DNA of 64,000 nucleotides, taken from positions 5,022,001 to 5,086,000 of the forward strand of contig NZ_JACCFO010000001.1 in assembly GCF_013410565.1 (NCBI RefSeq), written 5' to 3'. The notes under the pieces are model-generated. The model made no database searches, was not told the origin of the DNA, and was given only the letters and a program-made list of their open reading frames with translations. Origin of the DNA: Streptomonospora nanhaiensis. GTDB lineage: Bacteria > Actinomycetota > Actinomycetes > Streptosporangiales > Streptosporangiaceae. Shown one piece after another: positions 1-64,000 of this stretch. Each line of letters starts with the position of its first letter. The first letter of the stretch is position 1. The translations under genes and the position numbers were made by a program.

Positions 1-703
1 GCCGGGTGGCCTGGGCGCCGGAGGCGTCGGAGTAGTCGGCGTGCACGGTCGCCCAGTCCGACAGCCCCAACGCCGCGGCGGCCTCCTCGAACGCCGCCGT
101 GCGCCGGTGGGTGTGCAGCAGCGCGGCCGGCCCGGCCACCCGGCTCACCCGCCGGTGGCCCAGGCCGGCCAGGTAGCCCACGGCCCGCGCCACCGAGGCG
201 GCGTCGTCGGACCACACGCAGGGCTGCGCGGCCCCGGGCAGGGGGCCGCCGACGAGCACCGCGGGCAGCCCCATCTCCGCGAGGGCGGCCGGGCGCCGGT
301 CCTCGGTCAGCAGGTCCACCACCAGCACCCCGTCGACGCGGCTCTGGGCGTGCCAGTTGCGGTAGGTGCGCACCTCCTGCTCCTGGTCGGGGGTCACCTG
401 GAGCAGCAGCGACGTGGAGGTCTCGGCCAGCGCCGTCTGCACCCCCGACATCAGCTCCATGAAGAACGGCTCCAGGCCGAGCGTGCGCGCCGGGCGGCCC
501 ACCACCATGCCGATGGCGTCGGCGCGGCCGTCGGAGAGCGCGCGGGCGGCCGTGCTCGGCGCCCAGCCCAGCTCCTCGGCGATGGCCAGCACGCGCAGCC
601 GGGTGGCCTCGGAGACCCCCGGCTTGCCGTTGAGCGCGTAGGAGACCGAGCCCTTGGAGACCCCCGCTGCCTGGGCGATGTCGGCGATGGTGGGACGGCG
701 CAC
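1..703 (-). CDS. LacI-family transcriptional repressor, C-terminus beyond the window
   Basis: The minus-strand frame opens with GTG at 703, preceded by a GAGGGAG ribosome-binding site, and runs off the left edge without a stop (about 234 codons visible). Residues 3-24 form a textbook LacI helix-turn-helix (TIADIAQAAGVSKGSVSYAL), followed by the hinge region and a periplasmic-binding-protein-like sensor domain starting near residue 55. Such proteins are cytoplasmic homodimeric repressors that bind palindromic operators and release them on binding a sugar-like effector; the effector here cannot be read from sequence. The sensor domain resembles that of the next gene (both contain EPFFME), so the two look like paralogues. 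LacI family assignment is secure; the regulon is unknown. Confidence 0.9.
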   Translation of the reverse strand, partial: MRRPTIADIAQAAGVSKGSVSYALNGKPGVSEATRLRVLAIAEELGWAPSTAARALSDGRADAIGMVVGRPARTLGLEPFFMELMSGVQTALAETSTSLLLQVTPDQEQEVRTYRNWHAQSRVDGVLVVDLLTEDRRPAALAEMGLPAVLVGGPLPGAAQPCVWSDDAASVARAVGYLAGLGHRRVSRVAGPAALLHTHRRTAAFEEAAAALGLSDWATVHADYSDASGAQATR

Positions 704-875
704 GGTGGTCTCCCTCGGTGTTCGGCGGCTGCCGCCGCGCGCGGCCCTGGGCCGGGGGCGCGCGGGCGATGGCCCGACAGGGGCAGCGTAGTTCGTCGGC
801 GTACTTTCCTCCGGTGCGGCGACCGCGCCGGGGGCCGGGAGGGGAGCGGCCGAGGCGCCCGCCGCGCGCGGGCCC

Positions 876-1754
876 TCACACGGCCGCGCGCACCCCGGGC
901 CGGGCGGTGCTGCCCCGCGCGACGTAGCGGGCGGCGGGGGACCAGCGCTCGGCCACCGGGCGGCCGTCGACGCACTCCAGCACCGACTCCGCGACCGCGG
1001 TCCCGTACTGGTGCACGTCCACGCTCATGGTCGTCAGCGGGGGCGAGGCCAGGCGGCACAGCGTGGAGTCGTCCCAGGCCACCAGGCTCACGTCGGAGGG
1101 CACCGCGACGTCCAGCTCCTTGGCGGCCGCCAGGCCGGCCACCGCCATCACGTCGTTGTCGTAGAGGACCGCGGTGGGCGGCTCGGCGGCGCGCAGCAGC
1201 CGGGCCGTCAGCTCGGCCCCGGCCTCGTGGGAGTAGTCGCCGGCCAGGACCACCGGCGGGGCGATCCCGGCCCGGCGGCAGCCCTCCTCCAGCGCCGCCG
1301 TGCGCGCCCGGGTGTGCAGCAGTTCGGGCGGCCCGCTGATCCGCGCCACCCGCCGGTGCCCCAGCTCCAGCAGGTGTGCCAGCGCCTCGTGTACGGGCGC
1401 TGCGTCGTCGGTGCGCACCGCCGGTGCGGCGGGCTCGCCGGGCCAGGTGCCCACGAGCACGGCGGGCAGCCCCAGCCGCGCCAGCACCGCCGGGCGCTCG
1501 TCGCCCACGCGCAGGTTGACCACGGCCACCGCGTCGACCAGGCCCCGCTCGGCCCAGCGCTCGTAGGCGGCGGCCTCGGCGGCGGGGGAGTCGACGATGT
1601 GCAGCAGCACCGCCATGTCGCGCTCGGCCAGGCGCTCCTCGATCCCGCCGATGAACTCCATGAAGAACGGCTCGACGCTGAGCAGGCGGGCGGGCCGCGC
1701 CAGGACCAGCCCGACCGCGCCCCCTTCCCCGGGGGCGGGCACCGGTTCACTCAT
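876..1754 (-). CDS. LacI-like sensor protein lacking the helix-turn-helix
   Basis: From ATG 1754 the product is 292 aa and consists only of the LacI-type effector-binding domain: it begins just before GLVLARPARLLSVEPFF, which aligns with residues from about 53 on in the neighbouring LacI protein. No helix-turn-helix is found upstream in any frame. The frame stays open to GTG 1976/1973, but that stretch encodes only Pro/Arg-rich low-complexity sequence. A good promoter lies right at the upstream GTGs, so either the mRNA has a leader of about 220 nt or the basic Pro/Arg-rich extension is translated. It may act as an effector-binding partner of the adjacent repressor, or be a decaying copy. The domain call is strong; the start and role are uncertain. 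Confidence 0.75.
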   Translation of the reverse strand: MSEPVPAPGEGGAVGLVLARPARLLSVEPFFMEFIGGIEERLAERDMAVLLHIVDSPAAEAAAYERWAERGLVDAVAVVNLRVGDERPAVLARLGLPAVLVGTWPGEPAAPAVRTDDAAPVHEALAHLLELGHRRVARISGPPELLHTRARTAALEEGCRRAGIAPPVVLAGDYSHEAGAELTARLLRAAEPPTAVLYDNDVMAVAGLAAAKELDVAVPSDVSLVAWDDSTLCRLASPPLTTMSVDVHQYGTAVAESVLECVDGRPVAERWSPAARYVARGSTARPGVRAAV

Positions 1755-1978
1755 TCGGGGCCGCGCCGGGGGCCGGGGGGAGGGCGGCGCCCGCGGCGGG
1801 GGCGCCGCGGGGGCGGTGTGCGTCGGGTGCGGCCACGCGTTGCTCCTTGCTCGGATCGGCCGAAATGAGCGGGGCGCCGGCCGGAACGGACCCCGCCGCC
1901 GGCCGGGCGGCCGCGGCGGGGGCGATTCCAGCGGCGCCGGGCGAGCCGCCGGGGGCGGGGCCGGTCGGCTCACCACGG

Positions 1979-2007
1979 TTCTTATGTCATCGAATTAACT
2001 AAGTCAA
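1979..2007 (-). promoter_or_regulatory. Sigma70-type promoter for the HTH-less LacI-like gene
   Basis: On the minus strand TTGACT (2007-2002) and TAAGAA (1984-1979) are separated by exactly 17 bp in a locally AT-rich patch. The predicted transcription start falls near 1972, at two consecutive GTG codons (1976, 1973), which would suit a leaderless message. It lies just downstream of the stop of the MocR gene on the same strand. Confidence 0.6.
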
Positions 2008-2035
2008 CCGGCGGGGCCGGACGCGGCCGCCACCG

Positions 2036-3445
2036 CTACCGCTGCCGCGCCAGGGCCGCCCCGATGGCCCGCGCGCCCTCGGCGAAGCCGCCCGGATTGG
2101 GGCCGGCGTAGTTGAGCCGCAGGTAGGGGCCGGTGGGCTCGGCGGGGAACCACTCGTCGCCGGGGGCCACCGCGACCCCGGCGGCCGCGCAGTCGGCCAC
2201 CAGCGCCGCGAGGTCGACGGTGTCGGGCAGGCGCACCCACAGGTTCAGTCCGCCGCGGGGCACGGCCGCCACGTGCGCCTCGGGGGCGTGCTCGCGCAGC
2301 GCCGCCACGAGCAGGTCGCGGCGGGCGGCCAGGTGCCGGCGCAGCCCGCGCAGGTGGGTGCGCCAGGCGGGCTGGGTGACGACGTCCAGCGCGACCGCCT
2401 GCAGCACGGCGCTGACGTAGAGGGACTCCGCCTGGGCGGCGGCCAGGATCCGGTCGCGCGCGGGGCCGCGCGCGGTGAGCCCGGCGACGCGCACGGCGGG
2501 CGAGACGCTCTTGGTCAGCGACCGCAGGTGGACGACGTGCCCGTCCTCGTCGCGCGCGGCCAGCGGTATGGCGTCGGCGTCGATGGCCAGGTCGTGCGCC
2601 CAGTCGTCCTCGATCACGAACGCGCCGTGCCGGCGCGCCGCGGCCAGTACGCGGTCGGCCAGGTCGGGCGCCCAGTGGGCGCCGGTGGGGTTGGCGAAGG
2701 CGGGCTGGGCGTAGAAGGCGCGGGCGCCGGTGCGCGCGAACGCGCGGTCGACCTCCTCGGGGTCGGGGCCGTGCGGCCCGCTGGGCACCGGCACGACCTC
2801 CACCCCCGACTGCGCGGCGGCCAGGATCGCGCCCCAGTAGGTGGGCGACTCCAGCAGCAGCGGCCGGCCCGCGCCGACCAGCGCGCGGAACGCGGTGCTC
2901 AGCCCGCTCTGGCTGCCCGGCAGGACCACCACGTCGCCGGGCCCCGGCGGCGCGGCACCGGGCGGGGCGGCGGCGCCGAGTTCGGCGGCGAACCACGCCT
3001 GGAGGTCGGGCAGGCCCGCGGCCGGGGGCCGGGACACCGCCGCGCCGCCGCGCGCGGCGCGGGCGAACGCGGCGCGCACCAGCCGCTCGGGCAGCAGGTC
3101 GCGGTCGGGGTAGCCCGCGTGCAGCGCCACCACGTCGTTGGGCACGGTGCGCAGCGCGGCCGAGACCTGCGGTACGCGGGCGCGCGGCGCGCCCAGCGCC
3201 GCGGTCTGCCACCCGTGGTCGTGCGGGCGGGCGAGGGGGGCGGCGCGCACGAAGGTGCCCACGCCGGGGCGGCTCTCCACCAGCCCCTGCGCGGCCAGGG
3301 CGCGCAGCGCCTTCTGCACCGTCACCGGGCTCGCACCGTACTCGGCCACCAGAGCGCGGGTGGCGGGCAGCCGCGCGCCGGGCGCGGCCCCGGCGATCCA
3401 CTCCCGGAGTCCGGCGACGATCCGCCCACTGCTATCGTTGGCCAT
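2036..3445 (-). CDS. MocR-type regulator (GntR wHTH fused to class-I aminotransferase)
   Basis: The protein has 469 aa from ATG 3445. Residues 1-70 are a GntR winged helix (LPATRALVAEYGASPVTVQKAL). Residues 100-469 are a fold-type-I aminotransferase domain with NPTG (252-255), the Asp that holds the PLP pyridine nitrogen in EDDW (near 280) and the PLP-binding Lys in SLTKS (K312). MocR proteins use bound PLP or its amine adducts as a signal and usually control a divergent neighbour, here an EamA transporter. PdxR, GabR or TauR-like specificity cannot be decided from sequence. The start is unusual: its ATG shares the central bases of CATG with the ATG of the divergent gene, so the transcript is probably leaderless. 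Confidence 0.9.
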   Translation of the reverse strand: MANDSSGRIVAGLREWIAGAAPGARLPATRALVAEYGASPVTVQKALRALAAQGLVESRPGVGTFVRAAPLARPHDHGWQTAALGAPRARVPQVSAALRTVPNDVVALHAGYPDRDLLPERLVRAAFARAARGGAAVSRPPAAGLPDLQAWFAAELGAAAPPGAAPPGPGDVVVLPGSQSGLSTAFRALVGAGRPLLLESPTYWGAILAAAQSGVEVVPVPSGPHGPDPEEVDRAFARTGARAFYAQPAFANPTGAHWAPDLADRVLAAARRHGAFVIEDDWAHDLAIDADAIPLAARDEDGHVVHLRSLTKSVSPAVRVAGLTARGPARDRILAAAQAESLYVSAVLQAVALDVVTQPAWRTHLRGLRRHLAARRDLLVAALREHAPEAHVAAVPRGGLNLWVRLPDTVDLAALVADCAAAGVAVAPGDEWFPAEPTGPYLRLNYAGPNPGGFAEGARAIGAALARQR

Positions 3446-3490
3446 GAGAGACAAGAGTAGCGCTATCGTCGCGGCGGCGTCCGTGCTATC
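3431..3490. promoter_or_regulatory. Divergent promoter/operator region with GCTATC direct repeats
   Basis: Three copies of GCTATC occur at 3431-3436, 3462-3467 and 3485-3490; the first two extend to GCTATCGT and start 31 bp apart, about three helical turns. Direct repeats are the usual operator type for MocR regulators. TATCGT (3433-3438) lies 5 nt before the plus-strand ATG (3444), and TACTCT on the minus strand (3459-3454) lies 8 nt before the minus-strand ATG (3445). Both are placed as -10 boxes of leaderless transcripts. Operator identity is inferred. Confidence 0.5.
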
Positions 3491-4424
3491 CCCCTCCCGC
3501 GCCGGACTGGCGTGGGGCCTGCTGGGGGTCGCGGCGTTCTCCCTCACCGTCCCGTTCACCCGGCTGGCCGTGGCGGGCGGCGGCATGTCGCCGCTGTTCA
3601 CCGGCTCGGCCCGCGCCGTGGTGGCCGCGCTGCTGGCCGCCGCCGCCCTGGCGGCCACCCGGCAGCGCCCGCCCCGGGGCGCGCAGTGGGCCCGCCTGGG
3701 AGTTGTCGCCGGGGGCGTGGTCGTGGGCTTTCCGGTGCTGACCTCCTTCGCGCTGACCCAGGCGCCGGCCGCCCACGGCGCCGTGGTCATCGCCCTGCTG
3801 CCCGCCGCGACCGCCGTGACCGCCGTGCTGCGCGGGCGCGAACGGCCCCCGCTCGCGTTCTGGGCGACGGCGGCGGCGGGCGCGGCCGCCGCCGTGGTGT
3901 TCGCCGCGCTCGGGGGCGGCGGCCTCGGCGGGGCGCACTGGGCGGACGCGCTGCTGTTCGCAGCCGTGGTCGCCGCCGCCCTCGGCTACGCCGAGGGCGG
4001 GCTGCTCGCCCGCGAGCTCGGCGCCTGGCAGACGGTGTCCTGGGCCCTGGTGCTCGCCGCGCCGCTGATGGCCGCGCTCACGGGCCTCGCCGTGCTGCGC
4101 CAGCCCCCCGACGCCTCCCCACTCCAGTGGGCCGCGTTCGCCTACCTGGCCGTGGTCAGCATGTACCTCGGCTTCTTCGCCTGGTACCGGGGGCTGGCCA
4201 TCGGCCCGATGGCGCGGGTCAGCCAGGTGCAGCTGGTCCAGCCGGTGCTGACCATCGGCTGGGCCGCGCTGCTGCTGGGGGAGCACGTCACCTGGGCCAC
4301 CCTCCTGGGCGGCGCGGCCGTGGTCGCCTGCGCCGGCACCGCCGTGCGGGCCCGCCAGGGCGCGGCCGCGCGGCCGGTCGTCGGCCCGGCGCCGCGCGAG
4401 GCGCCGGAGGGTCCTGCGCGGTAG
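3444..4424 (+). CDS. EamA/DMT-superfamily transporter
   Basis: The product is 326 aa from ATG 3444 (GTG 3483 is an alternative). It shows about ten hydrophobic helices in two EamA repeats, the second marked by YLGFFAWYRGL and the closing QPVLTIGWAALLLGEH motif, with a polar, likely cytoplasmic C-terminal tail. Family members are inner-membrane exporters of amino acids and other small metabolites. Divergence from a MocR regulator suggests export of an amino acid or amine sensed through PLP chemistry. The substrate is not determinable here. Confidence 0.88.
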   Translation: MRDKSSAIVAAASVLSPSRAGLAWGLLGVAAFSLTVPFTRLAVAGGGMSPLFTGSARAVVAALLAAAALAATRQRPPRGAQWARLGVVAGGVVVGFPVLTSFALTQAPAAHGAVVIALLPAATAVTAVLRGRERPPLAFWATAAAGAAAAVVFAALGGGGLGGAHWADALLFAAVVAAALGYAEGGLLARELGAWQTVSWALVLAAPLMAALTGLAVLRQPPDASPLQWAAFAYLAVVSMYLGFFAWYRGLAIGPMARVSQVQLVQPVLTIGWAALLLGEHVTWATLLGGAAVVACAGTAVRARQGAAARPVVGPAPREAPEGPAR

Positions 4425-4649
4425 CGCACCACCCTTCCCACGGCCCCCATCGGGACACCGCGCCGGCGCGGCCGGGAGCGCGTCCGAAACCCGGGGGCGC
4501 GGCGTCGCGGCAGGTCGGCGGGCCGCCGCCGAAACCGGCCGGGACCGGCCGCCGCCGGGGCGCGGGCGGCGGTTTGCCGCATCCGCCGCGACGGCATCTA
4601 CCTGGGGGCCGGACGGCCGCGGCGGGCGGAGGAGGAGGTGGGGCCGGTG

Positions 4650-5399
4650 ATGGCAGCGCCCCGGCGGCTGGCCGCCGCCGCGCTCGTACTCGCCGCCCTG
4701 GCCTGCGCCCCCCAGCCCCCGCCCGCGGCCGAGCACGATCACGGGGGCGCGGGCACGCCCTCCGCCGCGCCGGTCCCGCCGGGCCCGGCCACCGCGCGGG
4801 CCGGCGCCCCTCCCGCCGAGGTCCCCGGCGGCGTCCTGGCGGGCGTCGTGTCGGTGCGGACCCGCGGCGGCGCCCACCGCGGCAGCGCGTTCCGCATCGG
4901 GCTGGAGGGGGTGGTCGTCACCGCCGCCGGCGTCGTGGCCGGGATCGAGGCCGGCGCCCGGGTGCGCCTGGTCCGCGCCGACGGCGAGGAGGTCCCGGCC
5001 GAGCTGCTGGGCCGGGCCGGCGGCGCGGGCATCGCCGTGCTGCGCGTGGCGCCCGGCTCCGGACTGCCGCCGCTGGCCTCCGGCACCGCGTTCAGCCGCG
5101 CCCGCGAGGGCGACCTCGCCGTCGCCGTGGGCGCGCCGGCGGCGCTGGCCGCGCCCGCGGCCCCGGTGGTGCTGCGCGCCAAGCGGCGGCCCGTCGCGCT
5201 GGGGGCGGCGGGCGTGGCCACCGCGCTGGCGGCCGAGGGGCGGGTCGACCCCGCGGCGGCGGGCGGACCGCTGGTCAGCCCCGAAGGCCAGGTCCTGGGG
5301 GTCATCACCGCGCGCACGCCGCCCGCGCGCGGCGGCGTGGTCGCGATCCCCGTCCACCGCGCCCGCCAGGCGGCCTTTGAGATCCTGCGCGCGGTGTAG
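4650..5399 (+). CDS. Lipoprotein with HtrA/trypsin-like fold lacking all catalytic residues
   Basis: The 249-aa product (ATG 4650, GGAGGAGG upstream; GTG 4647 and GTG 4638 are possible) has a lipoprotein signal ending LAALAC (Cys19), a Pro/Ala-rich linker and a chymotrypsin-fold domain from about residue 60. The three active-site blocks are recognisable but altered. Where HtrA proteases have VVTAAH the sequence is VVVTAAG (G94). Where they have DIAVLR it is GIAVLR (G127). Where they have GNSGGPLV it is AAAGGPLV (A204). All three triad residues are therefore missing and the protein should be a non-catalytic, membrane-anchored extracytoplasmic binding or scaffold protein. It is convergent with the downstream dehydrogenase gene. 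Confidence 0.8.
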   Translation: MAAPRRLAAAALVLAALACAPQPPPAAEHDHGGAGTPSAAPVPPGPATARAGAPPAEVPGGVLAGVVSVRTRGGAHRGSAFRIGLEGVVVTAAGVVAGIEAGARVRLVRADGEEVPAELLGRAGGAGIAVLRVAPGSGLPPLASGTAFSRAREGDLAVAVGAPAALAAPAAPVVLRAKRRPVALGAAGVATALAAEGRVDPAAAGGPLVSPEGQVLGVITARTPPARGGVVAIPVHRARQAAFEILRAV

Positions 5400-5424
5400 C
5401 CGCGCCGGCGGGGCCCGCGGCGCG

Positions 5425-5470
5425 GCGGTGGGGCGGCCGTGCCCGCGCGCGGCCCCGGCCGCCCCACCGC
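5425..5470. terminator. Bidirectional terminator hairpin
   Basis: A perfect 14-bp inverted repeat (5425-5438 with 5457-5470; arm GCGGTGGGGCGGCC) lies between the stop of the lipoprotein gene (5399) and the stop of the convergent dehydrogenase gene (5473). There is no U-tract, as is usual for actinobacterial terminators. Confidence 0.75.
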
Positions 5471-5472
5471 GC

Positions 5473-7038
5473 TCAGCCCTCGCAGACCGAGCCGTTCAGC
5501 GAGAACTCCGCCGGAGCCGGGTTGGCGCCGGTGTGGCTGCCGTGCACGCCGAACCGCACGGTGCCGCCCGGCGCGATCACCCGGTTCCAGTCGAGGTTGG
5601 CGGCCGTGACCGAGGCCCCCTCCTGGGCGACCCGGGCCTGCCAGCCGTTGGTGACCCGCTGCCCGCCGGTGTAGTCCCACGCCAGGGTCCAGCCGTCGAT
5701 CGGGTCGTCGCCGGTGTTGGTCACCACCACCGACGCGGTGAACCCGCTGCCCCACTGGCTGTCCACGGTGTAGTCGACGGCGCAGTCCACCGGCGGCGGC
5801 AGCGCCTCGAAGGAGACGCGGTAGAGCCGTCCGGGCAGGTCGTTGACCACGTACAGCTCGCCGGACCCGTCGGCGCCGAAGGCCGTCACCTGGATGGGCA
5901 GCGCGCCGATCTCGGCGGCCTCGTACTCGCCGCCGCCCGTGGGGCGGATCCCCCAGGCGATGTTGCTGCAGTAGTCGGTCACGACATAGGTGCCGCCCGC
6001 GATGTCGGCGTACTCCTCGCCCCGGTAGACCACGCCGCCGGTGACCGAGCAGCCGCTGCCCTCGTGGGTGTAGGAGAACACCGGCTCCTCGTAGTCGGCA
6101 CCGGCGTCGCAGCGGGCCTCGTCGTAGAGTGCGGGGCCCTCGCGGCAGGGCCAGCCGAAGTTGGCGCCGCCCTCGCCCGCCGGGAGGTGGTCGACCTCCT
6201 CGTGGAAGCCCTGGCCGACGTCGCCGATCCACAGCGACCCGTCGACCGGGTCGAAGGAGAACCGCCACGGGTTGCGCAGGCCGTAGACCCATATCTCGGG
6301 CCGGGCGTCGGCGACACCGACGAAGGGGTTGTCCTCGGGCACGCAGTAGGGCAGGTCGCCGCAGGCGCGGCTGACGTCGATGCGCACGATGGTGCCGAGC
6401 AGCGTGCCGAGGTTCTGCCCGTTGTTCAGCGGGTCGCCCGCGCCGCCGCCGTCGCCCAGGCTCCAGTAGAGGTGGCCGTCGGGGCCGAAGTGGACGTCGC
6501 CGCCGTTGTGGTTGTTGAACTCGGCGTGCTCCTGGGTGAGCAGGACCTCCTCGGCGCCGGCCGGCACGGTGGTCTGGTCGGGGGCCTCCAGCGGGAAGCG
6601 CGAGAGCGTCAGCGTCCAGTCGGTGGCGGTGTAGGCGACGTAGAGGGCGGGGTCCTCGGCGAAGTCGGGGGAGGGCGCGATGCCGAGCAGGCCCTGCTCG
6701 TTGCCCTCGACGGAGATCCGGTCGCCGATGTCCAGCAGGGGTTCGGCCGCGAGCCCGGTGTCGGGGTGGTAGACGCGGACGGTCCCCTCCTCCTTCTCGG
6801 TGATGAACAGCCGGCCGCTGCCGTCGTCGGGCGCGGCCACGGCGGTGGGCCGGTCGAGGTCGGCGTCGGTCACCGTGGTGGCGATCCGCAGCCGGTCCAG
6901 GGGAAGCGGCGCGTCGGCGGACGCGGCCCCGGGGTCGGAGGGGTCGTTCGCGGACGCGGGGCTGATCGCGGTCAGCGCTCCGAGCACCGCCGCCGCGGCG
7001 GCGGCGGACGCCCGGCGCGCCCATCGGTTGTGCGGCAT
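5473..7038 (-). CDS. Secreted PQQ-type glucose/sorbosone dehydrogenase with C-terminal CBM2
   Basis: The product is 521 aa from ATG 7038 (CAGGAG upstream). A Sec signal peptide covers about residues 1-31. Residues 50-415 form a six-bladed propeller of the glucose/sorbosone dehydrogenase family (NNHNGGDVHFGPDG, YGLRNPWRFSFDP). The last 100 residues are a carbohydrate-binding module family 2 with the expected tryptophans (SQWGSGF, GWTLAW, NLDWNRVIAPGG) and flanking Cys. PQQ enzymes of this fold oxidise sugars; joined to a cellulose/chitin-binding CBM2 it probably works on or near insoluble polysaccharide outside the cell, perhaps feeding electrons to lytic polysaccharide monooxygenases (inference). 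A CebR box upstream fits cellulose regulation. Confidence 0.88.
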   Translation of the reverse strand: MPHNRWARRASAAAAAAVLGALTAISPASANDPSDPGAASADAPLPLDRLRIATTVTDADLDRPTAVAAPDDGSGRLFITEKEEGTVRVYHPDTGLAAEPLLDIGDRISVEGNEQGLLGIAPSPDFAEDPALYVAYTATDWTLTLSRFPLEAPDQTTVPAGAEEVLLTQEHAEFNNHNGGDVHFGPDGHLYWSLGDGGGAGDPLNNGQNLGTLLGTIVRIDVSRACGDLPYCVPEDNPFVGVADARPEIWVYGLRNPWRFSFDPVDGSLWIGDVGQGFHEEVDHLPAGEGGANFGWPCREGPALYDEARCDAGADYEEPVFSYTHEGSGCSVTGGVVYRGEEYADIAGGTYVVTDYCSNIAWGIRPTGGGEYEAAEIGALPIQVTAFGADGSGELYVVNDLPGRLYRVSFEALPPPVDCAVDYTVDSQWGSGFTASVVVTNTGDDPIDGWTLAWDYTGGQRVTNGWQARVAQEGASVTAANLDWNRVIAPGGTVRFGVHGSHTGANPAPAEFSLNGSVCEG

Positions 7039-7197
7039 GCACGCTCCTGATCGAGGATAGGGACCGGAAATCCGATCACCCGACACGCCATTCCCCCTGA
7101 TGTGCCACCGCGCGTTCAGAGTGATCTCTGGCACGCAAAGGGTAAGCCGAGTCGGGCGGCGTGGCCAGGGGTGGAATTCCCGTTTCCGGCTTGTCTT

Positions 7198-7211
7198 CGG
7201 GAGCGCTCCCA
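7198..7211. promoter_or_regulatory. CebR-type operator upstream of the CBM2 dehydrogenase
   Basis: The perfect palindrome GGGAGCGCTCCC (7199-7210, followed by A) matches the core of the known CebR operator TGGGAGCGCTCCCA, which represses cellulase genes in Streptomyces and Thermobifida until cello-oligosaccharides are present. It lies about 160 bp before the dehydrogenase start. Confidence 0.75.
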
Positions 7212-7265
7212 CGATTTGCCGTGGTCACGCGGGATTTCCCCCGCGAAAACGCGCGGGAAAAGAGG

Positions 7266-7318
7266 CCGGGGCACAGCCGCGCCAGGCCCCTCGCGGGCCC
7301 GGCGCGGCTGTGCCCCGG
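7266..7318. terminator. Terminator hairpin after the secreted hydrolase gene
   Basis: A perfect 18-bp inverted repeat (7266-7283 with 7301-7318; arm begins CCGGGGCACAGCC) around a 17-nt GC-rich loop lies downstream of the stop at 7351. It separates that transcript from the CebR-controlled promoter region. Confidence 0.8.
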
Positions 7319-7350
7319 CCAGAGGCGCCGGCGGACGTGGCCGGCTCAGG

Positions 7351-8208
7351 TCAGGTCAGGTTCTTCTGCTGGACCTCCCAGGCGGTGCCGCACAGCCCGC
7401 AGTCGGGGCCCACGAACTCCGCCCGGGCGGCCGGGTCGTCCTTGAGCCGCCACTTCAGCCAGGCCGTGCCCACGCGGCCGTACTCGCCGCCGTTGGGCTC
7501 GGCGAAGGTGCCGAAGTGGCCCACGTCGAGGTGGCCCATGAACGCCGGAAGCCCGGCGGGCAGGCGGCCCCAGTCGTCGATGGCGTTCTCGTAGGCGATG
7601 TCGCTCGGGCCGCCGGTGAAGTAGGCGATGGGGGCGTGCAGCCGGGCGAGGTGGTGGTTGTTCAGGTCGCTCAGCATGCCGCTGTTCCAGATCACCGTGG
7701 TGTCGACCCGGCGGTCGTCGGAGACCTCGTAGGCCTCGATACCGCCGCACGACTGGCCCATCACCGCCACGCTCCCGGTGTCGATGTGGCCGCGGTAGGG
7801 GCTGAACAGCCGGCTGTTCTCGACGACGGCCCAGTCGATGGCCTCGGTCAGCATCGCGGAGTCGGTCCGTCCGGTGCCGCCGGGCTCGCCGTTGGCGATG
7901 ACGAGGAACCCGTGCGAGGCGAACTCGGTGAGGATGTTCTCGAACCAGGTGCCGTCGGCGCGGCAGGCGCCGTTGCCCCAGACGACGATCGGCAGCGGTT
8001 CGTCCTCGGGGAGCTCGACGGGGCGGTAGATCGTGTGGTCGGGCAGCCGGAGCGTGGTGGTGTACCCGGCGTCGTAGGGGCCGCTCCCGCCCGTCGTCCG
8101 CGCGGAGTCGGCCGCGGCCGTGCCCGAGGCGGCGGGGACGAGGGCGGCCGCCGCCAGCAGCGTGAACGCCGCGGCGAACGCCCGCCGGAGCAAACGTCGT
8201 GATCCCAT
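7351..8208 (-). CDS. Secreted alpha/beta hydrolase
   Basis: The product is 285 aa from ATG 8208 with the RBS AGGAGAA. A twin-arginine-like, Ala-rich signal peptide spans about residues 1-36. The mature part is an alpha/beta hydrolase with the nucleophile elbow GQSCGG (Ser153), an oxyanion-side segment VVWGNGACRADG and a candidate catalytic His in the GHFGTFAEP segment. Several Cys (positions near 82, 154 and two near the C-terminus) suggest disulfides. Relatives include chlorophyllase/PHB-depolymerase-like esterases; the substrate is unknown. It is divergent from a ROK regulator, which may control it. Confidence 0.82.
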   Translation of the reverse strand: MGSRRLLRRAFAAAFTLLAAAALVPAASGTAAADSARTTGGSGPYDAGYTTTLRLPDHTIYRPVELPEDEPLPIVVWGNGACRADGTWFENILTEFASHGFLVIANGEPGGTGRTDSAMLTEAIDWAVVENSRLFSPYRGHIDTGSVAVMGQSCGGIEAYEVSDDRRVDTTVIWNSGMLSDLNNHHLARLHAPIAYFTGGPSDIAYENAIDDWGRLPAGLPAFMGHLDVGHFGTFAEPNGGEYGRVGTAWLKWRLKDDPAARAEFVGPDCGLCGTAWEVQQKNLT

Positions 8209-8219
8209 GTCATTTCTCC

Positions 8220-8234
8220 TGGAAACGCTTTTGG
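8220..8234. promoter_or_regulatory. Possible LacI-type operator next to the hydrolase start
   Basis: TGGAAACGCTTTTGG resembles LacI/CcpA-class half-palindromes (AAAnnnTTT core) and lies 12 nt upstream of the minus-strand start codon at 8208, overlapping the presumed untranslated leader. The symmetry is imperfect, so this is tentative. Confidence 0.3.
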
Positions 8235-8527
8235 AGGACGGCTTCGATCGTTTTCTCCAGCGCGCTGTGAAACGAATATTCGGCAGCCGAATGCGGCTGT
8301 CAACACCCGCTGCCAAAGGACCGGTGGTTTCGCCGATGGCGCCTGTGGGAGCCGGTGCCCGGTATTCGCGCAATTCCTTTTCGCGGGGAACGGGCCGGTG
8401 CGGCCGCCGGTCCGGGCGCACGCCACGCGCGGCCGCCCGAAGGTAAAATCCCCGGGTGCCGCACCCGGCGGGCCGCTCCGGCCGCGGCCGAGGCGCCAGT
8501 CGGCACGGCGACGTCAGGGAGGTCGAG

Positions 8528-9814
8528 TTGGGCGGCGCGGTACGGCCGATTCCGCACGCGAGCACGCAGGCGGCGGTGCTCGACGTCATCCGCGCGGCCG
8601 GCACCATCAGCCGCGTCGGGCTCATCGCGGCGACCGGGTTCACCGGCGCCACCATCTCCACCGTCGTCCGCCGGCTGATCGACGACGACCTCGTCGTCGA
8701 GACCGGCCGCGCGGAGTCCACCGGCGGCAAGCCGCGGGTGCTCCTGCGGCTCAACCCCGCCGCCCGCTACGCGGTGGGCGTGCACCTGGACCACTCCGGG
8801 ATCACCTACGTGCTCACCGACCTCGCCGGCGCGGTGGTGGCGCGCATGTCGCGCACCGGCGCCGGCACCGACGACCCCCCGGCGGTGGTGGCGCGCATCG
8901 CCCGCGAGACCGCCGCGCTGGTCCAGGGCGCGGGCGTTGAGGAGCGGCGGGTGCTGGGGGTGGGCCTGGTGGCCCCGGGGCCCCTCACCGCGCAGTCGGG
9001 CATGCGCCCGGCCCCGCCGGCGCTGCGCGGGTGGGCCGACTTCCGCCTGCACGACGCCGTCCGCGAGGCCGCCGGACTGCCGGTCGTCCTGGGCAACGAC
9101 GCCACCGCGGCGGCGCTGGGGGAGTACTGGTCGGGCGCCGTCAGCGGGTCCGCGACGTTCGCCGCGGTCTACGTCTGCACCGGGATCGGCTCGGGCATCC
9201 TCATCAACGGCATCCCCTACCACGGCACCAGCGGAAACGCCGGCGAGATCGGGCACGTGTGCGTGGCAGCCGACGGCCCGGAGTGCTGGTGCGGCGCGCG
9301 CGGCTGCACCGAGGCGGTGGCGGGCCCGGCGGCGGTGGTGGCGGCGGCCCGCGCCGACCCCGCCACCGCCCGCGCTGCAGGCCTGGCCGATCGGCCGCGC
9401 CGGGGCGCCTCGTCGGTGGCCGCCGACTTCGCGGCGGTGGCCCGCGCCGCGCGCCGGGGCGAACCCGGCCCCCGGGCGCTGATGGACCGCTCGGCCCGCT
9501 ACCTCGCGGTCGCCACGCGCACCCTGGCCACCGTCCTGGACCTCGACCGCGTCGTGCTCACCGGCCAGAGCCTCGCGGTCGCCGGCTCGATCTACCTCCC
9601 CGCCATCCGCGAGGAGCTGGACCGCACGTTCTTCGCCCGCCAGACCCACCCCGTGGCCGTCCAGCTCTCCACGTCGGCCGCCACCGCCCCCGCGATCGGC
9701 GCCGCGACCATGGTCCTGCAGTCCGAACTCGTGCCCCTGCACACCGGCGCACGGATCCCCGCCAACCTCACCGAGGAGGAGCGGACCCGGCGCGCCCCCG
9801 CCGCACGGGGGTGA
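8528..9814 (+). CDS. ROK-family transcriptional regulator
   Basis: I choose TTG 8528 as start because AGGGAGG lies 6 nt upstream; the frame is open further upstream to 8456. The product is about 428 aa: an N-terminal winged helix (ISRVGLIAATGFTGATISTV) then a ROK/hexokinase-like fold. The ROK zinc site is present (GHVCVAADGPECWCGARGC: His and three Cys). The sugar-kinase Asp is present in the GNDATAAALGEY segment, so sugar binding is likely. Such proteins repress sugar-use genes and respond to sugars or sugar phosphates. It is divergent from the secreted hydrolase and could control it. Confidence 0.88.
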   Translation: MGGAVRPIPHASTQAAVLDVIRAAGTISRVGLIAATGFTGATISTVVRRLIDDDLVVETGRAESTGGKPRVLLRLNPAARYAVGVHLDHSGITYVLTDLAGAVVARMSRTGAGTDDPPAVVARIARETAALVQGAGVEERRVLGVGLVAPGPLTAQSGMRPAPPALRGWADFRLHDAVREAAGLPVVLGNDATAAALGEYWSGAVSGSATFAAVYVCTGIGSGILINGIPYHGTSGNAGEIGHVCVAADGPECWCGARGCTEAVAGPAAVVAAARADPATARAAGLADRPRRGASSVAADFAAVARAARRGEPGPRALMDRSARYLAVATRTLATVLDLDRVVLTGQSLAVAGSIYLPAIREELDRTFFARQTHPVAVQLSTSAATAPAIGAATMVLQSELVPLHTGARIPANLTEEERTRRAPAARG

Positions 9815-9830
9815 TACCCGCCCGGACACG

Positions 9831-9870
9831 CCGCGGGCGCCCCGCCGCCGGTGCGGCGGGGCGCCCGCGG
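9831..9870. terminator. Bidirectional terminator hairpin
   Basis: A perfect 18-bp stem (9831-9848 with 9853-9870) closed by the tetraloop CGGT sits between the convergent ROK gene (ends 9814) and the small membrane protein gene (ends 9890). Confidence 0.85.
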
Positions 9871-9889
9871 CGCTCGCGCGGATCGGGGG

Positions 9890-10114
9890 TCAGTCGCCGC
9901 TCTCCCACTTCTCCAGGTAGGAGCGGACGAACGCGATGACACCCGTGATCCCGGCCGTCGTGTAGGCCACGGGGCCGACGGTCTCGGCCGCCGACGTCAC
10001 CAGGCCCGCCGACCCCGCCGCCAGGCCGGCCGCCTGGACGGCCACCACCGCGACCCCGGCGAGCAGGAAGGCGGCCAGGCCGATGCGGAACGCGATGTCG
10101 AGTGCTTTCCTCAT
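9890..10114 (-). CDS. Small two-helix membrane protein next to TRAP permease
   Basis: A 74-aa protein with two hydrophobic segments (about 10-32 and 48-64) and a charged C-terminus (RSYLEKWESGD). It starts 15 nt after the stop of the TRAP large permease and is probably cotranscribed. It is much shorter than a classical DctQ small subunit (about 160-200 aa, four helices), so it could be a minimal small-subunit substitute or an unrelated accessory. I do not recognise a family. Confidence 0.6.
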   Translation of the reverse strand: MRKALDIAFRIGLAAFLLAGVAVVAVQAAGLAAGSAGLVTSAAETVGPVAYTTAGITGVIAFVRSYLEKWESGD

Positions 10115-10129
10115 GGTGGACCCTTCGTC

Positions 10130-11473
10130 TCAGCCGGGGATGGGCAGGAAGCCGACCGCCACCAGTGTGGTGATCAGCAGGGTGGGCAGCACGTACCACA
10201 GCAGCAGCGGCAGGAACGTGCGCGTCGGGTCGACCCCGGCGATACCGCTGGCGATGTAGATCGGGGCGGCGCCCGGCGGGGACGCGCCCTCGGTCGAGGC
10301 GAACATCAGCACCGCCACCGCCGCGACCGTCGGCGACACCCCGGCCCCCACCAGCGCCGTGAAGGCGACGGAGCCGACCGCGACCATGGTCGCCGTGGAG
10401 GTCAGCGGCGCCGCGGCCGCCAGCACGATGACGCCCACGATGAGCGCCAGCACGAACGCCGGCGCGTCGATCGCCGACAGCAGCGACGTCAGCTCCTCGC
10501 CCATGCCCAGTTCGCCCAGCACCGTGGAGGCCGCGAAGGCGAAGAACAGCACCACGCCGATGACCCCGTACTTGGGTCCGGCCTCGCCCAGGAGGTCCCA
10601 CCAGCCGCGCGGGCCGCGCGGCAGGCTGCGCCGGCCCACCACCAGGGTCACCAGGATGACCAGCACCGGGATCCAGGTGATGATGCTGACCGCCTCCATG
10701 GTGCCGGCCCCGGCCCAGGCGTCCAGCCAGGCCGCGACCGCGCCCGTGGTCAGCACCACCGGCACCGCGATCCCCAAGAAGATCAGCAGCGAGGGCCACC
10801 CGGCCGCGAAGGTGCGCCGCAGCGGCTGGGTGAGGCCGGGGTCGACCGGGCCGATCCCGTAGCGCCGCACCAGCGCCCACATCAGCACCAGCCGGTACAG
10901 CAGCAGCCACGCCCCGCCCGCGAACAGCGACAGGAACAGCGCCTCGGCCGAGACCAGCGAGCTGACCGCGCCCAGGCCGGTCAGGATGAACAGCGACGAG
11001 CTGGGCGGGAACGCGATGCCCAGGCCCGCGTTGCCCGCCACGACGGTGGCGGCCAGCCGGGGGTCGATGTTGGCCCGCATCATCCAGGGGATGGTGATCG
11101 ACCCGACGGCCGCGGCGTTGCCCGAGCCCGAGCCCGAGATCGTGCCGAACAGGGCCGACGCCACGGTGGAGACGTAGGCGGGGCCGCCGCGCAGCCGGCC
11201 CAGCAGCGAGTTGAGCATGTCGACCAGCCGGTCCACCAGCCCGGTCCGGCCGAGCAGGAAGCCCATGAACACGAACGCCGAGGCGGCGAACACGACCTCC
11301 TCGGTGGCCGCCGCCCGGATCCCGGCCCACATCAGGCCGGGCGCCTGCGCGCCGCCGAACACGGCGACCACGACGAAGCCGATGACCATGGCCTCGCCGA
11401 TACCGCGCTTGATGACGACGTTCCACAGGATGATCACGCAGATGTAGGCGACGAACGCCCAGAGTCCGATCAC
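10130..11473 (-). CDS. TRAP transporter large permease (DctM-like)
   Basis: The 447-aa polytopic membrane protein has 11-12 helices and conserved DctM motifs: GTISGSGSGNAAAVGSITIP, AFPPSSSL and ASPPGAAPIYIA. TRAP systems are secondary transporters that take up carboxylates using a periplasmic binding protein and a sodium gradient. No DctP/TAXI binding protein and no standard DctQ lie nearby. The gene is on the same strand as, and downstream of, the CoA-transferase/lyase operon, so import of a dicarboxylate feeding those enzymes is a reasonable inference. Confidence 0.85.
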   Translation of the reverse strand: MIGLWAFVAYICVIILWNVVIKRGIGEAMVIGFVVVAVFGGAQAPGLMWAGIRAAATEEVVFAASAFVFMGFLLGRTGLVDRLVDMLNSLLGRLRGGPAYVSTVASALFGTISGSGSGNAAAVGSITIPWMMRANIDPRLAATVVAGNAGLGIAFPPSSSLFILTGLGAVSSLVSAEALFLSLFAGGAWLLLYRLVLMWALVRRYGIGPVDPGLTQPLRRTFAAGWPSLLIFLGIAVPVVLTTGAVAAWLDAWAGAGTMEAVSIITWIPVLVILVTLVVGRRSLPRGPRGWWDLLGEAGPKYGVIGVVLFFAFAASTVLGELGMGEELTSLLSAIDAPAFVLALIVGVIVLAAAAPLTSTATMVAVGSVAFTALVGAGVSPTVAAVAVLMFASTEGASPPGAAPIYIASGIAGVDPTRTFLPLLLWYVLPTLLITTLVAVGFLPIPG

Positions 11474-11809
11474 GGCGCGGACCTACCTTCCTGCTCCGTG
11501 GAGGCGGCGGCGCGGCCGGGCGGCGCGTGCGCGGCCCCGGTCGGGCGGGGGCCGCTGGGGTGGCGGGGGTGATGGGGCGTCGGCATAGGGGACTCCTTCA
11601 GCGCCGATCAGGGGATAGGGGGACCGCGGTCCCCGCTGGGGGCCGGGGCGGGCCGGACGAGGCCGCCCCGGTGGTGGGCCGGGCGCGCGGACGGCGGCGC
11701 GCGGCCGCGCGCGCACCCCGGCGGCGGGCGGGGGCGGGTCGCGCCCGCCGCCCGCCGCCGAGGGGATCGGCGGCCGGGAGCCCCGGATGGGGGCGCCCGG
11801 CCGCCGCCG
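11474..11809. other. Intergenic region between lyase operon and TRAP genes
   Basis: This stretch of about 335 bp is very GC-rich and repetitive in C/G runs. I see no credible gene; open frames here are Pro/Arg-rich and lack ribosome-binding sites. It holds the hairpin described next and should contain the TRAP promoter, which I cannot place. Confidence 0.5.
11768..11806. terminator. Hairpin downstream of the CitE-like gene
   Basis: CGGCGGCCGGG (11768-11778) pairs perfectly with CCCGGCCGCCG (11796-11806). It lies directly after the stop of the CitE-like gene on the minus strand and is a likely terminator of the CaiB-CitE transcript. Confidence 0.65.
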
Positions 11810-12715
11810 TCAGTGGGGGCGCGGAGCGCCCAGGTGGTCGGCGAGCGCGATCGTGCGCAGCGCCGACTCGACGATGGGGGCGTCGATGAACCGCCCGTCG
11901 GGCAGCGCGATGGCGCCCGCGCCGTCGGCCGCGCCCTGCTCGGCCGCCGCGGCGATCTCACGGGCGCGCGCCACCTCTCGCGCGTCGGGGGTGAAGGCGC
12001 GCCGGATCACCTCGACCTGGCGCGGGTGGATGGCGGTGCGGCCGAACATGCCCAGGTCGCGTCCTGCCAGGCAGGACGCGTGCAGGCCCTCGGTGTCGGC
12101 GACGTCGACGTAGGCGGCCATGGCGGGCGCCGGCAGTCCGGCGGCGGCGCAGGCCAGCACCACCCGCGCGCGCAGCCAGGTGTAGGCGGCGTCGCCGCGC
12201 AGGCGCAGCTGCGCCGCCAGGTCGGCCTCGCCCAGGGCCAGCGCCCGCACCGCCGGGTGGGCCGCGACGGCTGCGGCGTTCTCCACCCCCAGCGCGGACT
12301 CCAGCAGGCAGTGGACCTCGGTGGCCGCGCCCAGCCGGGCGGCGACCAGGTCGGCGTCGTCGGGGGTCTCGACCTTGGGCACCCGCACCGCGTCGGGCGC
12401 GGCGGCGCCCAGCGCCGCCAGGGCGTCGAGGTCGCGCGCCCCGTGCTCGCCGCGCGGCGGGTTGATCCGCACGTGGACCCGGGGCCGGCCGGGCGCCCCG
12501 GCCGGGTCCAGGCCGGCGAGGAACTCGACGACGTTGTGCCGCGCGGTGTCCTTGGCGGGCGCCAGCACGGCGTCCTCCAGGTCGAGGATGACCGCGTCGG
12601 CGCCCGAGGCCAGGGCCTTGGCGAACCGGTCGGGGCGGTCGCCGGGCACGTACAGCCAGGCCACCAAGGGCGGGCGGGCGGCGGCGGGCGTACCCGCCGG
12701 GGAGCCGGAGGTCAC
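11810..12715 (-). CDS. CitE/HpcH-type acyl-CoA lyase
   Basis: The product is 301 aa starting at GTG 12715, whose GTGA overlaps the stop of the CoA-transferase gene (translational coupling). TIM-barrel motifs of the CitE/malyl-CoA lyase family are visible: LYVPGDRPDRFAKAL, ILDLEDAV, the substrate Arg in VRINPP, LLESALGVENAA and ALGEADLAAQ (Mg ligands Glu and Asp). Standalone CitE-like enzymes cleave malyl-, methylmalyl- or citramalyl-CoA to acetyl- or propionyl-CoA plus a keto acid. Citrate lyase itself is unlikely because no alpha or gamma subunit genes occur. It probably acts on the thioester made by the upstream transferase. Confidence 0.85.
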   Translation of the reverse strand: MTSGSPAGTPAAARPPLVAWLYVPGDRPDRFAKALASGADAVILDLEDAVLAPAKDTARHNVVEFLAGLDPAGAPGRPRVHVRINPPRGEHGARDLDALAALGAAAPDAVRVPKVETPDDADLVAARLGAATEVHCLLESALGVENAAAVAAHPAVRALALGEADLAAQLRLRGDAAYTWLRARVVLACAAAGLPAPAMAAYVDVADTEGLHASCLAGRDLGMFGRTAIHPRQVEVIRRAFTPDAREVARAREIAAAAEQGAADGAGAIALPDGRFIDAPIVESALRTIALADHLGAPRPH

Positions 12716-13899
12716 GCGACCACCCCCGCCTCGCGCAGCCGCGCGATGTCGTCGGCGCCGTAGCCCAGGCCGCCCAGGACCTCCTCGGAGTGGGCGCCCT
12801 TGGGCGGCCCGGCCCAGCGGATCTCGCCGGGGGTGTCCGACAGGCGGAACACCACGTTCTGCAGCGCGACCGAGCCCAGTTCCTCGTCGGGCACGTGCAC
12901 GATCGACTCCAGCGCCGCGTACTGCGGGTCCTCGGCGATGTCGCGCACGTCGTAGATCGGCGCGACGGCCGCCTGCGCCTCCTCGAAGGCCGCGATCACC
13001 TCGTCGGCGTCGCGCTCGGCGATCCACCCGCCCACCGCCGCGTCGAGTTCGTCGGCGTGCTCGGCGCGGGTGCGGCCCGAGGCGAACCACGGCTCCTCGA
13101 CCAGGTCGGGCCGCCCGACCAGGCGCACCACCCGCTCGGCGATGCTCTGGGCGCTGGTGGAGACGGCCAGCCAGCGGCCGTCGCGCGTGCGGTAGGTGTT
13201 GCGGGGGGCGTTGCTGGAGGAGCGGTTGCCGGTGCGCCGGGGCACGGTGCCCAGGGCGTGGTAGGCGGTGATCTGCGGACCGAGGACGGTGAGGATGGGC
13301 TCGATGATCGCGAGGTCCACGACCTGGCCGCGCCCGGTGCGCTCGCGGGCGTGCAGCGCGACCATGACGCCGTAGGCCACGGCCAGCGCCGCGATCCCGT
13401 CGGCCAGGGCGAGCGGGGGCAGGGTGGGCGGGCCGTCGGGCTCGCCGGTGACGGCGGCGAACCCGCTCATGGCCTCGGCCAGCGTGCCGAAGCCGGGGCG
13501 GTGGGCCATCGGCCCCTTCTGCCCGAACCCGGTGACGCGCGCGATGACCAGGCGCGGGTTGACCTCCCACAGCCGCTCGGGGGAGAGGTTCCACCGCTCC
13601 AGCGTGCCGGGGCGGAAGTTCTCGATCAGGACGTCGGCGTCGGCGAGCAGCCGCAGCGCGACCTCCTGGCCCTCGGGGACCGAGAAGTCGACGGCGGTGA
13701 CGCGCTTGTTGCGGGAGAGCAGCTTCCACCACAGGCCGACGCCGTCCTTGGCCTGGCCGTGCCCGCGCGAGGGGTCGCCGCGGCGGGGGTGCTCGACCTT
13801 GATCACGTCGGCGCCGAAGTCGCCGAGGTAGGTGGCCGCCATCGGACCGGCGAACAGGGTCGCCGCGTCGATGACCCGGATGTTTCCCAGGGGTTGCAT
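12712..13899 (-). CDS. CaiB/BaiF family (class III) CoA-transferase
   Basis: The product is 395 aa from ATG 13899. Family landmarks are the N-terminal IRVIDAATLFAGPMAA, GADVIKVEHP, LIENFRPGTLERW and MSGFAAVTGEPDGPP. Class III transferases move CoA between carboxylic acids, often dicarboxylates, through an aspartyl-CoA intermediate. In formyl-CoA transferase the catalytic Asp follows a P-x-F/Y motif; here that site reads PGFG (G138), so the catalytic Asp is not evident at the usual place, though this may be a subgroup trait. Coupling to a CitE-like lyase suggests activation of a hydroxydicarboxylate such as malate or citramalate. Confidence 0.85.
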   Translation of the reverse strand: MQPLGNIRVIDAATLFAGPMAATYLGDFGADVIKVEHPRRGDPSRGHGQAKDGVGLWWKLLSRNKRVTAVDFSVPEGQEVALRLLADADVLIENFRPGTLERWNLSPERLWEVNPRLVIARVTGFGQKGPMAHRPGFGTLAEAMSGFAAVTGEPDGPPTLPPLALADGIAALAVAYGVMVALHARERTGRGQVVDLAIIEPILTVLGPQITAYHALGTVPRRTGNRSSSNAPRNTYRTRDGRWLAVSTSAQSIAERVVRLVGRPDLVEEPWFASGRTRAEHADELDAAVGGWIAERDADEVIAAFEEAQAAVAPIYDVRDIAEDPQYAALESIVHVPDEELGSVALQNVVFRLSDTPGEIRWAGPPKGAHSEEVLGGLGYGADDIARLREAGVVA

Positions 13900-13906
13900 G
13901 AGGCTG

Positions 13907-13935
13907 CATCTTATAAAATATGGGATATAGGTCAA
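13907..13935 (-). promoter_or_regulatory. Promoter and ATAT-GGG-ATAT operator of the CoA-transferase operon
   Basis: On the minus strand TTGACC (13935-13930) and TAAGAT (around 13913-13908) are spaced by 16 bp, with the ATG (13899) only 8 nt beyond, so a near-leaderless transcript is expected. The spacer contains the perfect palindrome ATATGGGATAT (13918-13928) in an AT-rich island unlike its surroundings. It is a likely binding site for the divergent FCD regulator; a bound dimer would cover the spacer between -35 and -10. Confidence 0.55.
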
Positions 13936-14014
13936 CCCCTTGTGTGGCCTGGGCCGCACCTCGGGGCCCACTAGAATTGGCGCCACCGGTTCCGCTCAGG
14001 GAGGAGACGCCCCA

Positions 14015-14743
14015 GTGGCTCGCGCCAGGACCCGCGGCTCAGCGGGGGCGGCCACTCCCGCCGCTCCGGCCCGCCGCCCCCCGGGCAGCAAGGCCGACTA
14101 CGTCCACGAGGTCCTGCGCCACGAGATCCTCAACGGCGAACTCCCGCCCGGCGCCGCCATCGGCCAGGAGGAGATCGCCGCCCGCCTCGGGGTCTCCATC
14201 ACGCCGGTGCGCGAGGCGCTGCGCCGCCTGGAGAGCGACGGCCTGATCTCCTACCGCGCCCACCACGGCGCCACGGTCTCGGAACTGGGCTCGGGCGCCG
14301 CCGAGGAGCTGTACCTGCTGCGCGCGGCGGTCGAGGGGCTCACCGCCCGGCTGGCGGCCGCCCGCATCACCCCCGAGGGCCTGGACCTGCTGCGCGGCAT
14401 CCACGAGCGCATGCGCGGCGCCGACGCCCACCAGGCGGCCCAGGACAGCCGGCTGTTCCACCAGACGGTCGCCGACATCGGCGGCCCGGCGTTCCTGGCC
14501 GCCCACGTGCGCTCCATCCGGCAGAACAACCCGGTGCCGCCGTCGGTGTCGCTGTGGAACGACCCCGACAACGCCCGCCTGTTCCTCGACGCCCACGAAC
14601 GCCTGCTGGAGGCGCTGGAGCGGCGCGACGCGGAGGCGGCCGAGCGGATCATGTCCGAGCACATCCAGGCGAGCGCGGTCGCGCGGACGGCGGCCAACAG
14701 CGCCGAGCGCGCCGACGCCCAACCACCGGCGGCCCCGGAGTAG
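14015..14743 (+). CDS. GntR-family regulator, FCD (FadR) subfamily
   Basis: The 242-aa product starts at GTG 14015 with GGGAGGAG just upstream. After a basic Pro/Ala-rich lead of about 25 residues comes a GntR winged helix (IGQEEIAARLGVSITPVREA) and an all-helical FCD ligand domain with the metal-binding His pattern (FHQTVADIGG, DAHERLLEAL, HIQAS). FCD regulators bind carboxylate ligands, commonly with a divalent metal. It is divergent from the CaiB-CitE operon and most likely represses it until its di- or hydroxy-acid substrate is present. Confidence 0.9.
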   Translation: MARARTRGSAGAATPAAPARRPPGSKADYVHEVLRHEILNGELPPGAAIGQEEIAARLGVSITPVREALRRLESDGLISYRAHHGATVSELGSGAAEELYLLRAAVEGLTARLAAARITPEGLDLLRGIHERMRGADAHQAAQDSRLFHQTVADIGGPAFLAAHVRSIRQNNPVPPSVSLWNDPDNARLFLDAHERLLEALERRDAEAAERIMSEHIQASAVARTAANSAERADAQPPAAPE

Positions 14744-14981
14744 CGGCCGCCCGGGCGGCCCCGCGGCCGGTCCGGTGCCGGCGCCGCCCCGAGCGCGGCC
14801 GGGGCGGACGTAGGAGGGCCGGACACGGACCGGGTGGCCAGGTCGCCCGCAGAACACCGTCTTTCGGCGCCCGCCGCCCCGCCTGTGGTAACCAGGGGTC
14901 ACCGCAGGTCCGCGCCGCCGCGCCCGCGCCGCCGGCACCCATTGCCGGCGGCCGCGCCACCGACCGACACCGAGGGGTCCC

Positions 14982-15530
14982 ATGCCCAACGCCGACATCA
15001 TGGTCGAACTCGTCGACCCCGAGGGCACCGCCGTCGCCGTCTCCGAGAAGCTCGCCGCCCACCAGCCGCCGGGCGCCCTGCACCGCGCGTTCTCGGTCTT
15101 CCTGTTCTCCGCCGACGGCCGGATGCTGCTGCAGCGCCGCGCCCACGACAAGTACCACTCGCCCGGCGTGTGGTCCAACACCTGCTGCGGCCACCCCTAC
15201 CCCGGCGAGCCCCCGTTCCTGGCCGCCACCCGCCGCACCGTCGAGGAGTTGGGCGCCGCCCCCACCCTCCTCGCCGAAGCCGGAACGGTCACCTACGACC
15301 TCCCCGATCCCGCATCGGGCCTGGTCGAGAAGGAGTACAACCACCTCTTCGTCGGCCGCCTGGGCGCCCCCCTCAACCCCGACCCCCTGGAGGTCGCCGA
15401 GACCACCCTCGTCACCCCCGAGTCCCTGGCCGCCCTCGTCGCCTCGTCCCCCTTCTCGGTGTGGTTCCCCACCGTCCTCGCCGCCGCCCGCCCCGCCATC
15501 CGCCGCACCTTCCCCGACGCCGGCTGGTAG
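14982..15530 (+). CDS. idi: Isopentenyl-diphosphate delta-isomerase, type 1
   Basis: The 182-aa protein has a Nudix-like IDI fold with the catalytic Cys in NTCCGHP (C68/C69), metal-binding His (H57, H71), the acidic site EKEYNH (E116/E118) and the substrate Arg/Lys in LLQRRAHDKYHSPGVWSN. It interconverts isopentenyl and dimethylallyl diphosphate in isoprenoid synthesis, using Mg/Mn. It stands alone here with no mevalonate or carotenoid genes nearby, so it probably serves general isoprenoid supply. Length and motifs fit the family well. Confidence 0.95.
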   Translation: MPNADIMVELVDPEGTAVAVSEKLAAHQPPGALHRAFSVFLFSADGRMLLQRRAHDKYHSPGVWSNTCCGHPYPGEPPFLAATRRTVEELGAAPTLLAEAGTVTYDLPDPASGLVEKEYNHLFVGRLGAPLNPDPLEVAETTLVTPESLAALVASSPFSVWFPTVLAAARPAIRRTFPDAGW

Positions 15531-15566
15531 CCGCGGCCCCGCCCCCGGACGCGGTGCCCGGTGCGT

Positions 15567-15609
15567 CTCCCTTCCGGTGCCGCCGCCGTGGGCCGACACC
15601 GGAAGGGAG
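15567..15609. terminator. Bidirectional terminator hairpin
   Basis: CTCCCTTCCGGTG (15567-15579) pairs perfectly with CACCGGAAGGGAG (15597-15609), between the stop of idi (15530) and the stop of the convergent DUF4041 gene (15616). Confidence 0.8.
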
Positions 15610-15615
15610 GGTGCC

Positions 15616-17287
15616 TCAGTCGGCGGCCGTTGCCGCGGGAGCCGGTTCCCCGCCGGACTCGGCGACGCTCTGCCTGTACTCGGCGGCCTCCGACGTCTCG
15701 GTGTACTGGAGGAGATCGCCGGCGACGCTTTCGAGGAGTTCGCGGACCTCGGCCGGTGTGGCGTAGAAGAACTCCCGCCGCTGGTTGACCCGGTTGACCC
15801 GCTTGTCGGCGAGCCTGCGGTGGAGTTCGGCCTCGACCCCCACCGCGTCGTTGGAGAAGTGCAGGGCGTGTACGTCGAAGTTGAACGGGACCGAGGCGTC
15901 ACTGAGCTCCCGCACCCGGTCGAGCGGGTCGAGGCGGCGGGTCATCCCCACCTTCACCATGCGCTCGCCGAAGGAACCGAGGTTGGAGATGACGTAGACG
16001 TATCCGGCGCGGACGTTCGCGGCCCGCTCCTCCACGTCGTCCATGGCCTTGGCGATGTCGTCGATCTGCCCCTGCAGGCGCTGGGCGCCGCCCTCGTCGC
16101 CCTTCGCGCGGAGGGCTGCCAGCGCGTTCTCGTAGTGGCGGCGCTCCTTCTCCAATCGCGCCTTCTCCCGCTCCAGTTCGGCCTGCGCCAAACGCTCCTC
16201 GCGCAGCCGCGCCTTCTCCTCGCGTTCGCGCTCCTTCTCCTCGGCGAGTTTGTTCAGGTGGTCGGCGGTCAGTTCCAGTTCGCGGAGGCGAAGCCGGTGG
16301 TAATTGTGGGATATGCGGATGTCCATGGACCGGCCGAGCTTCTCGACGGTGGAACGTGTCTTGCCGAGCCGCTCCTTGGCGGTCGCGAGCTTGTAGGGCT
16401 TCATACCGCGCACCAGGTTGTCAGCCTCGTTGTTGTAGGCGCGCAACAGCAGTTTGGAGAACTCGCCCACCATGCGGCGCCCTTCGGCGAGTGAGTCGTT
16501 CAACGTGAAGTTCGTGGTGGCCTGGACCGCTCCGCCGTCCTTGCGGTTCATGGCCTTGATCTCGTCCTTGAGCACGGCGAGTTCCGCCTTGTAGGCGACG
16601 GAGTCGTCCAGCGGATGCGCGTACTCATAGACGCCGGCCTCCTGCAGGGCCGCGATGTCCTCGGTCACGACGATCTGGCGCTGCAGTTCGCCGATGCGCG
16701 CCCACAGCCGCTCGGACTCGGCCACGGCGCGCGCGACCTCCGCGTGGTGGGCGGCCTCCACTTGGCGGTGGGCCTGCTGCGCCTGCTCGAACTCCCGGGT
16801 GTGGCGCTGCTGCAGTTCGGCGATGTCGTCGCCCAGCCGCCGCTTGACCTCCTCCAGTTCGACGGCGTCCAGCACGCCGAGGCGCTCCAGTTCGGCTCGC
16901 AGGCGGGCGTTCTCCTCAGCGAGGCGGTTGACCTTGTTCGCCAGTTCGCGGGCCTTGGAACGAGCGCCGAAAAGTCCGATCTCGGTGTCGACCAGGGGGG
17001 GTGGCCGACGGCTGGGTGGAGGGTTGCGGCTGCCCCGGCCCTCCTTCCGGCGGCGGATCGGCCGCCGGTTGGGGCGGTACGGACGGGGAAGCGACGGGGA
17101 CCCAGAACTGCCAGCCCGCAGGCGCGGGACCCCACGCGGCGTTGGGACGCCAGCCCGGAGGCGGCACCCAGCCGGGCGGCGGCGCGGGCCAGTTCGGAGG
17201 GGAGTTGTAGCGGTACCCCTCGAACGAGGTTCCCGGGTAGGGCGGGGCGGGCCGGCCGCCGGAGGGATCGCGGCTCTCCTGTCGCAT
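15616..17287 (-). CDS. DUF4041 / T5orf172 GIY-YIG coiled-coil protein, interrupted by a frameshift
   Basis: The natural protein would start at ATG 17287 with a Pro/Trp-rich N-terminal region (APPPGWVPPPGWRP), but this frame and the main body are out of phase. The switch falls in a run of seven Gs (16995-17001; Cs in the coding sense): one fewer C joins PSATP to LVDTEIGLFGARSKA. The rest of the body runs to 15616: long charged coiled coils, a DUF4041 core, a second helical coiled coil rich in Glu/Lys/Arg, and a C-terminal T5orf172 GIY-YIG-like domain (GYVYVISNLGSFGERMVKVG then RRLDPLDRVREL). Function is unknown; family members occur near mobile and defence genes. The homopolymer makes sequencing error or slippage both possible. 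Confidence 0.8.
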
Positions 17288-17578
17288 GGAGCTCCCATGG
17301 AATTGGCGACCGAGCGGGGGACGCGGCAGACAAAAAGGATTGACGTCGTCGGTATTGGGCGAAATGCTACGACGTGGAGCAGCAACGCGGGCCGGTTTTC
17401 CACCGGGGAAGGTCGGAAAATCAGAAGACGGCAGGCCATGCCGCAAGGCGATCATCGGCGGTCCCGGTTTTCCACAGCCGCCGCGCTCGACTGGCGCCCC
17501 GTGGCCGGGGCGCGGGAACCTGGGTGTGCGGTCGGGTGTGCGGATCCCGGCACAGGTCGGGAAGGGGCGGTGGGGGCT

Positions 17579-18172
17579 GTGGGAGCCGAGCGGATCGTGT
17601 ACCGGGAGGCGGGGGCGGGGGACCGCGCGGGGGTCGATCGGATCGACGACTCCTTCACCACCGACTCCGTCTACGAGGTGAGCGCCGGCGAGGACGGGTT
17701 CGCGCTGCGGCGGGTGCCCCTCGACCCGCCCCTGGTCAAGACGTTTCCCGACGACGATGACGGCGATGACGGCGCCTTCGCCCCCGGCAGCGGCCGGCGC
17801 GTCGACGTCGCCGTGGCCGGCGGCGCCGTCCGGGGGGCCGTGGAGTTCGGGCTTGAGGAGTGGAACCGCCGGCTGGTGGTCCACCGGATCACGGTCGACC
17901 CCGCCTACCGCGGGCGCGGTGTCGGCTCGGCCCTGATCCGGCGCGCCTGCGCGTACGGCCGGCGGCACGGGGCGCGCACGGCGTGGCTGGAGACCTCCAA
18001 CGTCAACGTCCCCGCCGTCCGCGCCTACCTGCGGATGGGGTTCACCCTGTGCGGCCTCGACACCACCCTGTACCGGGGCACGGCCAGCGAGGGGGAGTTC
18101 GCGCTCTTCCTGGCCCGCGACCTCGACACCGATCCCCCGCTCGGGCGGCCGCCGGCCTGGGCGTCCGCGCGC
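17579..18172 (+). CDS. GNAT-family N-acetyltransferase, no stop codon at the expected end
   Basis: The GNAT fold is clear: VHRITVDPAYRGRGVGSALI carries the acetyl-CoA P-loop (R-G-R-G-V-G), followed by WLETSNVNVPAVRAYLRMGF. GTG 17579 is my start choice (GTG 17570 and 17597 are alternatives; GGAAGGGG lies upstream). An acidic insert DDDDGDDG sits mid-protein. Recognisable GNAT sequence ends around LFLARDLD (near 18129), yet the frame has no stop until 19672, running antisense through the Nudix and Sir2 genes. The listed end only marks where the convergent Nudix gene begins. GNATs acetylate small molecules or protein amines; the substrate is unknown. Confidence 0.7.
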
Positions 18173-18688
18173 TCACCCGGTTCCGGCGGGCCCGAACCCG
18201 ATGGTGCCCGCCGCCAGGGCGGCGATCCGGGCGTCGATGGGCGAGATCCCCGGCAGGGCGGTGCCGATCGGCCACAGGCGCACGGCGGCGATCTCGGCGG
18301 TGGGGACGAACCGCTCGGGCGCGAACACGCAGGTGCCGCAGAAGACCGCGCCCCGCTCGCGGCGGCCGGGGGCCACGGTGAACTCCGCCACCCCCGCGTA
18401 CCGCACCTGTGCCGCACACTGGGCGGTCTCCTCGGCGAACTCGCGCCGGGCGGCCTGCTCCGGTGTCTCGCCGGGCTCGATACCGCCGCCCGGCAGTTCC
18501 CACTGGGCGCGGTACCGGTCGAACACCATCACCACGCCGCCGGGCGCCGCCGCCACCAGGAGCGCGAGCGGCAGCGGCGGCGCACCCGGCCGCGGGTCCG
18601 GCGGGGTCGGGGCGAATCCGAGCAGGGCGTTGCCGCGCGCGTCGCGCACGGGGAATCCGGTGTCGGCCGGTCCGCGAGGGGCTGCCAT
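18173..18688 (-). CDS. Nudix hydrolase
   Basis: The 171-aa protein from ATG 18688 carries a complete Nudix box, GGIEPGETPEQAARREFAEET, where Glu residues bind the catalytic Mg. It hydrolyses a nucleoside diphosphate linked to some moiety; the substrate class is not readable. It is separated by about 45 bp from the upstream Sir2 gene on the same strand, so cotranscription is likely. An ADP-ribose or NAD-related substrate would make sense beside Sir2, but that is inference. Confidence 0.88.
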   Translation of the reverse strand: MAAPRGPADTGFPVRDARGNALLGFAPTPPDPRPGAPPLPLALLVAAAPGGVVMVFDRYRAQWELPGGGIEPGETPEQAARREFAEETAQCAAQVRYAGVAEFTVAPGRRERGAVFCGTCVFAPERFVPTAEIAAVRLWPIGTALPGISPIDARIAALAAGTIGFGPAGTG

Positions 18689-18733
18689 AGCCCAGGTCTA
18701 CCCCGGGCGGAACCGGAGCGCCCGTTTCGCGGG

Positions 18734-19591
18734 TCAGGCGGTGTAGGCCCGCACCAGGGCGCGCAGCATGGGCGAGCAGCCCTCCTCGACCTTGAGCGCC
18801 GCCAGCGCGTCGCCGCGCGTGGGACCGCGGTTGACGACGACCACGGGCTTGCCCTGCTCGGCGGCGCGCTTGACGAACCGGCGCCCCGACAGCACCGTGA
18901 GCGACGATCCCGCCACCAGGACGGCCGCGGCCGCGTCGACCAGGGCGTACGCCTCGTGCACGCGCGCCTTGGGCACGTTCTCGCCGAAGTAGACGATGTC
19001 GGGCTTGAGGATCCCGCCGCACGACTCGCAGTCGGCCACCCGGAAGCCCTCGGTCGAGGCCAGCACGGCGTCGGCGTCGGGGGCGGTCTCGACGTCCTCG
19101 ACACCGCCGGTGAAGTCGGGGTTCAGCGCGGTGAGCCGCTCGGCCAGGGCGGCGCGGGTGATCACCCGCGGGCACGACAGGCACACCACGCGGTCGTAGC
19201 GGCCGTGCAGGTCGATGACCCGCCGGCTGCCCGCCTCGTCGTGGAGGGTGTCGACGTTCTGGGTGATCACGCCCGACACCACCCCGGCGGCCTCCAGTTC
19301 GGCCAGCGCGCGGTGGCCGTCGTTGGGCCGGGTGCGGTGCACGTGGCGCCAGCCGACATGGTTGCGCGCCCAGTAGTGCCGGCGGAACCCGGGGTCGCCG
19401 ACGAACTGCTGGTAGGTCATGGGTGTGCGGGGCGGGGAGTCGGGGCCCCGGTAGTCGGGGATCCCGGAGTCGGTCGAGATCCCCGCGCCGGTGAGCGCCA
19501 CCACCGGCCCGTCGCCGAGGACCGCGCGCACCGCCTCGGCCGTGGCCGCGAGGCCGGGTGGGGTGAGGGTGCTGGTCACCGAGTTGGTCAC
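18734..19591 (-). CDS. Sir2-family NAD-dependent protein deacylase
   Basis: The 285-aa product (GTG 19591; TACCCT seven nt upstream suggests a leaderless transcript) has all sirtuin motifs: GAGISTDSGIPDYRG (NAD binding), TQNVDTLH, the catalytic His in DLHGRY, a zinc site CLSC...CESCGG and PDIVYFGENVP. It removes acetyl or other acyl groups from lysines, making nicotinamide and O-acyl-ADP-ribose. The Tyr/Arg pair typical of desuccinylases (Y-x-x-R) is not seen at the usual place, so deacetylation is the default assumption. Confidence 0.92.
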   Translation of the reverse strand: MTNSVTSTLTPPGLAATAEAVRAVLGDGPVVALTGAGISTDSGIPDYRGPDSPPRTPMTYQQFVGDPGFRRHYWARNHVGWRHVHRTRPNDGHRALAELEAAGVVSGVITQNVDTLHDEAGSRRVIDLHGRYDRVVCLSCPRVITRAALAERLTALNPDFTGGVEDVETAPDADAVLASTEGFRVADCESCGGILKPDIVYFGENVPKARVHEAYALVDAAAAVLVAGSSLTVLSGRRFVKRAAEQGKPVVVVNRGPTRGDALAALKVEEGCSPMLRALVRAYTA

Positions 19592-19874
19592 CCTATGAGG
19601 GTATGCGCTCGCCGCCACCCGCCCCGGTCCCCGCGCCCCGCCTCCGTCCGGGGCCGGTGCCGCCCTCGCTGATGTGGCTCTTTGTGACGCACCCTTGACG
19701 CCGGGTGGCACGCGGGCGACTCTGGCAGTGGAGTCCTGTCTCGGGGGGCACTCCCGACGACACGGGTCCGGGCCCGTCCCACCCCATGGCGGGCTCTCCG
19801 CTCGCGGCGGCCGGAGCGTGCCGCGTCGGCGGTGCGGCTCCCCACGGCGACCGCGGCTCACCGGGCCGCATGCA

Positions 19875-19888
19875 TGGGAGCGCTCCCG
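19875..19888. promoter_or_regulatory. CebR-type operator upstream of the GH12 endoglucanase
   Basis: TGGGAGCGCTCCCG matches the CebR consensus in 13 of 14 positions with a perfect 12-bp palindrome, and lies 75 bp before the endoglucanase ATG. The same palindrome occurs at 7199-7210. Confidence 0.85.
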
Positions 19889-19962
19889 GTGTGGCTCACC
19901 GGCCTGAACGCGCGAACCGCCGGCCCCCGACGGCGGCGGACAGGCAGAAAGGAACCCCAGCC

Positions 19963-20802
19963 ATGCAGCTCCTCCCCATCCCCTCACGGGCACGTCGCGC
20001 CGACCGGCCCCTCCGCGCCGGCCGCCGCATGTGGGCGGCGGCGCTCCCGGCCGTCCTGGCGGCCGCCGCGCTCCTCACCGGCGGGGTCCCCGCCGCCGCG
20101 GCCGACACCCGCACCTACTTGGCGGCCCTGGCGGAGACACTGTGCGACAAGTACGCCTCCACCCGCGTCGACGGCGGGCGCTACATCGTGCAGAACAACG
20201 TCTGGGGTGCCGACACCCGCCAGTGCATCGAGGTCAACGGCACGTCCTTCCGGGTGACCACCGCCGACCACAACAACTCCACCAGCGGCGCCCCCGCCGG
20301 CTACCCCTCCATCTACGTGGGCTGCCACTACCGCAACTGCACCACGGGCAGCGGACTGCCGGTGCAGGTCAGCCGGATGAACACCGCCACCAGCAGTTGG
20401 CAGACCAGTTCACCCTCCACCGGCGTCTACAACGTCGCCTACGACCTCTGGTACGACGCCGACCCCAACGCCCCCGCGCAGAACGACGCCGAGCTGATGA
20501 TCTGGCTGAAGTACCGGGGCAACGTCCAGCCCATCGGCCAGCGGGTGGCCACCGGGGTTTCGGTCGCCGGCGCGACTTGGGACATCTGGCAGGGCAACAT
20601 CGGCTGGAACGTCATCAGCTTCATCCGCACCACGCCCACCGACTCCGTCTCGGGCCTGGACCTCACCGCCTTCACCGACGTGGCCGTGGCCCGCGGCGCG
20701 GTCCGCCCGAAGTGGTACCTCACCAGCATCCAGGCCGGTTTCGAGCCCTGGCAGGGCGGCGCCGGGCTGGCCACGCACTCCTTCTCGGCCACCGTCACCT
20801 GA
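19963..20802 (+). CDS. Secreted GH12 endo-beta-1,4-glucanase
   Basis: The 279-aa product (ATG 19963, RBS AAAGGA) starts with a long Arg-rich signal peptide, cleaved near AAAADT (about residue 46). The rest is a single GH12 jelly-roll domain: YIVQNNVWGADTRQCIEV, VAYDLWYDADPN, the nucleophile Glu in DAELMIWLKY and the acid/base Glu region FEPWQGG. GH12 enzymes cut internal bonds of cellulose or xyloglucan with retention. No CBM is attached, unlike many actinobacterial cellulases. The CebR box explains likely induction by cello-oligosaccharides. Confidence 0.93.
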   Translation: MQLLPIPSRARRADRPLRAGRRMWAAALPAVLAAAALLTGGVPAAAADTRTYLAALAETLCDKYASTRVDGGRYIVQNNVWGADTRQCIEVNGTSFRVTTADHNNSTSGAPAGYPSIYVGCHYRNCTTGSGLPVQVSRMNTATSSWQTSSPSTGVYNVAYDLWYDADPNAPAQNDAELMIWLKYRGNVQPIGQRVATGVSVAGATWDIWQGNIGWNVISFIRTTPTDSVSGLDLTAFTDVAVARGAVRPKWYLTSIQAGFEPWQGGAGLATHSFSATVT

Positions 20803-20949
20803 CCCGCAGAGGCCGGTCCGGCGGCCGGATCCTTGGATTCCTCCTGGTCACCGCTTGGTTAAGGCTCTGGACTTCCCCCGCCTCCACCCATCAGGATCAA
20901 CGAGTCACATCGTCGTTGACCACGTATTTCGGGCGAGGGGAGTCTGCGC

Positions 20950-22209
20950 GTGCAAGAACCGATAACCGGGCAGCGCAACACCAGTTGGAAGATGATCGGC
21001 CCCGGGATCGTGGTCGCCGCCACCGGGGTGGGGTCCGGCGACCTCGTCGCCACCTTGGTGGCGGGCGAGAACTACGGCTACGCCCTCCTGTGGGCGGTCA
21101 TCGTGGGCTGCATCGTCAAGATCTCCCTGGCCGAGGCCACCGGCCGCTGGCACCTGGCCACCGGCAAGACCATCTTCGACGGCTGGCGCAGCCTGGGGCT
21201 GTGGACGTTCGTCTTCTTCGCGCCCTACATCGTGATCTGGGGCTTCGTCTACGGCGCCACCGCGATGTCGGCCACCGCGCTGCCCCTGGCCGCGATGTTC
21301 CCGGCGGTGCCGCTGCCGGTCTTCGCGGTCATCGCGGGGATATCTGGCCTGGTGTTCGTCTGGTTCAACCAGTACCCGGTCTTCGAGAAGGTCATGACCG
21401 TCCTGGTCGGCGTCATGTTCGTGACCGTCGTCGGCCTGGCCGTGTACCTGGTCCCCAACCTCGGCGACATGGCCACCGGGATCGTGCCCACGGTCCCCGA
21501 CGGCTCCCTGTTCAACACCCTGGGCCTCATCGGCGGCGTCGGCGGCACCATCACCATGGCGGCCTACGGCTTCTGGGTGAACGCCAAGGGCTGGCGCGAC
21601 TCCACGTGGATCAAGATGATGCGCATGGACAACCGGGTGGCCTACATCACCACCGGCGTGTTCGTCCTGGCGATGCTGATCGTGGGCGCCGAGCTGCTGC
21701 GCCCGATGGGGGTGGCGCTGGCCGACGGCGACCAGGGCCTCATCACGCTGGCCGAGGTCCTGCGCGACGAGTTCGGGCCGGTCGTCTCGATCCTCTTCCT
21801 CATCGGCTTCTTCGCCGCCGCCTATACCTCGCTGATCGGCGTGTGGCACGGCGTCAGCCTGATGTTCGCCGACTTCGTGCGCAAACTGCGCGGGCAGCCC
21901 TCGATCCCGGTGGAGGAGCGCGAGACCAGCAAGGAGTTCCGCGCCTACCTGATCTGGCTGACCTTCCCGCCGATGCTGCTGCTCATCCTGGACGAGCCGA
22001 TCCAGCTCATCATCGCCTACGGCGTGCTGGGCTCGGCGTTCATGCCGTTCCTCGCGTTCACCCTCATGTGGCTGCTCAACACCCGCCACACGCCCAAGGA
22101 ATGGCGCAACGGAATCGTGAGCAACGTCGGCCTCGCCATCGCCGGCGGCCTGTTCCTGGTGCTGTGCGTCAACGACATCTACACCCGTATCACCGGCGCC
22201 GGAGGCTGA
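20950..22209 (+). CDS. Nramp-superfamily membrane transporter with divergent metal-site motifs
   Basis: The 419-aa product (GTG 20950, GAGGGGAG upstream) has about 11 helices with the Nramp layout: an N-terminal unwound-helix segment IGPGIVVAATGVGSGDLVA, then a helix-6 equivalent GGVGGTITMAAYGFWVNAKGW. In Mn/Fe transporters these positions read DPGN and MPHN; here they read TGVGSGD and TMAAYGF, so the known transition-metal ligands (Asp, Asn, Met) are absent. It is thus an Nramp-related transporter of unknown substrate rather than MntH. Confidence is high for the fold and low for the substrate. Confidence 0.8.
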   Translation: MQEPITGQRNTSWKMIGPGIVVAATGVGSGDLVATLVAGENYGYALLWAVIVGCIVKISLAEATGRWHLATGKTIFDGWRSLGLWTFVFFAPYIVIWGFVYGATAMSATALPLAAMFPAVPLPVFAVIAGISGLVFVWFNQYPVFEKVMTVLVGVMFVTVVGLAVYLVPNLGDMATGIVPTVPDGSLFNTLGLIGGVGGTITMAAYGFWVNAKGWRDSTWIKMMRMDNRVAYITTGVFVLAMLIVGAELLRPMGVALADGDQGLITLAEVLRDEFGPVVSILFLIGFFAAAYTSLIGVWHGVSLMFADFVRKLRGQPSIPVEERETSKEFRAYLIWLTFPPMLLLILDEPIQLIIAYGVLGSAFMPFLAFTLMWLLNTRHTPKEWRNGIVSNVGLAIAGGLFLVLCVNDIYTRITGAGG

Positions 22210-22297
22210 CCCCGCTCCGGCCCGGCCCCGGCACCCGGACGTGGAGGCAGTGACACCCGACCGCCACCCGGAAAGGCGAGACATCCTTTACCCACGT

Positions 22298-22329
22298 GGC
22301 GCGGGCACGCCTCCGCGCCCGGTTGTTTT
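22298..22329 (+). terminator. Rho-independent terminator after the Nramp-like gene
   Basis: GGCGCGG (22298-22304) pairs with CCGCGCC (22313-22319), followed by GGTTGTTTTA, one of the few T-rich tails in this window. Confidence 0.65.
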
Positions 22330-22358
22330 ATTCACGTGCATCGGAACATGCGGAAGAA

Positions 22359-22384
22359 CGTGCATTTTCCCGATGAAATGCACG
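22359..22384. promoter_or_regulatory. 9-bp inverted repeat in the AT-rich leader of the SARP gene
   Basis: CGTGCATTT (22359-22367) and AAATGCACG (22376-22384) are perfect inverted copies 8 nt apart, and another ACGTGCAT lies just upstream (about 22334-22341). The region 22320-22520 is unusually AT-rich and must contain the SARP promoter. An operator for a dimeric regulator is likely, but which one is unknown. Confidence 0.45.
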
Positions 22385-22582
22385 GAATATCTGGAGTGGC
22401 CGCAGTGAAACACGGTGACGATCTCCCGGATCCGCGCTCAGACAATACCCCTTCCTTGATAAATCCGCCACATAACCGCAGCTTGGAGTCGCTGTTTTAC
22501 TTGCCGATAAAAGATCTTGCGCGGGCGTCTGGATAGCGCGCAATTTCGGTGTGACCATAGGCGGCAGGAGGGGTGGTGGTCG

Positions 22583-25500
22583 GTGGAGATTCGACTGCTC
22601 GGGCCTTCGGTGCGCATCATGGTCGACGGCGAATCCGTGGACGCCGGGACCCCGAAGGAGCGTTCGATCCTGGCGAACCTCGCTCTCGAACCCGGCAAGG
22701 TGGTGCCCACCCAGCTCATCATCGACCGCGTGTGGGGCGACACCCCCACCCCGCGCGTGCGCTCCAGCCTCTACGCCTACATCACCCGGCTACGCGGACG
22801 GCTCGCCGCCGCCGGGGCGGGATCGGGGGTCGGGCTGCGCTCCCGGTCGCAGGGCTACCTGCTGGAGATCGCCAAGGAGGCGGTCGACTGGCACCGCGCC
22901 GAACTCCTGCGCGTGCGCGCCCGCGCCCTCGCGGACTCCGGCGACCACCGCGCCGCCGTGGTGCTGCTGTCGGAGGCCCTCGACCTGTGGGAGGGCCACC
23001 CCCTCGCCGAGATCTCCGGCGCCTGGGCCGAGGGCGTGCGCACGAACATGCTGAAGTCGTGGTCGCTGCTGGTCCAGCGGTGGGCGGAGTCGTCCATGCG
23101 TATCGGCCACTTCGACGACGTGGTCACCCGCGTGTCCGAGGCGGCGGCCGCCGACCCCGTCAACGAGCGTCTGGCCGCGGTCCTGATGGAGGCACTGGCG
23201 GGCAGCGGCCGCCACGCCGAGGCCCTGGAGGTCCACGCCCGCCTGCGCGCCGACCTCGCGGACAGGCTCGGCATCGACCCCGGCCCCGACACCCAGGCGG
23301 TCTTCGAACGCATTTTGAGGGGCGGCGCGGAACGGAGGCCGGAGGCCGGGCGGCGCATCGGCCCAGCCGACACCGCCGCGTCGGGCTGCGGCCCGGACCA
23401 GGCCAATCTCGCCGGCATGCCCCAGGCGGGAGCTCCCGAACCCGCCCCTCTCGGCCCCGAGCCGACCGGGCAGGCTTCAGACGGGCTTCCGCGCCTGCTC
23501 ATCCACGACAACCTGCCTCGGGACACCGCCAACTTCACCGCTCGCACGGCGGAGTTGGCGGAGATCGTGGCCCGGGTCCGAGGTCGTCCGGACACCACCA
23601 CCGCCATCGTCATCCACGGCATGGCCGGGCGCGGCAAGACCACCCTGGCGGTGCGGGCTGCCCACGCTGTGCGGGCGGAGTTCCACACCCGGCTGTTCCT
23701 CGACCTGTGCGGTCACGCCGACAGCCAACCGCCTCTGAAGCCGGAGCAAGGAATCTACAAGCTCCTGCTGACAGTCGGGGTGCCCGCCGAGGAGATCCCG
23801 AGCGAACCCGAGGCGCGCGCGGCGCTGTGGACCAGCCGCCTCGCAGGTCGGCGTACGTTACTGGTCCTGGACGATGCCATCGAGCCCCAGATTGGCCCGC
23901 TCCTTCCCGGGCTCCCTGGATGCACCGTTCTGGTGACCAGCCGCCGAAGGCTCGCGGAGGTGGACGGCGTCCACCATCTGGAGTTGGCGCCGCTCGACCG
24001 GAACGACTCCGCACTCATGTTCTCGCGGACCGCCGGTTTGGACCTCGGCGCCGACAGCGCAGTTGACGGCGCCGTCCAGCGCATCACTGCGGCGTGCGAG
24101 GGGCTGCCACTGGCCATACGTGTTGCGGGCGGGCGCCTACGGCGGCACCCCGGGTGGACGCCCAGGTACCTCGCCGACCGGATCGAGCGGAACGGGCTGG
24201 CCGAGATCCGCTCGATGAGCCACGACATCGCGGGAGTCTTCGCCACGTCCTACCAGGCACTCAGCGAGGAAACGCGTAGGGGTTTCCTGCTTCTCGGCGG
24301 CCTGCACCCCAGCGACGCCTTCTCCGTCCCCGCGGCGGCCGCCGCCCTCGGCGACACCTCCGAGACGTTCACGGCCGCGGAGGCCGCCATCGAGGAGTTG
24401 CTCGACACCCACCTCATCGAGGAGACGGGCCCGGAGCGCTACCGCATGCACGCGCTGCTGCGCGAGTTCGCGCGCGACCGCGCTGCAGAGGAGATGACGC
24501 CGGAGGAGCGCCGCGAGGCGCTGCTGCGGATCATCGACTTCTACTGGGCCGCCGCCGACAGCGCCGACCGCACGGTCCATCCGGGCCGACGCCGTCCCGC
24601 ACCGCCGCCCTCCCGGCCGTCCCGTCTACCCGAGTTCGGCGGTGCGCTCGCCGCACGTCATTGGTACGAGACGGAGTACCCGGTACTGGAGGCCGTCATG
24701 GCCTGCGCCCGCGAGTGCGAGTTCAGTGATCAGCCGGAGCTGCGTGAGCGTGCCGCCCACCTGCCTCTGTGCCTTGGGGGATTGTTCGGCAGCGACGGGC
24801 CTTGGGAGAGCGCCGAGCGCCATCTGTCCGCCGCCCTGGAGCTCTGGATGGAGCGCGGCGACGGATCAGGGGCGGCCATTGCCGCCTTCGAACTGAGCCG
24901 GGTGCAGCGCCGCAGCAATCTCGCTGCCGCTGCCGAAAGCGTCGAAACCGCGCTTGCGGAGTGGCGCGGTGCCGGTGACGCCCTCGGTGAGGCGGAGGCA
25001 CTGGATCTGCGCGGCATGCTCAGCCGAGAGGCGGGACGCAACGCGGCAGCCCTCCGTGACCACGAAGCGGCATTGACGCTGTACACACGTGTCGGCGACG
25101 AGCGTGGCCGGGCTCAAGCCCTGAGCAACATCGGTGTATGCCAGGCGTCTCTCGGCGACTCCGCGGCTGCCGAATCCGCGTTCTCCGAAGCCCGTCGGCT
25201 TTGGCAGGCCGTGGGCGACAAGCACGCGCTCGGTGACGTGATCGCGAACATGGCGGGAGTGCAGTTCGACCGCGGGTACTACAGGCATGCTCAGCGGCAG
25301 TGCCGAAAGAGCCTCAGACTCTTCCAGGACCTCGGTGACAGGCGCAGATCGGCCGTGGTCCTCTACAACGTCGGCGACATCGCCCTCTACCGCGACCGCA
25401 ACGAGGAAGCGCTGGACTGCTTCCTCACAGCCCGCCGTCTCCTCTGGGAGGTCGGTGACGAGCAGAAAGCCGCCGGCGCGTGCAGCGGCATCGGGAAGGC

Positions 25501-25885
25501 CCTTTTGGCGCTGGGGAGGCCGAACGAGGCAGAGGACGTCCTGACCCAGGCGTTGGCCTTGGAGGTGACTAAGGCCGTGCCGGTGGTGCAGTCGCAACTC
25601 ATGCTCGCCTTGGGTGATGTCTCCATGGCACTGCAGCGCCTCGATGACGCCTGGACCCAGTACCGGAGCGCTCGTGCCCTCGCCGGGAACGGTGCTTCGG
25701 CGGCCGACGAGCGGATGGCCGATGACCGCCTCGGTGACCTCTGCGCAAGGCTCGGCCGGCCGGACGAAGCCCGGTCCCACTGGCGGCGGGCGCTGGCCCT
25801 GGCGGAGCGCGCCGAGACGCCTCAGAAAGAGGCGATACGGATCAAGATAGAGTTACTTGGACATTCGAGTTGCTTTGTAGCCTGA
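22583..25885 (+). CDS. AfsR-like SARP regulator with STAND ATPase and TPR domains
   Basis: Start at GTG 22583 behind GGCAGGAGGGG. The 1100-aa product has an OmpR-type winged helix (about 1-95), a bacterial transcriptional activation domain (about 100-250), a disordered linker, an NB-ARC/STAND ATPase with P-loop GMAGRGKTT (about 346-354) and LLVLDD Walker B, and a C-terminal array of TPR repeats (about 740-1080). AfsR-type proteins activate secondary metabolism and development genes, with the ATPase/TPR part sensing a signal or being phosphorylated. No biosynthetic cluster lies near, so it may be a global regulator or control the neighbouring unknown genes. Confidence 0.92.
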   Translation: MEIRLLGPSVRIMVDGESVDAGTPKERSILANLALEPGKVVPTQLIIDRVWGDTPTPRVRSSLYAYITRLRGRLAAAGAGSGVGLRSRSQGYLLEIAKEAVDWHRAELLRVRARALADSGDHRAAVVLLSEALDLWEGHPLAEISGAWAEGVRTNMLKSWSLLVQRWAESSMRIGHFDDVVTRVSEAAAADPVNERLAAVLMEALAGSGRHAEALEVHARLRADLADRLGIDPGPDTQAVFERILRGGAERRPEAGRRIGPADTAASGCGPDQANLAGMPQAGAPEPAPLGPEPTGQASDGLPRLLIHDNLPRDTANFTARTAELAEIVARVRGRPDTTTAIVIHGMAGRGKTTLAVRAAHAVRAEFHTRLFLDLCGHADSQPPLKPEQGIYKLLLTVGVPAEEIPSEPEARAALWTSRLAGRRTLLVLDDAIEPQIGPLLPGLPGCTVLVTSRRRLAEVDGVHHLELAPLDRNDSALMFSRTAGLDLGADSAVDGAVQRITAACEGLPLAIRVAGGRLRRHPGWTPRYLADRIERNGLAEIRSMSHDIAGVFATSYQALSEETRRGFLLLGGLHPSDAFSVPAAAAALGDTSETFTAAEAAIEELLDTHLIEETGPERYRMHALLREFARDRAAEEMTPEERREALLRIIDFYWAAADSADRTVHPGRRRPAPPPSRPSRLPEFGGALAARHWYETEYPVLEAVMACARECEFSDQPELRERAAHLPLCLGGLFGSDGPWESAERHLSAALELWMERGDGSGAAIAAFELSRVQRRSNLAAAAESVETALAEWRGAGDALGEAEALDLRGMLSREAGRNAAALRDHEAALTLYTRVGDERGRAQALSNIGVCQASLGDSAAAESAFSEARRLWQAVGDKHALGDVIANMAGVQFDRGYYRHAQRQCRKSLRLFQDLGDRRRSAVVLYNVGDIALYRDRNEEALDCFLTARRLLWEVGDEQKAAGACSGIGKALLALGRPNEAEDVLTQALALEVTKAVPVVQSQLMLALGDVSMALQRLDDAWTQYRSARALAGNGASAADERMADDRLGDLCARLGRPDEARSHWRRALALAERAETPQKEAIRIKIELLGHSSCFVA

Positions 25886-25898
25886 TTTCGGAAATCAG
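25882..25898. promoter_or_regulatory. Palindrome across the SARP stop codon
   Basis: CTGATTTC-G-GAAATCAG is a perfect 8-bp inverted repeat around one base; the TGA stop (25883-25885) lies inside its left arm. It may be an operator for the downstream unit or a weak transcript end. The remaining 25899-26366 is lower in GC, has no credible gene and should contain the promoter of the next gene. Confidence 0.4.
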
Positions 25899-26366
25899 TG
25901 CTAAATGCACCTACGGAGGGTTCGGTAGTCCGGCGGTTTGTAAGTGCGGTCGGGTGTCGATATGGTGCGTACACCCGGTGTCGCCCGATCTGAGGGCGTT
26001 TCTGGACGGGCCTTCTCTGGCCCTCTGCCGCCGGGTGGCAAACTCCGTAGATTTCGACACTGAAAAGGTGCCATTGCGTGCCCGTTGTCCGCCAATTTGA
26101 TGATAAGTCCGTTTCCAGCTGTCAGGCCGAGGCCGTCTTCCATCCCAGGGCATGGTGGTGGCTCCGGCGCGAAGCGCGGAACGGCCCTCGCGGGGGAACG
26201 GCCGTCGGTCGCCCCTGCCAGATATCCGCGGCCGAGCGGACTGTCGCGTGCGGACATGGACGAGCATCCACCCCCATGCAAACTCCTGCAAGCCAGTTGC
26301 AAGGTCGCTGACCAGAGCCGTCTTTGACCATCGAATCCGTCAGTCGGCTACGGCTACGGAGGAGTC

Positions 26367-27629
26367 ATGGTGGTCGAAGGAACCCGGGAAGAAGTACGGG
26401 GGCGGGGCGGCACAGGCCCCCTCGCCCCCCTGACATGGCCCCTAAGGAAATCGATCCTCGGCCTGATCCACCTATGGCAGGCGGGCGACCGTCTGGCCGA
26501 TGTCATCCCGCCCCTGCTGGAAGCCGACCCGGGCAACCAGGTGGTGTACAGCGCCCCGGAGGGATCTCGATTCGCTTCCTCGGGCCGCGAGTTCACCCGC
26601 AGGTTGGACGGTGCCGTCCTACCGTGGGAGCAGGCTCGCCGGCACGAATTCGACCTTGCGCTCGCGGCGAATCTGGGGCGGCTTGACGAAGTGCGGGCAC
26701 CCGCGCTGATCCTTCCGCATGGTGTGGGCTACGCGAAGCTGGTGCCCCGGAACAGCGGATACGGGCCTTCCGTGCAGCGCCCTCTCAGCGATGCGGTTGC
26801 TGATGGGCTTCTTCGTTACGGGCGCGTCGTCCCCGCAGCGATCGGCGTTCCGCACGAACGCCAGCTCGACCAGATCGCCGTGCACGTACCCGATGCCCTC
26901 CAGGTCTGCCACGTCGTCGGAGACCCCAGCTTCGACCGGATGGTCGAAAGCCTGCCTTTCCGCAGCACCTACCGGAAGGCACTGGGTGTCAACGACGCGC
27001 AGCGCCTGGTACTCGTCTCCAGCACGTGGGGCCCGCACAGCCTGGTGGGCGCCCGCTACGGGCTGCTCAACCGGCTGCCCGCCGAACTGGCCGGAGGCTA
27101 CGTCACGGCGGCGGTACTCCACCCCGGGATCTGGTGGGTCCACAGCCCGCGCCAGATCCGCGCATGGCTTGAACCCGCCGTGCGGGCCGGTCTGCGACTG
27201 CTGGCGCCCGACGCCGCCTGGCAGGCGGCGCTCGTCGCCGCGGACGTGGTCATCGGTGACCACGGGACTGTTACCTACAGTGCAGCCGCACTAGGGCGTC
27301 CGGTGCTGCTCGCCGCGGGCGGGCTCGCCGAGGTCGCGCCCGAATCCCAAGTGGCCGAGCTGTACCGCCGCGCGCCCGTGTTCGACGCCGACGCGCCCGC
27401 ACGGCCGCAGATCGAGGCGGCGATCGACGCCTACGATCCCGAACAGGGCGCGGCGATGGCCGCTCTGCTCACCTCGGCTCCCGGCCGATCGGCCGAGCTG
27501 CTGCGCTCGCTCATGTACTCGCTGATGCGCTGCGAGGAACCGGCGGAGCCTCCTCGCCTGCACCCGCTCACCGCCCCGACCCTGGTCGACGTCGGCGGAT
27601 GCGGTGGCGCCGAGGCCCGCGCGTCATGA
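26367..27629 (+). CDS. Conserved actinobacterial protein with glycosyltransferase-B-like features
   Basis: The 420-aa product starts at ATG 26367 with GGAGGAG upstream. The sequence has two alternating alpha/beta halves. The second half (residues about 195-370) contains LVLVSSTWGPHSLVG, WQAALVAADVVIGDHGTVTYSAAALGRPVLL and a downstream acidic stretch, a pattern like the donor site of GT-B and CDP-glycerol transferase folds (ADVVIGDHGT matching the S/D-x-S/T motif region). The first half has LILPHGVGYAKL. The enzyme activity is unproven. Its stop overlaps the start of the next gene (ATGA), so the two form a translationally coupled pair. Confidence 0.55.
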   Translation: MVVEGTREEVRGRGGTGPLAPLTWPLRKSILGLIHLWQAGDRLADVIPPLLEADPGNQVVYSAPEGSRFASSGREFTRRLDGAVLPWEQARRHEFDLALAANLGRLDEVRAPALILPHGVGYAKLVPRNSGYGPSVQRPLSDAVADGLLRYGRVVPAAIGVPHERQLDQIAVHVPDALQVCHVVGDPSFDRMVESLPFRSTYRKALGVNDAQRLVLVSSTWGPHSLVGARYGLLNRLPAELAGGYVTAAVLHPGIWWVHSPRQIRAWLEPAVRAGLRLLAPDAAWQAALVAADVVIGDHGTVTYSAAALGRPVLLAAGGLAEVAPESQVAELYRRAPVFDADAPARPQIEAAIDAYDPEQGAAMAALLTSAPGRSAELLRSLMYSLMRCEEPAEPPRLHPLTAPTLVDVGGCGGAEARAS

Positions 27630-28153
27630 CGCGGCCTGCGGGGGACCGCCGACCGTCGACCGCCCGCGTCCGCTGCGCGGTAGTGGTGGAGGGCGCCGCC
27701 GGCGGCGCCCTCCACCAGGTCACCGATGACCAGGTGTGGGCGGCGGACCGGCTCGCCGATCCGGCGTGGCTTCGGATGGCCGATGTGATCACGAGCGGCG
27801 GCGACGCGGCCGCCGTCGAGGACTATCCCGCCTGCCGTGTCATGGTGGTGCGGCGCCCGCTGGGAGGCGCCGCCGTGGCCGTGATGGAGAGGGCGCGGTG
27901 CGGCGAAAACCGCGCACCGGCCGACTCCGGCGGCGTCGTCCGCATCCCCGCCCGTTCCGGCTGGGACGCGCGACTGCTGGGCGCCATCGCCCACACGTGG
28001 GTGGCCTGGGGGCAGGACCCCGACGACCTCGCGCGGGCGTGGCCCACGCGCCGCCTCACGAGGCTGGCGGTGGCGGCAGGTCGGCGATCCGCTGACGTAT
28101 CACTGCGGCTTGGGGAGCACCGAGTTCGGTGTAGATGGACAATGCGGTGCTGA
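27626..28153 (+). CDS. Small protein coupled to the GT-B-like gene; function unknown
   Basis: ATG 27626 overlaps the upstream stop (ATGA). The 175-aa protein has no recognisable motif apart from mixed alpha/beta character (VRCAVVVEGAAGGALHQV; CRVMVVRRPLGGAAVAVMER) and a basic C-terminus. Its last 98 bp overlap the convergent STAND gene. Codon use is like its neighbours. The pair 26367-28153 lies between two STAND-ATPase genes, which may be meaningful. Confidence 0.6.
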   Translation: MTRPAGDRRPSTARVRCAVVVEGAAGGALHQVTDDQVWAADRLADPAWLRMADVITSGGDAAAVEDYPACRVMVVRRPLGGAAVAVMERARCGENRAPADSGGVVRIPARSGWDARLLGAIAHTWVAWGQDPDDLARAWPTRRLTRLAVAAGRRSADVSLRLGEHRVRCRWTMRC

Positions 28154-30233
28154 GGTGCGTCCGGACGGCGCCGCTCCGGCCCGCGGCCGAGGCGGCGTCG
28201 GCCCGCATCACGTGTATCCCGGCCACTTCGGCACGGGCGCCGACATCCTCACCGATGCGCAGCGCCTCGGCCAGCGCCTCCTCGGCCGCGGGCGCCTCCC
28301 CGTGGGCAAGGCGGGAGGCGGCCAGGCCCACCAGGGTGCGTACGCGCATGTAGGGCTCGGCGTCCTCGGTGAAGAACTCCAGCGCGCGGTCGAAGTACGC
28401 CTCCGCCGCCTCGTGGTCGCCCTGATCGCGCGCCGCCTCGCCCATGCGCCGCCGCATCAGGGCGATCCCGCGTTCGTGGCCGAGTCCCCTGTGGATGTCC
28501 AGTGCCCGGCGGAAGCGGGCCGCCGCCGAGTCGGGCTCGCCCAGGACCAGGTCGGTCACGCCCAAGGCTTCCAGCGCGGTGGCTTGGCCGAGGAGGTGCC
28601 CCACACGCTCCCAAAGGACGAGCGCAGCGCGTTGGTGCTCGCGAGCGGTCACCGGGTTCCCAAGGGTGGTGTGCAGCCCGCCCAGACCACCGAGCACCAG
28701 CGCCTCCGCCGCCGGATCGCCCAGCGCGCGCGCCGATGACAGTCCGACCGCGTGCGTGGTCTCCCACATGTCGAAGTGTTTCCGCATCACGAAGAACGTC
28801 CTGAGCGCCTCGCAGAGCTGCCAGCACGACGCGTGGTCGCCCGCCTCGTTGCAGGCCGCGATCCACGCGCGCAGGTTGGGCAGTTCGGCCTCCAGCCACG
28901 CCACCGCCGACGCGCGGTCGGTGAACTGCTCGCCGCCCCGCTCCTCGCCGAACCGGGGGCCCAGGTGCCACCGGCCGGGGTTGAGGACCAGGTCGGCGTT
29001 GACGGCCGAGTCCAGGAAGTAGGCGCCCAGGCGGCGGCGCGCCTCCTCGCGTTCCTCCGGCGGCTCGTCGGCGGCCAGGCGGTCGCGCGCGTGCAGCCGC
29101 GCCAGGTCGTGCTGGCGGTAGCGGCCGGCGGCGTGCTCCTCCAGCAGGCTGGCCGCGACCAGGGCGTCCACGGCGTCCTCGGCCCGCTCCTCATCGGCGC
29201 CGAGCAGAGCTGCGGCCGCGGGGAGCGTGACGTCGGGGCCGGTGGGCAGGCCCAGAAGGCGGTACAGCCGCCGGGCGGTGGGGTCCAGGTGGGCGTAGGA
29301 GGTGTCGAAGACGGCCTGCACGGAGGACTCCTCGGGCTCCTGGTGCCGGCTGAGCCGGGCGATGCGGCCCTGCTCGGTGTCGAGTTGGTCGACCAGCCGG
29401 CCCACCGACTGGTGCGGGCGCAGCGCGAGCCGGCTCGCCGCCGCGCACAGCGCCAGGGGCAGGCGGCCGCACAGCGCCACCAGGCGGTCCACCGCGTCGG
29501 CCTCCCGCCGAGGGCGGTCGTCGCCCAGCACCCGGGCCACCAGTTGCGCCGCCGCGCTGCCCGCCAGCGGTCCGACCTGCAGGAACGACGCGCCCTCGAA
29601 CGCCAGCCCGGCCAGCCGCAGCCGGGTGGTCACGACCACCACGTGGGGGCCGCCGCCGGGCAGCAGCATCCGCACCTGGGCGGCCGAGGCCGCGTTGTCC
29701 AGCAGGATCGCCAGGGTGCGCCCGGCGGTGCGGGAGCGGAACTCCGCCGCCCGGGCCGCCGGGTCGAAGGGGATGGCGCCGGCCTCGGTGTGCAGAGAGC
29801 GCAGGAACCTGTCGAGGACGTCGCCCGGGTCGACCGGCGGCGCGCCGGGCGCGAATCCGCGGAGGTCGGCGTAGAGGATGCCGTCGGGGAAGGAGTCGGC
29901 GGCCCTGTGCAGGAAGTGGGCCGCCAACGCGGTCTTGCCCACGCCGCCCGGGCCGCTGACGACCACCACGCGCGGGAGGCGGTCGGCGCGGGCGCCGCGC
30001 ACCGCTGTGGACAGCGCCGCCTGCTCGGGGACGCGGTCGGTGAAGTGGCGCGGGGCCAGCGGGACCTGCCGCGGCGGGTCGCCCCGGCTGCCGGTGTGGA
30101 TGTGGACGTCACCGTGCACGGCTCCCGCCTGCACGACCGCCCCGACCGTGCCGCCGGGAGCGGCGAACTCGTTGCGCGCGGAGGCCGCGCCGCCGGGCTG
30201 TTCGGAGTCGTCGAAGTCACTGGGGGAGCGCAT
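28056..30233 (-). CDS. STAND (NB-ARC) ATPase with TPR repeats
   Basis: From ATG 30233 (GTG 30269 is possible) the product is 725 aa. It has no DNA-binding domain: the N-terminus is a Gly/Ala/Val-rich stretch TVGAVVQAGAVHGDVHIH (about residues 29-46), then NB-ARC with P-loop GPGGVGKT (94-101), LLDNAASAAQV, the sensor-like LPLALCAAASRLAL and a winged-helix region, then TPR repeats from about residue 470. STAND proteins are signal-triggered oligomerising switches. The short Val/His/Gly motif resembles the amyloid-like signalling segments on some bacterial NLRs; I infer this and it needs comparison. It is convergent with, and overlaps, the small gene at 27626. Confidence 0.82.
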   Translation of the reverse strand: MRSPSDFDDSEQPGGAASARNEFAAPGGTVGAVVQAGAVHGDVHIHTGSRGDPPRQVPLAPRHFTDRVPEQAALSTAVRGARADRLPRVVVVSGPGGVGKTALAAHFLHRAADSFPDGILYADLRGFAPGAPPVDPGDVLDRFLRSLHTEAGAIPFDPAARAAEFRSRTAGRTLAILLDNAASAAQVRMLLPGGGPHVVVVTTRLRLAGLAFEGASFLQVGPLAGSAAAQLVARVLGDDRPRREADAVDRLVALCGRLPLALCAAASRLALRPHQSVGRLVDQLDTEQGRIARLSRHQEPEESSVQAVFDTSYAHLDPTARRLYRLLGLPTGPDVTLPAAAALLGADEERAEDAVDALVAASLLEEHAAGRYRQHDLARLHARDRLAADEPPEEREEARRRLGAYFLDSAVNADLVLNPGRWHLGPRFGEERGGEQFTDRASAVAWLEAELPNLRAWIAACNEAGDHASCWQLCEALRTFFVMRKHFDMWETTHAVGLSSARALGDPAAEALVLGGLGGLHTTLGNPVTAREHQRAALVLWERVGHLLGQATALEALGVTDLVLGEPDSAAARFRRALDIHRGLGHERGIALMRRRMGEAARDQGDHEAAEAYFDRALEFFTEDAEPYMRVRTLVGLAASRLAHGEAPAAEEALAEALRIGEDVGARAEVAGIHVMRADAASAAGRSGAVRTHLSTALSIYTELGAPQAAVIRQRIADLPPPPAS

Positions 30234-30370
30234 GCCTTCGCTTTCTCTCTTGAAAAGCGATGGTAACACCCGACTTGCCGATCATTGGTGGGGCGCGCGT
30301 TTCCCCTGTGATTACGGAGGTGAAGTGCAAGATCCAAAGCCAAAACGCAATTGCTAAGCAGCCAAGGCGA

Positions 30371-31423
30371 TTAGTACTTCCGTACGTCCGGAGCGACCGG
30401 AGTGCTCCCGTTTTCGCCCTCCCCGGGTGCGTCCCCCCGCTGGAAGGTCGCATAGAGCCACACCAGCGACGGCACCAGCAGGAGCGCACCGACCGCCAGG
30501 GCGCCCAGGGTGGCGGCCAGGACCGCGGGCGTCGCGGCGGCCTCGTGCAGGGTCACGCCCGGCAGCAGGTGGGGGTACTGCCCCACACCCCAGCCCCACA
30601 GCAGGCCCACGACCGCCAGGGCCGCCGTCACCCGCACCGCCAGGTAGGCGCGGGTCCAGGCCAGCAGGGCCAGCGACACCACCCCGGCCGCCACCGACAG
30701 CACCAGCAGCGGCAGCGCCGCCCCCGTCGTCAACTGGCCGAACAGGCGCGGCGCGTCGGCCCGCAGCACCGCCAACCCCAGCGCCGACAGGCCGCCCACC
30801 ACCACCCCGGCGGCCAGGGCGCGGCGGCGGAAGGCCGCGGCCAGGGCGGTGTCGCCGGCCCGCTGGGCGTCGCGGGTGAGGTAGACCGCCGCCAGGTAGG
30901 CGGCCGTACCCACCGCCAGGGCCCCGCTGACCAGCGACGTCGGGTTGAGCCAACTGGCCGTCAGGTCGCCCTCCGCGATCCCCGGCGGCACCCGGCCCGA
31001 GGCGATCGCCCCGGCGACCGTGCCCAAGAAGAACGGGGTGACCACCGACGAGAACGCGAACGCGGCGCCGAACAGCCGCCGCTGCCACAGCAGCGTGCTG
31101 GCCTTGCGGAACGCGAACGCCGATCCGCGCGCGATGATCCCCAGCGCCGTCAGCGTCAGCGGGACGTAAAGCGTGGAGGCCACCGCGGCGAACACCGAGG
31201 GCACCCCCGTCCACGCCAGCACGATCACGAAGATCAGCCACACGTGGTTGGCCTCCCACACCGGGCCGATCGAGTGCTCCACCAGCGCCCGCTGGCGCGC
31301 CCCCCGCTCGGCGCCCCCGGCCAGCAGGTCCCACACCCCGCCCCCGAAGTCGGCCCCGCCGAACAGCACGTAGGCGGTGACCCCGATCCACAGCAGCCCC
31401 AGCAGGATCTCCGGCAGCGGCAT
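30371..31423 (-). CDS. cydB: Cytochrome bd ubiquinol oxidase subunit II
   Basis: The 350-aa membrane protein shows the CydB start LPEILLGLLWIGVTAYVLFGG and ADFGGGVWDLLAG, then GPVWEANHVWLIFVIV, with about eight or nine helices. Together with CydA it forms the low-oxygen, non-proton-pumping terminal quinol oxidase. It lies 36 bp after cydA on the same strand. No cydDC exporter genes follow; the region downstream is a STAND gene. Confidence 0.95.
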   Translation of the reverse strand: MPLPEILLGLLWIGVTAYVLFGGADFGGGVWDLLAGGAERGARQRALVEHSIGPVWEANHVWLIFVIVLAWTGVPSVFAAVASTLYVPLTLTALGIIARGSAFAFRKASTLLWQRRLFGAAFAFSSVVTPFFLGTVAGAIASGRVPPGIAEGDLTASWLNPTSLVSGALAVGTAAYLAAVYLTRDAQRAGDTALAAAFRRRALAAGVVVGGLSALGLAVLRADAPRLFGQLTTGAALPLLVLSVAAGVVSLALLAWTRAYLAVRVTAALAVVGLLWGWGVGQYPHLLPGVTLHEAAATPAVLAATLGALAVGALLLVPSLVWLYATFQRGDAPGEGENGSTPVAPDVRKY

Positions 31424-31459
31424 GGCGCACCCCCTCCACGGGCTCTCGGCCCGACGCCG

Positions 31460-32824
31460 CTAGACGACCTTGTAGTCGGTGACGTCGCGCTCCTGCGGCG
31501 CCACCGGCACGGGCTTCTCCCGCGCCATCCGCCGCAGCACGTAGACGGTCGCCACGGTCAGCACCGCGTAGACCGCCGCCACCCCCGCGAACCCGTAGAC
31601 CAGGCCGGGCGCCGGGTTGACCGCCTCGGCGGTGCGCATCACCCCGTAGACGATCCAGGGCTGGCGGCCGACCTCGGTGACCGTCCACCCGGCCTCCAGC
31701 GCCACCACCGCCGCCACCCCCGACAGGGCGGCCGCGCGCAGGAACCACGGCGAGCGCGGCAGGTCGCGGCGGCGCCACCACGCCCACCACTGCCACACGG
31801 CCAGCGCGAGCAGGGCGAACCCCAGGCCGACCATGATCTGGAACGCCCAGTGCACGATGTTGACCGGCGGGTGCTCGGCCGCGGGTACCTCGTTCAGGCC
31901 GGCGATCTCGGCGTGGGGGTTCCAGTGCGCCAGCAGCGACAGGCCGTAGGGGATCTCCAGCGCGTAGCGCAGCTCCCCGTCGACCGCCACCCCGCCCAGG
32001 TGCAGCGGCACTGCGCGCTCGGTCTCGAAGACGCCCTCCATGGCCGCGAGCTTCACCGGCTGGTTCTCGGCGACGAAGTGCGCCGCCCAGTCGCCCACCC
32101 CGATCTGCACGGGGGTGACCACGGCGGCCACGGTGAAGGGGATGAGGAACCCCAGCCGGTGGTAGCGGTCGCGGCGGCCGCGCAGCATGGCCACCGCGTA
32201 GACGGCGGCCATCGAGAACCCGGCCACCATGAACGCCGCCAGGATCATGTGCACCGTCTGCGGCGGGGTGGCCGGGTTGAACATCGCGGCCCAGGGCTCC
32301 ACGGCCGTCACCCGGCCCTCGCGGGTGTCGAAGCCGGTGGGCTGCTGCATCCAGGCGTTGGCGGTCACGACGAAGAACGCGCTGGCCACGCCCGCGACCA
32401 CGATCGGGATCCCGGAGAGCAGGTGCGGCACGGGCGGCATCCGGTCCCAGGCGTAGAGGTAGATGCCCAGGAAGATCGCCTCGATGAAGAAGGCGATGCC
32501 CTCCAGGGCGAACGGCAGGCCGATGACCTCGCCGTAGGTGCCCATGAGGCCGGGCCACAGCAGGCCCATCTCGAAGGACAGGATGGTGCCCGACACCGCG
32601 CCCACGGCGAACAGCACGCCCATGGCCTTGGCCCAGCGGCGGGCGAGCAGCCGGAGATGGGGGTCCCCGGTGCGGTGCCCGCGCCACTCGGCGATCAGGG
32701 TGATGGCGGGCATGCCGACCCCCAGGCACGCGACGATGATGTGCCAGCCCAGCGACAGCGCCATCTGCAGGCGCGCCGCCATGAGGTTCTGCGCGTTCAC
32801 CGCGTCGGCGACGAAGACGTCCAC
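31460..32824 (-). CDS. cydA: Cytochrome bd ubiquinol oxidase subunit I
   Basis: The 454-aa product starts at GTG 32824 behind GGGAGAGGG. Haem ligands are visible: His in LSLGWHIIVACLGVGMP (high-spin haem side) and His in TVHMILAAFMVAGF (b558). The quinol-binding loop has NQPVKLAAMEG. The Q-loop is short, as in the Gram-positive/actinobacterial subfamily. It oxidises menaquinol and reduces oxygen to water at the membrane under low oxygen or stress. It is the first gene of cydAB. Confidence 0.95.
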   Translation of the reverse strand: MDVFVADAVNAQNLMAARLQMALSLGWHIIVACLGVGMPAITLIAEWRGHRTGDPHLRLLARRWAKAMGVLFAVGAVSGTILSFEMGLLWPGLMGTYGEVIGLPFALEGIAFFIEAIFLGIYLYAWDRMPPVPHLLSGIPIVVAGVASAFFVVTANAWMQQPTGFDTREGRVTAVEPWAAMFNPATPPQTVHMILAAFMVAGFSMAAVYAVAMLRGRRDRYHRLGFLIPFTVAAVVTPVQIGVGDWAAHFVAENQPVKLAAMEGVFETERAVPLHLGGVAVDGELRYALEIPYGLSLLAHWNPHAEIAGLNEVPAAEHPPVNIVHWAFQIMVGLGFALLALAVWQWWAWWRRRDLPRSPWFLRAAALSGVAAVVALEAGWTVTEVGRQPWIVYGVMRTAEAVNPAPGLVYGFAGVAAVYAVLTVATVYVLRRMAREKPVPVAPQERDVTDYKVV

Positions 32825-32893
32825 CGCGTACCACCGCCCTCTCCCGGATCGCGGCCGGCGCCCCCGCGCGCGGCCGGGCGCCCGACCGCGCGG

Positions 32894-34069
32894 TCAGGCC
32901 GCCTGGGGGTGCAGGACCGCCCGCACGCACCCGTCCTTCTTGTGCTTGAACAGCTCGTATCCGCGGGGGCCCTCGCTCAGCGGCAACGGGTGCGTGGTCA
33001 GGTGCGCGGTGGGGATCTCGCCGGCCGCCATGCGCTCCAGCAGTTCGGGGATGTAGCGCTGACCGTGCTGCTGGGCGCTGCGCAGGGTCAGGCCCTTGTT
33101 GACCACGGCGCCCATGGGGAACTTGTCCACGAAGCCGCCGAACACCCCGACGACCGAGACAACACCGCCCTTGCCGCACGCCAGGATCGCCTCGCGCAGC
33201 GCCACCGCGCGCTCGGCCAGGCGCGGCAGCTGCTTGGCGCGGTCGTAGGCGTACTGCGCGCCGAACCCGTGGGACTCCATGCCGACCGCCTCGACGCAGG
33301 CGTCGGGGCCCCGGCCCCCGGTGATGTCGCGCAGCGCCTCGACCACGTCGACCTCGCCGTAGTCCAGGGTGTCCAGGCCGAGGTGCCGGTGGACCTGCTC
33401 CAGGCGCTCGGGGAAGCGGTCGATGACCACGACCCGCTCGGCGCCCATCAGCCGGGCCGCGGCGGCGGCCATCTGCCCCACGCCGCCCGCGCCCCACACC
33501 GCGACGACGTCGCCGGGGCGCACGTCGCAGAAGTCGGCGGCCATCCAACCGGTGGGGACGGCGTCGGAGGCGTAGACGGCGGAGTCGTCGTCGAGGCCGG
33601 CGGGCACCGGGAAGGACCCGACGTCGACGAAGGGCACCCGCACGTACTCGGCGTGGCTGCCGGCGTAGCCGCCGACCAGGTGGGAGTAGCCGAAGATGCC
33701 GCCGCCCGCGTAGCCGTACAGGTCCTCGAAGGCGGCAGGCTGGGCGTTGCCGTTGTCGCACAGGGAGAACCGGCCCTCGCGGCAGTAGCGGCAGTGACCG
33801 CAGGAGATGATGGAGCACACCACGACGCGGTCGCCGACGCGGCGCTCGCGCACGCCCGGGCCGACCTCCACGATCTCGCCGATGAACTCGTGGCCCAGGA
33901 TGTCGCCGCGCCGCATGGCCGGGATGTAGCCGTCGATGAGGTGCAGGTCGGAGCCGCAGACGGCGCTGGCGGTGACGCGCACGATCGCGTCGCCGTCGTT
34001 GAGCAGGCGGGGTTCGGGGACGTCGGTGACCGCCAGGTCGTTGACGCCCATCCAGCACAGGGCCTTCAT
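32894..34069 (-). CDS. Zinc-dependent alcohol dehydrogenase, glutathione-independent formaldehyde dehydrogenase-like
   Basis: The 391-aa MDR enzyme from ATG 34069 has the catalytic zinc residues (SAVCGSDLH and GHEFIGEI), the structural zinc set CGHCRYCREGRFSLC, and an NAD-binding GAGGVGQ. The long insert and the EAVGMESHG segment fit the glutathione-independent formaldehyde/aldehyde dismutase-like subgroup. It probably oxidises aldehydes or alcohols in the cytoplasm. Its ATG overlaps the stop of the upstream SRPBCC gene (ATGA), showing translational coupling. Confidence 0.9.
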   Translation of the reverse strand: MKALCWMGVNDLAVTDVPEPRLLNDGDAIVRVTASAVCGSDLHLIDGYIPAMRRGDILGHEFIGEIVEVGPGVRERRVGDRVVVCSIISCGHCRYCREGRFSLCDNGNAQPAAFEDLYGYAGGGIFGYSHLVGGYAGSHAEYVRVPFVDVGSFPVPAGLDDDSAVYASDAVPTGWMAADFCDVRPGDVVAVWGAGGVGQMAAAAARLMGAERVVVIDRFPERLEQVHRHLGLDTLDYGEVDVVEALRDITGGRGPDACVEAVGMESHGFGAQYAYDRAKQLPRLAERAVALREAILACGKGGVVSVVGVFGGFVDKFPMGAVVNKGLTLRSAQQHGQRYIPELLERMAAGEIPTAHLTTHPLPLSEGPRGYELFKHKKDGCVRAVLHPQAA

Positions 34070-34551
34070 CCGCGGCCTCCCTTGGTCAGCGCGGAGTGGA
34101 CGCGCTTTTGCACGGCCCGCTGCGCGCGGCCGCGCCCGGAGGGCTGGCCCTCGACCGTCACGGCCTCGCCGCACTCCAGGACGGACTTGAGGGCGCGCAG
34201 GTCGGCGCGCAGCCGGTCGTCGTGGTCGGCGGCGGCGGGGCCGGTGGCCAGCACGCGGACCTCGGTGCCGCGGTCCCCGGGGGCGGGGGTGAGGGTGACG
34301 AGGAGCCGCAGGCCGCGCTCGCCGGGGACCCGCTCCGGCTCGCCGCCCTCGGTGGACTGGGGGGTGAGGCGGCCGAACAGGCCGGGGAGGCGGTCGGGCT
34401 GCTGCCAGGCGGCGGCGACCTCGCCGGGCGAGGAGACAACGGTGGCGACGTGCTCGACGTGACGGCGCTGCCGCGCCCGGCGCCGGGCGAGTGCGGCGGC
34501 CACACCGATGGTGGCCACGGCACCGCCGACGACGGCGGCGTTCCTGATCAT
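34066..34551 (-). CDS. Membrane-anchored SRPBCC-like protein
   Basis: The 161-aa product from ATG 34551 begins with a hydrophobic segment (NAAVVGGAVATIGVAAALA) followed by RRRARQRRH, typical of an N-in membrane anchor. The rest looks like a shortened SRPBCC/cyclase-type domain (VSSPGEVAAAWQQPDRLPGLFGRL; LRADLRALKSVLECGEAVT). The family binds hydrophobic ligands in other contexts; its role here is unknown. Its pairing with the dehydrogenase is reminiscent of the same pair in other actinobacteria. Confidence 0.7.
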   Translation of the reverse strand: MIRNAAVVGGAVATIGVAAALARRRARQRRHVEHVATVVSSPGEVAAAWQQPDRLPGLFGRLTPQSTEGGEPERVPGERGLRLLVTLTPAPGDRGTEVRVLATGPAAADHDDRLRADLRALKSVLECGEAVTVEGQPSGRGRAQRAVQKRVHSALTKGGRG

Positions 34552-34979
34552 CGGCTTCCTCCTGTGCAGGTCGGGACGCCCCGACCGGGACGCGGAGCCT
34601 CCGCGCCCTCGGGGTCGAGGCGCCCACTGCCCCGGCCCCGCGCGTTGAACCGCGGGGGAGAGGAGAGGGCGGCCGGCCGCGCCCGGGGAGGCACCGAAGG
34701 GGACGGCGGCCCCGCCCGGGGCGAGCGGCGCGGACGGTCCGCGGGTGCGCCTGGGCGGGCGGCCCAAGCCGCATCCGCCGCTCCGCATCCCCCGGGTGGT
34801 CGGCCGCGCCCGCAGACGCGTTGTCCACGTCGCCCCCCGGCAAGCCCATGCGGCTCCATCCGCCCGCTGGACGGCGTCGCCACCGCCATGTCCTGCGATG
34901 CTCGGTGAGCGCATCGCCCGTGCCGCCGCGACCCACGAGTTACCAAGAGCGGGCGTTCTGCGAGTCACCGTTCCCGTGT
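34552..34979. other. Gene-free stretch upstream of the SRPBCC operon
   Basis: This stretch of about 430 bp is GC-rich with no credible gene on either strand. It must hold the promoter for the SRPBCC/dehydrogenase pair on the minus strand and the 3' end of the next minus-strand gene. I cannot point to a specific -35/-10 pair. Confidence 0.45.
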
Positions 34980-35525
34980 TCAGAGGAAACGGAGGAAAGC
35001 GGTGACGGCCCACTGCGCCAACGGCCCCGCCACCAGGCCCAAGGCGAAGAACCACATCTGCTGTGCCAAGGCCGCGCGGCCGGCCCGTTGGTGGCCCTTC
35101 TCGACGGTGGCCTCCACCAGCCGCGCCACCGCCTGGGCCTGCTCGCGGTCAAGCGCGGCCAACCGCTCGTACTGCTCGTGCTCGATGCGCAGGCGCTCCA
35201 GGGCCAGCCTGCGGGTCTCCAGTTCGGCGGAGACCTCCTCGACCAGTTCGGCTCCTTCTCGCAACCGGGCGTGCGCCCGGTCTATGCGCTCCTCCAGCCC
35301 GGGGCCGCGATTCCCCGCTTTCGGCTGCTCCCGGCGGGGCAGGAACCGCCATGTCCCCGTTATACCGGCGACACAGAACAAGAACCCGAGAAGGCTCAGC
35401 AGGCTGCGGAAATCCCATCGGCCGCCCGCCAAGGCCTCGAAGTCGGGAAGGCCGAAGAAGGTCATCGCACTCCCCCCGGCCACGGACAGCACCACCCCGG
35501 TTGTGAGCACTAACGAATTGCGCAT
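34980..35525 (-). CDS. Membrane protein with central coiled coil
   Basis: The 181-aa product from ATG 35525 has two N-terminal hydrophobic segments (about 4-25 and 38-58), a charged coiled coil (about 72-150, rich in Glu, Arg and Leu with heptad spacing) and a C-terminal membrane helix (WFFALGLVAGPLAQWAVTAFL). I do not recognise the family. It is the last chromosomal gene before the tRNA remnant. Confidence 0.65.
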   Translation of the reverse strand: MRNSLVLTTGVVLSVAGGSAMTFFGLPDFEALAGGRWDFRSLLSLLGFLFCVAGITGTWRFLPRREQPKAGNRGPGLEERIDRAHARLREGAELVEEVSAELETRRLALERLRIEHEQYERLAALDREQAQAVARLVEATVEKGHQRAGRAALAQQMWFFALGLVAGPLAQWAVTAFLRFL

Positions 35526-36514
35526 GCACTGATTGTTCCGTGAAGACTTCCCACCGCGCGCGGCTGACCCGCTGGACACCCGGCCCTGCCGGGAGGGCGG
35601 CCACCACATCGCCCGGCTCCGCTTCGGGGCCGCCGCCTACCGCACCGTGGCCGTCCCCCAACGCCCCACCCGCCGCCCGGCCCGATGAGCTACCACGACG
35701 GCCTCTGACTCGCACCGGCACCGCGCACGGAGCGGGACCCGAGTCGGACGCCCGACTCCAGCGAGACCGCCCCGGCCCACCGCGCCAACCGGAGGGAGCC
35801 ACCCGTCCACTCCCCAACCGCGGAGTCTCCAGCGCGCCGGACGCACCTCGACCGCGCATTGAGCCGCGGAGACCGCAGGCGCGGCTGCCTTCTCCACTGG
35901 CATCGTCGAGGTCCTGCAGGAGCCCACAGATTGTTGACCTGCGGAAACAATGCGCATCTGGCAGGATTCGAACCTGCGACCGTCGGATTAGAAGTTGCCT
36001 GGTTTGATGTCGACCACCCCCGAATATTGCCGCTACCTGCCGTTTTATCCGCCGGCTCGCCGCCATCAATGCCGCGCTGTGACGCCGTGTGTCGCCCGAC
36101 TCCGCGACCGCCGAGCGACGATGGAGCAAACGCCGCTGAGGGATGACCAGGGCACCCACACAAATTGGAGATCGCGGTCCCATGCTCCTGGGTTTTCACG
36201 CGCCACTCTCGACCGACGCACCCCTCCGCTACCCCAACTGGCCCACGAGCCCTATCATGATGGCACTAGCCGGTGCAGTTCTCAGTTTTGTTAGTCCGAA
36301 TGGGCTGGCCGCGCTCTTTTGCCCGCGAACGATTCCGCCTACCGAGACCGAGCAGCCTCGGACAACGTCATCGTCCACGAGCTTTTACGCTGCAGTAGCG
36401 CGGTCACAGTAGGCGAGGAGGAACCCCTGGCGCTGAACTGGCGCGGATTCGACAAATAAATCCCGTAGCCGTCAAAGAATACTATTTGTGGGCAGCGAGA
36501 GGTGGAAGGCTGGC
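35526..36514. other. Junction region between chromosome and putative ICE
   Basis: This stretch of almost 1 kb has no credible gene. Composition shifts to clearly lower GC after about 35.95 kb. It contains the tRNA-Arg 3' remnant (35953-35994). No integrase gene or integrase remnant is seen here; if the element has one it should lie at the other end. Confidence 0.55.
35953..35994 (-). repeat. 3' fragment of tRNA-Arg(TCT), probable att site
   Basis: Read on the minus strand, the sequence runs from the anticodon loop (ACTTCTAATCC, anticodon TCT) through the variable region, a perfect T-arm (GCAGG-TTCGAAT-CCTGC) to the 3' acceptor strand CAGATGC and discriminator G. The matching 5' acceptor (GCATCTG), D-arm and 5' anticodon stem are missing: the bases before the loop (CAGGCA) do not pair. 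Such a fragment starting at the anticodon loop is the classical core left by tyrosine-recombinase integration into a tRNA gene. The intact tRNA would be at the element's other end, to the right of the window. Confidence 0.75.
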
Positions 36515-39088
36515 ATGGCATTTCAGGGTAAGGCCAGGCGATGGGTTCAGCAGTTCCAGTCACCGGAAGAGCTATACCTCAGCGGGACGCTGTCGCGCAG
36601 CACGGCAGCCGTTGATTCGCTGTGGTTGCACCAGGGCGACGTCATCCGTGTTTACTCCGAGAACCACCAGAACACCGCCGACCTGGCTCTCGAACTGCCG
36701 ACGGGAACCGGAAAGACGTTGCCTGGTTTGCTTATCGGCGAGTGGGTGCGGCGTAAGGCGGAGGGCCCGGTCATCTACGCCACGCCGACCAAACAGCTCG
36801 CACGCCAGGTGGCGGCGACTGCCGAGCGTGAAGGAGTTCCTGCCGCTCTCCTTATCGGCAGCGCCAAGCACTGGGATACCGCGGACGAAGTGTTAGTGGA
36901 GGGCGCCGAGGCGATCGGAATTGCAACCTACAGCGCGGTTTTCAATAGCAGTCCAAAGCTCCCCAAATCTCGCCTTCTGATTCTCGATGACGCTCATGCT
37001 GGTGAGCAGTTCGTGGCCCACGAGTACGGCATAAATATCCGGCGCCACGCGGACGAGCAGGTGTACCGCAGTATTCTTGTTGCACTGAAGCCATTCCTTT
37101 CGAAGCTTCTCATTCAGCGACTAGAAGGCGAGCCCGACCCCGGTGCTCACCATCAGGTGCGCCTGATCCTGCCCGCCGTTGACCCGACGGCACTGGCCAA
37201 TCTCGATACGGCTCTGGCTCACTTGCCCAAACCCTATTCGTACAAGTTTGCCATGATCCGCTCGGGGTTGGCGGCGTGCTTTGTGTATCTGTCGTACAGT
37301 GGAATCCAGATACGTCCGATGATCCCGCCGACCTACGAGAATCCCGTATTCGATCGTGCCATGCAGCGTATCTACCTATCGGCGACTCTGGGATCAGGTG
37401 GCGAACTGGAGCGAGCCTTCGGTCGGCCTAAAATCGTGCGGATGCCGCTCCCGACCAAGACAGCTCCGCGTTCTGGCCGACGGCTGTTTGTCTTTCCGGA
37501 ATTGGTTAAGGGCGGGGACGCAATCGGGGTGACCAAGCGGATCATCGGCCTCACGGACAAGGCACTCGTCCTCAGCCAGGAAACGATTGCCAACACCGAG
37601 GCGGCGGCCACGGCGCTGGCCGGGGATGGCATCCCGGTTTTGGGGCGTGACGACTTGGAACAGCGGGGTCTGGATAGCTTCGCCAAGGCTCCGACCGGTG
37701 TCCTTGGTCTGGCCAACCGCTACGACGGACTCGACCTGCCCGGAAGCGCCTGTCGGATCGTTGTCCTTGGAGGGAAGCCAGATGCTGTCGGGCTCCAGGA
37801 GCGGTTTCTCAGCGAGCGGGCCGATGCCAACGCAGCTCTCGCCGAGCGCCTTCGGACCCGCATTGTCCAAGGAGCTGGTCGTTGTACCCGTGGCCCGAAC
37901 GACTACGCCGTGGTGGTCGTGCTCGGCTCGGATATCACGAAGTATTTCTCTCGGTCTGCGAATATCAGGGCGCTCGAACCGGATCTCCAGGCTGAGGTGG
38001 AGTTCGGTTGGCAGAACAGCAAGGGTTTCGACCCCGACACGGTCATCGAGAACGTCGAGACGTTCCTCGAGCACGGCGTGGACTGGCGGGAGCAGGGCGA
38101 GCCACTGGTGGCTGAGTTCCGTCAGGAAGCGATTAAGGCCGAGCTTCCAGGCACGGACGCTTTGGGCAAGGCGGCGGCACTGGAGGTGGAGGCGTGGCAG
38201 CTGGCATTCAGTGGCGACTGGATCGGTGCGAGCGACAAGCTCCAGAAGGCGATTCCCCACGTTGGCCCGGAGGCGACGCGTGGCTATCGGGGACTGTTGC
38301 TCTACATCTCTGGAGCGTGGCTCCATCTTGGGGCTCAAGGCGAGACCCAGCTGGCCCGCGCTCGGCAGCTCGTTCGGGAGGCGGCTCTCGCGGTCAACCG
38401 TGGTACCTGGCTCAAGGAGATGCGAGAACTGCCCGGTGCCGAAGAAGTCCCGCCTGTCCCAGTGGACATGGTCGCAGTGAACGCGATCGTGGCCCGCCTG
38501 CGCGGTCGGCTGCATCGGAAGCGCATCAACGAAGACCTCGATGAGATGCAGGAGGCGCTCGCCCAGGACGAGGCACCCAGATACGAGCGCGGCCTGACGA
38601 CGCTGGGGGCATTCCTCGGTGCCGAGGCTTCCAAGCCCAGGGGGCAAGGACGCTGTGATTCGGCCTGGGTGTGGGGCACCGCCATGTGGATGACCATCGA
38701 AGCCAAGTCGGAGGAGCAGGACGACGGCCTTCTTCCGCTTAAGGACGTCCGTCAGGCTAATACTCAGCTCGACCAATTGGCAGTGGACCGGGGGACGGAC
38801 CACCCGCCAGCAGGTAGCCCCGCGATCATCGTTTCGGACAAGTTGTCGGTGGATCCGCAGCATGCGCCAGTGGCGAACCCCAGCGTCTATCTGGCCTCGA
38901 CAGGGAGCATGCGGGAGATTGCCCGCGACGTCGCCGTGGTCTGGGAAGATCTGCTCACGACTGCCGTCGGCATCGCTTCCGAGCAGGCTCAGAAACAGCA
39001 CGTGCGCTCGGTCATGACGGAGAACGGCTGCCTGCCAAGCCAGGTGATCGACCGGCTCACTCAGAACCGGATTCGGCCGAGCGACTGA
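36515..39088 (+). CDS. DEAD/DEAH-like helicase with C-terminal PD-(D/E)XK nuclease-like domain
   Basis: I choose ATG 36515 (GAGAGGTGGAAGG upstream; GTG 36488 has no RBS), giving 857 aa. Superfamily-2 motifs: P-loop PTGTGKT (about 62-68), ATPTKQLARQ (Ia), LLILDDAHAG (II, DDAH rather than DEAH), LSATLGSGG (III) and, in RecA domain 2, GAGRCTR (VI). A helical middle region follows. Near residues 700-750 the pattern Glu...DSAW...IEAK...VRQANTQL fits the D-(E)xK core of a PD-(D/E)XK nuclease. Helicase-nuclease fusions of this sort are common in phage-defence systems. It is the first gene inside the putative ICE, and the exact system is not recognised. Confidence 0.75.
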   Translation: MAFQGKARRWVQQFQSPEELYLSGTLSRSTAAVDSLWLHQGDVIRVYSENHQNTADLALELPTGTGKTLPGLLIGEWVRRKAEGPVIYATPTKQLARQVAATAEREGVPAALLIGSAKHWDTADEVLVEGAEAIGIATYSAVFNSSPKLPKSRLLILDDAHAGEQFVAHEYGINIRRHADEQVYRSILVALKPFLSKLLIQRLEGEPDPGAHHQVRLILPAVDPTALANLDTALAHLPKPYSYKFAMIRSGLAACFVYLSYSGIQIRPMIPPTYENPVFDRAMQRIYLSATLGSGGELERAFGRPKIVRMPLPTKTAPRSGRRLFVFPELVKGGDAIGVTKRIIGLTDKALVLSQETIANTEAAATALAGDGIPVLGRDDLEQRGLDSFAKAPTGVLGLANRYDGLDLPGSACRIVVLGGKPDAVGLQERFLSERADANAALAERLRTRIVQGAGRCTRGPNDYAVVVVLGSDITKYFSRSANIRALEPDLQAEVEFGWQNSKGFDPDTVIENVETFLEHGVDWREQGEPLVAEFRQEAIKAELPGTDALGKAAALEVEAWQLAFSGDWIGASDKLQKAIPHVGPEATRGYRGLLLYISGAWLHLGAQGETQLARARQLVREAALAVNRGTWLKEMRELPGAEEVPPVPVDMVAVNAIVARLRGRLHRKRINEDLDEMQEALAQDEAPRYERGLTTLGAFLGAEASKPRGQGRCDSAWVWGTAMWMTIEAKSEEQDDGLLPLKDVRQANTQLDQLAVDRGTDHPPAGSPAIIVSDKLSVDPQHAPVANPSVYLASTGSMREIARDVAVVWEDLLTTAVGIASEQAQKQHVRSVMTENGCLPSQVIDRLTQNRIRPSD

Positions 39089-39628
39089 GTGACCGAAATG
39101 AAACAGCGCGGGGTGCGGCCCCGCCGTGGACCGCGCCGCGCCGGCACAGCGCCTCACCGCCGAGGACCTGGCCAACCTGCTGGGACTGGATGTCCCCTCC
39201 CCCGCATCGAACCACAGGGAATAGACGCCGAGCGCAACGAGCGCGCCCAGCGGTTCACCGACCTCCTCCGCCTGCACCAGCCACCCCAGCGGGTAGCGGA
39301 CGTCCAGCAGGTGATCGACCGCTGGCTGGCCGACGGCGGTACCGTCACCTACGGCGCCGACGCCGACACCAGTTGCTTCCTGCTGGTCCGCGACGACGCC
39401 CCGCCGCAGGACAACCTGTGGCCCGTCGTGCTCTACCCCGTGAGCGGCCGCATCGAAGTCGTCTTCCAGCACCTGAGCCGCCGTGCGCCCATTGACGACA
39501 TCGGGCTGCGGCGCAAGTTCCTCGACCTCCTGAACGGCGTCCCCGGGGCAGAGATCGCCGAGGTCAAACTCGACCTCGGCCCAGCATTCCCATGGCCGCC
39601 CTCGACGGCGAGGGAACGACCCGGTTGA
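39089..39628 (+). pseudogene. Small unknown gene, probably frameshifted
   Basis: The frame from GTG 39089, which begins directly after the helicase stop codon, gives 179 codons. Its first 45 residues are Arg/Pro/Gly-rich junk, while another frame over 39140-39224 reads a natural-looking helix (RLTAEDLANLLGLD). From about IDAERNERAQRF (39226) on the listed frame is convincing (LVRDDAPPQDNLWPVVLYP; IGLRRKFLDLLNGVPGAEI). A single-base indel around 39200 would join the two. I do not recognise the domain; its end resembles a nuclease-associated C-terminal block (LNGVPG...FPW). Position right behind the helicase suggests a former partner. Confidence 0.5.
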
Positions 39629-39978
39629 CCGACGCACTCGCGTGGTTCCTCAGCCAGGCAAGGGCATGACAGGCGGCGCTTTCATGGCCCTCCCCCGGCC
39701 ATTGACGGCGAGCATACAGAGCTGTCCCGGGCAACCTCTCCCCACACCGGCAGGCCGATTCCGCACATCTCGAGCGCGCGGCAGGCATAGGTGGCGGCCA
39801 GTTGGACTTCCGCCTCCGCCCATGCCCTAAAAGACCTTGCCCAACCTTGCCACCACGGTAGGAGCTGCGGCAGTAGCCATCTCGGGCCGGTCGGCTACAC
39901 CCCCGGCGCTGGAAGGCGGTACGGCGTTGGGCAGAAGTGCGTGTGAACGCGTAGCGGTCGATGCCGCCAAGGAACACG
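39629..39978. other. Gene-free gap between convergent defence genes
   Basis: About 350 bp lie between the damaged small gene and the stop of the nuclease-methyltransferase. I see no gene, tRNA or strong hairpin. Confidence 0.45.
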
Positions 39979-42900
39979 CTAGAGAATCATTCCTTGGTCG
40001 AAGTTGGGATCGGCAGGTGACAGGCCGTAACGAGGTTTGCGGTCCTTTACCGCCTGAGGGAACTTCACACCGGCTGCGGTCAACTCTTCTGCTGCCACGA
40101 TAGGACTTGCCAGAATTTTACCAAGAAGGTCTGCTTGAACGGACTCGAGATCGGTAACCCGTCTTAGCAATGTTAGGAGCTCGTTAAACTCGGAAATCCA
40201 TTCCTTCGGCCATGTGGAGACATGGACATCGTCGAGAGGACTGGTCTTCTTTCCACCTGGTTCGGATTTCCGGTAGGAAAACCACTTTTCGATGACATTT
40301 ATACCGCCGACTTCATATGACCACATTCGGTCGGTGACCGGACCGAACTCACCTTCACCCACCTGGACATGACCGATTCCATCTCCAATCGGCAGGTATG
40401 CGAGCTTTTGAGGTAGATTGACGCCGATGGGAGTCACGTTTTTCGGTCGTCTCGGGTCTTCAAGAGCGAATGCGATTTTGCCCCGGGGACGTCCTTGCGA
40501 CGGGTCAGCGAAAATTTCGCCGTAGGTGGCCGCCCAGACAAGTTCGCGTCCGACGTCGCACGCTGTGCTCCAAAGCTCGGGATCGGCAGTGATCGGTATC
40601 CGGATTCCGGGGGTGACCAGTTCCTCGGCGAACCGCGCGGTGAAGTCCGGGTGGGCGGTTACCGCAGCGATGTAAGCAACGAGGTCGTGGCCCGTCACAG
40701 GGAGCCCAAAATTTTGTTCGAGCTGGGCGAGCAGGCCGGGAGCCACGTTGGGCGAACCGTCAGGATGCAACAGCGGGAAGACGCGACCACCGCGTCCATT
40801 GAAGTGGTGGACGTCGGGAATTAGGACGGTGAAGGCCAGCCCCGGCCCGCCTTCGATCGTATGCATGTGCTGCTCGTTGATGAAGACTTGATCCTCTTGT
40901 TGGCTGGCGGACCACAGGTCCCGGCGCGGGCGATCGATCAGGCGGGCGTCGGGAATGAGCCACTGGCGATCGAAGCAGCGGTAGGCGATCTGCTTGGGCT
41001 CTGGACACGGCTTCGTCTCGGTGCGGAGCTCCCCTCTCCTCGTGGGCTGCCCAGGGAGCGGTTGTCGGGTACTCGTGAGGCTCGTGCTTTGGGTTTCCTT
41101 AAAGAGTGCTGCCTTGCGCTTCTCATCGGCTTCGTTGGTCAGCGTGTCCCAACGCCTTTTGAGCGTCTGCGGGGAAGGAGATGTGACCCAGTTGCGGTTG
41201 GGGGTGAACCCAGGACTGGACCAGCAGAAAAGGTTCTCCAACGCGGGGTAGTCGTCCCAGGCCGACTCGGCGGCCGGCACGAAGGGGTCCTCCCATCCTG
41301 TCCGGACCTTGTGCCAGGTGTCGCTGTCGAGGGAGATGGCGCCCAGTTGGGCGTATTTGTCTTCCCGCCGCCCTGTGACCTTCGTGTAGTGGATATCAGC
41401 CGGCATCTGCGGATCGTTGTCAGTCCTCCGGACGAACATCGCGATGGCCAACGGCTGCTGTACACCCGGGAACACACGGGTGGGCACATCAGGTCGCATG
41501 CCTTCGGGGCTGACGTCGATGATCCAGCCTTCTGAGCAGTTGGTGCGCAGGTAGCGCCGCATGCCTTTGAACCCGGGCCCTTTCAGGTAGCCACTGGTGG
41601 TGATGAAAGTGACCACTCCGTGCTGGTCTTGGGGGTGGGCGTCAAAGACCTTCCACGTCGCCCAGGCCCAGAAATAGACGTAAAGGTTTTTAAGCTTGTT
41701 CTCCAGGCGCCCGTTGCCTTCCTTGCGGAACCGATCCAGCGGAGTGCGTTCCCCGGTGTTCTCAGAGCCGGACTCCACCCACCCGCCTTGACCTTGGGCC
41801 CGCTCTCGGTAGGGGGGATTACCGATCACCACGGTGACGGGGGTATCCGCCTTGATCTTGTTGGCGGCCTTGTGGGATTTGGCCAGGGCCACCAAGTCGG
41901 GCAGAACTGTGGTTTCGGCAGTGAAGGGATTGTCCAAGGTGTCGGTCACGTGCAGACGGACACCACCCGCGGGCAGTTCGGCTCCGTACTTCTTGAGAAT
42001 GTCGACCGCGCGCATCTCAGCTACGGTGTAAGATCCCATTTTCAACTCAAAACCGATCAACCGCTGGGCGAGGTCGGTGATGGCCGGCCCCACATACCCG
42101 GGCCCTTCAAGTTCCTCAGCGCGCTTGGCGGAGTGATCGATGATGGTGTGTAGATAGGCGCCCGTCCCCATCGCCGGGTCAATCGTGGTCACCGAGGGAG
42201 ACAGGAAGCCCTGGTCGGCATCCAGGCGGGTCGTAAGAATGTCGTCGGTCAAGCGCACCATCGTGCGCACGACCTCCACCGGTGTGTAGTAAACGCCCGA
42301 CTCCTTGCGCAGTTCGGGGTCATAGACTGACAAGAACGACTCATACAGGTGGATGTAGGCGTCCTCGCGCTGCTGCCAGATCGGCTCCCACTGCACGGCA
42401 CCGATCACCCGGCGCAGCAGGTCGATGGTGGTGGTGAACGAGGCGACGGCACTGCTGGCCAGCAGTTTAAGCGCTTGAGACATCAGGGCGTGAGGTTTGC
42501 CCGCCCCGAGCTGGTGGGCGATCTTGTAGGTCTCCAGGCCGGCGACGTCGATGCCTTCGGTGCGGGCCAGTAGGAACGCGAACGTGATCGTTTGGGCGTA
42601 GCCGTCGGCGAAGACAGCGTCATCGGCGGTGGGGAACAGCAGGTCCCGCCAGTTCTTGGCGAGCATGGTGAACGGCAGGTCGTACTCATCGACTCCGGCC
42701 CTGCGAGCCTTTGCCTCTTGGGCGAGCTGTTCCATGACCGAGTCGCGCAGGAGGCGGCACAGTGGCGCCACGTGGTCGACAAGTTGGTTGACGGTCGTGA
42801 TCGGGGGCGGGGACCACTTCAGGAAGGTGCGGAAGAAGGTCTCGGTGGCCAGATCGGTACTGTCCAGATCGGCTCCGGCGGTGCGGAGATCGCCGTCGAA

Positions 42901-43296
42901 AGCGATGCTGGCCTGCAGTTCCCCGTGCCGATAGAGCCGCCAGTCGGTGCCGTTGGTATACAGCAGGTTCGGAAGGTCCTTCAGCCGCTCCCACTGCTTC
43001 TTGTTGTGGCCCCTGAACTTGGCGGGGTGGAGGTTCTCGTTGGGCTTCTTCAGCTCGACGTGGCCGGTGACCGCACCCGAGACCCGGACCGCGAAGTCCA
43101 GACGGGCCCCAGGCTGGACCTTGTCGGCCTCGTCATGAACGACGACCTCCAGTCCCGTGGCCTGCCCGAAGTTGGTCAACAGCTTTTCCACCGGGCCGCG
43201 GATGGCTGCCTCTGGCTGGCCAACGTCGCCTTGAAGCTTGTTGGCGGCCTGCTGGCCGAATTCGGAGATGAGCGTGCGCAGCCAGTCTTCTAGCAA
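39979..43296 (-). CDS. Single-chain restriction-modification enzyme (N-terminal nuclease, N6-adenine methyltransferase)
   Basis: The 1105-aa product starts at TTG 43296 (GGAG upstream). N-terminal residues 60-85 hold a PD-(D/E)XK core: ARLDF (D67) and HVELKK (E81, K83). A helical connector follows, then an N6-adenine methyltransferase with motif I DPAMGTGAYL (about 371-380) and motif IV NPPY (about 492-495). The C-terminal 450 residues have the size and mixed character of a target-recognition domain. There is no helicase motor. The layout fits type IIG or the methylase half of type ISP enzymes, so it may protect and cut by itself, or use the helicase encoded convergently at 36515. Recognition sequence unknown. 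Confidence 0.88.
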   Translation of the reverse strand: MLEDWLRTLISEFGQQAANKLQGDVGQPEAAIRGPVEKLLTNFGQATGLEVVVHDEADKVQPGARLDFAVRVSGAVTGHVELKKPNENLHPAKFRGHNKKQWERLKDLPNLLYTNGTDWRLYRHGELQASIAFDGDLRTAGADLDSTDLATETFFRTFLKWSPPPITTVNQLVDHVAPLCRLLRDSVMEQLAQEAKARRAGVDEYDLPFTMLAKNWRDLLFPTADDAVFADGYAQTITFAFLLARTEGIDVAGLETYKIAHQLGAGKPHALMSQALKLLASSAVASFTTTIDLLRRVIGAVQWEPIWQQREDAYIHLYESFLSVYDPELRKESGVYYTPVEVVRTMVRLTDDILTTRLDADQGFLSPSVTTIDPAMGTGAYLHTIIDHSAKRAEELEGPGYVGPAITDLAQRLIGFELKMGSYTVAEMRAVDILKKYGAELPAGGVRLHVTDTLDNPFTAETTVLPDLVALAKSHKAANKIKADTPVTVVIGNPPYRERAQGQGGWVESGSENTGERTPLDRFRKEGNGRLENKLKNLYVYFWAWATWKVFDAHPQDQHGVVTFITTSGYLKGPGFKGMRRYLRTNCSEGWIIDVSPEGMRPDVPTRVFPGVQQPLAIAMFVRRTDNDPQMPADIHYTKVTGRREDKYAQLGAISLDSDTWHKVRTGWEDPFVPAAESAWDDYPALENLFCWSSPGFTPNRNWVTSPSPQTLKRRWDTLTNEADEKRKAALFKETQSTSLTSTRQPLPGQPTRRGELRTETKPCPEPKQIAYRCFDRQWLIPDARLIDRPRRDLWSASQQEDQVFINEQHMHTIEGGPGLAFTVLIPDVHHFNGRGGRVFPLLHPDGSPNVAPGLLAQLEQNFGLPVTGHDLVAYIAAVTAHPDFTARFAEELVTPGIRIPITADPELWSTACDVGRELVWAATYGEIFADPSQGRPRGKIAFALEDPRRPKNVTPIGVNLPQKLAYLPIGDGIGHVQVGEGEFGPVTDRMWSYEVGGINVIEKWFSYRKSEPGGKKTSPLDDVHVSTWPKEWISEFNELLTLLRRVTDLESVQADLLGKILASPIVAAEELTAAGVKFPQAVKDRKPRYGLSPADPNFDQGMIL

Positions 43297-43829
43297 CCCG
43301 GGACTCCGATCCTCTACATGTGCATGGGGGAATGTGGCTCATTCATACCAACTCGCAACGACGAAGGTCACCAGGCTTGAGGAGTCGAGGGCACTACATG
43401 TGAGCGTGGCCGCAAGAGCGCGCCGCTGCTCCAGCCCGGTACCGACATCGGGCCTGGCCTTCGTGGGGAGGCGGTATCGGCGAATCGAGTGGCGCAGCCG
43501 ACCGGACACGGTGTGCCACGGGTCACTGAGGTGAGAAGCCAAAGGCGTACGGCCGTCGCATCTATGAATACGCACGAACCATTCTGCCCCTACCGAAACG
43601 GCGGTTTACCACTACGGGGACCTAGCCGGCCGGGATGGTTTCCAGCAGCTCACGACGCAGGAAGTATCGTGTCCACTCAGAGGCTCACGCTCTCAGGCTT
43701 CGGAACCGGAAGCTCTCATCGACTACCGGGGAGGTTCCCAAGTATGTTGCCACCCGTTTGGGATCTTATGCGCACTTCGTCCACCTCAAGTTGCATATCG
43801 CTTGGCAGCGTTTGCCCAGGTTGAGCGGT
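43297..43829. promoter_or_regulatory. Leader region of CRISPR array 1
   Basis: No gene is credible here. The last 100 bp match the leader of array 2 in two blocks: GGGAGGTTCCCAA (43729-43741), 89 nt from the first repeat (88 nt in array 2), and GCGTTTGCCCAGGT (43808-43821), 8 nt from the first repeat (also 8 nt in array 2). The left part should also contain the promoter of the methyltransferase gene. Confidence 0.7.
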
Positions 43830-44305
43830 GTGGCGGTCGCCGTTCGCGGCGGCCGAGGATCGCAACCTCCATAGTACGCATAGGCCCGGACGGCCGTCAC
43901 GATGTGGCGGTCGCCGTTCGCGGCGGCCGAGGATCGCAACCTCGATGTCGTCGATGTCGCCCTGACCGGTCATGCCGTGGCGGTCGCCGTTCACGGCGGC
44001 CGAGGATCGCAACAGCTTGTCCAGGGTGCGCTTGGGCGGGACCTTCACGGTGGCGGTCGCCGTTCGCGGCGGCCGAGGATCGCAACTCTCGCGGTATGGG
44101 GATGGTCAGCGACCGCATAGGGGTGGCGGTCGCCGTTCGCGGCGGCCGAGGATCGCAACTCCGCGTGGGCCAATGCCGCCGACGCCAACACGCCCGTGGC
44201 GGTCGCCGTTCGCGGCGGCCGAGGATCGCAACGCGGCCTGGAGCACCACGGGCATGCACGCCGGCGTGGTGGCGGGCGCCGTTCGCGGCGGCTGTGGCCG
44301 GATGC
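43830..44305 (+). CRISPR. CRISPR array 1 (type I-C), 7 repeats and 6 spacers
   Basis: The 37-nt repeats start at 43830, 43904, 43977, 44050, 44123, 44196 and 44269. They open with GTGGCGGTCGCCGTTCGCGG and close with CGAGGATCGCAAC. Spacers are 36-37 nt and all different. The third repeat has one loop change (GTTCAC). The seventh is degenerate over its 3' half, marking the trailer end; the leader is therefore on the left. Repeat bases 5-12 and 19-26 form an 8-bp stem with one G-U pair. The array lies about 100 bp before cas3 in the same direction. Confidence 0.97.
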
Positions 44306-44404
44306 GGCCCTGGTAGCAAACGAATTTCGAGAAACTCCCACGGTGATCTTGAGGGTCGGTTACTGTCTCGCTCGATTCGTACACACGACCGATCGGGGCG
44401 GGGC

Positions 44405-46612
44405 ATGGACCTCTTCGGGCACAGCGCCAACAGCGCTGGCCAGCGCCACCGGCTTGACGACCACCTGCGTGGTACCGAGCGCCGGGCCCGCCGCTATGGT
44501 TCGCGTTTCGCGGCTGCTGAGGTGGCCGGCTACCTCGGGCGGGTCCATGACGTCGGCAAGGGCACTTGCGCCTGGCAGGACGGGCTGCTGCGGGCCGAGG
44601 CCACCGGGTCCCGCGTCGGGATCCCGCACAAGCACGCCGGCACCCTCCTTGCCCACCGGGCTGGGCTGGGCCGGCTGGCCGGGGTGGTGTTCGGCCACCA
44701 CGGGGGCCTGGTCTCGCGCGCCTGCCTGCGTGAGGAGCTGCGCGCCGCCCAGAGCGAGCACGCCGCCTCGGTGCAGGAGGCCATCGACCGGGTGGCAGCG
44801 GTGGTGCCCGAGATCCTTGACGGGCCCGGGTTGCCCGGGTGGGTGCACGGCGCCTACGCCCAGGACGACCTGGTGCTGGATGTGCTGGTGCGCATGGTCT
44901 TCTCCGCGGTGGTCGACGCCGACCGGCTGGACACCGCCGAACATCTGAACGGCCTGCCCCGCCCCGACCACCCGGTCGCCGCCTCCGACCTGGCAGAGCG
45001 GTTTGAGGCGGCCCGCCAGGAACTGCTGGCCGCCCGGCCGCCCTCGCCGGTGGACGCCGACCGCGACTACGTCTATGCCCAAGCGCTCGCGGCGGCTCAA
45101 GGGCCGCAGGGCTTCTACCGCCTGCCCGCGCCCACCGGGTCGGGCAAGACGATCGCCGCCGGGGCCTTCGGCCTGCACCACGCCCGCCGCCACGGCCTGG
45201 CCCGGGTGATCGTGGCGGTGCCGTTCATGACCGTGACCGAGCAGAACGCCGGCGTCTACCGCGGCCTGCTGGAGACCGGCGGCGGGGCGCCGATGGTGCT
45301 GGAGCACCACAGCGGTGTGGACTTCGACGCCCCGGGCGCGCCCGGGGGCCGGTGGGCCCGGCTCGCCGCGGAGAACTGGGACGCCCCCTTCGTGGTGACC
45401 ACCACCGTGCGGCTGTTCGAGGCGCTGTTCGACCGCCGCCCCGAGGCGATGCGGCGGCTGCACCGCCTGGCGGGGTCGGTCATCGTGCTCGATGAGGTGC
45501 AGTCGCTGCCTGACGCGATGCTGGTGCCGATCCTGTCGATGCTGCGCACGCTCACCGAGTTCTTCGGGGTCACGGTGCTGCTGTCCTCGGCCACCCAGCC
45601 GGCGTTCTTCGACCTGGCGCCGCTGAAGGAGGTGGCGGCCCGCGATGTGATCGCCGAGCCCAAGCCGCTGTATGAGCGCCTGGCGCGGGTCTCCTACACC
45701 TGGTGGAGCGACCCCGCGCCCACCGTTGAGGAACTGGCCCGCACCGTGGCGCAGCGGCCCTCGGTGCTGACGGTGTGCAACACCACCGCCCAGGCCCAGC
45801 GCATCCACGAACTGGTCGCCGCCCACCGCCCGCAGGATCGGGGGCCGGTGCTGCACCTGTCCACGCGCATGGTCGCCCGCCACCGCAAGGACACCATCGA
45901 GGAGGTCATCGAACTCAACCGGACCCAGAGCGAGGTGGCCGTCATCAGCACCCAACTGGTGGAGGCCGGGGTCGATCTGGACTTTCCCGAGGTGTACCGC
46001 GCCTATGCCACCGCCGAGGCCATGCAGCAGGCCGCGGGCCGGTGCAACCGCTCAGGCCGCCTGGAACGCGGCCGGGTGGTGATCTTCCATCTGGCCGCCC
46101 CGGACGGCACGGGCGCCTCGGGCGGCGGGGAGTTCGTCTACGGCGCCGCGCTGGGCGCCACCCGCCTGTTCTTCGGCCCCGGCAGAGCCCGGCCCGATGA
46201 CCCCGAGGTGCTGCACGCCTACTACACCGAGCGGTTCAAGCAGACCAACGTCGAGGGCCGCGACACCGCCGCGCTGATCCAGCAGGCCCGCCGCGAGGGC
46301 GACTTCCCCCGGGTGGCCGAACTGTTCGAGATGATCCCCGAAACCACCGTGCCCGTGGTGTACGTGCCCGAGCGCTACGACCACGACCGCGAACGCATCG
46401 CCGACATCCTGCACCGGTTGCGCAACGGCGCCGCGAGCGCGCACCTGCTGCGCGACCTGCGCCCCTACATGGCCACCCTGCCCCGCGGCTATGCCACCGG
46501 CAAGGCCGCCGGGCTCATGGTCCCCGTGGTCGGCGACCTCTATGAGTGGATCGGCGACTACGACGAACACCGCGGCATCGAGATCGCCGACACCAAGGAG
46601 TACGTGTTTTGA
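44405..46612 (+). CDS. cas3: Cas3 helicase-nuclease, type I-C
   Basis: The 735-aa product starts at ATG 44405 (GGGGCGGGG upstream); the frame runs further upstream through the array but that part is not a gene. The N-terminal HD nuclease has GRVHDVGKG, HKHAG and FGHHGG. The helicase has APTGSGKT (I), VIVLDEVQ (II), LLSSATQP (III) and QAAGRCNR (VI). Recruited by Cascade at the R-loop, it nicks, unwinds and degrades target DNA. It is the first gene of the operon, and its TGA overlaps the cas5 start. Confidence 0.96.
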   Translation: MDLFGHSANSAGQRHRLDDHLRGTERRARRYGSRFAAAEVAGYLGRVHDVGKGTCAWQDGLLRAEATGSRVGIPHKHAGTLLAHRAGLGRLAGVVFGHHGGLVSRACLREELRAAQSEHAASVQEAIDRVAAVVPEILDGPGLPGWVHGAYAQDDLVLDVLVRMVFSAVVDADRLDTAEHLNGLPRPDHPVAASDLAERFEAARQELLAARPPSPVDADRDYVYAQALAAAQGPQGFYRLPAPTGSGKTIAAGAFGLHHARRHGLARVIVAVPFMTVTEQNAGVYRGLLETGGGAPMVLEHHSGVDFDAPGAPGGRWARLAAENWDAPFVVTTTVRLFEALFDRRPEAMRRLHRLAGSVIVLDEVQSLPDAMLVPILSMLRTLTEFFGVTVLLSSATQPAFFDLAPLKEVAARDVIAEPKPLYERLARVSYTWWSDPAPTVEELARTVAQRPSVLTVCNTTAQAQRIHELVAAHRPQDRGPVLHLSTRMVARHRKDTIEEVIELNRTQSEVAVISTQLVEAGVDLDFPEVYRAYATAEAMQQAAGRCNRSGRLERGRVVIFHLAAPDGTGASGGGEFVYGAALGATRLFFGPGRARPDDPEVLHAYYTERFKQTNVEGRDTAALIQQARREGDFPRVAELFEMIPETTVPVVYVPERYDHDRERIADILHRLRNGAASAHLLRDLRPYMATLPRGYATGKAAGLMVPVVGDLYEWIGDYDEHRGIEIADTKEYVF

Positions 46613-47298
46613 CCGCCCCGCCCCCCGCCCCTGCGCCGCCTCTGGCGGTGGAGGTGGAAGGCCCCTTCGCCTGCTTCACCCGGCCGGAGTTCAAGACCGA
46701 GCGGGTGAGCTACCCCGTCATGACCCCCTCGGCGGCCACCGGCCTGCTGGAGGCCATCTTCTGGAAGCCGGAGTTCTCCTACCGCATCGACCGCATCGAG
46801 GTGCTCAACCCCATCGCCTGGTTCACCGTGCGCCGCAACGAGGTCGACCAGACCGTCTCGGCCGATTGGGTGCGTCGCGCCATGGCCGACCCGACGCAGC
46901 GGTTCGACGCCGAGGCCCACCGCGACCAGCGCAGCATGACCGGGCTGCGCGATGTGGCCTACCGCATCCACGCCCACATCGTGCTGCGCCCCCACGCCGA
47001 CGCCCACCCGGCCAAGTACCGCGACCAGTTCCGCCGCCGCGTGGAGCGCGGCGCCTGCTTCTCCCAGCCGTTCCTGGGCACCCGCGAGTTCTCCGCCTCT
47101 TTCGCCAAGCCCTCCCAGCGGCCCCCCATCGCCGCCAGCGCCGACTTCGGCGCGATGCTGCACAGCATCGACTACAGCGGCGCCCGCGAGACCTACCGCT
47201 GGTTCCACGCGTCCATGGTCGAGGGGGTGGTGGCGGTGCCCGAGCACGGTGCCGAACTGCCCGGCGCCGCCACGGTGCGCACCGGCGGGCGGGGGTGA
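46609..47298 (+). CDS. cas5c: Cas5c (Cas5d), crRNA-processing subunit
   Basis: TTG 46609 is the start: AAGGAG lies 8 nt upstream and TTGA overlaps the cas3 stop. The 229-aa protein has the RAMP-fold start VEVEGPFACFTRPEFKTERVSY and the Gly-rich loop GLLEAIFWKP. In type I-C, which lacks Cas6, Cas5 cuts the repeat RNA at the base of its hairpin and caps the 5' handle of crRNA in Cascade. The candidate catalytic Tyr/Lys/His residues are present in the N-terminal half (Y, K, H scattered) but I cannot assign them with certainty. Confidence 0.93.
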   Translation: MTAPPPAPAPPLAVEVEGPFACFTRPEFKTERVSYPVMTPSAATGLLEAIFWKPEFSYRIDRIEVLNPIAWFTVRRNEVDQTVSADWVRRAMADPTQRFDAEAHRDQRSMTGLRDVAYRIHAHIVLRPHADAHPAKYRDQFRRRVERGACFSQPFLGTREFSASFAKPSQRPPIAASADFGAMLHSIDYSGARETYRWFHASMVEGVVAVPEHGAELPGAATVRTGGRG

Positions 47299-47302
47299 TC
47301 CG

Positions 47303-49123
47303 GTGCTGCTCAAAGCCCTGGCCGACCACGCCCCCCACGTCGCCGATCTGCCGCCGGCCCACTACCGGCCCCGCACCGTGCGCTGGTGCCTGACCATCGA
47401 CACCCACGGCCGCCCCCAGGGCACCGACGAGCAGGGGCGGCCGGTGCTGAGCGACCTGGCCGACGCCGACCGCCGCGCCGGTGTGGTCCTCAACGCCCCC
47501 TACGTCTACCGCTCCGGCGCCAAGCCCCCGCCCACCCTGCTGGTCGACACCCTCGAATACGTCCTGGGCGTGCCCAAGGGGGAGTCCGAAAAAGCCGTCC
47601 AGGAGGCGCTGCGGCGCAACACCGCCTACATCGACCTGCTGTCGGTCTGGGCCGAGCGCGCCGGGGGCGATGAGGCAGCGCGCGCGGTGCGCGTCTTCTT
47701 CACCCGCGGCCTGCACCGCGCCACCGTCCTGCCGGAGGGGGCCAAGCCCTCCGACCTGGTCGCCCTCAGCGTGGTCGGCCACCCCTGGCCCCACCTGGCC
47801 CCCGCCGCCCAGCAGACGTGGCGGGCCACGGTGGCCGCCCGCAAGAGCGGCCGGGCCGGAACCGGCCGGTGCCTGTCCTGCAACCAGGACCGGCCCCTGC
47901 TGGACTCCCTGCCCGAACCCGTCAAAGCCGGCCTGATCCCCGTGCCCATCGGTCGCGGCCGCGACGCCCAACTGGTGTCGGTCAACACCTCCGCCCAAGG
48001 GCGCGGCGGGCGCATCCAACTCGCCGACATCCCGCTGTGCGAGGCGTGCGGGGCCGGCTCCACCGCCGTGCTCAACGCCCTGCTGGCCAACCCCTCCCAC
48101 CGCTACCGCATGCCCGACTCGGTGCTGGTGTGGTGGCTCAAGGAACCCCTGGACCTGGGGCTGATGGACACCCTGCTCAACGCAGAGCCCTCCGACGTCG
48201 CCGCGGTCTTCGCCGAACTTGAGCGTCCGCGCCGGGGCAGCGGCGCCGCCGGGGTGGAGGCCAACCGGTTCTACGCCGCCACCCTGGCCGCCAACCAGAG
48301 CCGGGTGGTGGTGCGCGAGTGGATCGACATCGCTTTGCCCCAGGCGCTGGAACGCGTCGCCGCCTGGTTCGGCGACCACCAGATCGCCGACTGGCGCGGC
48401 GACCAGCCCCGCCCGGTGCCGGTGTGGCTGCTGGCGCGCTGCCTGGGACGCGGCACGGCCACCGCCCAGGGGTGGCGCTACACCAAGGACAGCGAGCCCG
48501 ACGACGCCCACCGCCGCCTGCTGCACGCCGCCCTGCACCACACGGCGCCGCCGCTGGCGTTGCTGAGCCACCTCAACCAGCGCATCGGCGCCGACGGCCG
48601 CGTCGACCACCCCCGCGCCGCCCTGCTGCGCCTGTTCTACAACCGCGCCTTCGCCACCGACAACGAAAGGGTGCCCCCGGTGCTCGACGAGAATCGGACC
48701 GACCCGGCCTATGTGGCCGGGCGCCTGTTCGCGGTCCTGGAGTCCTTGCAGTACCGCGCCCTGCGCGACCCCGACACCGGGCAGGGGCCCAACAGCACCA
48801 TCGCCGACAAGGTGCTGTCCTCGGCCAAGTCCACTCCCCGCGCCCGCATGGAACCCCTCCTGGACAAGTCCCAGGCCCATCTGCGGCGCCTGCGCACCAG
48901 CGGCGCCCCCAAGGACCGCGCCGCCCACCACGCCTACTTCCGCACCATCTGCGAACTGCACGACCTGCTGGAGCACCCCCTGCCCGAGGTCTTGGACCAG
49001 CAGGGACAGTCCCTGTTCAGCCTGGGCTACTACCAGCAGCACTCCCACGACCAGCGCCAGCGCCGCACCCACGCCAACGCCAACGCCAACGGCGAGGGCA
49101 CCGACCAGGAGGACCAGCCGTGA
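47303..49123 (+). CDS. cas8c: Cas8c, large subunit of type I-C Cascade
   Basis: GTG 47303 starts 4 nt after the cas5 stop. The 606-aa protein contains the Cas8c-typical segments VLLKALADHA, LVDTLEYVLG, a zinc-finger pair CLSCNQ...CEACG, VLVWWLKEP and, at the end, SLGYYQQHS followed by a low-complexity Asn/Ala/His tail (HANANANGEG). Cas8c recognises the PAM; an internal start inside cas8c that yields the small subunit Cas11c is known in this subtype and is likely in the 3' part here. Confidence 0.95.
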   Translation: MLLKALADHAPHVADLPPAHYRPRTVRWCLTIDTHGRPQGTDEQGRPVLSDLADADRRAGVVLNAPYVYRSGAKPPPTLLVDTLEYVLGVPKGESEKAVQEALRRNTAYIDLLSVWAERAGGDEAARAVRVFFTRGLHRATVLPEGAKPSDLVALSVVGHPWPHLAPAAQQTWRATVAARKSGRAGTGRCLSCNQDRPLLDSLPEPVKAGLIPVPIGRGRDAQLVSVNTSAQGRGGRIQLADIPLCEACGAGSTAVLNALLANPSHRYRMPDSVLVWWLKEPLDLGLMDTLLNAEPSDVAAVFAELERPRRGSGAAGVEANRFYAATLAANQSRVVVREWIDIALPQALERVAAWFGDHQIADWRGDQPRPVPVWLLARCLGRGTATAQGWRYTKDSEPDDAHRRLLHAALHHTAPPLALLSHLNQRIGADGRVDHPRAALLRLFYNRAFATDNERVPPVLDENRTDPAYVAGRLFAVLESLQYRALRDPDTGQGPNSTIADKVLSSAKSTPRARMEPLLDKSQAHLRRLRTSGAPKDRAAHHAYFRTICELHDLLEHPLPEVLDQQGQSLFSLGYYQQHSHDQRQRRTHANANANGEGTDQEDQP

Positions 49124-50007
49124 CCACTCCCTCGCCCCATCTGGACCCCGCCCGCAAGCACGACTTCGTGTTCTGCTTCGACGTGCGCGACGGCAACCCC
49201 AACGGCGACCCCGACGCCGGCGGCGCCCCGCGCACCGACCCCGACACCGGCCACGGGCTGGTCACCGACGTCGCCATCAAACGCAAGATCCGCAACACCG
49301 TGGCCCTACTCAAGGCCGGCCAGCCCGGCTTCGACATCTACGTCGAGGCCGGGGTGTCGCTGAACTCCCAGCACGAGCGCGCCTACACCGCCCTGGGCCT
49401 CAACGGCGACAAGAAGCACACCGTCGACCACCAGGCCCGCGCCCGCGACTGGATGTGCCAGACGTTCTTCGACGTGCGCATGTTCGGGGCCGTGATGAGC
49501 ACCGGCGACAAGAAGGCCGGACGGGTCCAAGGCCCGCTGCAACTGACCTTCGCCCGCTCCCTGGACCGCGTCACCGACCAGGAGCACGGCATCACCCGCG
49601 TCACCCAGACCCGCACCGCCGACACCGAGCGCGGGGAGTCCACCGAGATGGGCACCAAGCACACCGTGCCCTACGGCCTCTATGTGGGGTTCGGCCACTT
49701 CAGCGCCCCGCTGGCCGCGCGCACCGGCGTCACCTCCGCCGACCTGGAGGCGTTCTGGCAGTCCATGACCATGATGTTCGAGCACGACCGCGCCTCGGCC
49801 CGCGGCGAGATGGCCCTGCGCGGACTGTATGTGTTCACCCACGACGACGCCTTCGGCAAGGCCCCCGCCCACACCCTCTTCGACCGCGTCACCGTCGAAC
49901 GCACCGACCCCCGGTCCGGACCCGCCCGCTCCTTCGGCGACTACAAGACCACCGTCGCCGACACCGGCCTGCCGGCGGGCATCACCCTGACCACCCTGGT
50001 GGGGTGA
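49120..50007 (+). CDS. cas7c: Cas7c backbone subunit (Csd2 family)
   Basis: GTG 49120 overlaps the cas8c stop (GTGA) behind AGGAGG. The 295-aa RAMP protein opens with KHDFVFCFDVRDGNPNGDPD and AGGAPRTDPDTGHGLVTDV, hallmark of Csd2/Cas7c, and has ARDWMCQTFFDVRMFGAV and the RNA-gripping Gly-rich regions. Several copies coat the crRNA in Cascade. Confidence 0.96.
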   Translation: MTTPSPHLDPARKHDFVFCFDVRDGNPNGDPDAGGAPRTDPDTGHGLVTDVAIKRKIRNTVALLKAGQPGFDIYVEAGVSLNSQHERAYTALGLNGDKKHTVDHQARARDWMCQTFFDVRMFGAVMSTGDKKAGRVQGPLQLTFARSLDRVTDQEHGITRVTQTRTADTERGESTEMGTKHTVPYGLYVGFGHFSAPLAARTGVTSADLEAFWQSMTMMFEHDRASARGEMALRGLYVFTHDDAFGKAPAHTLFDRVTVERTDPRSGPARSFGDYKTTVADTGLPAGITLTTLVG

Positions 50008-50012
50008 GGCGC

Positions 50013-50657
50013 GTGGGGCCCCAGGAGCCGTGGCCGGTGCCGCTGTCAGCCCTGGAGCACTACGCCTACTGCCCCCGCCAGGCCGGCCTGATCCTGCTGG
50101 AGGACGCCTTCGCCGAAGACGCCGCCACCGTCCGCGGCACCCTGGCCCACCACCGGGTCCACGACCCCGGCCACGAGCAGCGCCCGCGGGTGCGCACCCT
50201 GCGGGCGCTGCCGGTCTGGCACGACCAGCTCGGCCTGACGGGGGTGTGCGACGTCGTGGAGGTCCACGCCGAGGGCACTGTGGTGCCGGTGGAGCACAAG
50301 TCGGGCGCCTACACACCCGGCGGACCCGCCGACGTCCAGGTCGGGGCCCAGGCCATGTGCCTGGAGCAGCGCATGGACACCACCATCACCACCGCCGCCG
50401 TCTACACCATGGCCGACCGCCGCCGCCACACCGTGGCCGTGGACGCCGCACTGCGCGAACGGGTGCGGACCACCGCTGAGGCGGTGCGCGCCGTCATGGC
50501 CCAAGGGCGCCTGCCCGCCCCGGCCGCCGACCAGCGGTGCCGCCGCTGCTCCATGAACACCGGCTGCATGCCCAAGGTCCTGGCCAAGACCCGGCGCTAT
50601 GAGCGCCTGCTCGCCGACCTCTACACCCCCGCCCCCGAGACGGAATGGGATGACTGA
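50013..50657 (+). CDS. cas4: Cas4 exonuclease, adaptation
   Basis: The 214-aa product from GTG 50013 has YAYCPRQAGL (first iron-sulfur Cys), the RecB-like nuclease core (HRVHD; GVCDVVEV; VPVEHKSG) and the C-terminal Cys triad RCRRCSMNTGC, together ligating a 4Fe-4S cluster. Cas4 trims prespacers and checks the PAM before Cas1-Cas2 integrate them. It overlaps cas1 by 8 nt. Confidence 0.95.
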   Translation: MGPQEPWPVPLSALEHYAYCPRQAGLILLEDAFAEDAATVRGTLAHHRVHDPGHEQRPRVRTLRALPVWHDQLGLTGVCDVVEVHAEGTVVPVEHKSGAYTPGGPADVQVGAQAMCLEQRMDTTITTAAVYTMADRRRHTVAVDAALRERVRTTAEAVRAVMAQGRLPAPAADQRCRRCSMNTGCMPKVLAKTRRYERLLADLYTPAPETEWDD

Positions 50658-51675
50658 ACTCCTCAACACCCTCTACGTGCAGACCCCGGGCGCCTCCCTG
50701 CACCTGGACGGCGACACCGTGCGCATCGCCCTGCCCGAGCCCGACAGCCCCCGCCGCACCCTGCCGCTGCTGCGGCTGGAGTCCATCGTGGTTTTGGGCA
50801 ACGTCAACGTGTCGGGCCCGCTCCTGGCGCGCTGCGCCCAAGACGGCCGCGCCGTGGTGTGGATGAGCCGCGGCGGGCGCTTCCTGTGCCGGCTGGCCGG
50901 GCCCCTGCGCGGCAATGTCCTGCTGCGCCACGCCCAGCACCTGGCCCACGCCGACCCCGCCACGCGCCTGCCCATCGCCCGTGCCTGCGTGGCCGGAAAG
51001 ATCCAGAACAGCCGCCAACTCGTCCTCAAAAGCGCCCGCGACGCCACCACCTCCAAGGACAGCCTGCGCGCCATCGCCGCCGACCTGGAGGCGTCCCTGG
51101 CCGCCGCCGGCACCGCCGCCGACATCGAGGTCCTCATGGGCGTGGAGGGCGCGGCCGCGCGCGCCTACTTCGAAGCCCTGGCGCTGATGATCCGCAAGGA
51201 CACCGGGCTGTCGTTCCCCGGCCGTATCAAGCGCCCGCCCACCGACCCCGTCAACGCGCTGCTGTCCTTCCTCTACGGCCTGGTGCGCTCCGGCGTGCAC
51301 GGCGCCTGCGAACAGGTCGGCCTGGACCCCTACGTGGGCTTCCTCCACGGCATCCGCCCGGGAAAACCCGCCCTGGCGCTGGATCTGATGGAGGAGTTCC
51401 GCCCCGCCGTCGCCGACCGGCTGGCGCTGACGCTGATCAACCGGCGCCAGGTCGGCCCCGGCGATTTCGAGACCATGGAAGGCGGCGCCGTCCAGCTCAC
51501 CGAGGAAGGACGCAAGACAGTGTTGACCGCCTGGCAGCACAACCGCCAGAAGGAACGGCCCCACGCGGTCCTGGGCCGGCGCGTGGCCCTGGGGCTGCTG
51601 CCCTTCGTCCAGGCCCGGCTGATGGCCCGCACCCTGCGCCAGGAACTGCCCGGCTACCTGCCCTGGACGGCGTGA
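50650..51675 (+). CDS. cas1: Cas1 integrase, adaptation
   Basis: The 341-aa product starts at ATG 50650 inside the cas4 3' end. The catalytic metal site is present: Glu in LMGVEGAAARAYF, His in RSGVHGACEQVGLDPYVGFLH, and Asp/Glu in LALDLMEEFRP. The beta-sheet N-domain and helical C-domain have the usual size for type I-C. It inserts new spacers at the leader end. Confidence 0.97.
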   Translation: MTELLNTLYVQTPGASLHLDGDTVRIALPEPDSPRRTLPLLRLESIVVLGNVNVSGPLLARCAQDGRAVVWMSRGGRFLCRLAGPLRGNVLLRHAQHLAHADPATRLPIARACVAGKIQNSRQLVLKSARDATTSKDSLRAIAADLEASLAAAGTAADIEVLMGVEGAAARAYFEALALMIRKDTGLSFPGRIKRPPTDPVNALLSFLYGLVRSGVHGACEQVGLDPYVGFLHGIRPGKPALALDLMEEFRPAVADRLALTLINRRQVGPGDFETMEGGAVQLTEEGRKTVLTAWQHNRQKERPHAVLGRRVALGLLPFVQARLMARTLRQELPGYLPWTA

Positions 51676-51966
<291 letters not shown>

Positions 51967-52096
51967 TTGGGAACCCCAAGTGCTCATGGAAACCTCGGGA
52001 GGTTCCCAACGACGTTTGGGCACCCCTGGGTGGAATGCCGGTTTCCACACCGCTATTCAGCATCGACCATGGACGCGTTTCCCCAGGTCGCACGCT
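51967..52096 (+). promoter_or_regulatory. Leader of CRISPR array 2
   Basis: It contains TTGGGAACC (51967-51975) and its inverted copy GGTTCCCAA (52001-52009), and the leader-anchoring candidate GCGTTTCCCCAGGT (52075-52088), exactly 8 nt from repeat 1. Both GGTTCCCAA and the last motif are conserved in the leader of array 1. Confidence 0.75.
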
Positions 52097-53720
52097 GTGG
52101 CGGCCGCCGTCTGTGGCGGCCGAGGATCGCAACCTCCACCCGCGACTGCTCGCTGCAGCGCCGCCACCAGTGGCGGCCGCCGTCTGTGGCGGCCGAGGAT
52201 CGCAACTCGATGAGCTTGCGTTGCGACTGCGTCGGGCGCAGCGTGGCGGCCGCCGTCTGTGGCGGCCGAGGATCGCAACACCACCACCCGCGCCACCCCG
52301 GCCCGCATCTACGACGTGGCGGCCGCCGTCTGTGGCGGCCGAGGATCGCAACATCAGCCACTCCCAGCACCATTGCCGAGCGGCTGACGTGGCGGCCGCC
52401 GTCTGCGGCGGCCGAGGATCGCAACTGGATCGCCCGCTGCGCGCGCTCGATCGACTGGGCGTGGCGGCCGCCGTCTGTGGCGGCCGAGGATCGCAACCAG
52501 CTGGTCGACACCTGGATTCACCCGCGAGGAGTGTGGCGGCCGCCGTCTGTGGCGGCCGAGGATCGCAACTACGAGCCCTCGGACTGGGCGACCGCCCGGG
52601 TGTGGTGGCGGCCGCCGTCTGTGGCGGCCGAGGATCGCAACAGCAGGGCGCCGACCTCTACGTCGCCAACTCCCAGGTGGCGGCCGCCGTCTGTGGCGGC
52701 CGAGGATCGCAACTTCGTCTGCCAGATGCCCAGCGCCAGCGCGTCGATCAGTGTGGCGGCCGCCGTCTGTGGCGGCCGAGGATCGCAACCCTTCGGCACA
52801 TTACCTACCCGTACCGGAGTGAATGGTGGCGGCCGCCGTCTGTGGCGGCCGAGGATCGCAACCTCCAGGTCATCACTGATTTCGGCGATGTCCTTGGGGT
52901 GGCGGCCGCCGTCTGTGGCGGCCGAGGATCGCAACCGCCTGGAGGCCCGCAAGGCGCGCTACGCGATCAAGGTGGCGGCCGCCGTCTGTGGCGGCCGAGG
53001 ATCGCAACCCTGCAGGAGCCGTCGGCCGCGCCCGGGCCAACCTGGTGGCGGCCGCCGTCTGTGGCGGCCGAGGATCGCAACCCTGCAGGAGCCGTCGGCC
53101 GCGCCCGGGCCAACCTGGTGGCGGCCGCCGTCTGTGGCGGCCGAGGATCGCAACGACTTCCTGCGGCCGCCCACCACCGAGGGCATGCCCGAGTGGCGGC
53201 CGCCGTCTGTGGCGGCCGAGGATCGCAACCTTCCCTTCGGTGGTTAGGCGGTGTGCGCGGCGGCGTGGCGGCCGCCGTCTGTGGCGGCCGAGGATCGCAA
53301 CCCGCACATCCCGTCCCACTGCGTCACTGACGCCCACTGTGGCGGCCGCCGTCTGTGGCGGCCGAGGATCGCAACCCGCACATCCCGTCCCACTGCGTCA
53401 CTGACGCCCACTGTGGCGGCCGCCGTCTGTGGCGGCCGAGGATCGCAACGCCGCGCGAGGCCGCTGTCGTGGCGAGTCGGGGCGGTGGCGGCCGCCGTCT
53501 GTGGCGGCCGAGGATCGCAACGACATGGCCTACCGGGTCGCGCGGGTTTATGAGGAGTGGCGGCCGCCGTCCCCGGCGGCCGAGGATCGCAACCCCGAAG
53601 TGCAGCGCCCGAAGAACTCCAAGCGTCTGGTGGCGGCCGCCGTCCCCGGCGGCCGAGGATCGCAACGCGCTGGTCAGCAATCGAACGCGACCCGGTCTCA
53701 GGAGGTGGCGGCCGCTGTCT
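52097..53720 (+). CRISPR. CRISPR array 2 (type I-C), 22 full repeats plus a truncated one, 22 spacers
   Basis: The 37-nt repeats start at 52097, 52170, 52243, 52316, 52389, 52461, 52533, 52605, 52677, 52753, 52826, 52899, 52972, 53045, 53118, 53193, 53265, 53339, 53413, 53485, 53557 and 53630; a 16-nt remnant starts at 53705. Repeats open with GTGGCGGCCGCCGTCTGTGG and end CGAGGATCGCAAC. Bases 5-12 and 19-26 form a perfect 8-bp stem. Spacers are 35-39 nt. Two spacer pairs are identical (53009-53044 with 53082-53117; 53302-53338 with 53376-53412). The last two full repeats have loop GTCCCC; the 5' (cas2) side is the leader end. Confidence 0.98.
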
Positions 53721-53883
53721 TCATGTGCCACTAGATCAGAAGTACGTGTATCGCCACATGTCGGATCTGGGCGGCGTGGTCTCGAGGTTCTTCTGCTGAT
53801 TCGATTGAAGGTCGGTGTCAAGGTGAGCGTCCATGGTTCCTGGTCGCGCCGCGTACGGCGGCGCTGGTCAGGGAGGTGGGGTT

Positions 53884-54315
53884 ATGCGGGCAACCACGGT
53901 GGCGCGGGGCCGGGCGGGGGCGGGGCCGTTGGGGCTGGTGCGGCCTGTTCCACGGGGTTCGACGGCGCCGGGACGGCAGTTTGGTGGTCAGCGGGCCGCT
54001 GCCGGTCCATGGCTGCCTCCCCGGGGAGGCTGGGGCGGGACAGCGGTTCGGTGGGACGCGGCCACGGCGGCGCAGACGCTTTTCGGGTATCTGCGGCACC
54101 TGGGTCTGAGTCGGGTCTATGGGGCCGTCTATGCCAAGGTGTCGGTCGTTTCCTTGCCGCGCGGCATCACCGTGTGGGTCCGTGACGGAGTGTTCTTCTG
54201 GCGCGACGCCGAGGGCCGCCTGATGCGGTGGTCGGGGAGCGACGCGCGGGGGGCGGCGTACCGGCTGCTGGCCGAACTGCGCGGGCTGGAGGCGGGGGGA
54301 GCGGTAGCGGCCTGA
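53884..54315 (+). CDS. Small mobile-element protein of unknown function
   Basis: The 143-aa product from ATG 53884 (GGGAGGTGGGG upstream) has a basic disordered N-terminal half and a compact C-terminal domain (AATAAQTLFGYLRHLGLSRVY; ITVWVRDGVFFWRDAEGRLM; RGAAYRLLAEL). The hydrophobic pattern suggests one alpha/beta domain. It is the first gene after the CRISPR array and probably belongs to the transfer region. No function can be assigned. Confidence 0.6.
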   Translation: MRATTVARGRAGAGPLGLVRPVPRGSTAPGRQFGGQRAAAGPWLPPRGGWGGTAVRWDAATAAQTLFGYLRHLGLSRVYGAVYAKVSVVSLPRGITVWVRDGVFFWRDAEGRLMRWSGSDARGAAYRLLAELRGLEAGGAVAA

Positions 54316-54649
54316 GCCGGACATGGGTATCGGCGGCGTGAAGAATTTCGGGTGGTCGGCGGCCTCGCGCAGCGGTGAGTGCGGCGGGCGTGGTGGTGCG
54401 CTGAGGCGACTACCGGCTGAACACGGTGCGTCTTCCCAGGTCGGGGTGTGTTCAGGGGTGGTGATGGTGTGCGGGTGCGGCTGGGCGGGGCCGCGCCCGC
54501 ACACCTCTTCGTTGGGGGCCGAGATTTTTCGGGCTGAGTACGGGATGAGCACGTGCTGAGCGCGGGTGGAAAGCGCGGCGAGCACCCGCTGATGACAGCG
54601 CTCTTTTGGGTGGGCGGCGTCCATGACGCCTCACCCGAGGAGACCGCTG
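54316..54649. other. Intergenic region before the sigma-like gene
   Basis: About 330 bp without a credible gene. It contains the hairpin at 54468-54503 and presumably the promoter of the transfer operon regulator. An open frame at 54323-54559 lacks an RBS and looks random. Confidence 0.5.
54468..54503 (+). terminator. Hairpin downstream of the small mobile-element gene
   Basis: TGTGCGGGTGCGGC (54468-54481) pairs with GCCGCGCCCGCACA (54490-54503) with one G-U pair, followed by CCTCTTCGTT. It is a probable terminator. Confidence 0.55.
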
Positions 54650-55498
54650 ATGTATTCCGATACCGCGCTGGATGTGGCCGAGCGCGAGTTCCTGCGCCTG
54701 GTCCCCGACCCGCTGCGCCTTGAGCGCGGCGACGCCGCCCCGGCCTTTGACCGGGCCGCGCTTCCTGGCGTCGTTTGGCCGCTGGATCTGCTGGCGGCCC
54801 GGACGCTGCTGCTGGCGCCGGGGACCGACCGGGCGGTGAAGGACTCGGTGTGGCGGGTGGTCATCGCCCGCGCACGGATGTCGCAGGACTGGATGTGCGG
54901 GGCGATCGGCCTGGCCATGCCCGCGCTGAAGGGGTGTGCTCGGCGCTGCACCCGCGGCCTCACGCCTGCCGGGGTGGAGGAGGTCGACGCCGAGATCCTG
55001 GCCGGGTTCATCGCGGCGGTGCGGGAGATCCGCACCGACTACGCCAACCTGGCCTGGTACCTGCGCTGCCGCGCCCAGCGCGCCGGCCTGCGCTCGCGCA
55101 GACGGCTCCTGGAGCAGACGGGCGCCGAGGCCGGAGACCACGACGCCCCCGCCGCCAACAGCGTCGCCTCCACTGGCGGGCACCCTGATCTCCTGCTGGA
55201 GCGTGCCGTCTCACGCGGCGTGCTCAGTCTTGCCGAGGCCGATTTGATCGGGGCCACGCGTCTGGAGGAGACGTCGCTTCGGGATGTAGCCGCCGCATCG
55301 GGTGAGGGCTACTGGGCGCTGGCCAAGCGGCGTTCCCGCGCCGAGCAGCGGCTGCTGGCGGCGCTGGAGAGCGGCGACCTCGACCCGATGGCGGGACCCG
55401 TAGCCCACGCCAAGCCCGACCTCGGCCCGGCACCGCGCGCTTCGTCTCCTCTGCGGGTTTCTTCGGTGTCCAAACCGGGGTGGGCGCTGGCTCTTTAG
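54650..55498 (+). CDS. Sigma-factor-like DNA-binding regulator
   Basis: ATG 54650 has GAGGAG upstream; an earlier ATG 54623 lacks one. The 282-aa protein has a helical N-terminal half and, at about residues 200-245, a helix-turn-helix like sigma-70 region 4 (LIGATRLEETSLRDVAAASG then WALAKRRSRAEQRLL). The C-terminus is disordered and Pro/Ser-rich. Region 2 is not evident, so a true sigma factor is uncertain. It precedes the conjugation genes and could activate them. Confidence 0.6.
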   Translation: MYSDTALDVAEREFLRLVPDPLRLERGDAAPAFDRAALPGVVWPLDLLAARTLLLAPGTDRAVKDSVWRVVIARARMSQDWMCGAIGLAMPALKGCARRCTRGLTPAGVEEVDAEILAGFIAAVREIRTDYANLAWYLRCRAQRAGLRSRRRLLEQTGAEAGDHDAPAANSVASTGGHPDLLLERAVSRGVLSLAEADLIGATRLEETSLRDVAAASGEGYWALAKRRSRAEQRLLAALESGDLDPMAGPVAHAKPDLGPAPRASSPLRVSSVSKPGWALAL

Positions 55499-55674
55499 AG
55501 GGTGAGTCCGGGCGCACCGGCACCGAGGCGGGCGGGTTTCTCTCGTCACTCGCCCTGACGTCGCAGAGATCGGTAGCGGGTTGAAGAACGGAGAGGGGGC
55601 AGTCCGTCCGCTCCGCCCGCCGCCGGTGCGCCCCGGCTCCCTGTCCAGCAGCGCCGGTCCCGGGAGGCAGCGTC

Positions 55675-56058
55675 ATGGCCCACGAGGAACACCACGCCCC
55701 ACGGCCCTCCATATCCCTGCGGCGAGCCCTCGTAGTGGGGGTGGCGGCTGCCGCAGGCGCCGTGGTCTGGGCGGTGGCCGGTGCGGAGTTGGCGTGGGCC
55801 GAGGGTTCGGCTGAGGCGTCCACCGCTGACCTGCGCGAGGTCATCACCCGTCTGCGCAACGTCATCGTCGCGCTGGCCTCGGCGGTGGGCACGCTGTTCC
55901 TCACCATCGCCGGGCTGCGGTGGATGCTGGCCGGTGGTGACCCCTCCCAGGTGGAGGCGGCCAAGAAGGCGATGAGCGGGGCCGGGATCGGGTACGGCAT
56001 CGCGATTCTGGCCACCGTGCTGATGGCGGTGCTGGACTACATCGTCCAGGGCGGGTGA
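55675..56058 (+). CDS. VirB2/TrbC-like pilin candidate
   Basis: The 127-aa product (ATG 55675, GGGAGGC upstream) has a long signal-like helix ending near AELAWAEG, a short helix, and two further hydrophobic segments (about 64-87 and 103-122) separated by a small polar loop (AGGDPSQVEAAKKAMSG). This two-helix hairpin layout and size match VirB2/TrbC pilins and Gram-positive equivalents in type IV secretion. It is followed immediately by the VirB6-like gene. Confidence 0.65.
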   Translation: MAHEEHHAPRPSISLRRALVVGVAAAAGAVVWAVAGAELAWAEGSAEASTADLREVITRLRNVIVALASAVGTLFLTIAGLRWMLAGGDPSQVEAAKKAMSGAGIGYGIAILATVLMAVLDYIVQGG

Positions 56059-56062
56059 GGCG

Positions 56063-57892
56063 GTGGCCGCCCCCGCTCACCCGCGACCGCCCGAGCCTTC
56101 GCCGGGGCCGCCCCCGGACCCGCCGGAGGCTCCGGCGGCGCCCGAGGCCGAGGAGCGCCCCGAGCCCGAGCCTTCTCCCGGCCCGCCCCCGCCGCCGCCC
56201 GATCCCGACATGCAGCCCGACCACAGCGGTCCCGAGTCCGAACCGGAGGCCGGCCCCGACCCGGTGGACCCGCAGGCGCCCGAGTGCGGGTTCGCAGAAG
56301 TCTCCTGCCACGTCACCGGATGGTTCGCCGACTTCGTGGCCGACGCGCTGAACCCCCTCTTCGGCTGGATCGCGGGCATGGCCTTTCGCGTCCCCCAGCC
56401 CAGCCAGGGCGTGGAAGGGCTCTGGGAAGGTGTGCTGGCCGTGACCAACACCTGCTTCGTGCTGTTCGTCGTGGCCGGGGGAGTGGTGGTCATGGGCCGG
56501 GAGACCTTCCAGACCCGTTACAGCGCGGGCGAGGTCGCCGGGCGGGTGGTGTTCGCGTTCGTGGCGGCCAACTTCAGTCTGTGGGTGGCCCGGGAGTTGT
56601 TCCGTGCCGCTGACGCCCTGGCCGAGAGCATCGGGGCGCTGGGGATCGACGCCGAGGAGGCCGCGCTCAACCTGCGCGGGCGCATGGAGGAGATTCTCAC
56701 CGAGGTCGTGGTGTTCACCGTGCTGCTGCTGGTGGCGCTGGTGGTGATGCTGGTGGTGTGGGTCATCACCGACGTGGTGCGGGTGGTGATGTCCATCGTG
56801 CTGGTGATCGCCGCCCCGCTGCTGCTGGCCTTCCACGCCCTGCCCCAGACCAACTACATCGCAGTGCTGTGGTGGCGGACCATGGCCGGGCTGTGCGCGA
56901 TGCCGGTGCTGCAATCGCTGGCGTTCATCGCGATGATGCGGCTGTTCTTCGAAGGCCAGTTCGCCTACTTCGGCCACCTCGACACCGCCGCCGGAGGAGT
57001 CCTGGGCGGCGGGACGGGACTGCGCCCCCTGGTGGTCGCGGCGGCCGTTCCGGCCGATGAGCCCACCGGCGGGCAGGGCGGCGCGGGCATCCTCTACGAC
57101 CTGGTCCTGTTCCTGGTGCTGGTCTACGTCCAGGTCCGCATCCCGTTCTGGGTGATGAAGCTGGTGTGGTCGCCGCACCCGGGCCGCTCGCCCATCGTGG
57201 CCTTGGCCAAGGTCGCGGCGATGATGCTGTTCTACCGGGGGCTGCGCCATCTGCGTTTGGCCAAGGGCGAGCCGTTCACCTACCACCGGGTGCGCTCCGG
57301 CCCGGCGCCGCTGCGGATGCTCACGGGCCGGCGTCCCGGCATGCTCACCGCTGGAGACGCCGGTTCCACCCCGCCGGGGCCGGGCGGGTTGGAGCCGCTG
57401 CGCCCCAACGCGTGGTGGGTGCGCCGCAGCTACGGCTCTACCGCCGGAGAACTCCCGGGGTTCCCCGCTTCGGGAAGTCCGTGGGGGGCCACCGGCCCGC
57501 GGCCGGTCGGCGGCCCGCGCGCGCTCGGCCCGATCCCGCCGCCGCGGCCCGGTTGGAGCCCGTCACCGCGCGCTGCGGTGGGAGACGGCCGGTTCCCGCG
57601 CCGCCCACGCACCGAGCAGGAAGTCCTGTTCCGCCCGCCGCCCGTGCCGAAAACCCCGCCGCGGCGTCGCTGGCGCCAAGGAGTGCTGCCGACCCCGCCC
57701 CCGGTGCGGGTGACCGGTCGGCGGGCCGTCCAGCGCCTGGGCGAGGTACTGGACGCCCCGGCGCCGCAGCGGCCGGTACGGGTGCGCGGCCAGCTCGGGC
57801 TCTTCCCTGCTCCGCGCCGGCACTGGGTGCAGCGCCGCCTGCCCATGACCACCGTTCACACCACCATCGGAAAGGCCGACCGTGACGATTGA
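56063..57892 (+). CDS. VirB6/TrbL-like polytopic membrane protein
   Basis: The 609-aa product starts at GTG 56063, 4 nt after the upstream stop. A Pro/Glu-rich N-terminal stretch (about 1-75) precedes about seven or eight membrane helices (VTNTCFVLFVVAGGVVVMG; VVFTVLLLVALVVMLVVWVI; IVLVIAAPLLLAFHALP). The C-terminal 220 residues are Pro/Arg-rich and likely cytoplasmic. The layout suits the VirB6/TrbL channel component of a conjugative type IV secretion system. Confidence 0.75.
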   Translation: MAAPAHPRPPEPSPGPPPDPPEAPAAPEAEERPEPEPSPGPPPPPPDPDMQPDHSGPESEPEAGPDPVDPQAPECGFAEVSCHVTGWFADFVADALNPLFGWIAGMAFRVPQPSQGVEGLWEGVLAVTNTCFVLFVVAGGVVVMGRETFQTRYSAGEVAGRVVFAFVAANFSLWVARELFRAADALAESIGALGIDAEEAALNLRGRMEEILTEVVVFTVLLLVALVVMLVVWVITDVVRVVMSIVLVIAAPLLLAFHALPQTNYIAVLWWRTMAGLCAMPVLQSLAFIAMMRLFFEGQFAYFGHLDTAAGGVLGGGTGLRPLVVAAAVPADEPTGGQGGAGILYDLVLFLVLVYVQVRIPFWVMKLVWSPHPGRSPIVALAKVAAMMLFYRGLRHLRLAKGEPFTYHRVRSGPAPLRMLTGRRPGMLTAGDAGSTPPGPGGLEPLRPNAWWVRRSYGSTAGELPGFPASGSPWGATGPRPVGGPRALGPIPPPRPGWSPSPRAAVGDGRFPRRPRTEQEVLFRPPPVPKTPPRRRWRQGVLPTPPPVRVTGRRAVQRLGEVLDAPAPQRPVRVRGQLGLFPAPRRHWVQRRLPMTTVHTTIGKADRDD

Positions 57893-58805
57893 GGACGCTC
57901 GTCGGTGGCGCGTGTGCATCCCCGCCGACATCGACCGCCCCGAGCCGGTGGCCTTCGGGCTGACCGGGCGACAACTGCTGATCACCGCCCCGACCGCTCT
58001 GGGACTGTGGGCGGGGTTCCTCGCCCTGGGAGGTACCGTGCCGCCCGGCGCCCTCGTGTCTGCGGGCATACCTCTGGCGGCTGTTGCGCTGGTGCTCGCG
58101 CTGGGGCAGCGCGACGGCCTCGGCTTGGACGCCTACGCGCTGGCCGCCGCGTCGTGGGCGGCGGCGCCCAAGCACCGCTCCGGCGCCCTCACACCTGGCC
58201 GGATGGCGTTGCCGCGATGGGCACCCCGTGCGCGCAGAGAGCCGAGCCTGGCGCCGCTGCGGCTTCCTGTCTCAGCCGTCGAGGACACCGGCCTCCTGCG
58301 TTTGGACGGTCGCCAGGCCGTGGTGATCGCCTGCACGAGTCTGAACTTCCACCTGGCCTCCCCCAGCGAGCAGGAAGCTGCGATCGGCGCGTTCGCCGCC
58401 GTGCTGGACTCGCTGACTCACCCGGTGCAGATCGTGGTGCAGGGCCGCCGGCTCGATCTGGCCCCCTACACCGCGATGCTGCGCGACAACGCCGCCCACC
58501 TGCCCGATCCGGGCCTGGGTGAGGCCGCTCGCGCCCACGCCGACTTCCTCGACGGCCTCGGGCGGCACTGCGACCTCACCCAGCGCCAGGTGCTGGTGGT
58601 GGTCACGGCCAACCCCGGCGGCGAGGGACGAGCGCCGGTGCTGCATGTCGCCGAGCAGATCGCCACCCACCTGGAGGGCATCGGCATCGCGGCGCGCCGC
58701 TGCACCGGCGAGGAGGTGCGCCAACTACTGGCCGAGGCCCTGGAGCCCTACCGCGACGCGCCCGCGGCGGGCGGCGCCCTCGACCATCACGGGGAGGAGC
58801 GGTGA
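57882..58805 (+). CDS. PrgI/VirB3-like transfer protein
   Basis: GTG 57882 overlaps the upstream gene by 11 nt. The 307-aa protein has two adjacent N-terminal helices (LLITAPTALGLWAGFLALGG; AGIPLAAVALVLALG) as in PrgI proteins, then a cytoplasmic domain (AVEDTGLLRLDGRQAVVIACTS onward) like the N-terminal part of VirB4 proteins. It directly precedes VirB4, as PrgI-type genes usually do, and probably anchors that ATPase at the membrane. Confidence 0.75.
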   Translation: MTIEDARRWRVCIPADIDRPEPVAFGLTGRQLLITAPTALGLWAGFLALGGTVPPGALVSAGIPLAAVALVLALGQRDGLGLDAYALAAASWAAAPKHRSGALTPGRMALPRWAPRARREPSLAPLRLPVSAVEDTGLLRLDGRQAVVIACTSLNFHLASPSEQEAAIGAFAAVLDSLTHPVQIVVQGRRLDLAPYTAMLRDNAAHLPDPGLGEAARAHADFLDGLGRHCDLTQRQVLVVVTANPGGEGRAPVLHVAEQIATHLEGIGIAARRCTGEEVRQLLAEALEPYRDAPAAGGALDHHGEER

Positions 58806-60640
58806 ACCGGCGCCACACGGGTTCGATCGGGCTCAGCGGCCCGACCATCCGGGTGCTGCCCCGGCGCCTCGACGTGGAGGGCGGCTGCTGCCAGACGCTG
58901 GTCGTCACCGGTTATCCCCGCGAGGTCGGCCCCGGGTGGGCGCAGCCGCTGCTGACCTACCCGGGGCGCGTGGATGCCGCCCTGCACGTCGCCCCGGTGC
59001 CCGCGCCGGTGGCCGCCACCCGGCTGCGGCGGCGCCGGGCGCGCCTGGAGTCGGCCTGGCGGCTGGACGCCGAGCACGGCCGCACCGAGGATCCGCACCA
59101 GGCCGCGGCCGCCGGTGATGCCGCCGAACTCGCCGCCCGGGTGGCAATCGGCCAAGCCCGCCTGTTCCGGGTGTCCTTCTATCTGACCGTGCACGCCCGC
59201 ACGCCGGACGAACTGGAGGCCGAGGTCGCCAACCTGCGCGCTCTGGCCGCCGGGCTGCTGGTCGACACCCACCCGGCCACCTTCCGCGCCCTGCACGGCT
59301 GGCTGTCAACACTGCCGCTGGCCACTGACGCCCTGGGCCAGGCGCGGACCATGGACACCGACGCCATCGCCGCCGTGATGCCGTTCGCCTCCCCCGACAT
59401 CGAGGAAGACCTGGGCGCCACCTCGGTGGTCTACGGCGAAAACGTCCACAGCGGCGGCCTGGTGCACTTCGACCGGTTCGCCCGCGGCCAGGACAACTAC
59501 AACATGGTCGTGCTGGCCCGCTCCGGTGCCGGCAAGTCCTACCTCGCCAAACTCGAAGTGCTGCGTTGCCTCATGGTCGGCGTCGAGGCCGCGGTCATCG
59601 ATCCCGAGGACGAGTACGCGGCGTTGTGCACGGCCCTGGGCGGCGCCCGCATCCCGCTGGGCACCGAGGAGGGCCGCCTCAACCCTTTCGACCTGTCCCA
59701 GGAGGCAGGGGGCCGCAGTGGGCTGAATGCGCTGGCCCAGCGGGTCCTGTTCGCCCACACCCTGGCCGCCGCCATGGTGGGCGACCTCGACGCCGACCAC
59801 GCCGCCGCCCTGGACCGCGCCGTGATCAGCGCCTACGCCGAGCACGGCATCACCCGCGACCCCGCCACGTGGGACCGGGAGCCGCCGCTCATGGAAGACG
59901 TGGTCGCGGCCCTGGACGACGACGAGGAGCCGGCCGGGCCTGGTCTGGCCGCCCGCCTGCGGTGCTACACCACCGGGTCGGCCGCCGCCCTCTTCAACGG
60001 CCCCACCACCGCCCCCACCACGACGCACCTGACGGTGTTCGCGCTGCGGCACCTGCCCGAGGAAGTGCGCACCGTGGGCGTGCTGCTGGCCCTGGACCGC
60101 ATCTGGCGCCACCTGGAAACCGCGCCGCCGCACCCGCGCACCATCACCGTCGACGAGGCGTGGGTCCTGCTGCACAACCCGGTCGCGGCCCGCTACCTCT
60201 ACAAGCTCGCCAAAGCGGGCCGCAAACGCTGGTGCGGACTGACCCTGATCACTCAGGACGTCGGCGACCTGCTCGGCAGCGACCTGGGCCGGGCCGTCGC
60301 CGCCAACGCCGCCACCTGCCTGCTGCTGCGCCAGGCCCCGCAGAACCTCGACATGGTGGTCGAGGCGTTCGGCCTCTCCGAGGGAGAACAACAGGTCGTG
60401 GCCACGGCCGCACGCGGTCAGGCACTGCTGGTGTCCGGGCAGCGCCGCGCTGCCGTCCGCGCTCTGGCTTCGCCCTGGGAGCACCGCCTCATCACCACCG
60501 ACCCCGCCGAAGCAGCCGAAGAGGCACCGTATGGGAAAAGCCCCGACAAGGAGCACTTCACCGAGGGGCACGAGGACGCTGCGGGCAGCGGCGCCTGGGA
60601 CGAGGAAGGCCACGACCCGGCGAAGGCGCGCGGATGGTGA
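58802..60640 (+). CDS. VirB4-type conjugation ATPase
   Basis: GTG 58802 overlaps the previous stop (GTGA). The 612-aa ATPase has Walker A ARSGAGKSY (about 239-247), VIDPEDEYA, Walker B ITVDEAWVLL and LITQDVGDLL. VirB4 ATPases energise pilus assembly and DNA transfer. It lacks an extended N-terminal domain, partly supplied by the preceding PrgI-like protein. It overlaps the coupling-protein gene by 7 nt. Confidence 0.92.
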   Translation: MNRRHTGSIGLSGPTIRVLPRRLDVEGGCCQTLVVTGYPREVGPGWAQPLLTYPGRVDAALHVAPVPAPVAATRLRRRRARLESAWRLDAEHGRTEDPHQAAAAGDAAELAARVAIGQARLFRVSFYLTVHARTPDELEAEVANLRALAAGLLVDTHPATFRALHGWLSTLPLATDALGQARTMDTDAIAAVMPFASPDIEEDLGATSVVYGENVHSGGLVHFDRFARGQDNYNMVVLARSGAGKSYLAKLEVLRCLMVGVEAAVIDPEDEYAALCTALGGARIPLGTEEGRLNPFDLSQEAGGRSGLNALAQRVLFAHTLAAAMVGDLDADHAAALDRAVISAYAEHGITRDPATWDREPPLMEDVVAALDDDEEPAGPGLAARLRCYTTGSAAALFNGPTTAPTTTHLTVFALRHLPEEVRTVGVLLALDRIWRHLETAPPHPRTITVDEAWVLLHNPVAARYLYKLAKAGRKRWCGLTLITQDVGDLLGSDLGRAVAANAATCLLLRQAPQNLDMVVEAFGLSEGEQQVVATAARGQALLVSGQRRAAVRALASPWEHRLITTDPAEAAEEAPYGKSPDKEHFTEGHEDAAGSGAWDEEGHDPAKARGW

Positions 60641-62949
60641 TCGCCGTGCCACCCGACGCCGAGGCACTGGTCGCCGCCGCGCCACTGGCCGGGGCGGGCG
60701 CTCTGGCCTGCGCCGGTGCCTATACCGCCGCAGTCTTTGCCGCCCGGTGGCTGCGCTACCGCATCCAGCAGCCCGACGCCCGCCTCATCGACGTGCTGCC
60801 GCCCCCCGAGGCCGCGCTGGAGGGCGCCCACGCCTTCTGGGCTCACTGCCTGGGCCTGCTCAAACCCCGCTGGCAGCGCCTGCTCCGCCAACCGCACCTG
60901 GCCTGGGAGTACACCGCATCGGCCGCAGGCGTCCGCATCCAGATCTGGGTGCCGGGCACCGTCCCGCCCGGCGTGGTCGAGCGGGCGGTGGCAGCGGCCT
61001 GGCCCGGAGCCACCACCCACACCCGCCACCCCGCCCCGGCCATCTCACCCGGCGCACACGCCACCGGAGGATGGCTGCACCTGGCCCGCAACGACGCCTA
61101 CCCCCTGCGCACCCGGTTCGGCGAGGACCCGCTGCGCGGCCTGCTGGGCGCCCTCACCGACCTCGGGGCCGACCAGCGGGTGTGCGTACGGGTCTGCGCC
61201 CGCCCGGCCACCGGATGGCGGGTTCGCCGCGCCCGCCTCACCGCCGCCCGCCTCCGGGGCGCGGCCACCACCTTGCTGGCCGAGGTCGTCTCCACCAAGG
61301 GCCGCACCGGCGGCCGGGCCTGGCCCGACACCGGCGACGACGTCCGCGCCATCCTCACTAAGGCGCAGTCGCCGCGCCTGGCCTGCCAGATCAGCTACCT
61401 GTTGACCACCGACCGGCCCACCCCGCAAGCCCGGGAGGAGTTGCGCGGGCGCGCCCACGGCGTCGCCGCGTCCTTCGCCGCCTTCACCTCCGGCACCAAC
61501 CACCTTCACCGCCGTCCCATGGCCGCCCCTGAACTGTGGGTCCGGCACCGCTACCTCGCCCGCGGCTACCTGCTCTCGGTGGAGGAGTTGGGCGCGGTCG
61601 CTCACCTGCCCACCGACACCGCCGTGCCGGGGCTGCGCCGCGCCGGGGCACGCCGCATCGCGCCCGCACCCGCCGTTCCCGTCGGCGGGGAGAACACCCG
61701 TGTCCTGGGCGACGCTGATGCCGGCACGCCTCGCCCCATCGCGGTGGGTGTGGCCGAGGCCCGCCAGCACACCCACATCCTCGGCAAGACCGGCTCGGGC
61801 AAGAGCACCCTGCTGGCCAACCTCGTGCTGCAAGACGCCGACGCCGGCCGGGCGGCTCTGGTGATCGACCCGCGCGGCGACCTCGTCAACGACATCCTCG
61901 CCCGGCTCCCCGAGGAGGCGGCGGACCGTGTCGTGCTGTTCGACCCCGACGACCGGGCCGCACCGCCCCGGCTCAACCTGCTCCAGGGAGGCGACCCCGA
62001 CTTCACCGCCGACTCGGTCGTGGGCATCTTCCGCCGCATCTACCAGCAGAGCTGGGGGCCGCGCACCGACGACATCCTGCGCGCCGCCGTGCTCACACTG
62101 ACCCGCGCCCGCGACCCCCACCTCACCCTGGGCGAGGTGCCCATGCTGCTGGCCGATGACGGCTTCCGCGGCGAGCTCCTGGCGCGCGTCGGACCCCGCC
62201 AGCCGGCGCTGGCCGGGTTCTGGCGGTGGTATGACACCCTGCTGTCCAGCGCCCAGGCCACGGTCACCGCCCCCGTCCTCAACAAACTGCGGACCGCCCT
62301 GCTGCGCCCGTGGGTTTCCCAGGTCATCGCCTCAGGCCCCTCCACCGTGGACCTGGGTGGGGTCTTTGATTCCGGCGGGCTGGTGCTGATGCGCCTGCCC
62401 AAAGGCGTGCTCGGCGAGGACACCGCCAGCCTGATCGGGTCCATGGCCCTGGCCGCGACCTGGCAGGCCGTCACCGCCCGCGTCACCCGGCCCGAGGCTG
62501 AGCGGCCCGACCTGGGCGCCTACATCGACGAGTGCCACAACTTCCTCAACCTGCCCGGCTCGCTGGCCGACATGCTCGCCGAGGCGCGGGGCTACCGCCT
62601 GGGCCTGACCCTGGCCCACCAGGCCCTCGACCAGCTCCCCGACACGCTGCGCCAGGGGCTTTCAGCCAACGCCCGCACCAAGGTCTACTTCACCAGCTCT
62701 CCCGACGACGCCGCCCGGCTGGAAGCCCACACCCGGCCCGAACTCCTCGCCCACGACCTCGCCCACCTGGGCGCCTACCAGACCGCCGTGCGCCCGCTGG
62801 TCGGCGCCCGCGAGCAGCCCGCCGCCACCATGCGCACCCGCCCCCTGCCTCCGCTCGTGCCCGGACGCGCCGCACACGTGCGCCGCGCGGCCCGCCGCCA
62901 CAGCGCCGACCGCGCCCACGCCTACACCGAGGAGGACCTCGACCTATGA
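60634..62949 (+). CDS. VirD4/TraG-like type IV coupling protein
   Basis: ATG 60634 lies inside the VirB4 3' end. The 771-aa protein has an N-terminal hydrophobic segment (about 8-35), a long substrate-side domain (about 45-370), then the motor: Walker A ILGKTGSGKST (about 383-393), DPRGDL, Walker B GAYIDECHNFL and ALDQLPDTLRQG. It couples the relaxosome to the secretion channel and pumps DNA. Both ATPases intact supports a mobile element. Confidence 0.92.
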   Translation: MVIAVPPDAEALVAAAPLAGAGALACAGAYTAAVFAARWLRYRIQQPDARLIDVLPPPEAALEGAHAFWAHCLGLLKPRWQRLLRQPHLAWEYTASAAGVRIQIWVPGTVPPGVVERAVAAAWPGATTHTRHPAPAISPGAHATGGWLHLARNDAYPLRTRFGEDPLRGLLGALTDLGADQRVCVRVCARPATGWRVRRARLTAARLRGAATTLLAEVVSTKGRTGGRAWPDTGDDVRAILTKAQSPRLACQISYLLTTDRPTPQAREELRGRAHGVAASFAAFTSGTNHLHRRPMAAPELWVRHRYLARGYLLSVEELGAVAHLPTDTAVPGLRRAGARRIAPAPAVPVGGENTRVLGDADAGTPRPIAVGVAEARQHTHILGKTGSGKSTLLANLVLQDADAGRAALVIDPRGDLVNDILARLPEEAADRVVLFDPDDRAAPPRLNLLQGGDPDFTADSVVGIFRRIYQQSWGPRTDDILRAAVLTLTRARDPHLTLGEVPMLLADDGFRGELLARVGPRQPALAGFWRWYDTLLSSAQATVTAPVLNKLRTALLRPWVSQVIASGPSTVDLGGVFDSGGLVLMRLPKGVLGEDTASLIGSMALAATWQAVTARVTRPEAERPDLGAYIDECHNFLNLPGSLADMLAEARGYRLGLTLAHQALDQLPDTLRQGLSANARTKVYFTSSPDDAARLEAHTRPELLAHDLAHLGAYQTAVRPLVGAREQPAATMRTRPLPPLVPGRAAHVRRAARRHSADRAHAYTEEDLDL

Positions 62950-63782
62950 GCATTCATCCGACTGAGCCGGTGGAGGAAGCGCGACTGGCCGACCTCGCCC
63001 GCCTGCTCACCAACCGCGACCGCGCCATCGTCGCCGACCTTGGCGACCACCGCGTCATGACCACCCACCACCTCACCGCCCTGCACTTTTCCCGCACCCA
63101 CCCCTCGCGCGCACGGCGCCGCCTGGCCTTCCTGCACCGCCTCGGCGTCTTGGACCGGTTCCGGCCCCGTCTGGCACTGGGCACGGCCCCCTGGCACTGG
63201 GTCCTGGCCGCCGCCGGTGAACACGTCTACGCCGACATCCACGAACTGCCCGAACCCGCTCAGCGGCCAGGCAGCCGCATCCGCCTGGCCCACTCCGCCC
63301 GCCTGGCCCACACCCTTGGCCTGTCGGCCTGCTACACCGCCTTCCGCACCGCCGAACGCACCACCCCCGGAGCCGCGCTGCTGCGCTGGCGCACCGAAGC
63401 CGACTGCGCCCGCCGATGGGGCCGCCACATCCGCCCCGACGCCTACCTCCTCTGGGCACAAGGCGGCCGCGAGGTGGGGGCGTTCCTGGAGTACGACACC
63501 GGCACCGAACGCCACGCCCAACTCCTGCGCAAGATCCGCGGCTACGCCGACCACGCCGCCGCCTACCAGCGCACCACCCACGTGCTGTTCGTGGTGGCGA
63601 CCCGAGTGCGGCTGGCCAACCTCGCCCAAGTACTCGCCCCCCATACCGGCGACCGCGTCGAGGTCCACCTCACCATTGAGTCCCTCCTGCACCAGCACGG
63701 TCCCGCACACCCCATCTGGTCTCCCGCCCCCAGCCCGCGCGAACACCTGCGGCTGAGCGCCATCGGCACACACGACCACTGA
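62946..63782 (+). CDS. Replication-relaxation family protein
   Basis: ATG 62946 overlaps the upstream stop (ATGA). The 278-aa protein has an N-terminal winged helix (LLTNRDRAIVADLGDHRVMT; THHLTALHFS; SRARRRLAFLHRLGVLDRF) and a C-terminal alpha/beta domain with RPDAYLLW and GAFLEYDTGTE, typical of the Replic_Relax family encoded on actinobacterial plasmids and ICEs. It is thought to act at the origin as accessory or relaxase-like protein; the acidic D/E-D core resembles a nuclease fold. No classical relaxase is seen in this window. Confidence 0.85.
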   Translation: MSIHPTEPVEEARLADLARLLTNRDRAIVADLGDHRVMTTHHLTALHFSRTHPSRARRRLAFLHRLGVLDRFRPRLALGTAPWHWVLAAAGEHVYADIHELPEPAQRPGSRIRLAHSARLAHTLGLSACYTAFRTAERTTPGAALLRWRTEADCARRWGRHIRPDAYLLWAQGGREVGAFLEYDTGTERHAQLLRKIRGYADHAAAYQRTTHVLFVVATRVRLANLAQVLAPHTGDRVEVHLTIESLLHQHGPAHPIWSPAPSPREHLRLSAIGTHDH

Positions 63783-63796
63783 CGAGGGAGAACACG

Positions 63797-64000
63797 CTGA
63801 TCAAAGCCATCATCGCCGCCGTCACCGGGGCGCTGACGCTGCCCGTACTCTTGGCCGCCGTCGTCACCGCCTCCATCGCCGGACACGAGCCGACCGACCA
63901 CGCCGAGACCCGCATCGGCGACGACGCCCACCACGGCGGCGGCCACGGGGCGACCGCCGCCCAATGGGCGCTTGGCCACGTGGGCAAGCCCTATGTGTGG
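63797..64000 (+). CDS. NlpC/P60-type cell-wall hydrolase, N-terminal part
   Basis: The frame enters at CTG 63797, with GAGGGAG 6 nt upstream and no ATG, GTG or TTG at a suitable place, so a CTG start is likely. Sixty-eight codons are visible to the window edge: a membrane segment (LPVLLAAVVTASIAG), a His/Gly-rich linker and the beginning of an NlpC/P60 domain (AAQWALGHVGKPYVW), where the catalytic Cys would follow just outside. In Gram-positive conjugation such enzymes open the peptidoglycan for the channel. Confidence 0.75.
   Translation, partial: MIKAIIAAVTGALTLPVLLAAVVTASIAGHEPTDHAETRIGDDAHHGGGHGATAAQWALGHVGKPYVW

Follow-up and report, generated by a model that had tools for sequence, protein, structure and literature searches.

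A half tRNA-Arg gene and its intact partner

The DNA analysed here, called the window, is a 64-kb stretch (C1:5022001-5086000) of a 6.28-Mb genome in two contigs, which we designate G000; positions prefixed w are window positions. An earlier note had placed a fragment of tRNA-Arg(TCT) at 35953-35994, and this location proved correct: the minus strand carries the 3' half of that gene at w35951-35995. Read from w35995 to w35951, it comprises the anticodon loop TTCTAAT (anticodon TCT), the variable loop, the T-arm and the 3' strand of the acceptor, and the D-arm and 5' acceptor strand are absent from w35951-35995. The description of a piece that starts at the anticodon loop, has a perfect T-arm and lacks its 5' half thus holds, but the 3' acceptor is not perfect, since it reads CAGATGC against CAGGTGC in the intact copy, a difference of one base. 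ARAGORN called no tRNA anywhere in the 64-kb window, as expected for a remnant that is half a gene, and Rfam gave only two plastid-family matches over the tRNA piece when w35000-37000 was searched, both far under the gathering scores. The features at the two ends of the interval discussed below are as follows.

w34686-35933: probable scar left of the element, with two short stretches like the integrase-proximal end of a related element (moderate evidence)
w35934-35995, minus strand: left att copy, made up of the 3' half of tRNA-Arg(TCT) at w35951-35995 and 17 bp downstream of it, with a perfect 38-bp core at w35958-35995
w35996-36133: conserved left terminus adjoining the core, with candidate arm sites for integrase and excisionase
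C1:5143045-5144529: tyrosine integrase, 258 bp from the intact tRNA (PF00589, E=3.6e-16)
C1:5144788-5144862, minus strand: intact tRNA-Arg(tct), called by ARAGORN, right of the window

The intact gene was the sole intact copy found, and a pattern search with the exact T-arm region gave one further copy, at C1:5144797-5144818. The remnant and the intact gene share a repeat of 62 bp that is 94% identical (w35934-35995 and C1:5144771-5144832), with 38 bp perfect. This repeat extends beyond the 3' end of the tRNA to w35934 and includes a 15-bp identical block there; at the other side the similarity between the two copies ends after w35995, within the anticodon stem, and the element starts at that point. 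By BLAST, the 62-bp repeat had two real copies in 162 kb, the next match being only 13 nt long. A 32-nt part of the core occurred twice in the 6.28-Mb genome with up to 3 mismatches, once in the intact gene and once in the half gene, and the reversed control pattern occurred 0 times. The remnant and its partner are not a chance match.

The two tRNA copies lie 86,837 bp apart on the same strand, and the element measures the same length from core to core (C1:5057958 to 5144795). The check proposed in the earlier note, namely a search to the right for an intact tRNA-Arg(TCT) on the same strand with a tyrosine integrase, was therefore positive, the PF00589 gene adjoining the tRNA; among 9 PF00589 matches in the genome, this is the only one inside the interval. 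The GC content was 70.3% from w35996 to the 3' end of the intact tRNA (86,792 bp), compared with 74.1% in the 35.9 kb to the left and 77.0% in the 39.1 kb to the right. The first 7.8 kb of the element has a GC content of 62.6%, and the cargo consists of blocks differing in GC. Pfam matches of the flanking genes indicated ordinary chromosome genes, the left flank encoding a cytochrome bd oxidase and an alcohol dehydrogenase, the right flank a fatty acid desaturase.

Genes between the two tRNA copies

The note had expected defence and conjugation genes to the right of the remnant, and both kinds sit between the remnant and the intact tRNA. The defence genes and the CRISPR arrays come first.

w36488-39088, plus strand: DEAD-box helicase, candidate defence protein PDC-S28 (PF00270, E=7.1e-09; PADLOC PDC-S28, E=4.8e-91)
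w39979-43296, minus strand: type IIG / type ISP restriction-methylation enzyme (PF18135, E=8.8e-75; PADLOC REase_MTase_IIG, E=3.1e-286)
w43830-44305: CRISPR array A1, 6 repeats and 1 degenerate repeat, 6 spacers
w44405-46612, plus strand: cas3, 735 aa, with a Pfam match (PADLOC Cas3c, E=1.7e-158 for w44522-46609); start w44405 set by comparison with the protein of the related genome G005
w46654-47298, plus strand: cas5 (PF09704, E=2e-31)
w47303-49123, plus strand: cas8c, csd1 (PF09709, E=8.8e-84; PADLOC Cas8c, E=1.2e-79)
w49120-50007, plus strand: cas7 (PF05107, E=1.2e-92)
w50013-50657, plus strand: cas4 (PF01930, E=1.9e-17)
w50650-51675, plus strand: cas1 of I-C type (PF01867, E=6.7e-94; PADLOC Cas1c, E=4.6e-132)
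w51676-51966, plus strand: cas2 (PF09827, E=3.6e-21)
w52097-53666: CRISPR array A2, 22 repeats of 37 nt, 21 spacers, 19 distinct

The presence of cas3, cas5, cas8c, cas7, cas4, cas1 and cas2 together with arrays identifies the locus as a type I-C CRISPR-Cas system. The CRISPR and restriction cargo would be predicted to protect both the element and its host. The transfer genes follow.

w55675-56058, plus strand: T4SS pilin (PF18895, E=2.5e-12)
w56063-57892, plus strand: TrbL/VirB6-like membrane protein, a weak assignment from operon position and a match under the curated cut-off (PF04610, E=0.00018), with no NCBIfam match
w57882-58805, plus strand: PrgI-family protein (PF12666, E=1.5e-14)
w58802-60640, plus strand: VirB4/TraG-type ATPase (PF19044, E=1.8e-13, also PF12846; NCBIfam VirB4-like CD1110, E=5.8e-74, under the model cut-off)
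w60634-62949, plus strand: coupling protein, VirD4/TrwB-like (PF10412, E=4e-08)
w62970-63782, plus strand: Replic_Relax protein, candidate relaxase (PF13814, E=2.3e-42, scanned as the longer ORF w62532-63779)

The block also includes an NlpC/P60 protein by Pfam match. Proteins with PF13814 are, we assume, relaxases. The interval thus has direct repeats at both ends, for which the recombination event itself would be the presumed source, and carries its own site-specific recombinase as well as its own relaxase candidate, coupling protein and VirB4 (PF13814, PF10412, PF19044/PF12846), as in an integrative and conjugative element (ICE). When 15 genes in the window, among them the transfer and cas genes, were re-read, internal stops were found in 0 of 15. 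A total of 64 element ORFs, taken from an ORF list and a simple gene finder, were scanned with Pfam; a few of these overlie the arrays and are not genes. No FtsK_SpoIIIE or RepSA match, such as would characterize an AICE, and no TrwC match was found among the element ORFs scanned.

The cargo to the right of the transfer block includes regulators, glycosyltransferases, a short-chain dehydrogenase, an AdoMet synthetase, a carbamoyltransferase, a radical SAM protein, a thymidylate kinase, two beta-lactamase-fold (PF00144) proteins and an HTH_38/rve transposase, and a good part of it had no Pfam match in the same scan of 64 ORFs. One further operon lies right of the window, inside the element.

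C1:5128235-5136179: Tad-type pilus operon

This block encodes a TadA-like ATPase (under the NCBIfam cut-off), two T2SSF proteins, a Tad/TadG-like protein, a large OmpA/BTAD protein and two TadE matches, one of them under the cut-off. Two methyltransferase-like proteins, one under the cut-off, lie between the Tad block and the integrase.

CRISPR spacers and their targets

Together, A1 and A2 hold 27 spacers, 25 of which are distinct. Within A2, two spacers are each doubled in tandem as exact copies (w53009-53117 and w53302-53412). Spacer A2_0 (w52134-52169), the one nearest cas2, is identical at 36/36 positions to the host chromosome at C1:4445922-4445957, in a gene that we take to be biotin-carboxylase-like on the basis of its motif; a Pfam scan of the short piece at this target gave no match. 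Among the matches listed, the target stretch is exactly common to at least 22 other genomes of the 341 in the family. Spacer A2_14 (w53155-53192) matches the host at C1:4770540-4770577 over 36/38 positions and a site in the genome G003 over 35/38, where the frame is lipoprotein-like. In P. aeruginosa, the consensus of type I-C systems is a 5' TTC (PMC7913775). In the host, GGT lies 5' of the A2_0 match and GCG lies 5' of the A2_14 match when counted from the first spacer base, TTC being the first three target bases. Both self-matching spacers may be tolerated because their targets lack a proper PAM.

The other good match among those listed against the 341 family genomes was that of A2_8, which agrees at 36/39 positions with a P-loop protein gene in G184, with a 5' TTC, and at 35/39 in G188, with a 5' GAC. 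A Replic_Relax gene lies approximately 11 kb from the A2_8 target in G184. Pfam did not call FtsK on the target protein, and A2_8 as a match to a rival element was not upheld.

The searches covered phages and plasmids for A2, phages only for A1, and the 341 family genomes for the 25 distinct spacers. Phage matches to A1 and A2 spacers were short and weak (best E 1e-3) and were taken as chance. Matches to A2 were found in 382 plasmid records, and among the 30 listed, those of high coverage seem to be further repeat arrays, each matching at many places and at 65-67% along the full array. The family-genome searches scored two candidate regions per genome, and misses are therefore likely; in the own genome these regions were the arrays themselves, so that self-matches were searched separately with A2_0 and A2_14 alone. 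Twenty-one of the 25 distinct spacers, leaving out A2_0, A2_2, A2_8 and A2_14, were searched again in two smaller sets (12 and 9), and only the own arrays matched at E 1e-5. Spacers of sister arrays (144, own included) gave no convincing match to a rival ICE among the collected loci. Overall, few spacer targets were found, by a search able to miss.

The conserved terminus and the tRNA-Arg insertion hotspot

The left terminus (w35996-36133) together with the core recurs at 77-86% identity in 5 places, three in G005, one in G004 and one in G002. In a sixth place, in G002, the similarity is shorter and reaches only w36058, and a seventh, in G004, lacks the core. These copies bear on an alternative in which the half gene arose by plain duplication of a tRNA or is a pseudogene, and no mobile element is involved. 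Duplication is known to yield truncated tRNA copies; however, the remnant breaks within a few bases of where the half copies in relatives break, conserved element sequence begins at that point, and the two tRNA copies enclose an integrase and transfer genes. We give this alternative practically no weight, and the remnant is best read as one end of an integrated element.

The core pattern was found in 49 of 100 genomes (own included), and 14 of the 100 have at least two copies, some of the extra copies with 2-3 mismatches possibly belonging to other tRNA genes. G005 has four cores in a row, at C1:4096850, 4138477, 4269595 and 4321125 (span 4096820-4321156), with spacings of 41.6, 131.1 and 51.5 kb, and each has an integrase match, one of them partial, 1.3-7.3 kb to its left. 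The 131-kb interval resembles our element in its T4SS block (43-70% protein identity), its Tad block (31-57%) and its integrase (65%), and the genes before the integrase are also common to both. The integrase is 65-70% identical to copies in G001 and G005. In G001 it lies beside tRNA-Arg, with T4SS genes approximately 17-22 kb further off, and the far end is missing because there is only one core copy there, a point against the reading as an ICE. With a related integrase and a conserved left terminus at the same tRNA, the G000 element belongs to a tRNA-Arg(TCT) element family of the genus.

A search of named records for related integrases gave 307 loci, of which 80 were retained. The closest integrase matches came from Nocardiopsis (up to 68%), Allosalinactinospora and Streptomonospora. 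The Arg core was present in 28 of the 80 loci, in 27 of these past the integrase, and an intact tRNA-Arg(tct) was called in 14. A tRNA lay within 1.5 kb past the integrase in 27 of the 80 loci (Thr 16, Lys 7, Arg(tct) 3, Leu 1), its 3' end facing the integrase in 27/27. Judged from these genome comparisons, tRNA-Arg(TCT) is an insertion hotspot. The OmpA/BTAD protein alone also occurs near the integrase in 4 of the 80 loci. In another genus, locus L233 (G072:C17, 4883-13880) has a type I-C cas locus and array approximately 0.4 kb from an intact tRNA-Arg(tct).

The DNA immediately left of the remnant also resembles an element end. By blastn, w35557-35678 is similar to G005:C1 4263748-4263868 (77% over 122 bp) and w35813-35920 to G005:C1 4264386-4264490 (72% over about 108 bp), and the first of these matches overlaps the G005 homologue of the integrase-adjacent gene. 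No PF00589 match was found in w34686-35933. We suggest, with moderate confidence, that these stretches are what remains of an earlier insertion that has lost its integrase. A plain chromosomal left flank was considered and rejected, since w35557-35920 resembles the end of the G005 tRNA-Arg element that is next to its integrase.

The same backbone at other addresses

The genome G003, from the same genus, also has the genes of the left flank as well as tRNA-Arg and the desaturase gene next to it. In this closely related species the segment with tRNA-Arg and the desaturase is inverted (G003:C98 23005-25174 against G000 C1:5056685-5146887). In the C98 stretch searched (C98:5001-120000), the 38 kb past the tRNA had no DNA match to the element; element proteins gave only common-family or short weak matches on that stretch (a dehydrogenase at E 6e-14, others at E 5.6e-10 or weaker), and 0 of 14 PF00589 matches of G003 lie there. 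For the earlier note, the element would have been refuted by an intact tRNA-Arg elsewhere with nothing mobile beside it, together with unbroken synteny over 35.9-64 kb in strains lacking mobile genes. There is no such continuity in G003, the nearest relative at this locus, whose flanks are 86% identical and whose tRNA-Arg has no DNA like the interval next to it. As to the empty site that the note proposed to find in sister strains, G003 lacks the interval at tRNA-Arg, but the site is not clean, being inverted and holding 38 kb of other DNA. A simple empty site in G003 was dropped because of the inversion.

The backbone of the element is present in G003 on another contig, C6, where the T4SS block (w53718-64314) shows 95-96% and the Tad block (w103963-114407) 94% DNA identity. 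In blocks of at least 500 bp, the C6 element is 92.2% identical to G000 (28.6 kb, 10 blocks) and the C98 flanks are 85.7% identical (30.8 kb, 12 blocks). The G003 cas8c has 99% protein identity and lies on a separate 8.9-kb contig, C99, which is not joined to C6 in the assembly.

These data bear on whether the G000 element has become a decayed or immobile genomic island, one that keeps the ends of an ICE and no longer excises or transfers; such an island is compatible with ICE identity and differs from it in function. In favour of decay are the left flank, which resembles an older insertion scar, and the transposase within the cargo; moreover, tandem copies and integrase matches that are only partial, in G005, G004 and G002, indicate that decay occurs at tRNA-Arg. 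On the other hand, the frames for integrase, VirB4, coupling protein and Replic_Relax are uninterrupted and can be aligned with those of relatives, the two copies of the 38-bp core match perfectly, and G000 and G003 resemble each other more closely in the backbone than in the chromosome, which speaks for recent movement. We consider loss of function rather unlikely, though a possibility to be taken seriously.

The C6 homology stops just ahead of the G000 integrase gene (w120472), and C6 carries a different integrase frame at that point (101538-103178), which gave no blastp match to the G000 integrase at E 1e-3. This C6 integrase shares 80% identity with the integrase of a G005 element that bears CRISPR; the latter integrase in turn is about 26% identical to the G000 integrase over 180 residues. 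The CRISPR-bearing G005 element has the same backbone (67-82% DNA identity) and extends over 80.9 kb from a tRNA-Gly(CCC) at 2367838 to a 44-bp remnant at 2448786. In G003 C6, tRNA-Gly(CCC) and the 44-bp remnant are on one side, 22 and 11 kb from the backbone, and the ends of the G003 ICE are not delimited. Between that tRNA and remnant lies an 11.4-kb element bearing RepSA and an integrase (G003:C6 82039-93474). By sequence comparison, one backbone is found with two unrelated integrases, at tRNA-Arg(TCT) in G000 and at tRNA-Gly(CCC) in G005, and the G003 backbone is probably at tRNA-Gly(CCC) as well. We read the two-integrase pattern as a likely exchange of integration modules.

In G003 C6 and in both G005 elements, the T4SS side is accompanied by the Tad/integrase side, in the same order. 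This arrangement argues against the view that the 86.8 kb would contain two or more elements in tandem, and so does the interval itself, in which a third core copy was not found and only one integrase is present. Tandem stacking at tRNA-Arg in G005 and the cargo blocks of unlike GC would fit that view, which we nevertheless hold to be very improbable. Under the preferred reading of a single ICE, the Tad operon, which is kept in G003 and in two G005 elements, is by this conservation assigned to the shared ICE backbone.

Proposed mode of integration and transfer

Taking these results together, we are highly confident that the remnant is one att site of an integrated ICE of 86,837 bp at tRNA-Arg(TCT). 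Tyrosine integrases act at tRNA genes, and their general behaviour fits such an integration. The integrase would recombine the attP of the element with the 3' half of tRNA-Arg(TCT). The tRNA would be intact beside the integrase because attP carries the tRNA 3' half, from which the gene is rebuilt on that side, the original 3' half being displaced to the far end (w35951-35995). For this integration step at the 3' half we rely on the structure of the locus, that is, strand, order and place of the integrase, and on the general behaviour of integrases. As the gene content suggests, recombination between the two cores would excise a circle, and the relaxase candidate, the coupling protein and the VirB4-type T4SS could then move the DNA to a recipient.

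A bolder proposal is that the Tad operon is a second mating device that holds donor and recipient during T4SS transfer, and that the backbone changes its chromosomal address by swapping its integrase/att module. We offer this combination as speculation and rather doubt that it is correct as a whole. The conserved Tad operon nonetheless raises a testable question on mating, as the two chromosome-matching spacers do on the tolerance of self-matching, and the G000/G003 pair, in which nature has joined two unrelated integrases to the same ICE backbone, allows the cost and benefit of a change of address to be tested.

Comparison with known systems

The main features found here, T4SS-type ICEs, ICE-borne CRISPR and tandem tRNA-Arg insertions, already have precedents (PMC3218068; PMC7913775). 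Actinobacterial T4SS-type ICEs such as Fcci3350 of Frankia likewise combine an integrase, a coupling protein, a VirB4-type ATPase and a relaxase candidate on one integrated element (PMC3218068). In contrast to those surveyed, the G000 element has a Replic_Relax protein, with no TrwC match among the ORFs scanned; because the survey was restricted to TrwC (MOBF) relaxases, its criteria would have passed over this element (PMC3218068). A Tad operon, present in the G000 element, is absent from the description of T4SS-type ICEs in the accessible portion of the same paper.

AICEs (FtsK/TraB type) likewise have an integrase at a tRNA gene and tandem insertions, and Sav3708 and Sav3728 are an example of two in tandem in a tRNA-Arg gene (PMC3218068). 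According to the same survey, AICEs transfer by a single FtsK-like protein, as double-stranded DNA, whereas a T4SS of several genes is present in the G000 element, and the ORFs scanned gave no match to RepSA or FtsK_SpoIIIE. Literature searches found no Nocardiopsis integrative and conjugative element by title, and no paper on the combination of ICE, Tad pilus, type IV secretion and relaxase, which is no proof of absence in either case.

The pKLC102-like islands of Pseudomonas aeruginosa offer a parallel in another phylum and host, and we claim no relationship between them and the G000 element. They are likewise conjugative islands of roughly 100 kb with a type I-C locus and with one spacer marked as self-targeting (PMC7913775). 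In those islands 131 of 300 spacers (44%) match sequenced elements, mostly phages (PMC7913775), whereas few matches were found for the G000 element.

What is new here is the G000 element itself, the Replic_Relax-type transfer set with the Tad block as a shared backbone, and the comparison of two addresses. A 42-base scrap has led to an ICE of 87 kb with defined ends and a type I-C CRISPR-Cas system, in a phylum for which the survey reports 17 T4SS-type ICEs in 275 genomes, one of them with CRISPR-Cas components (PMC3218068).
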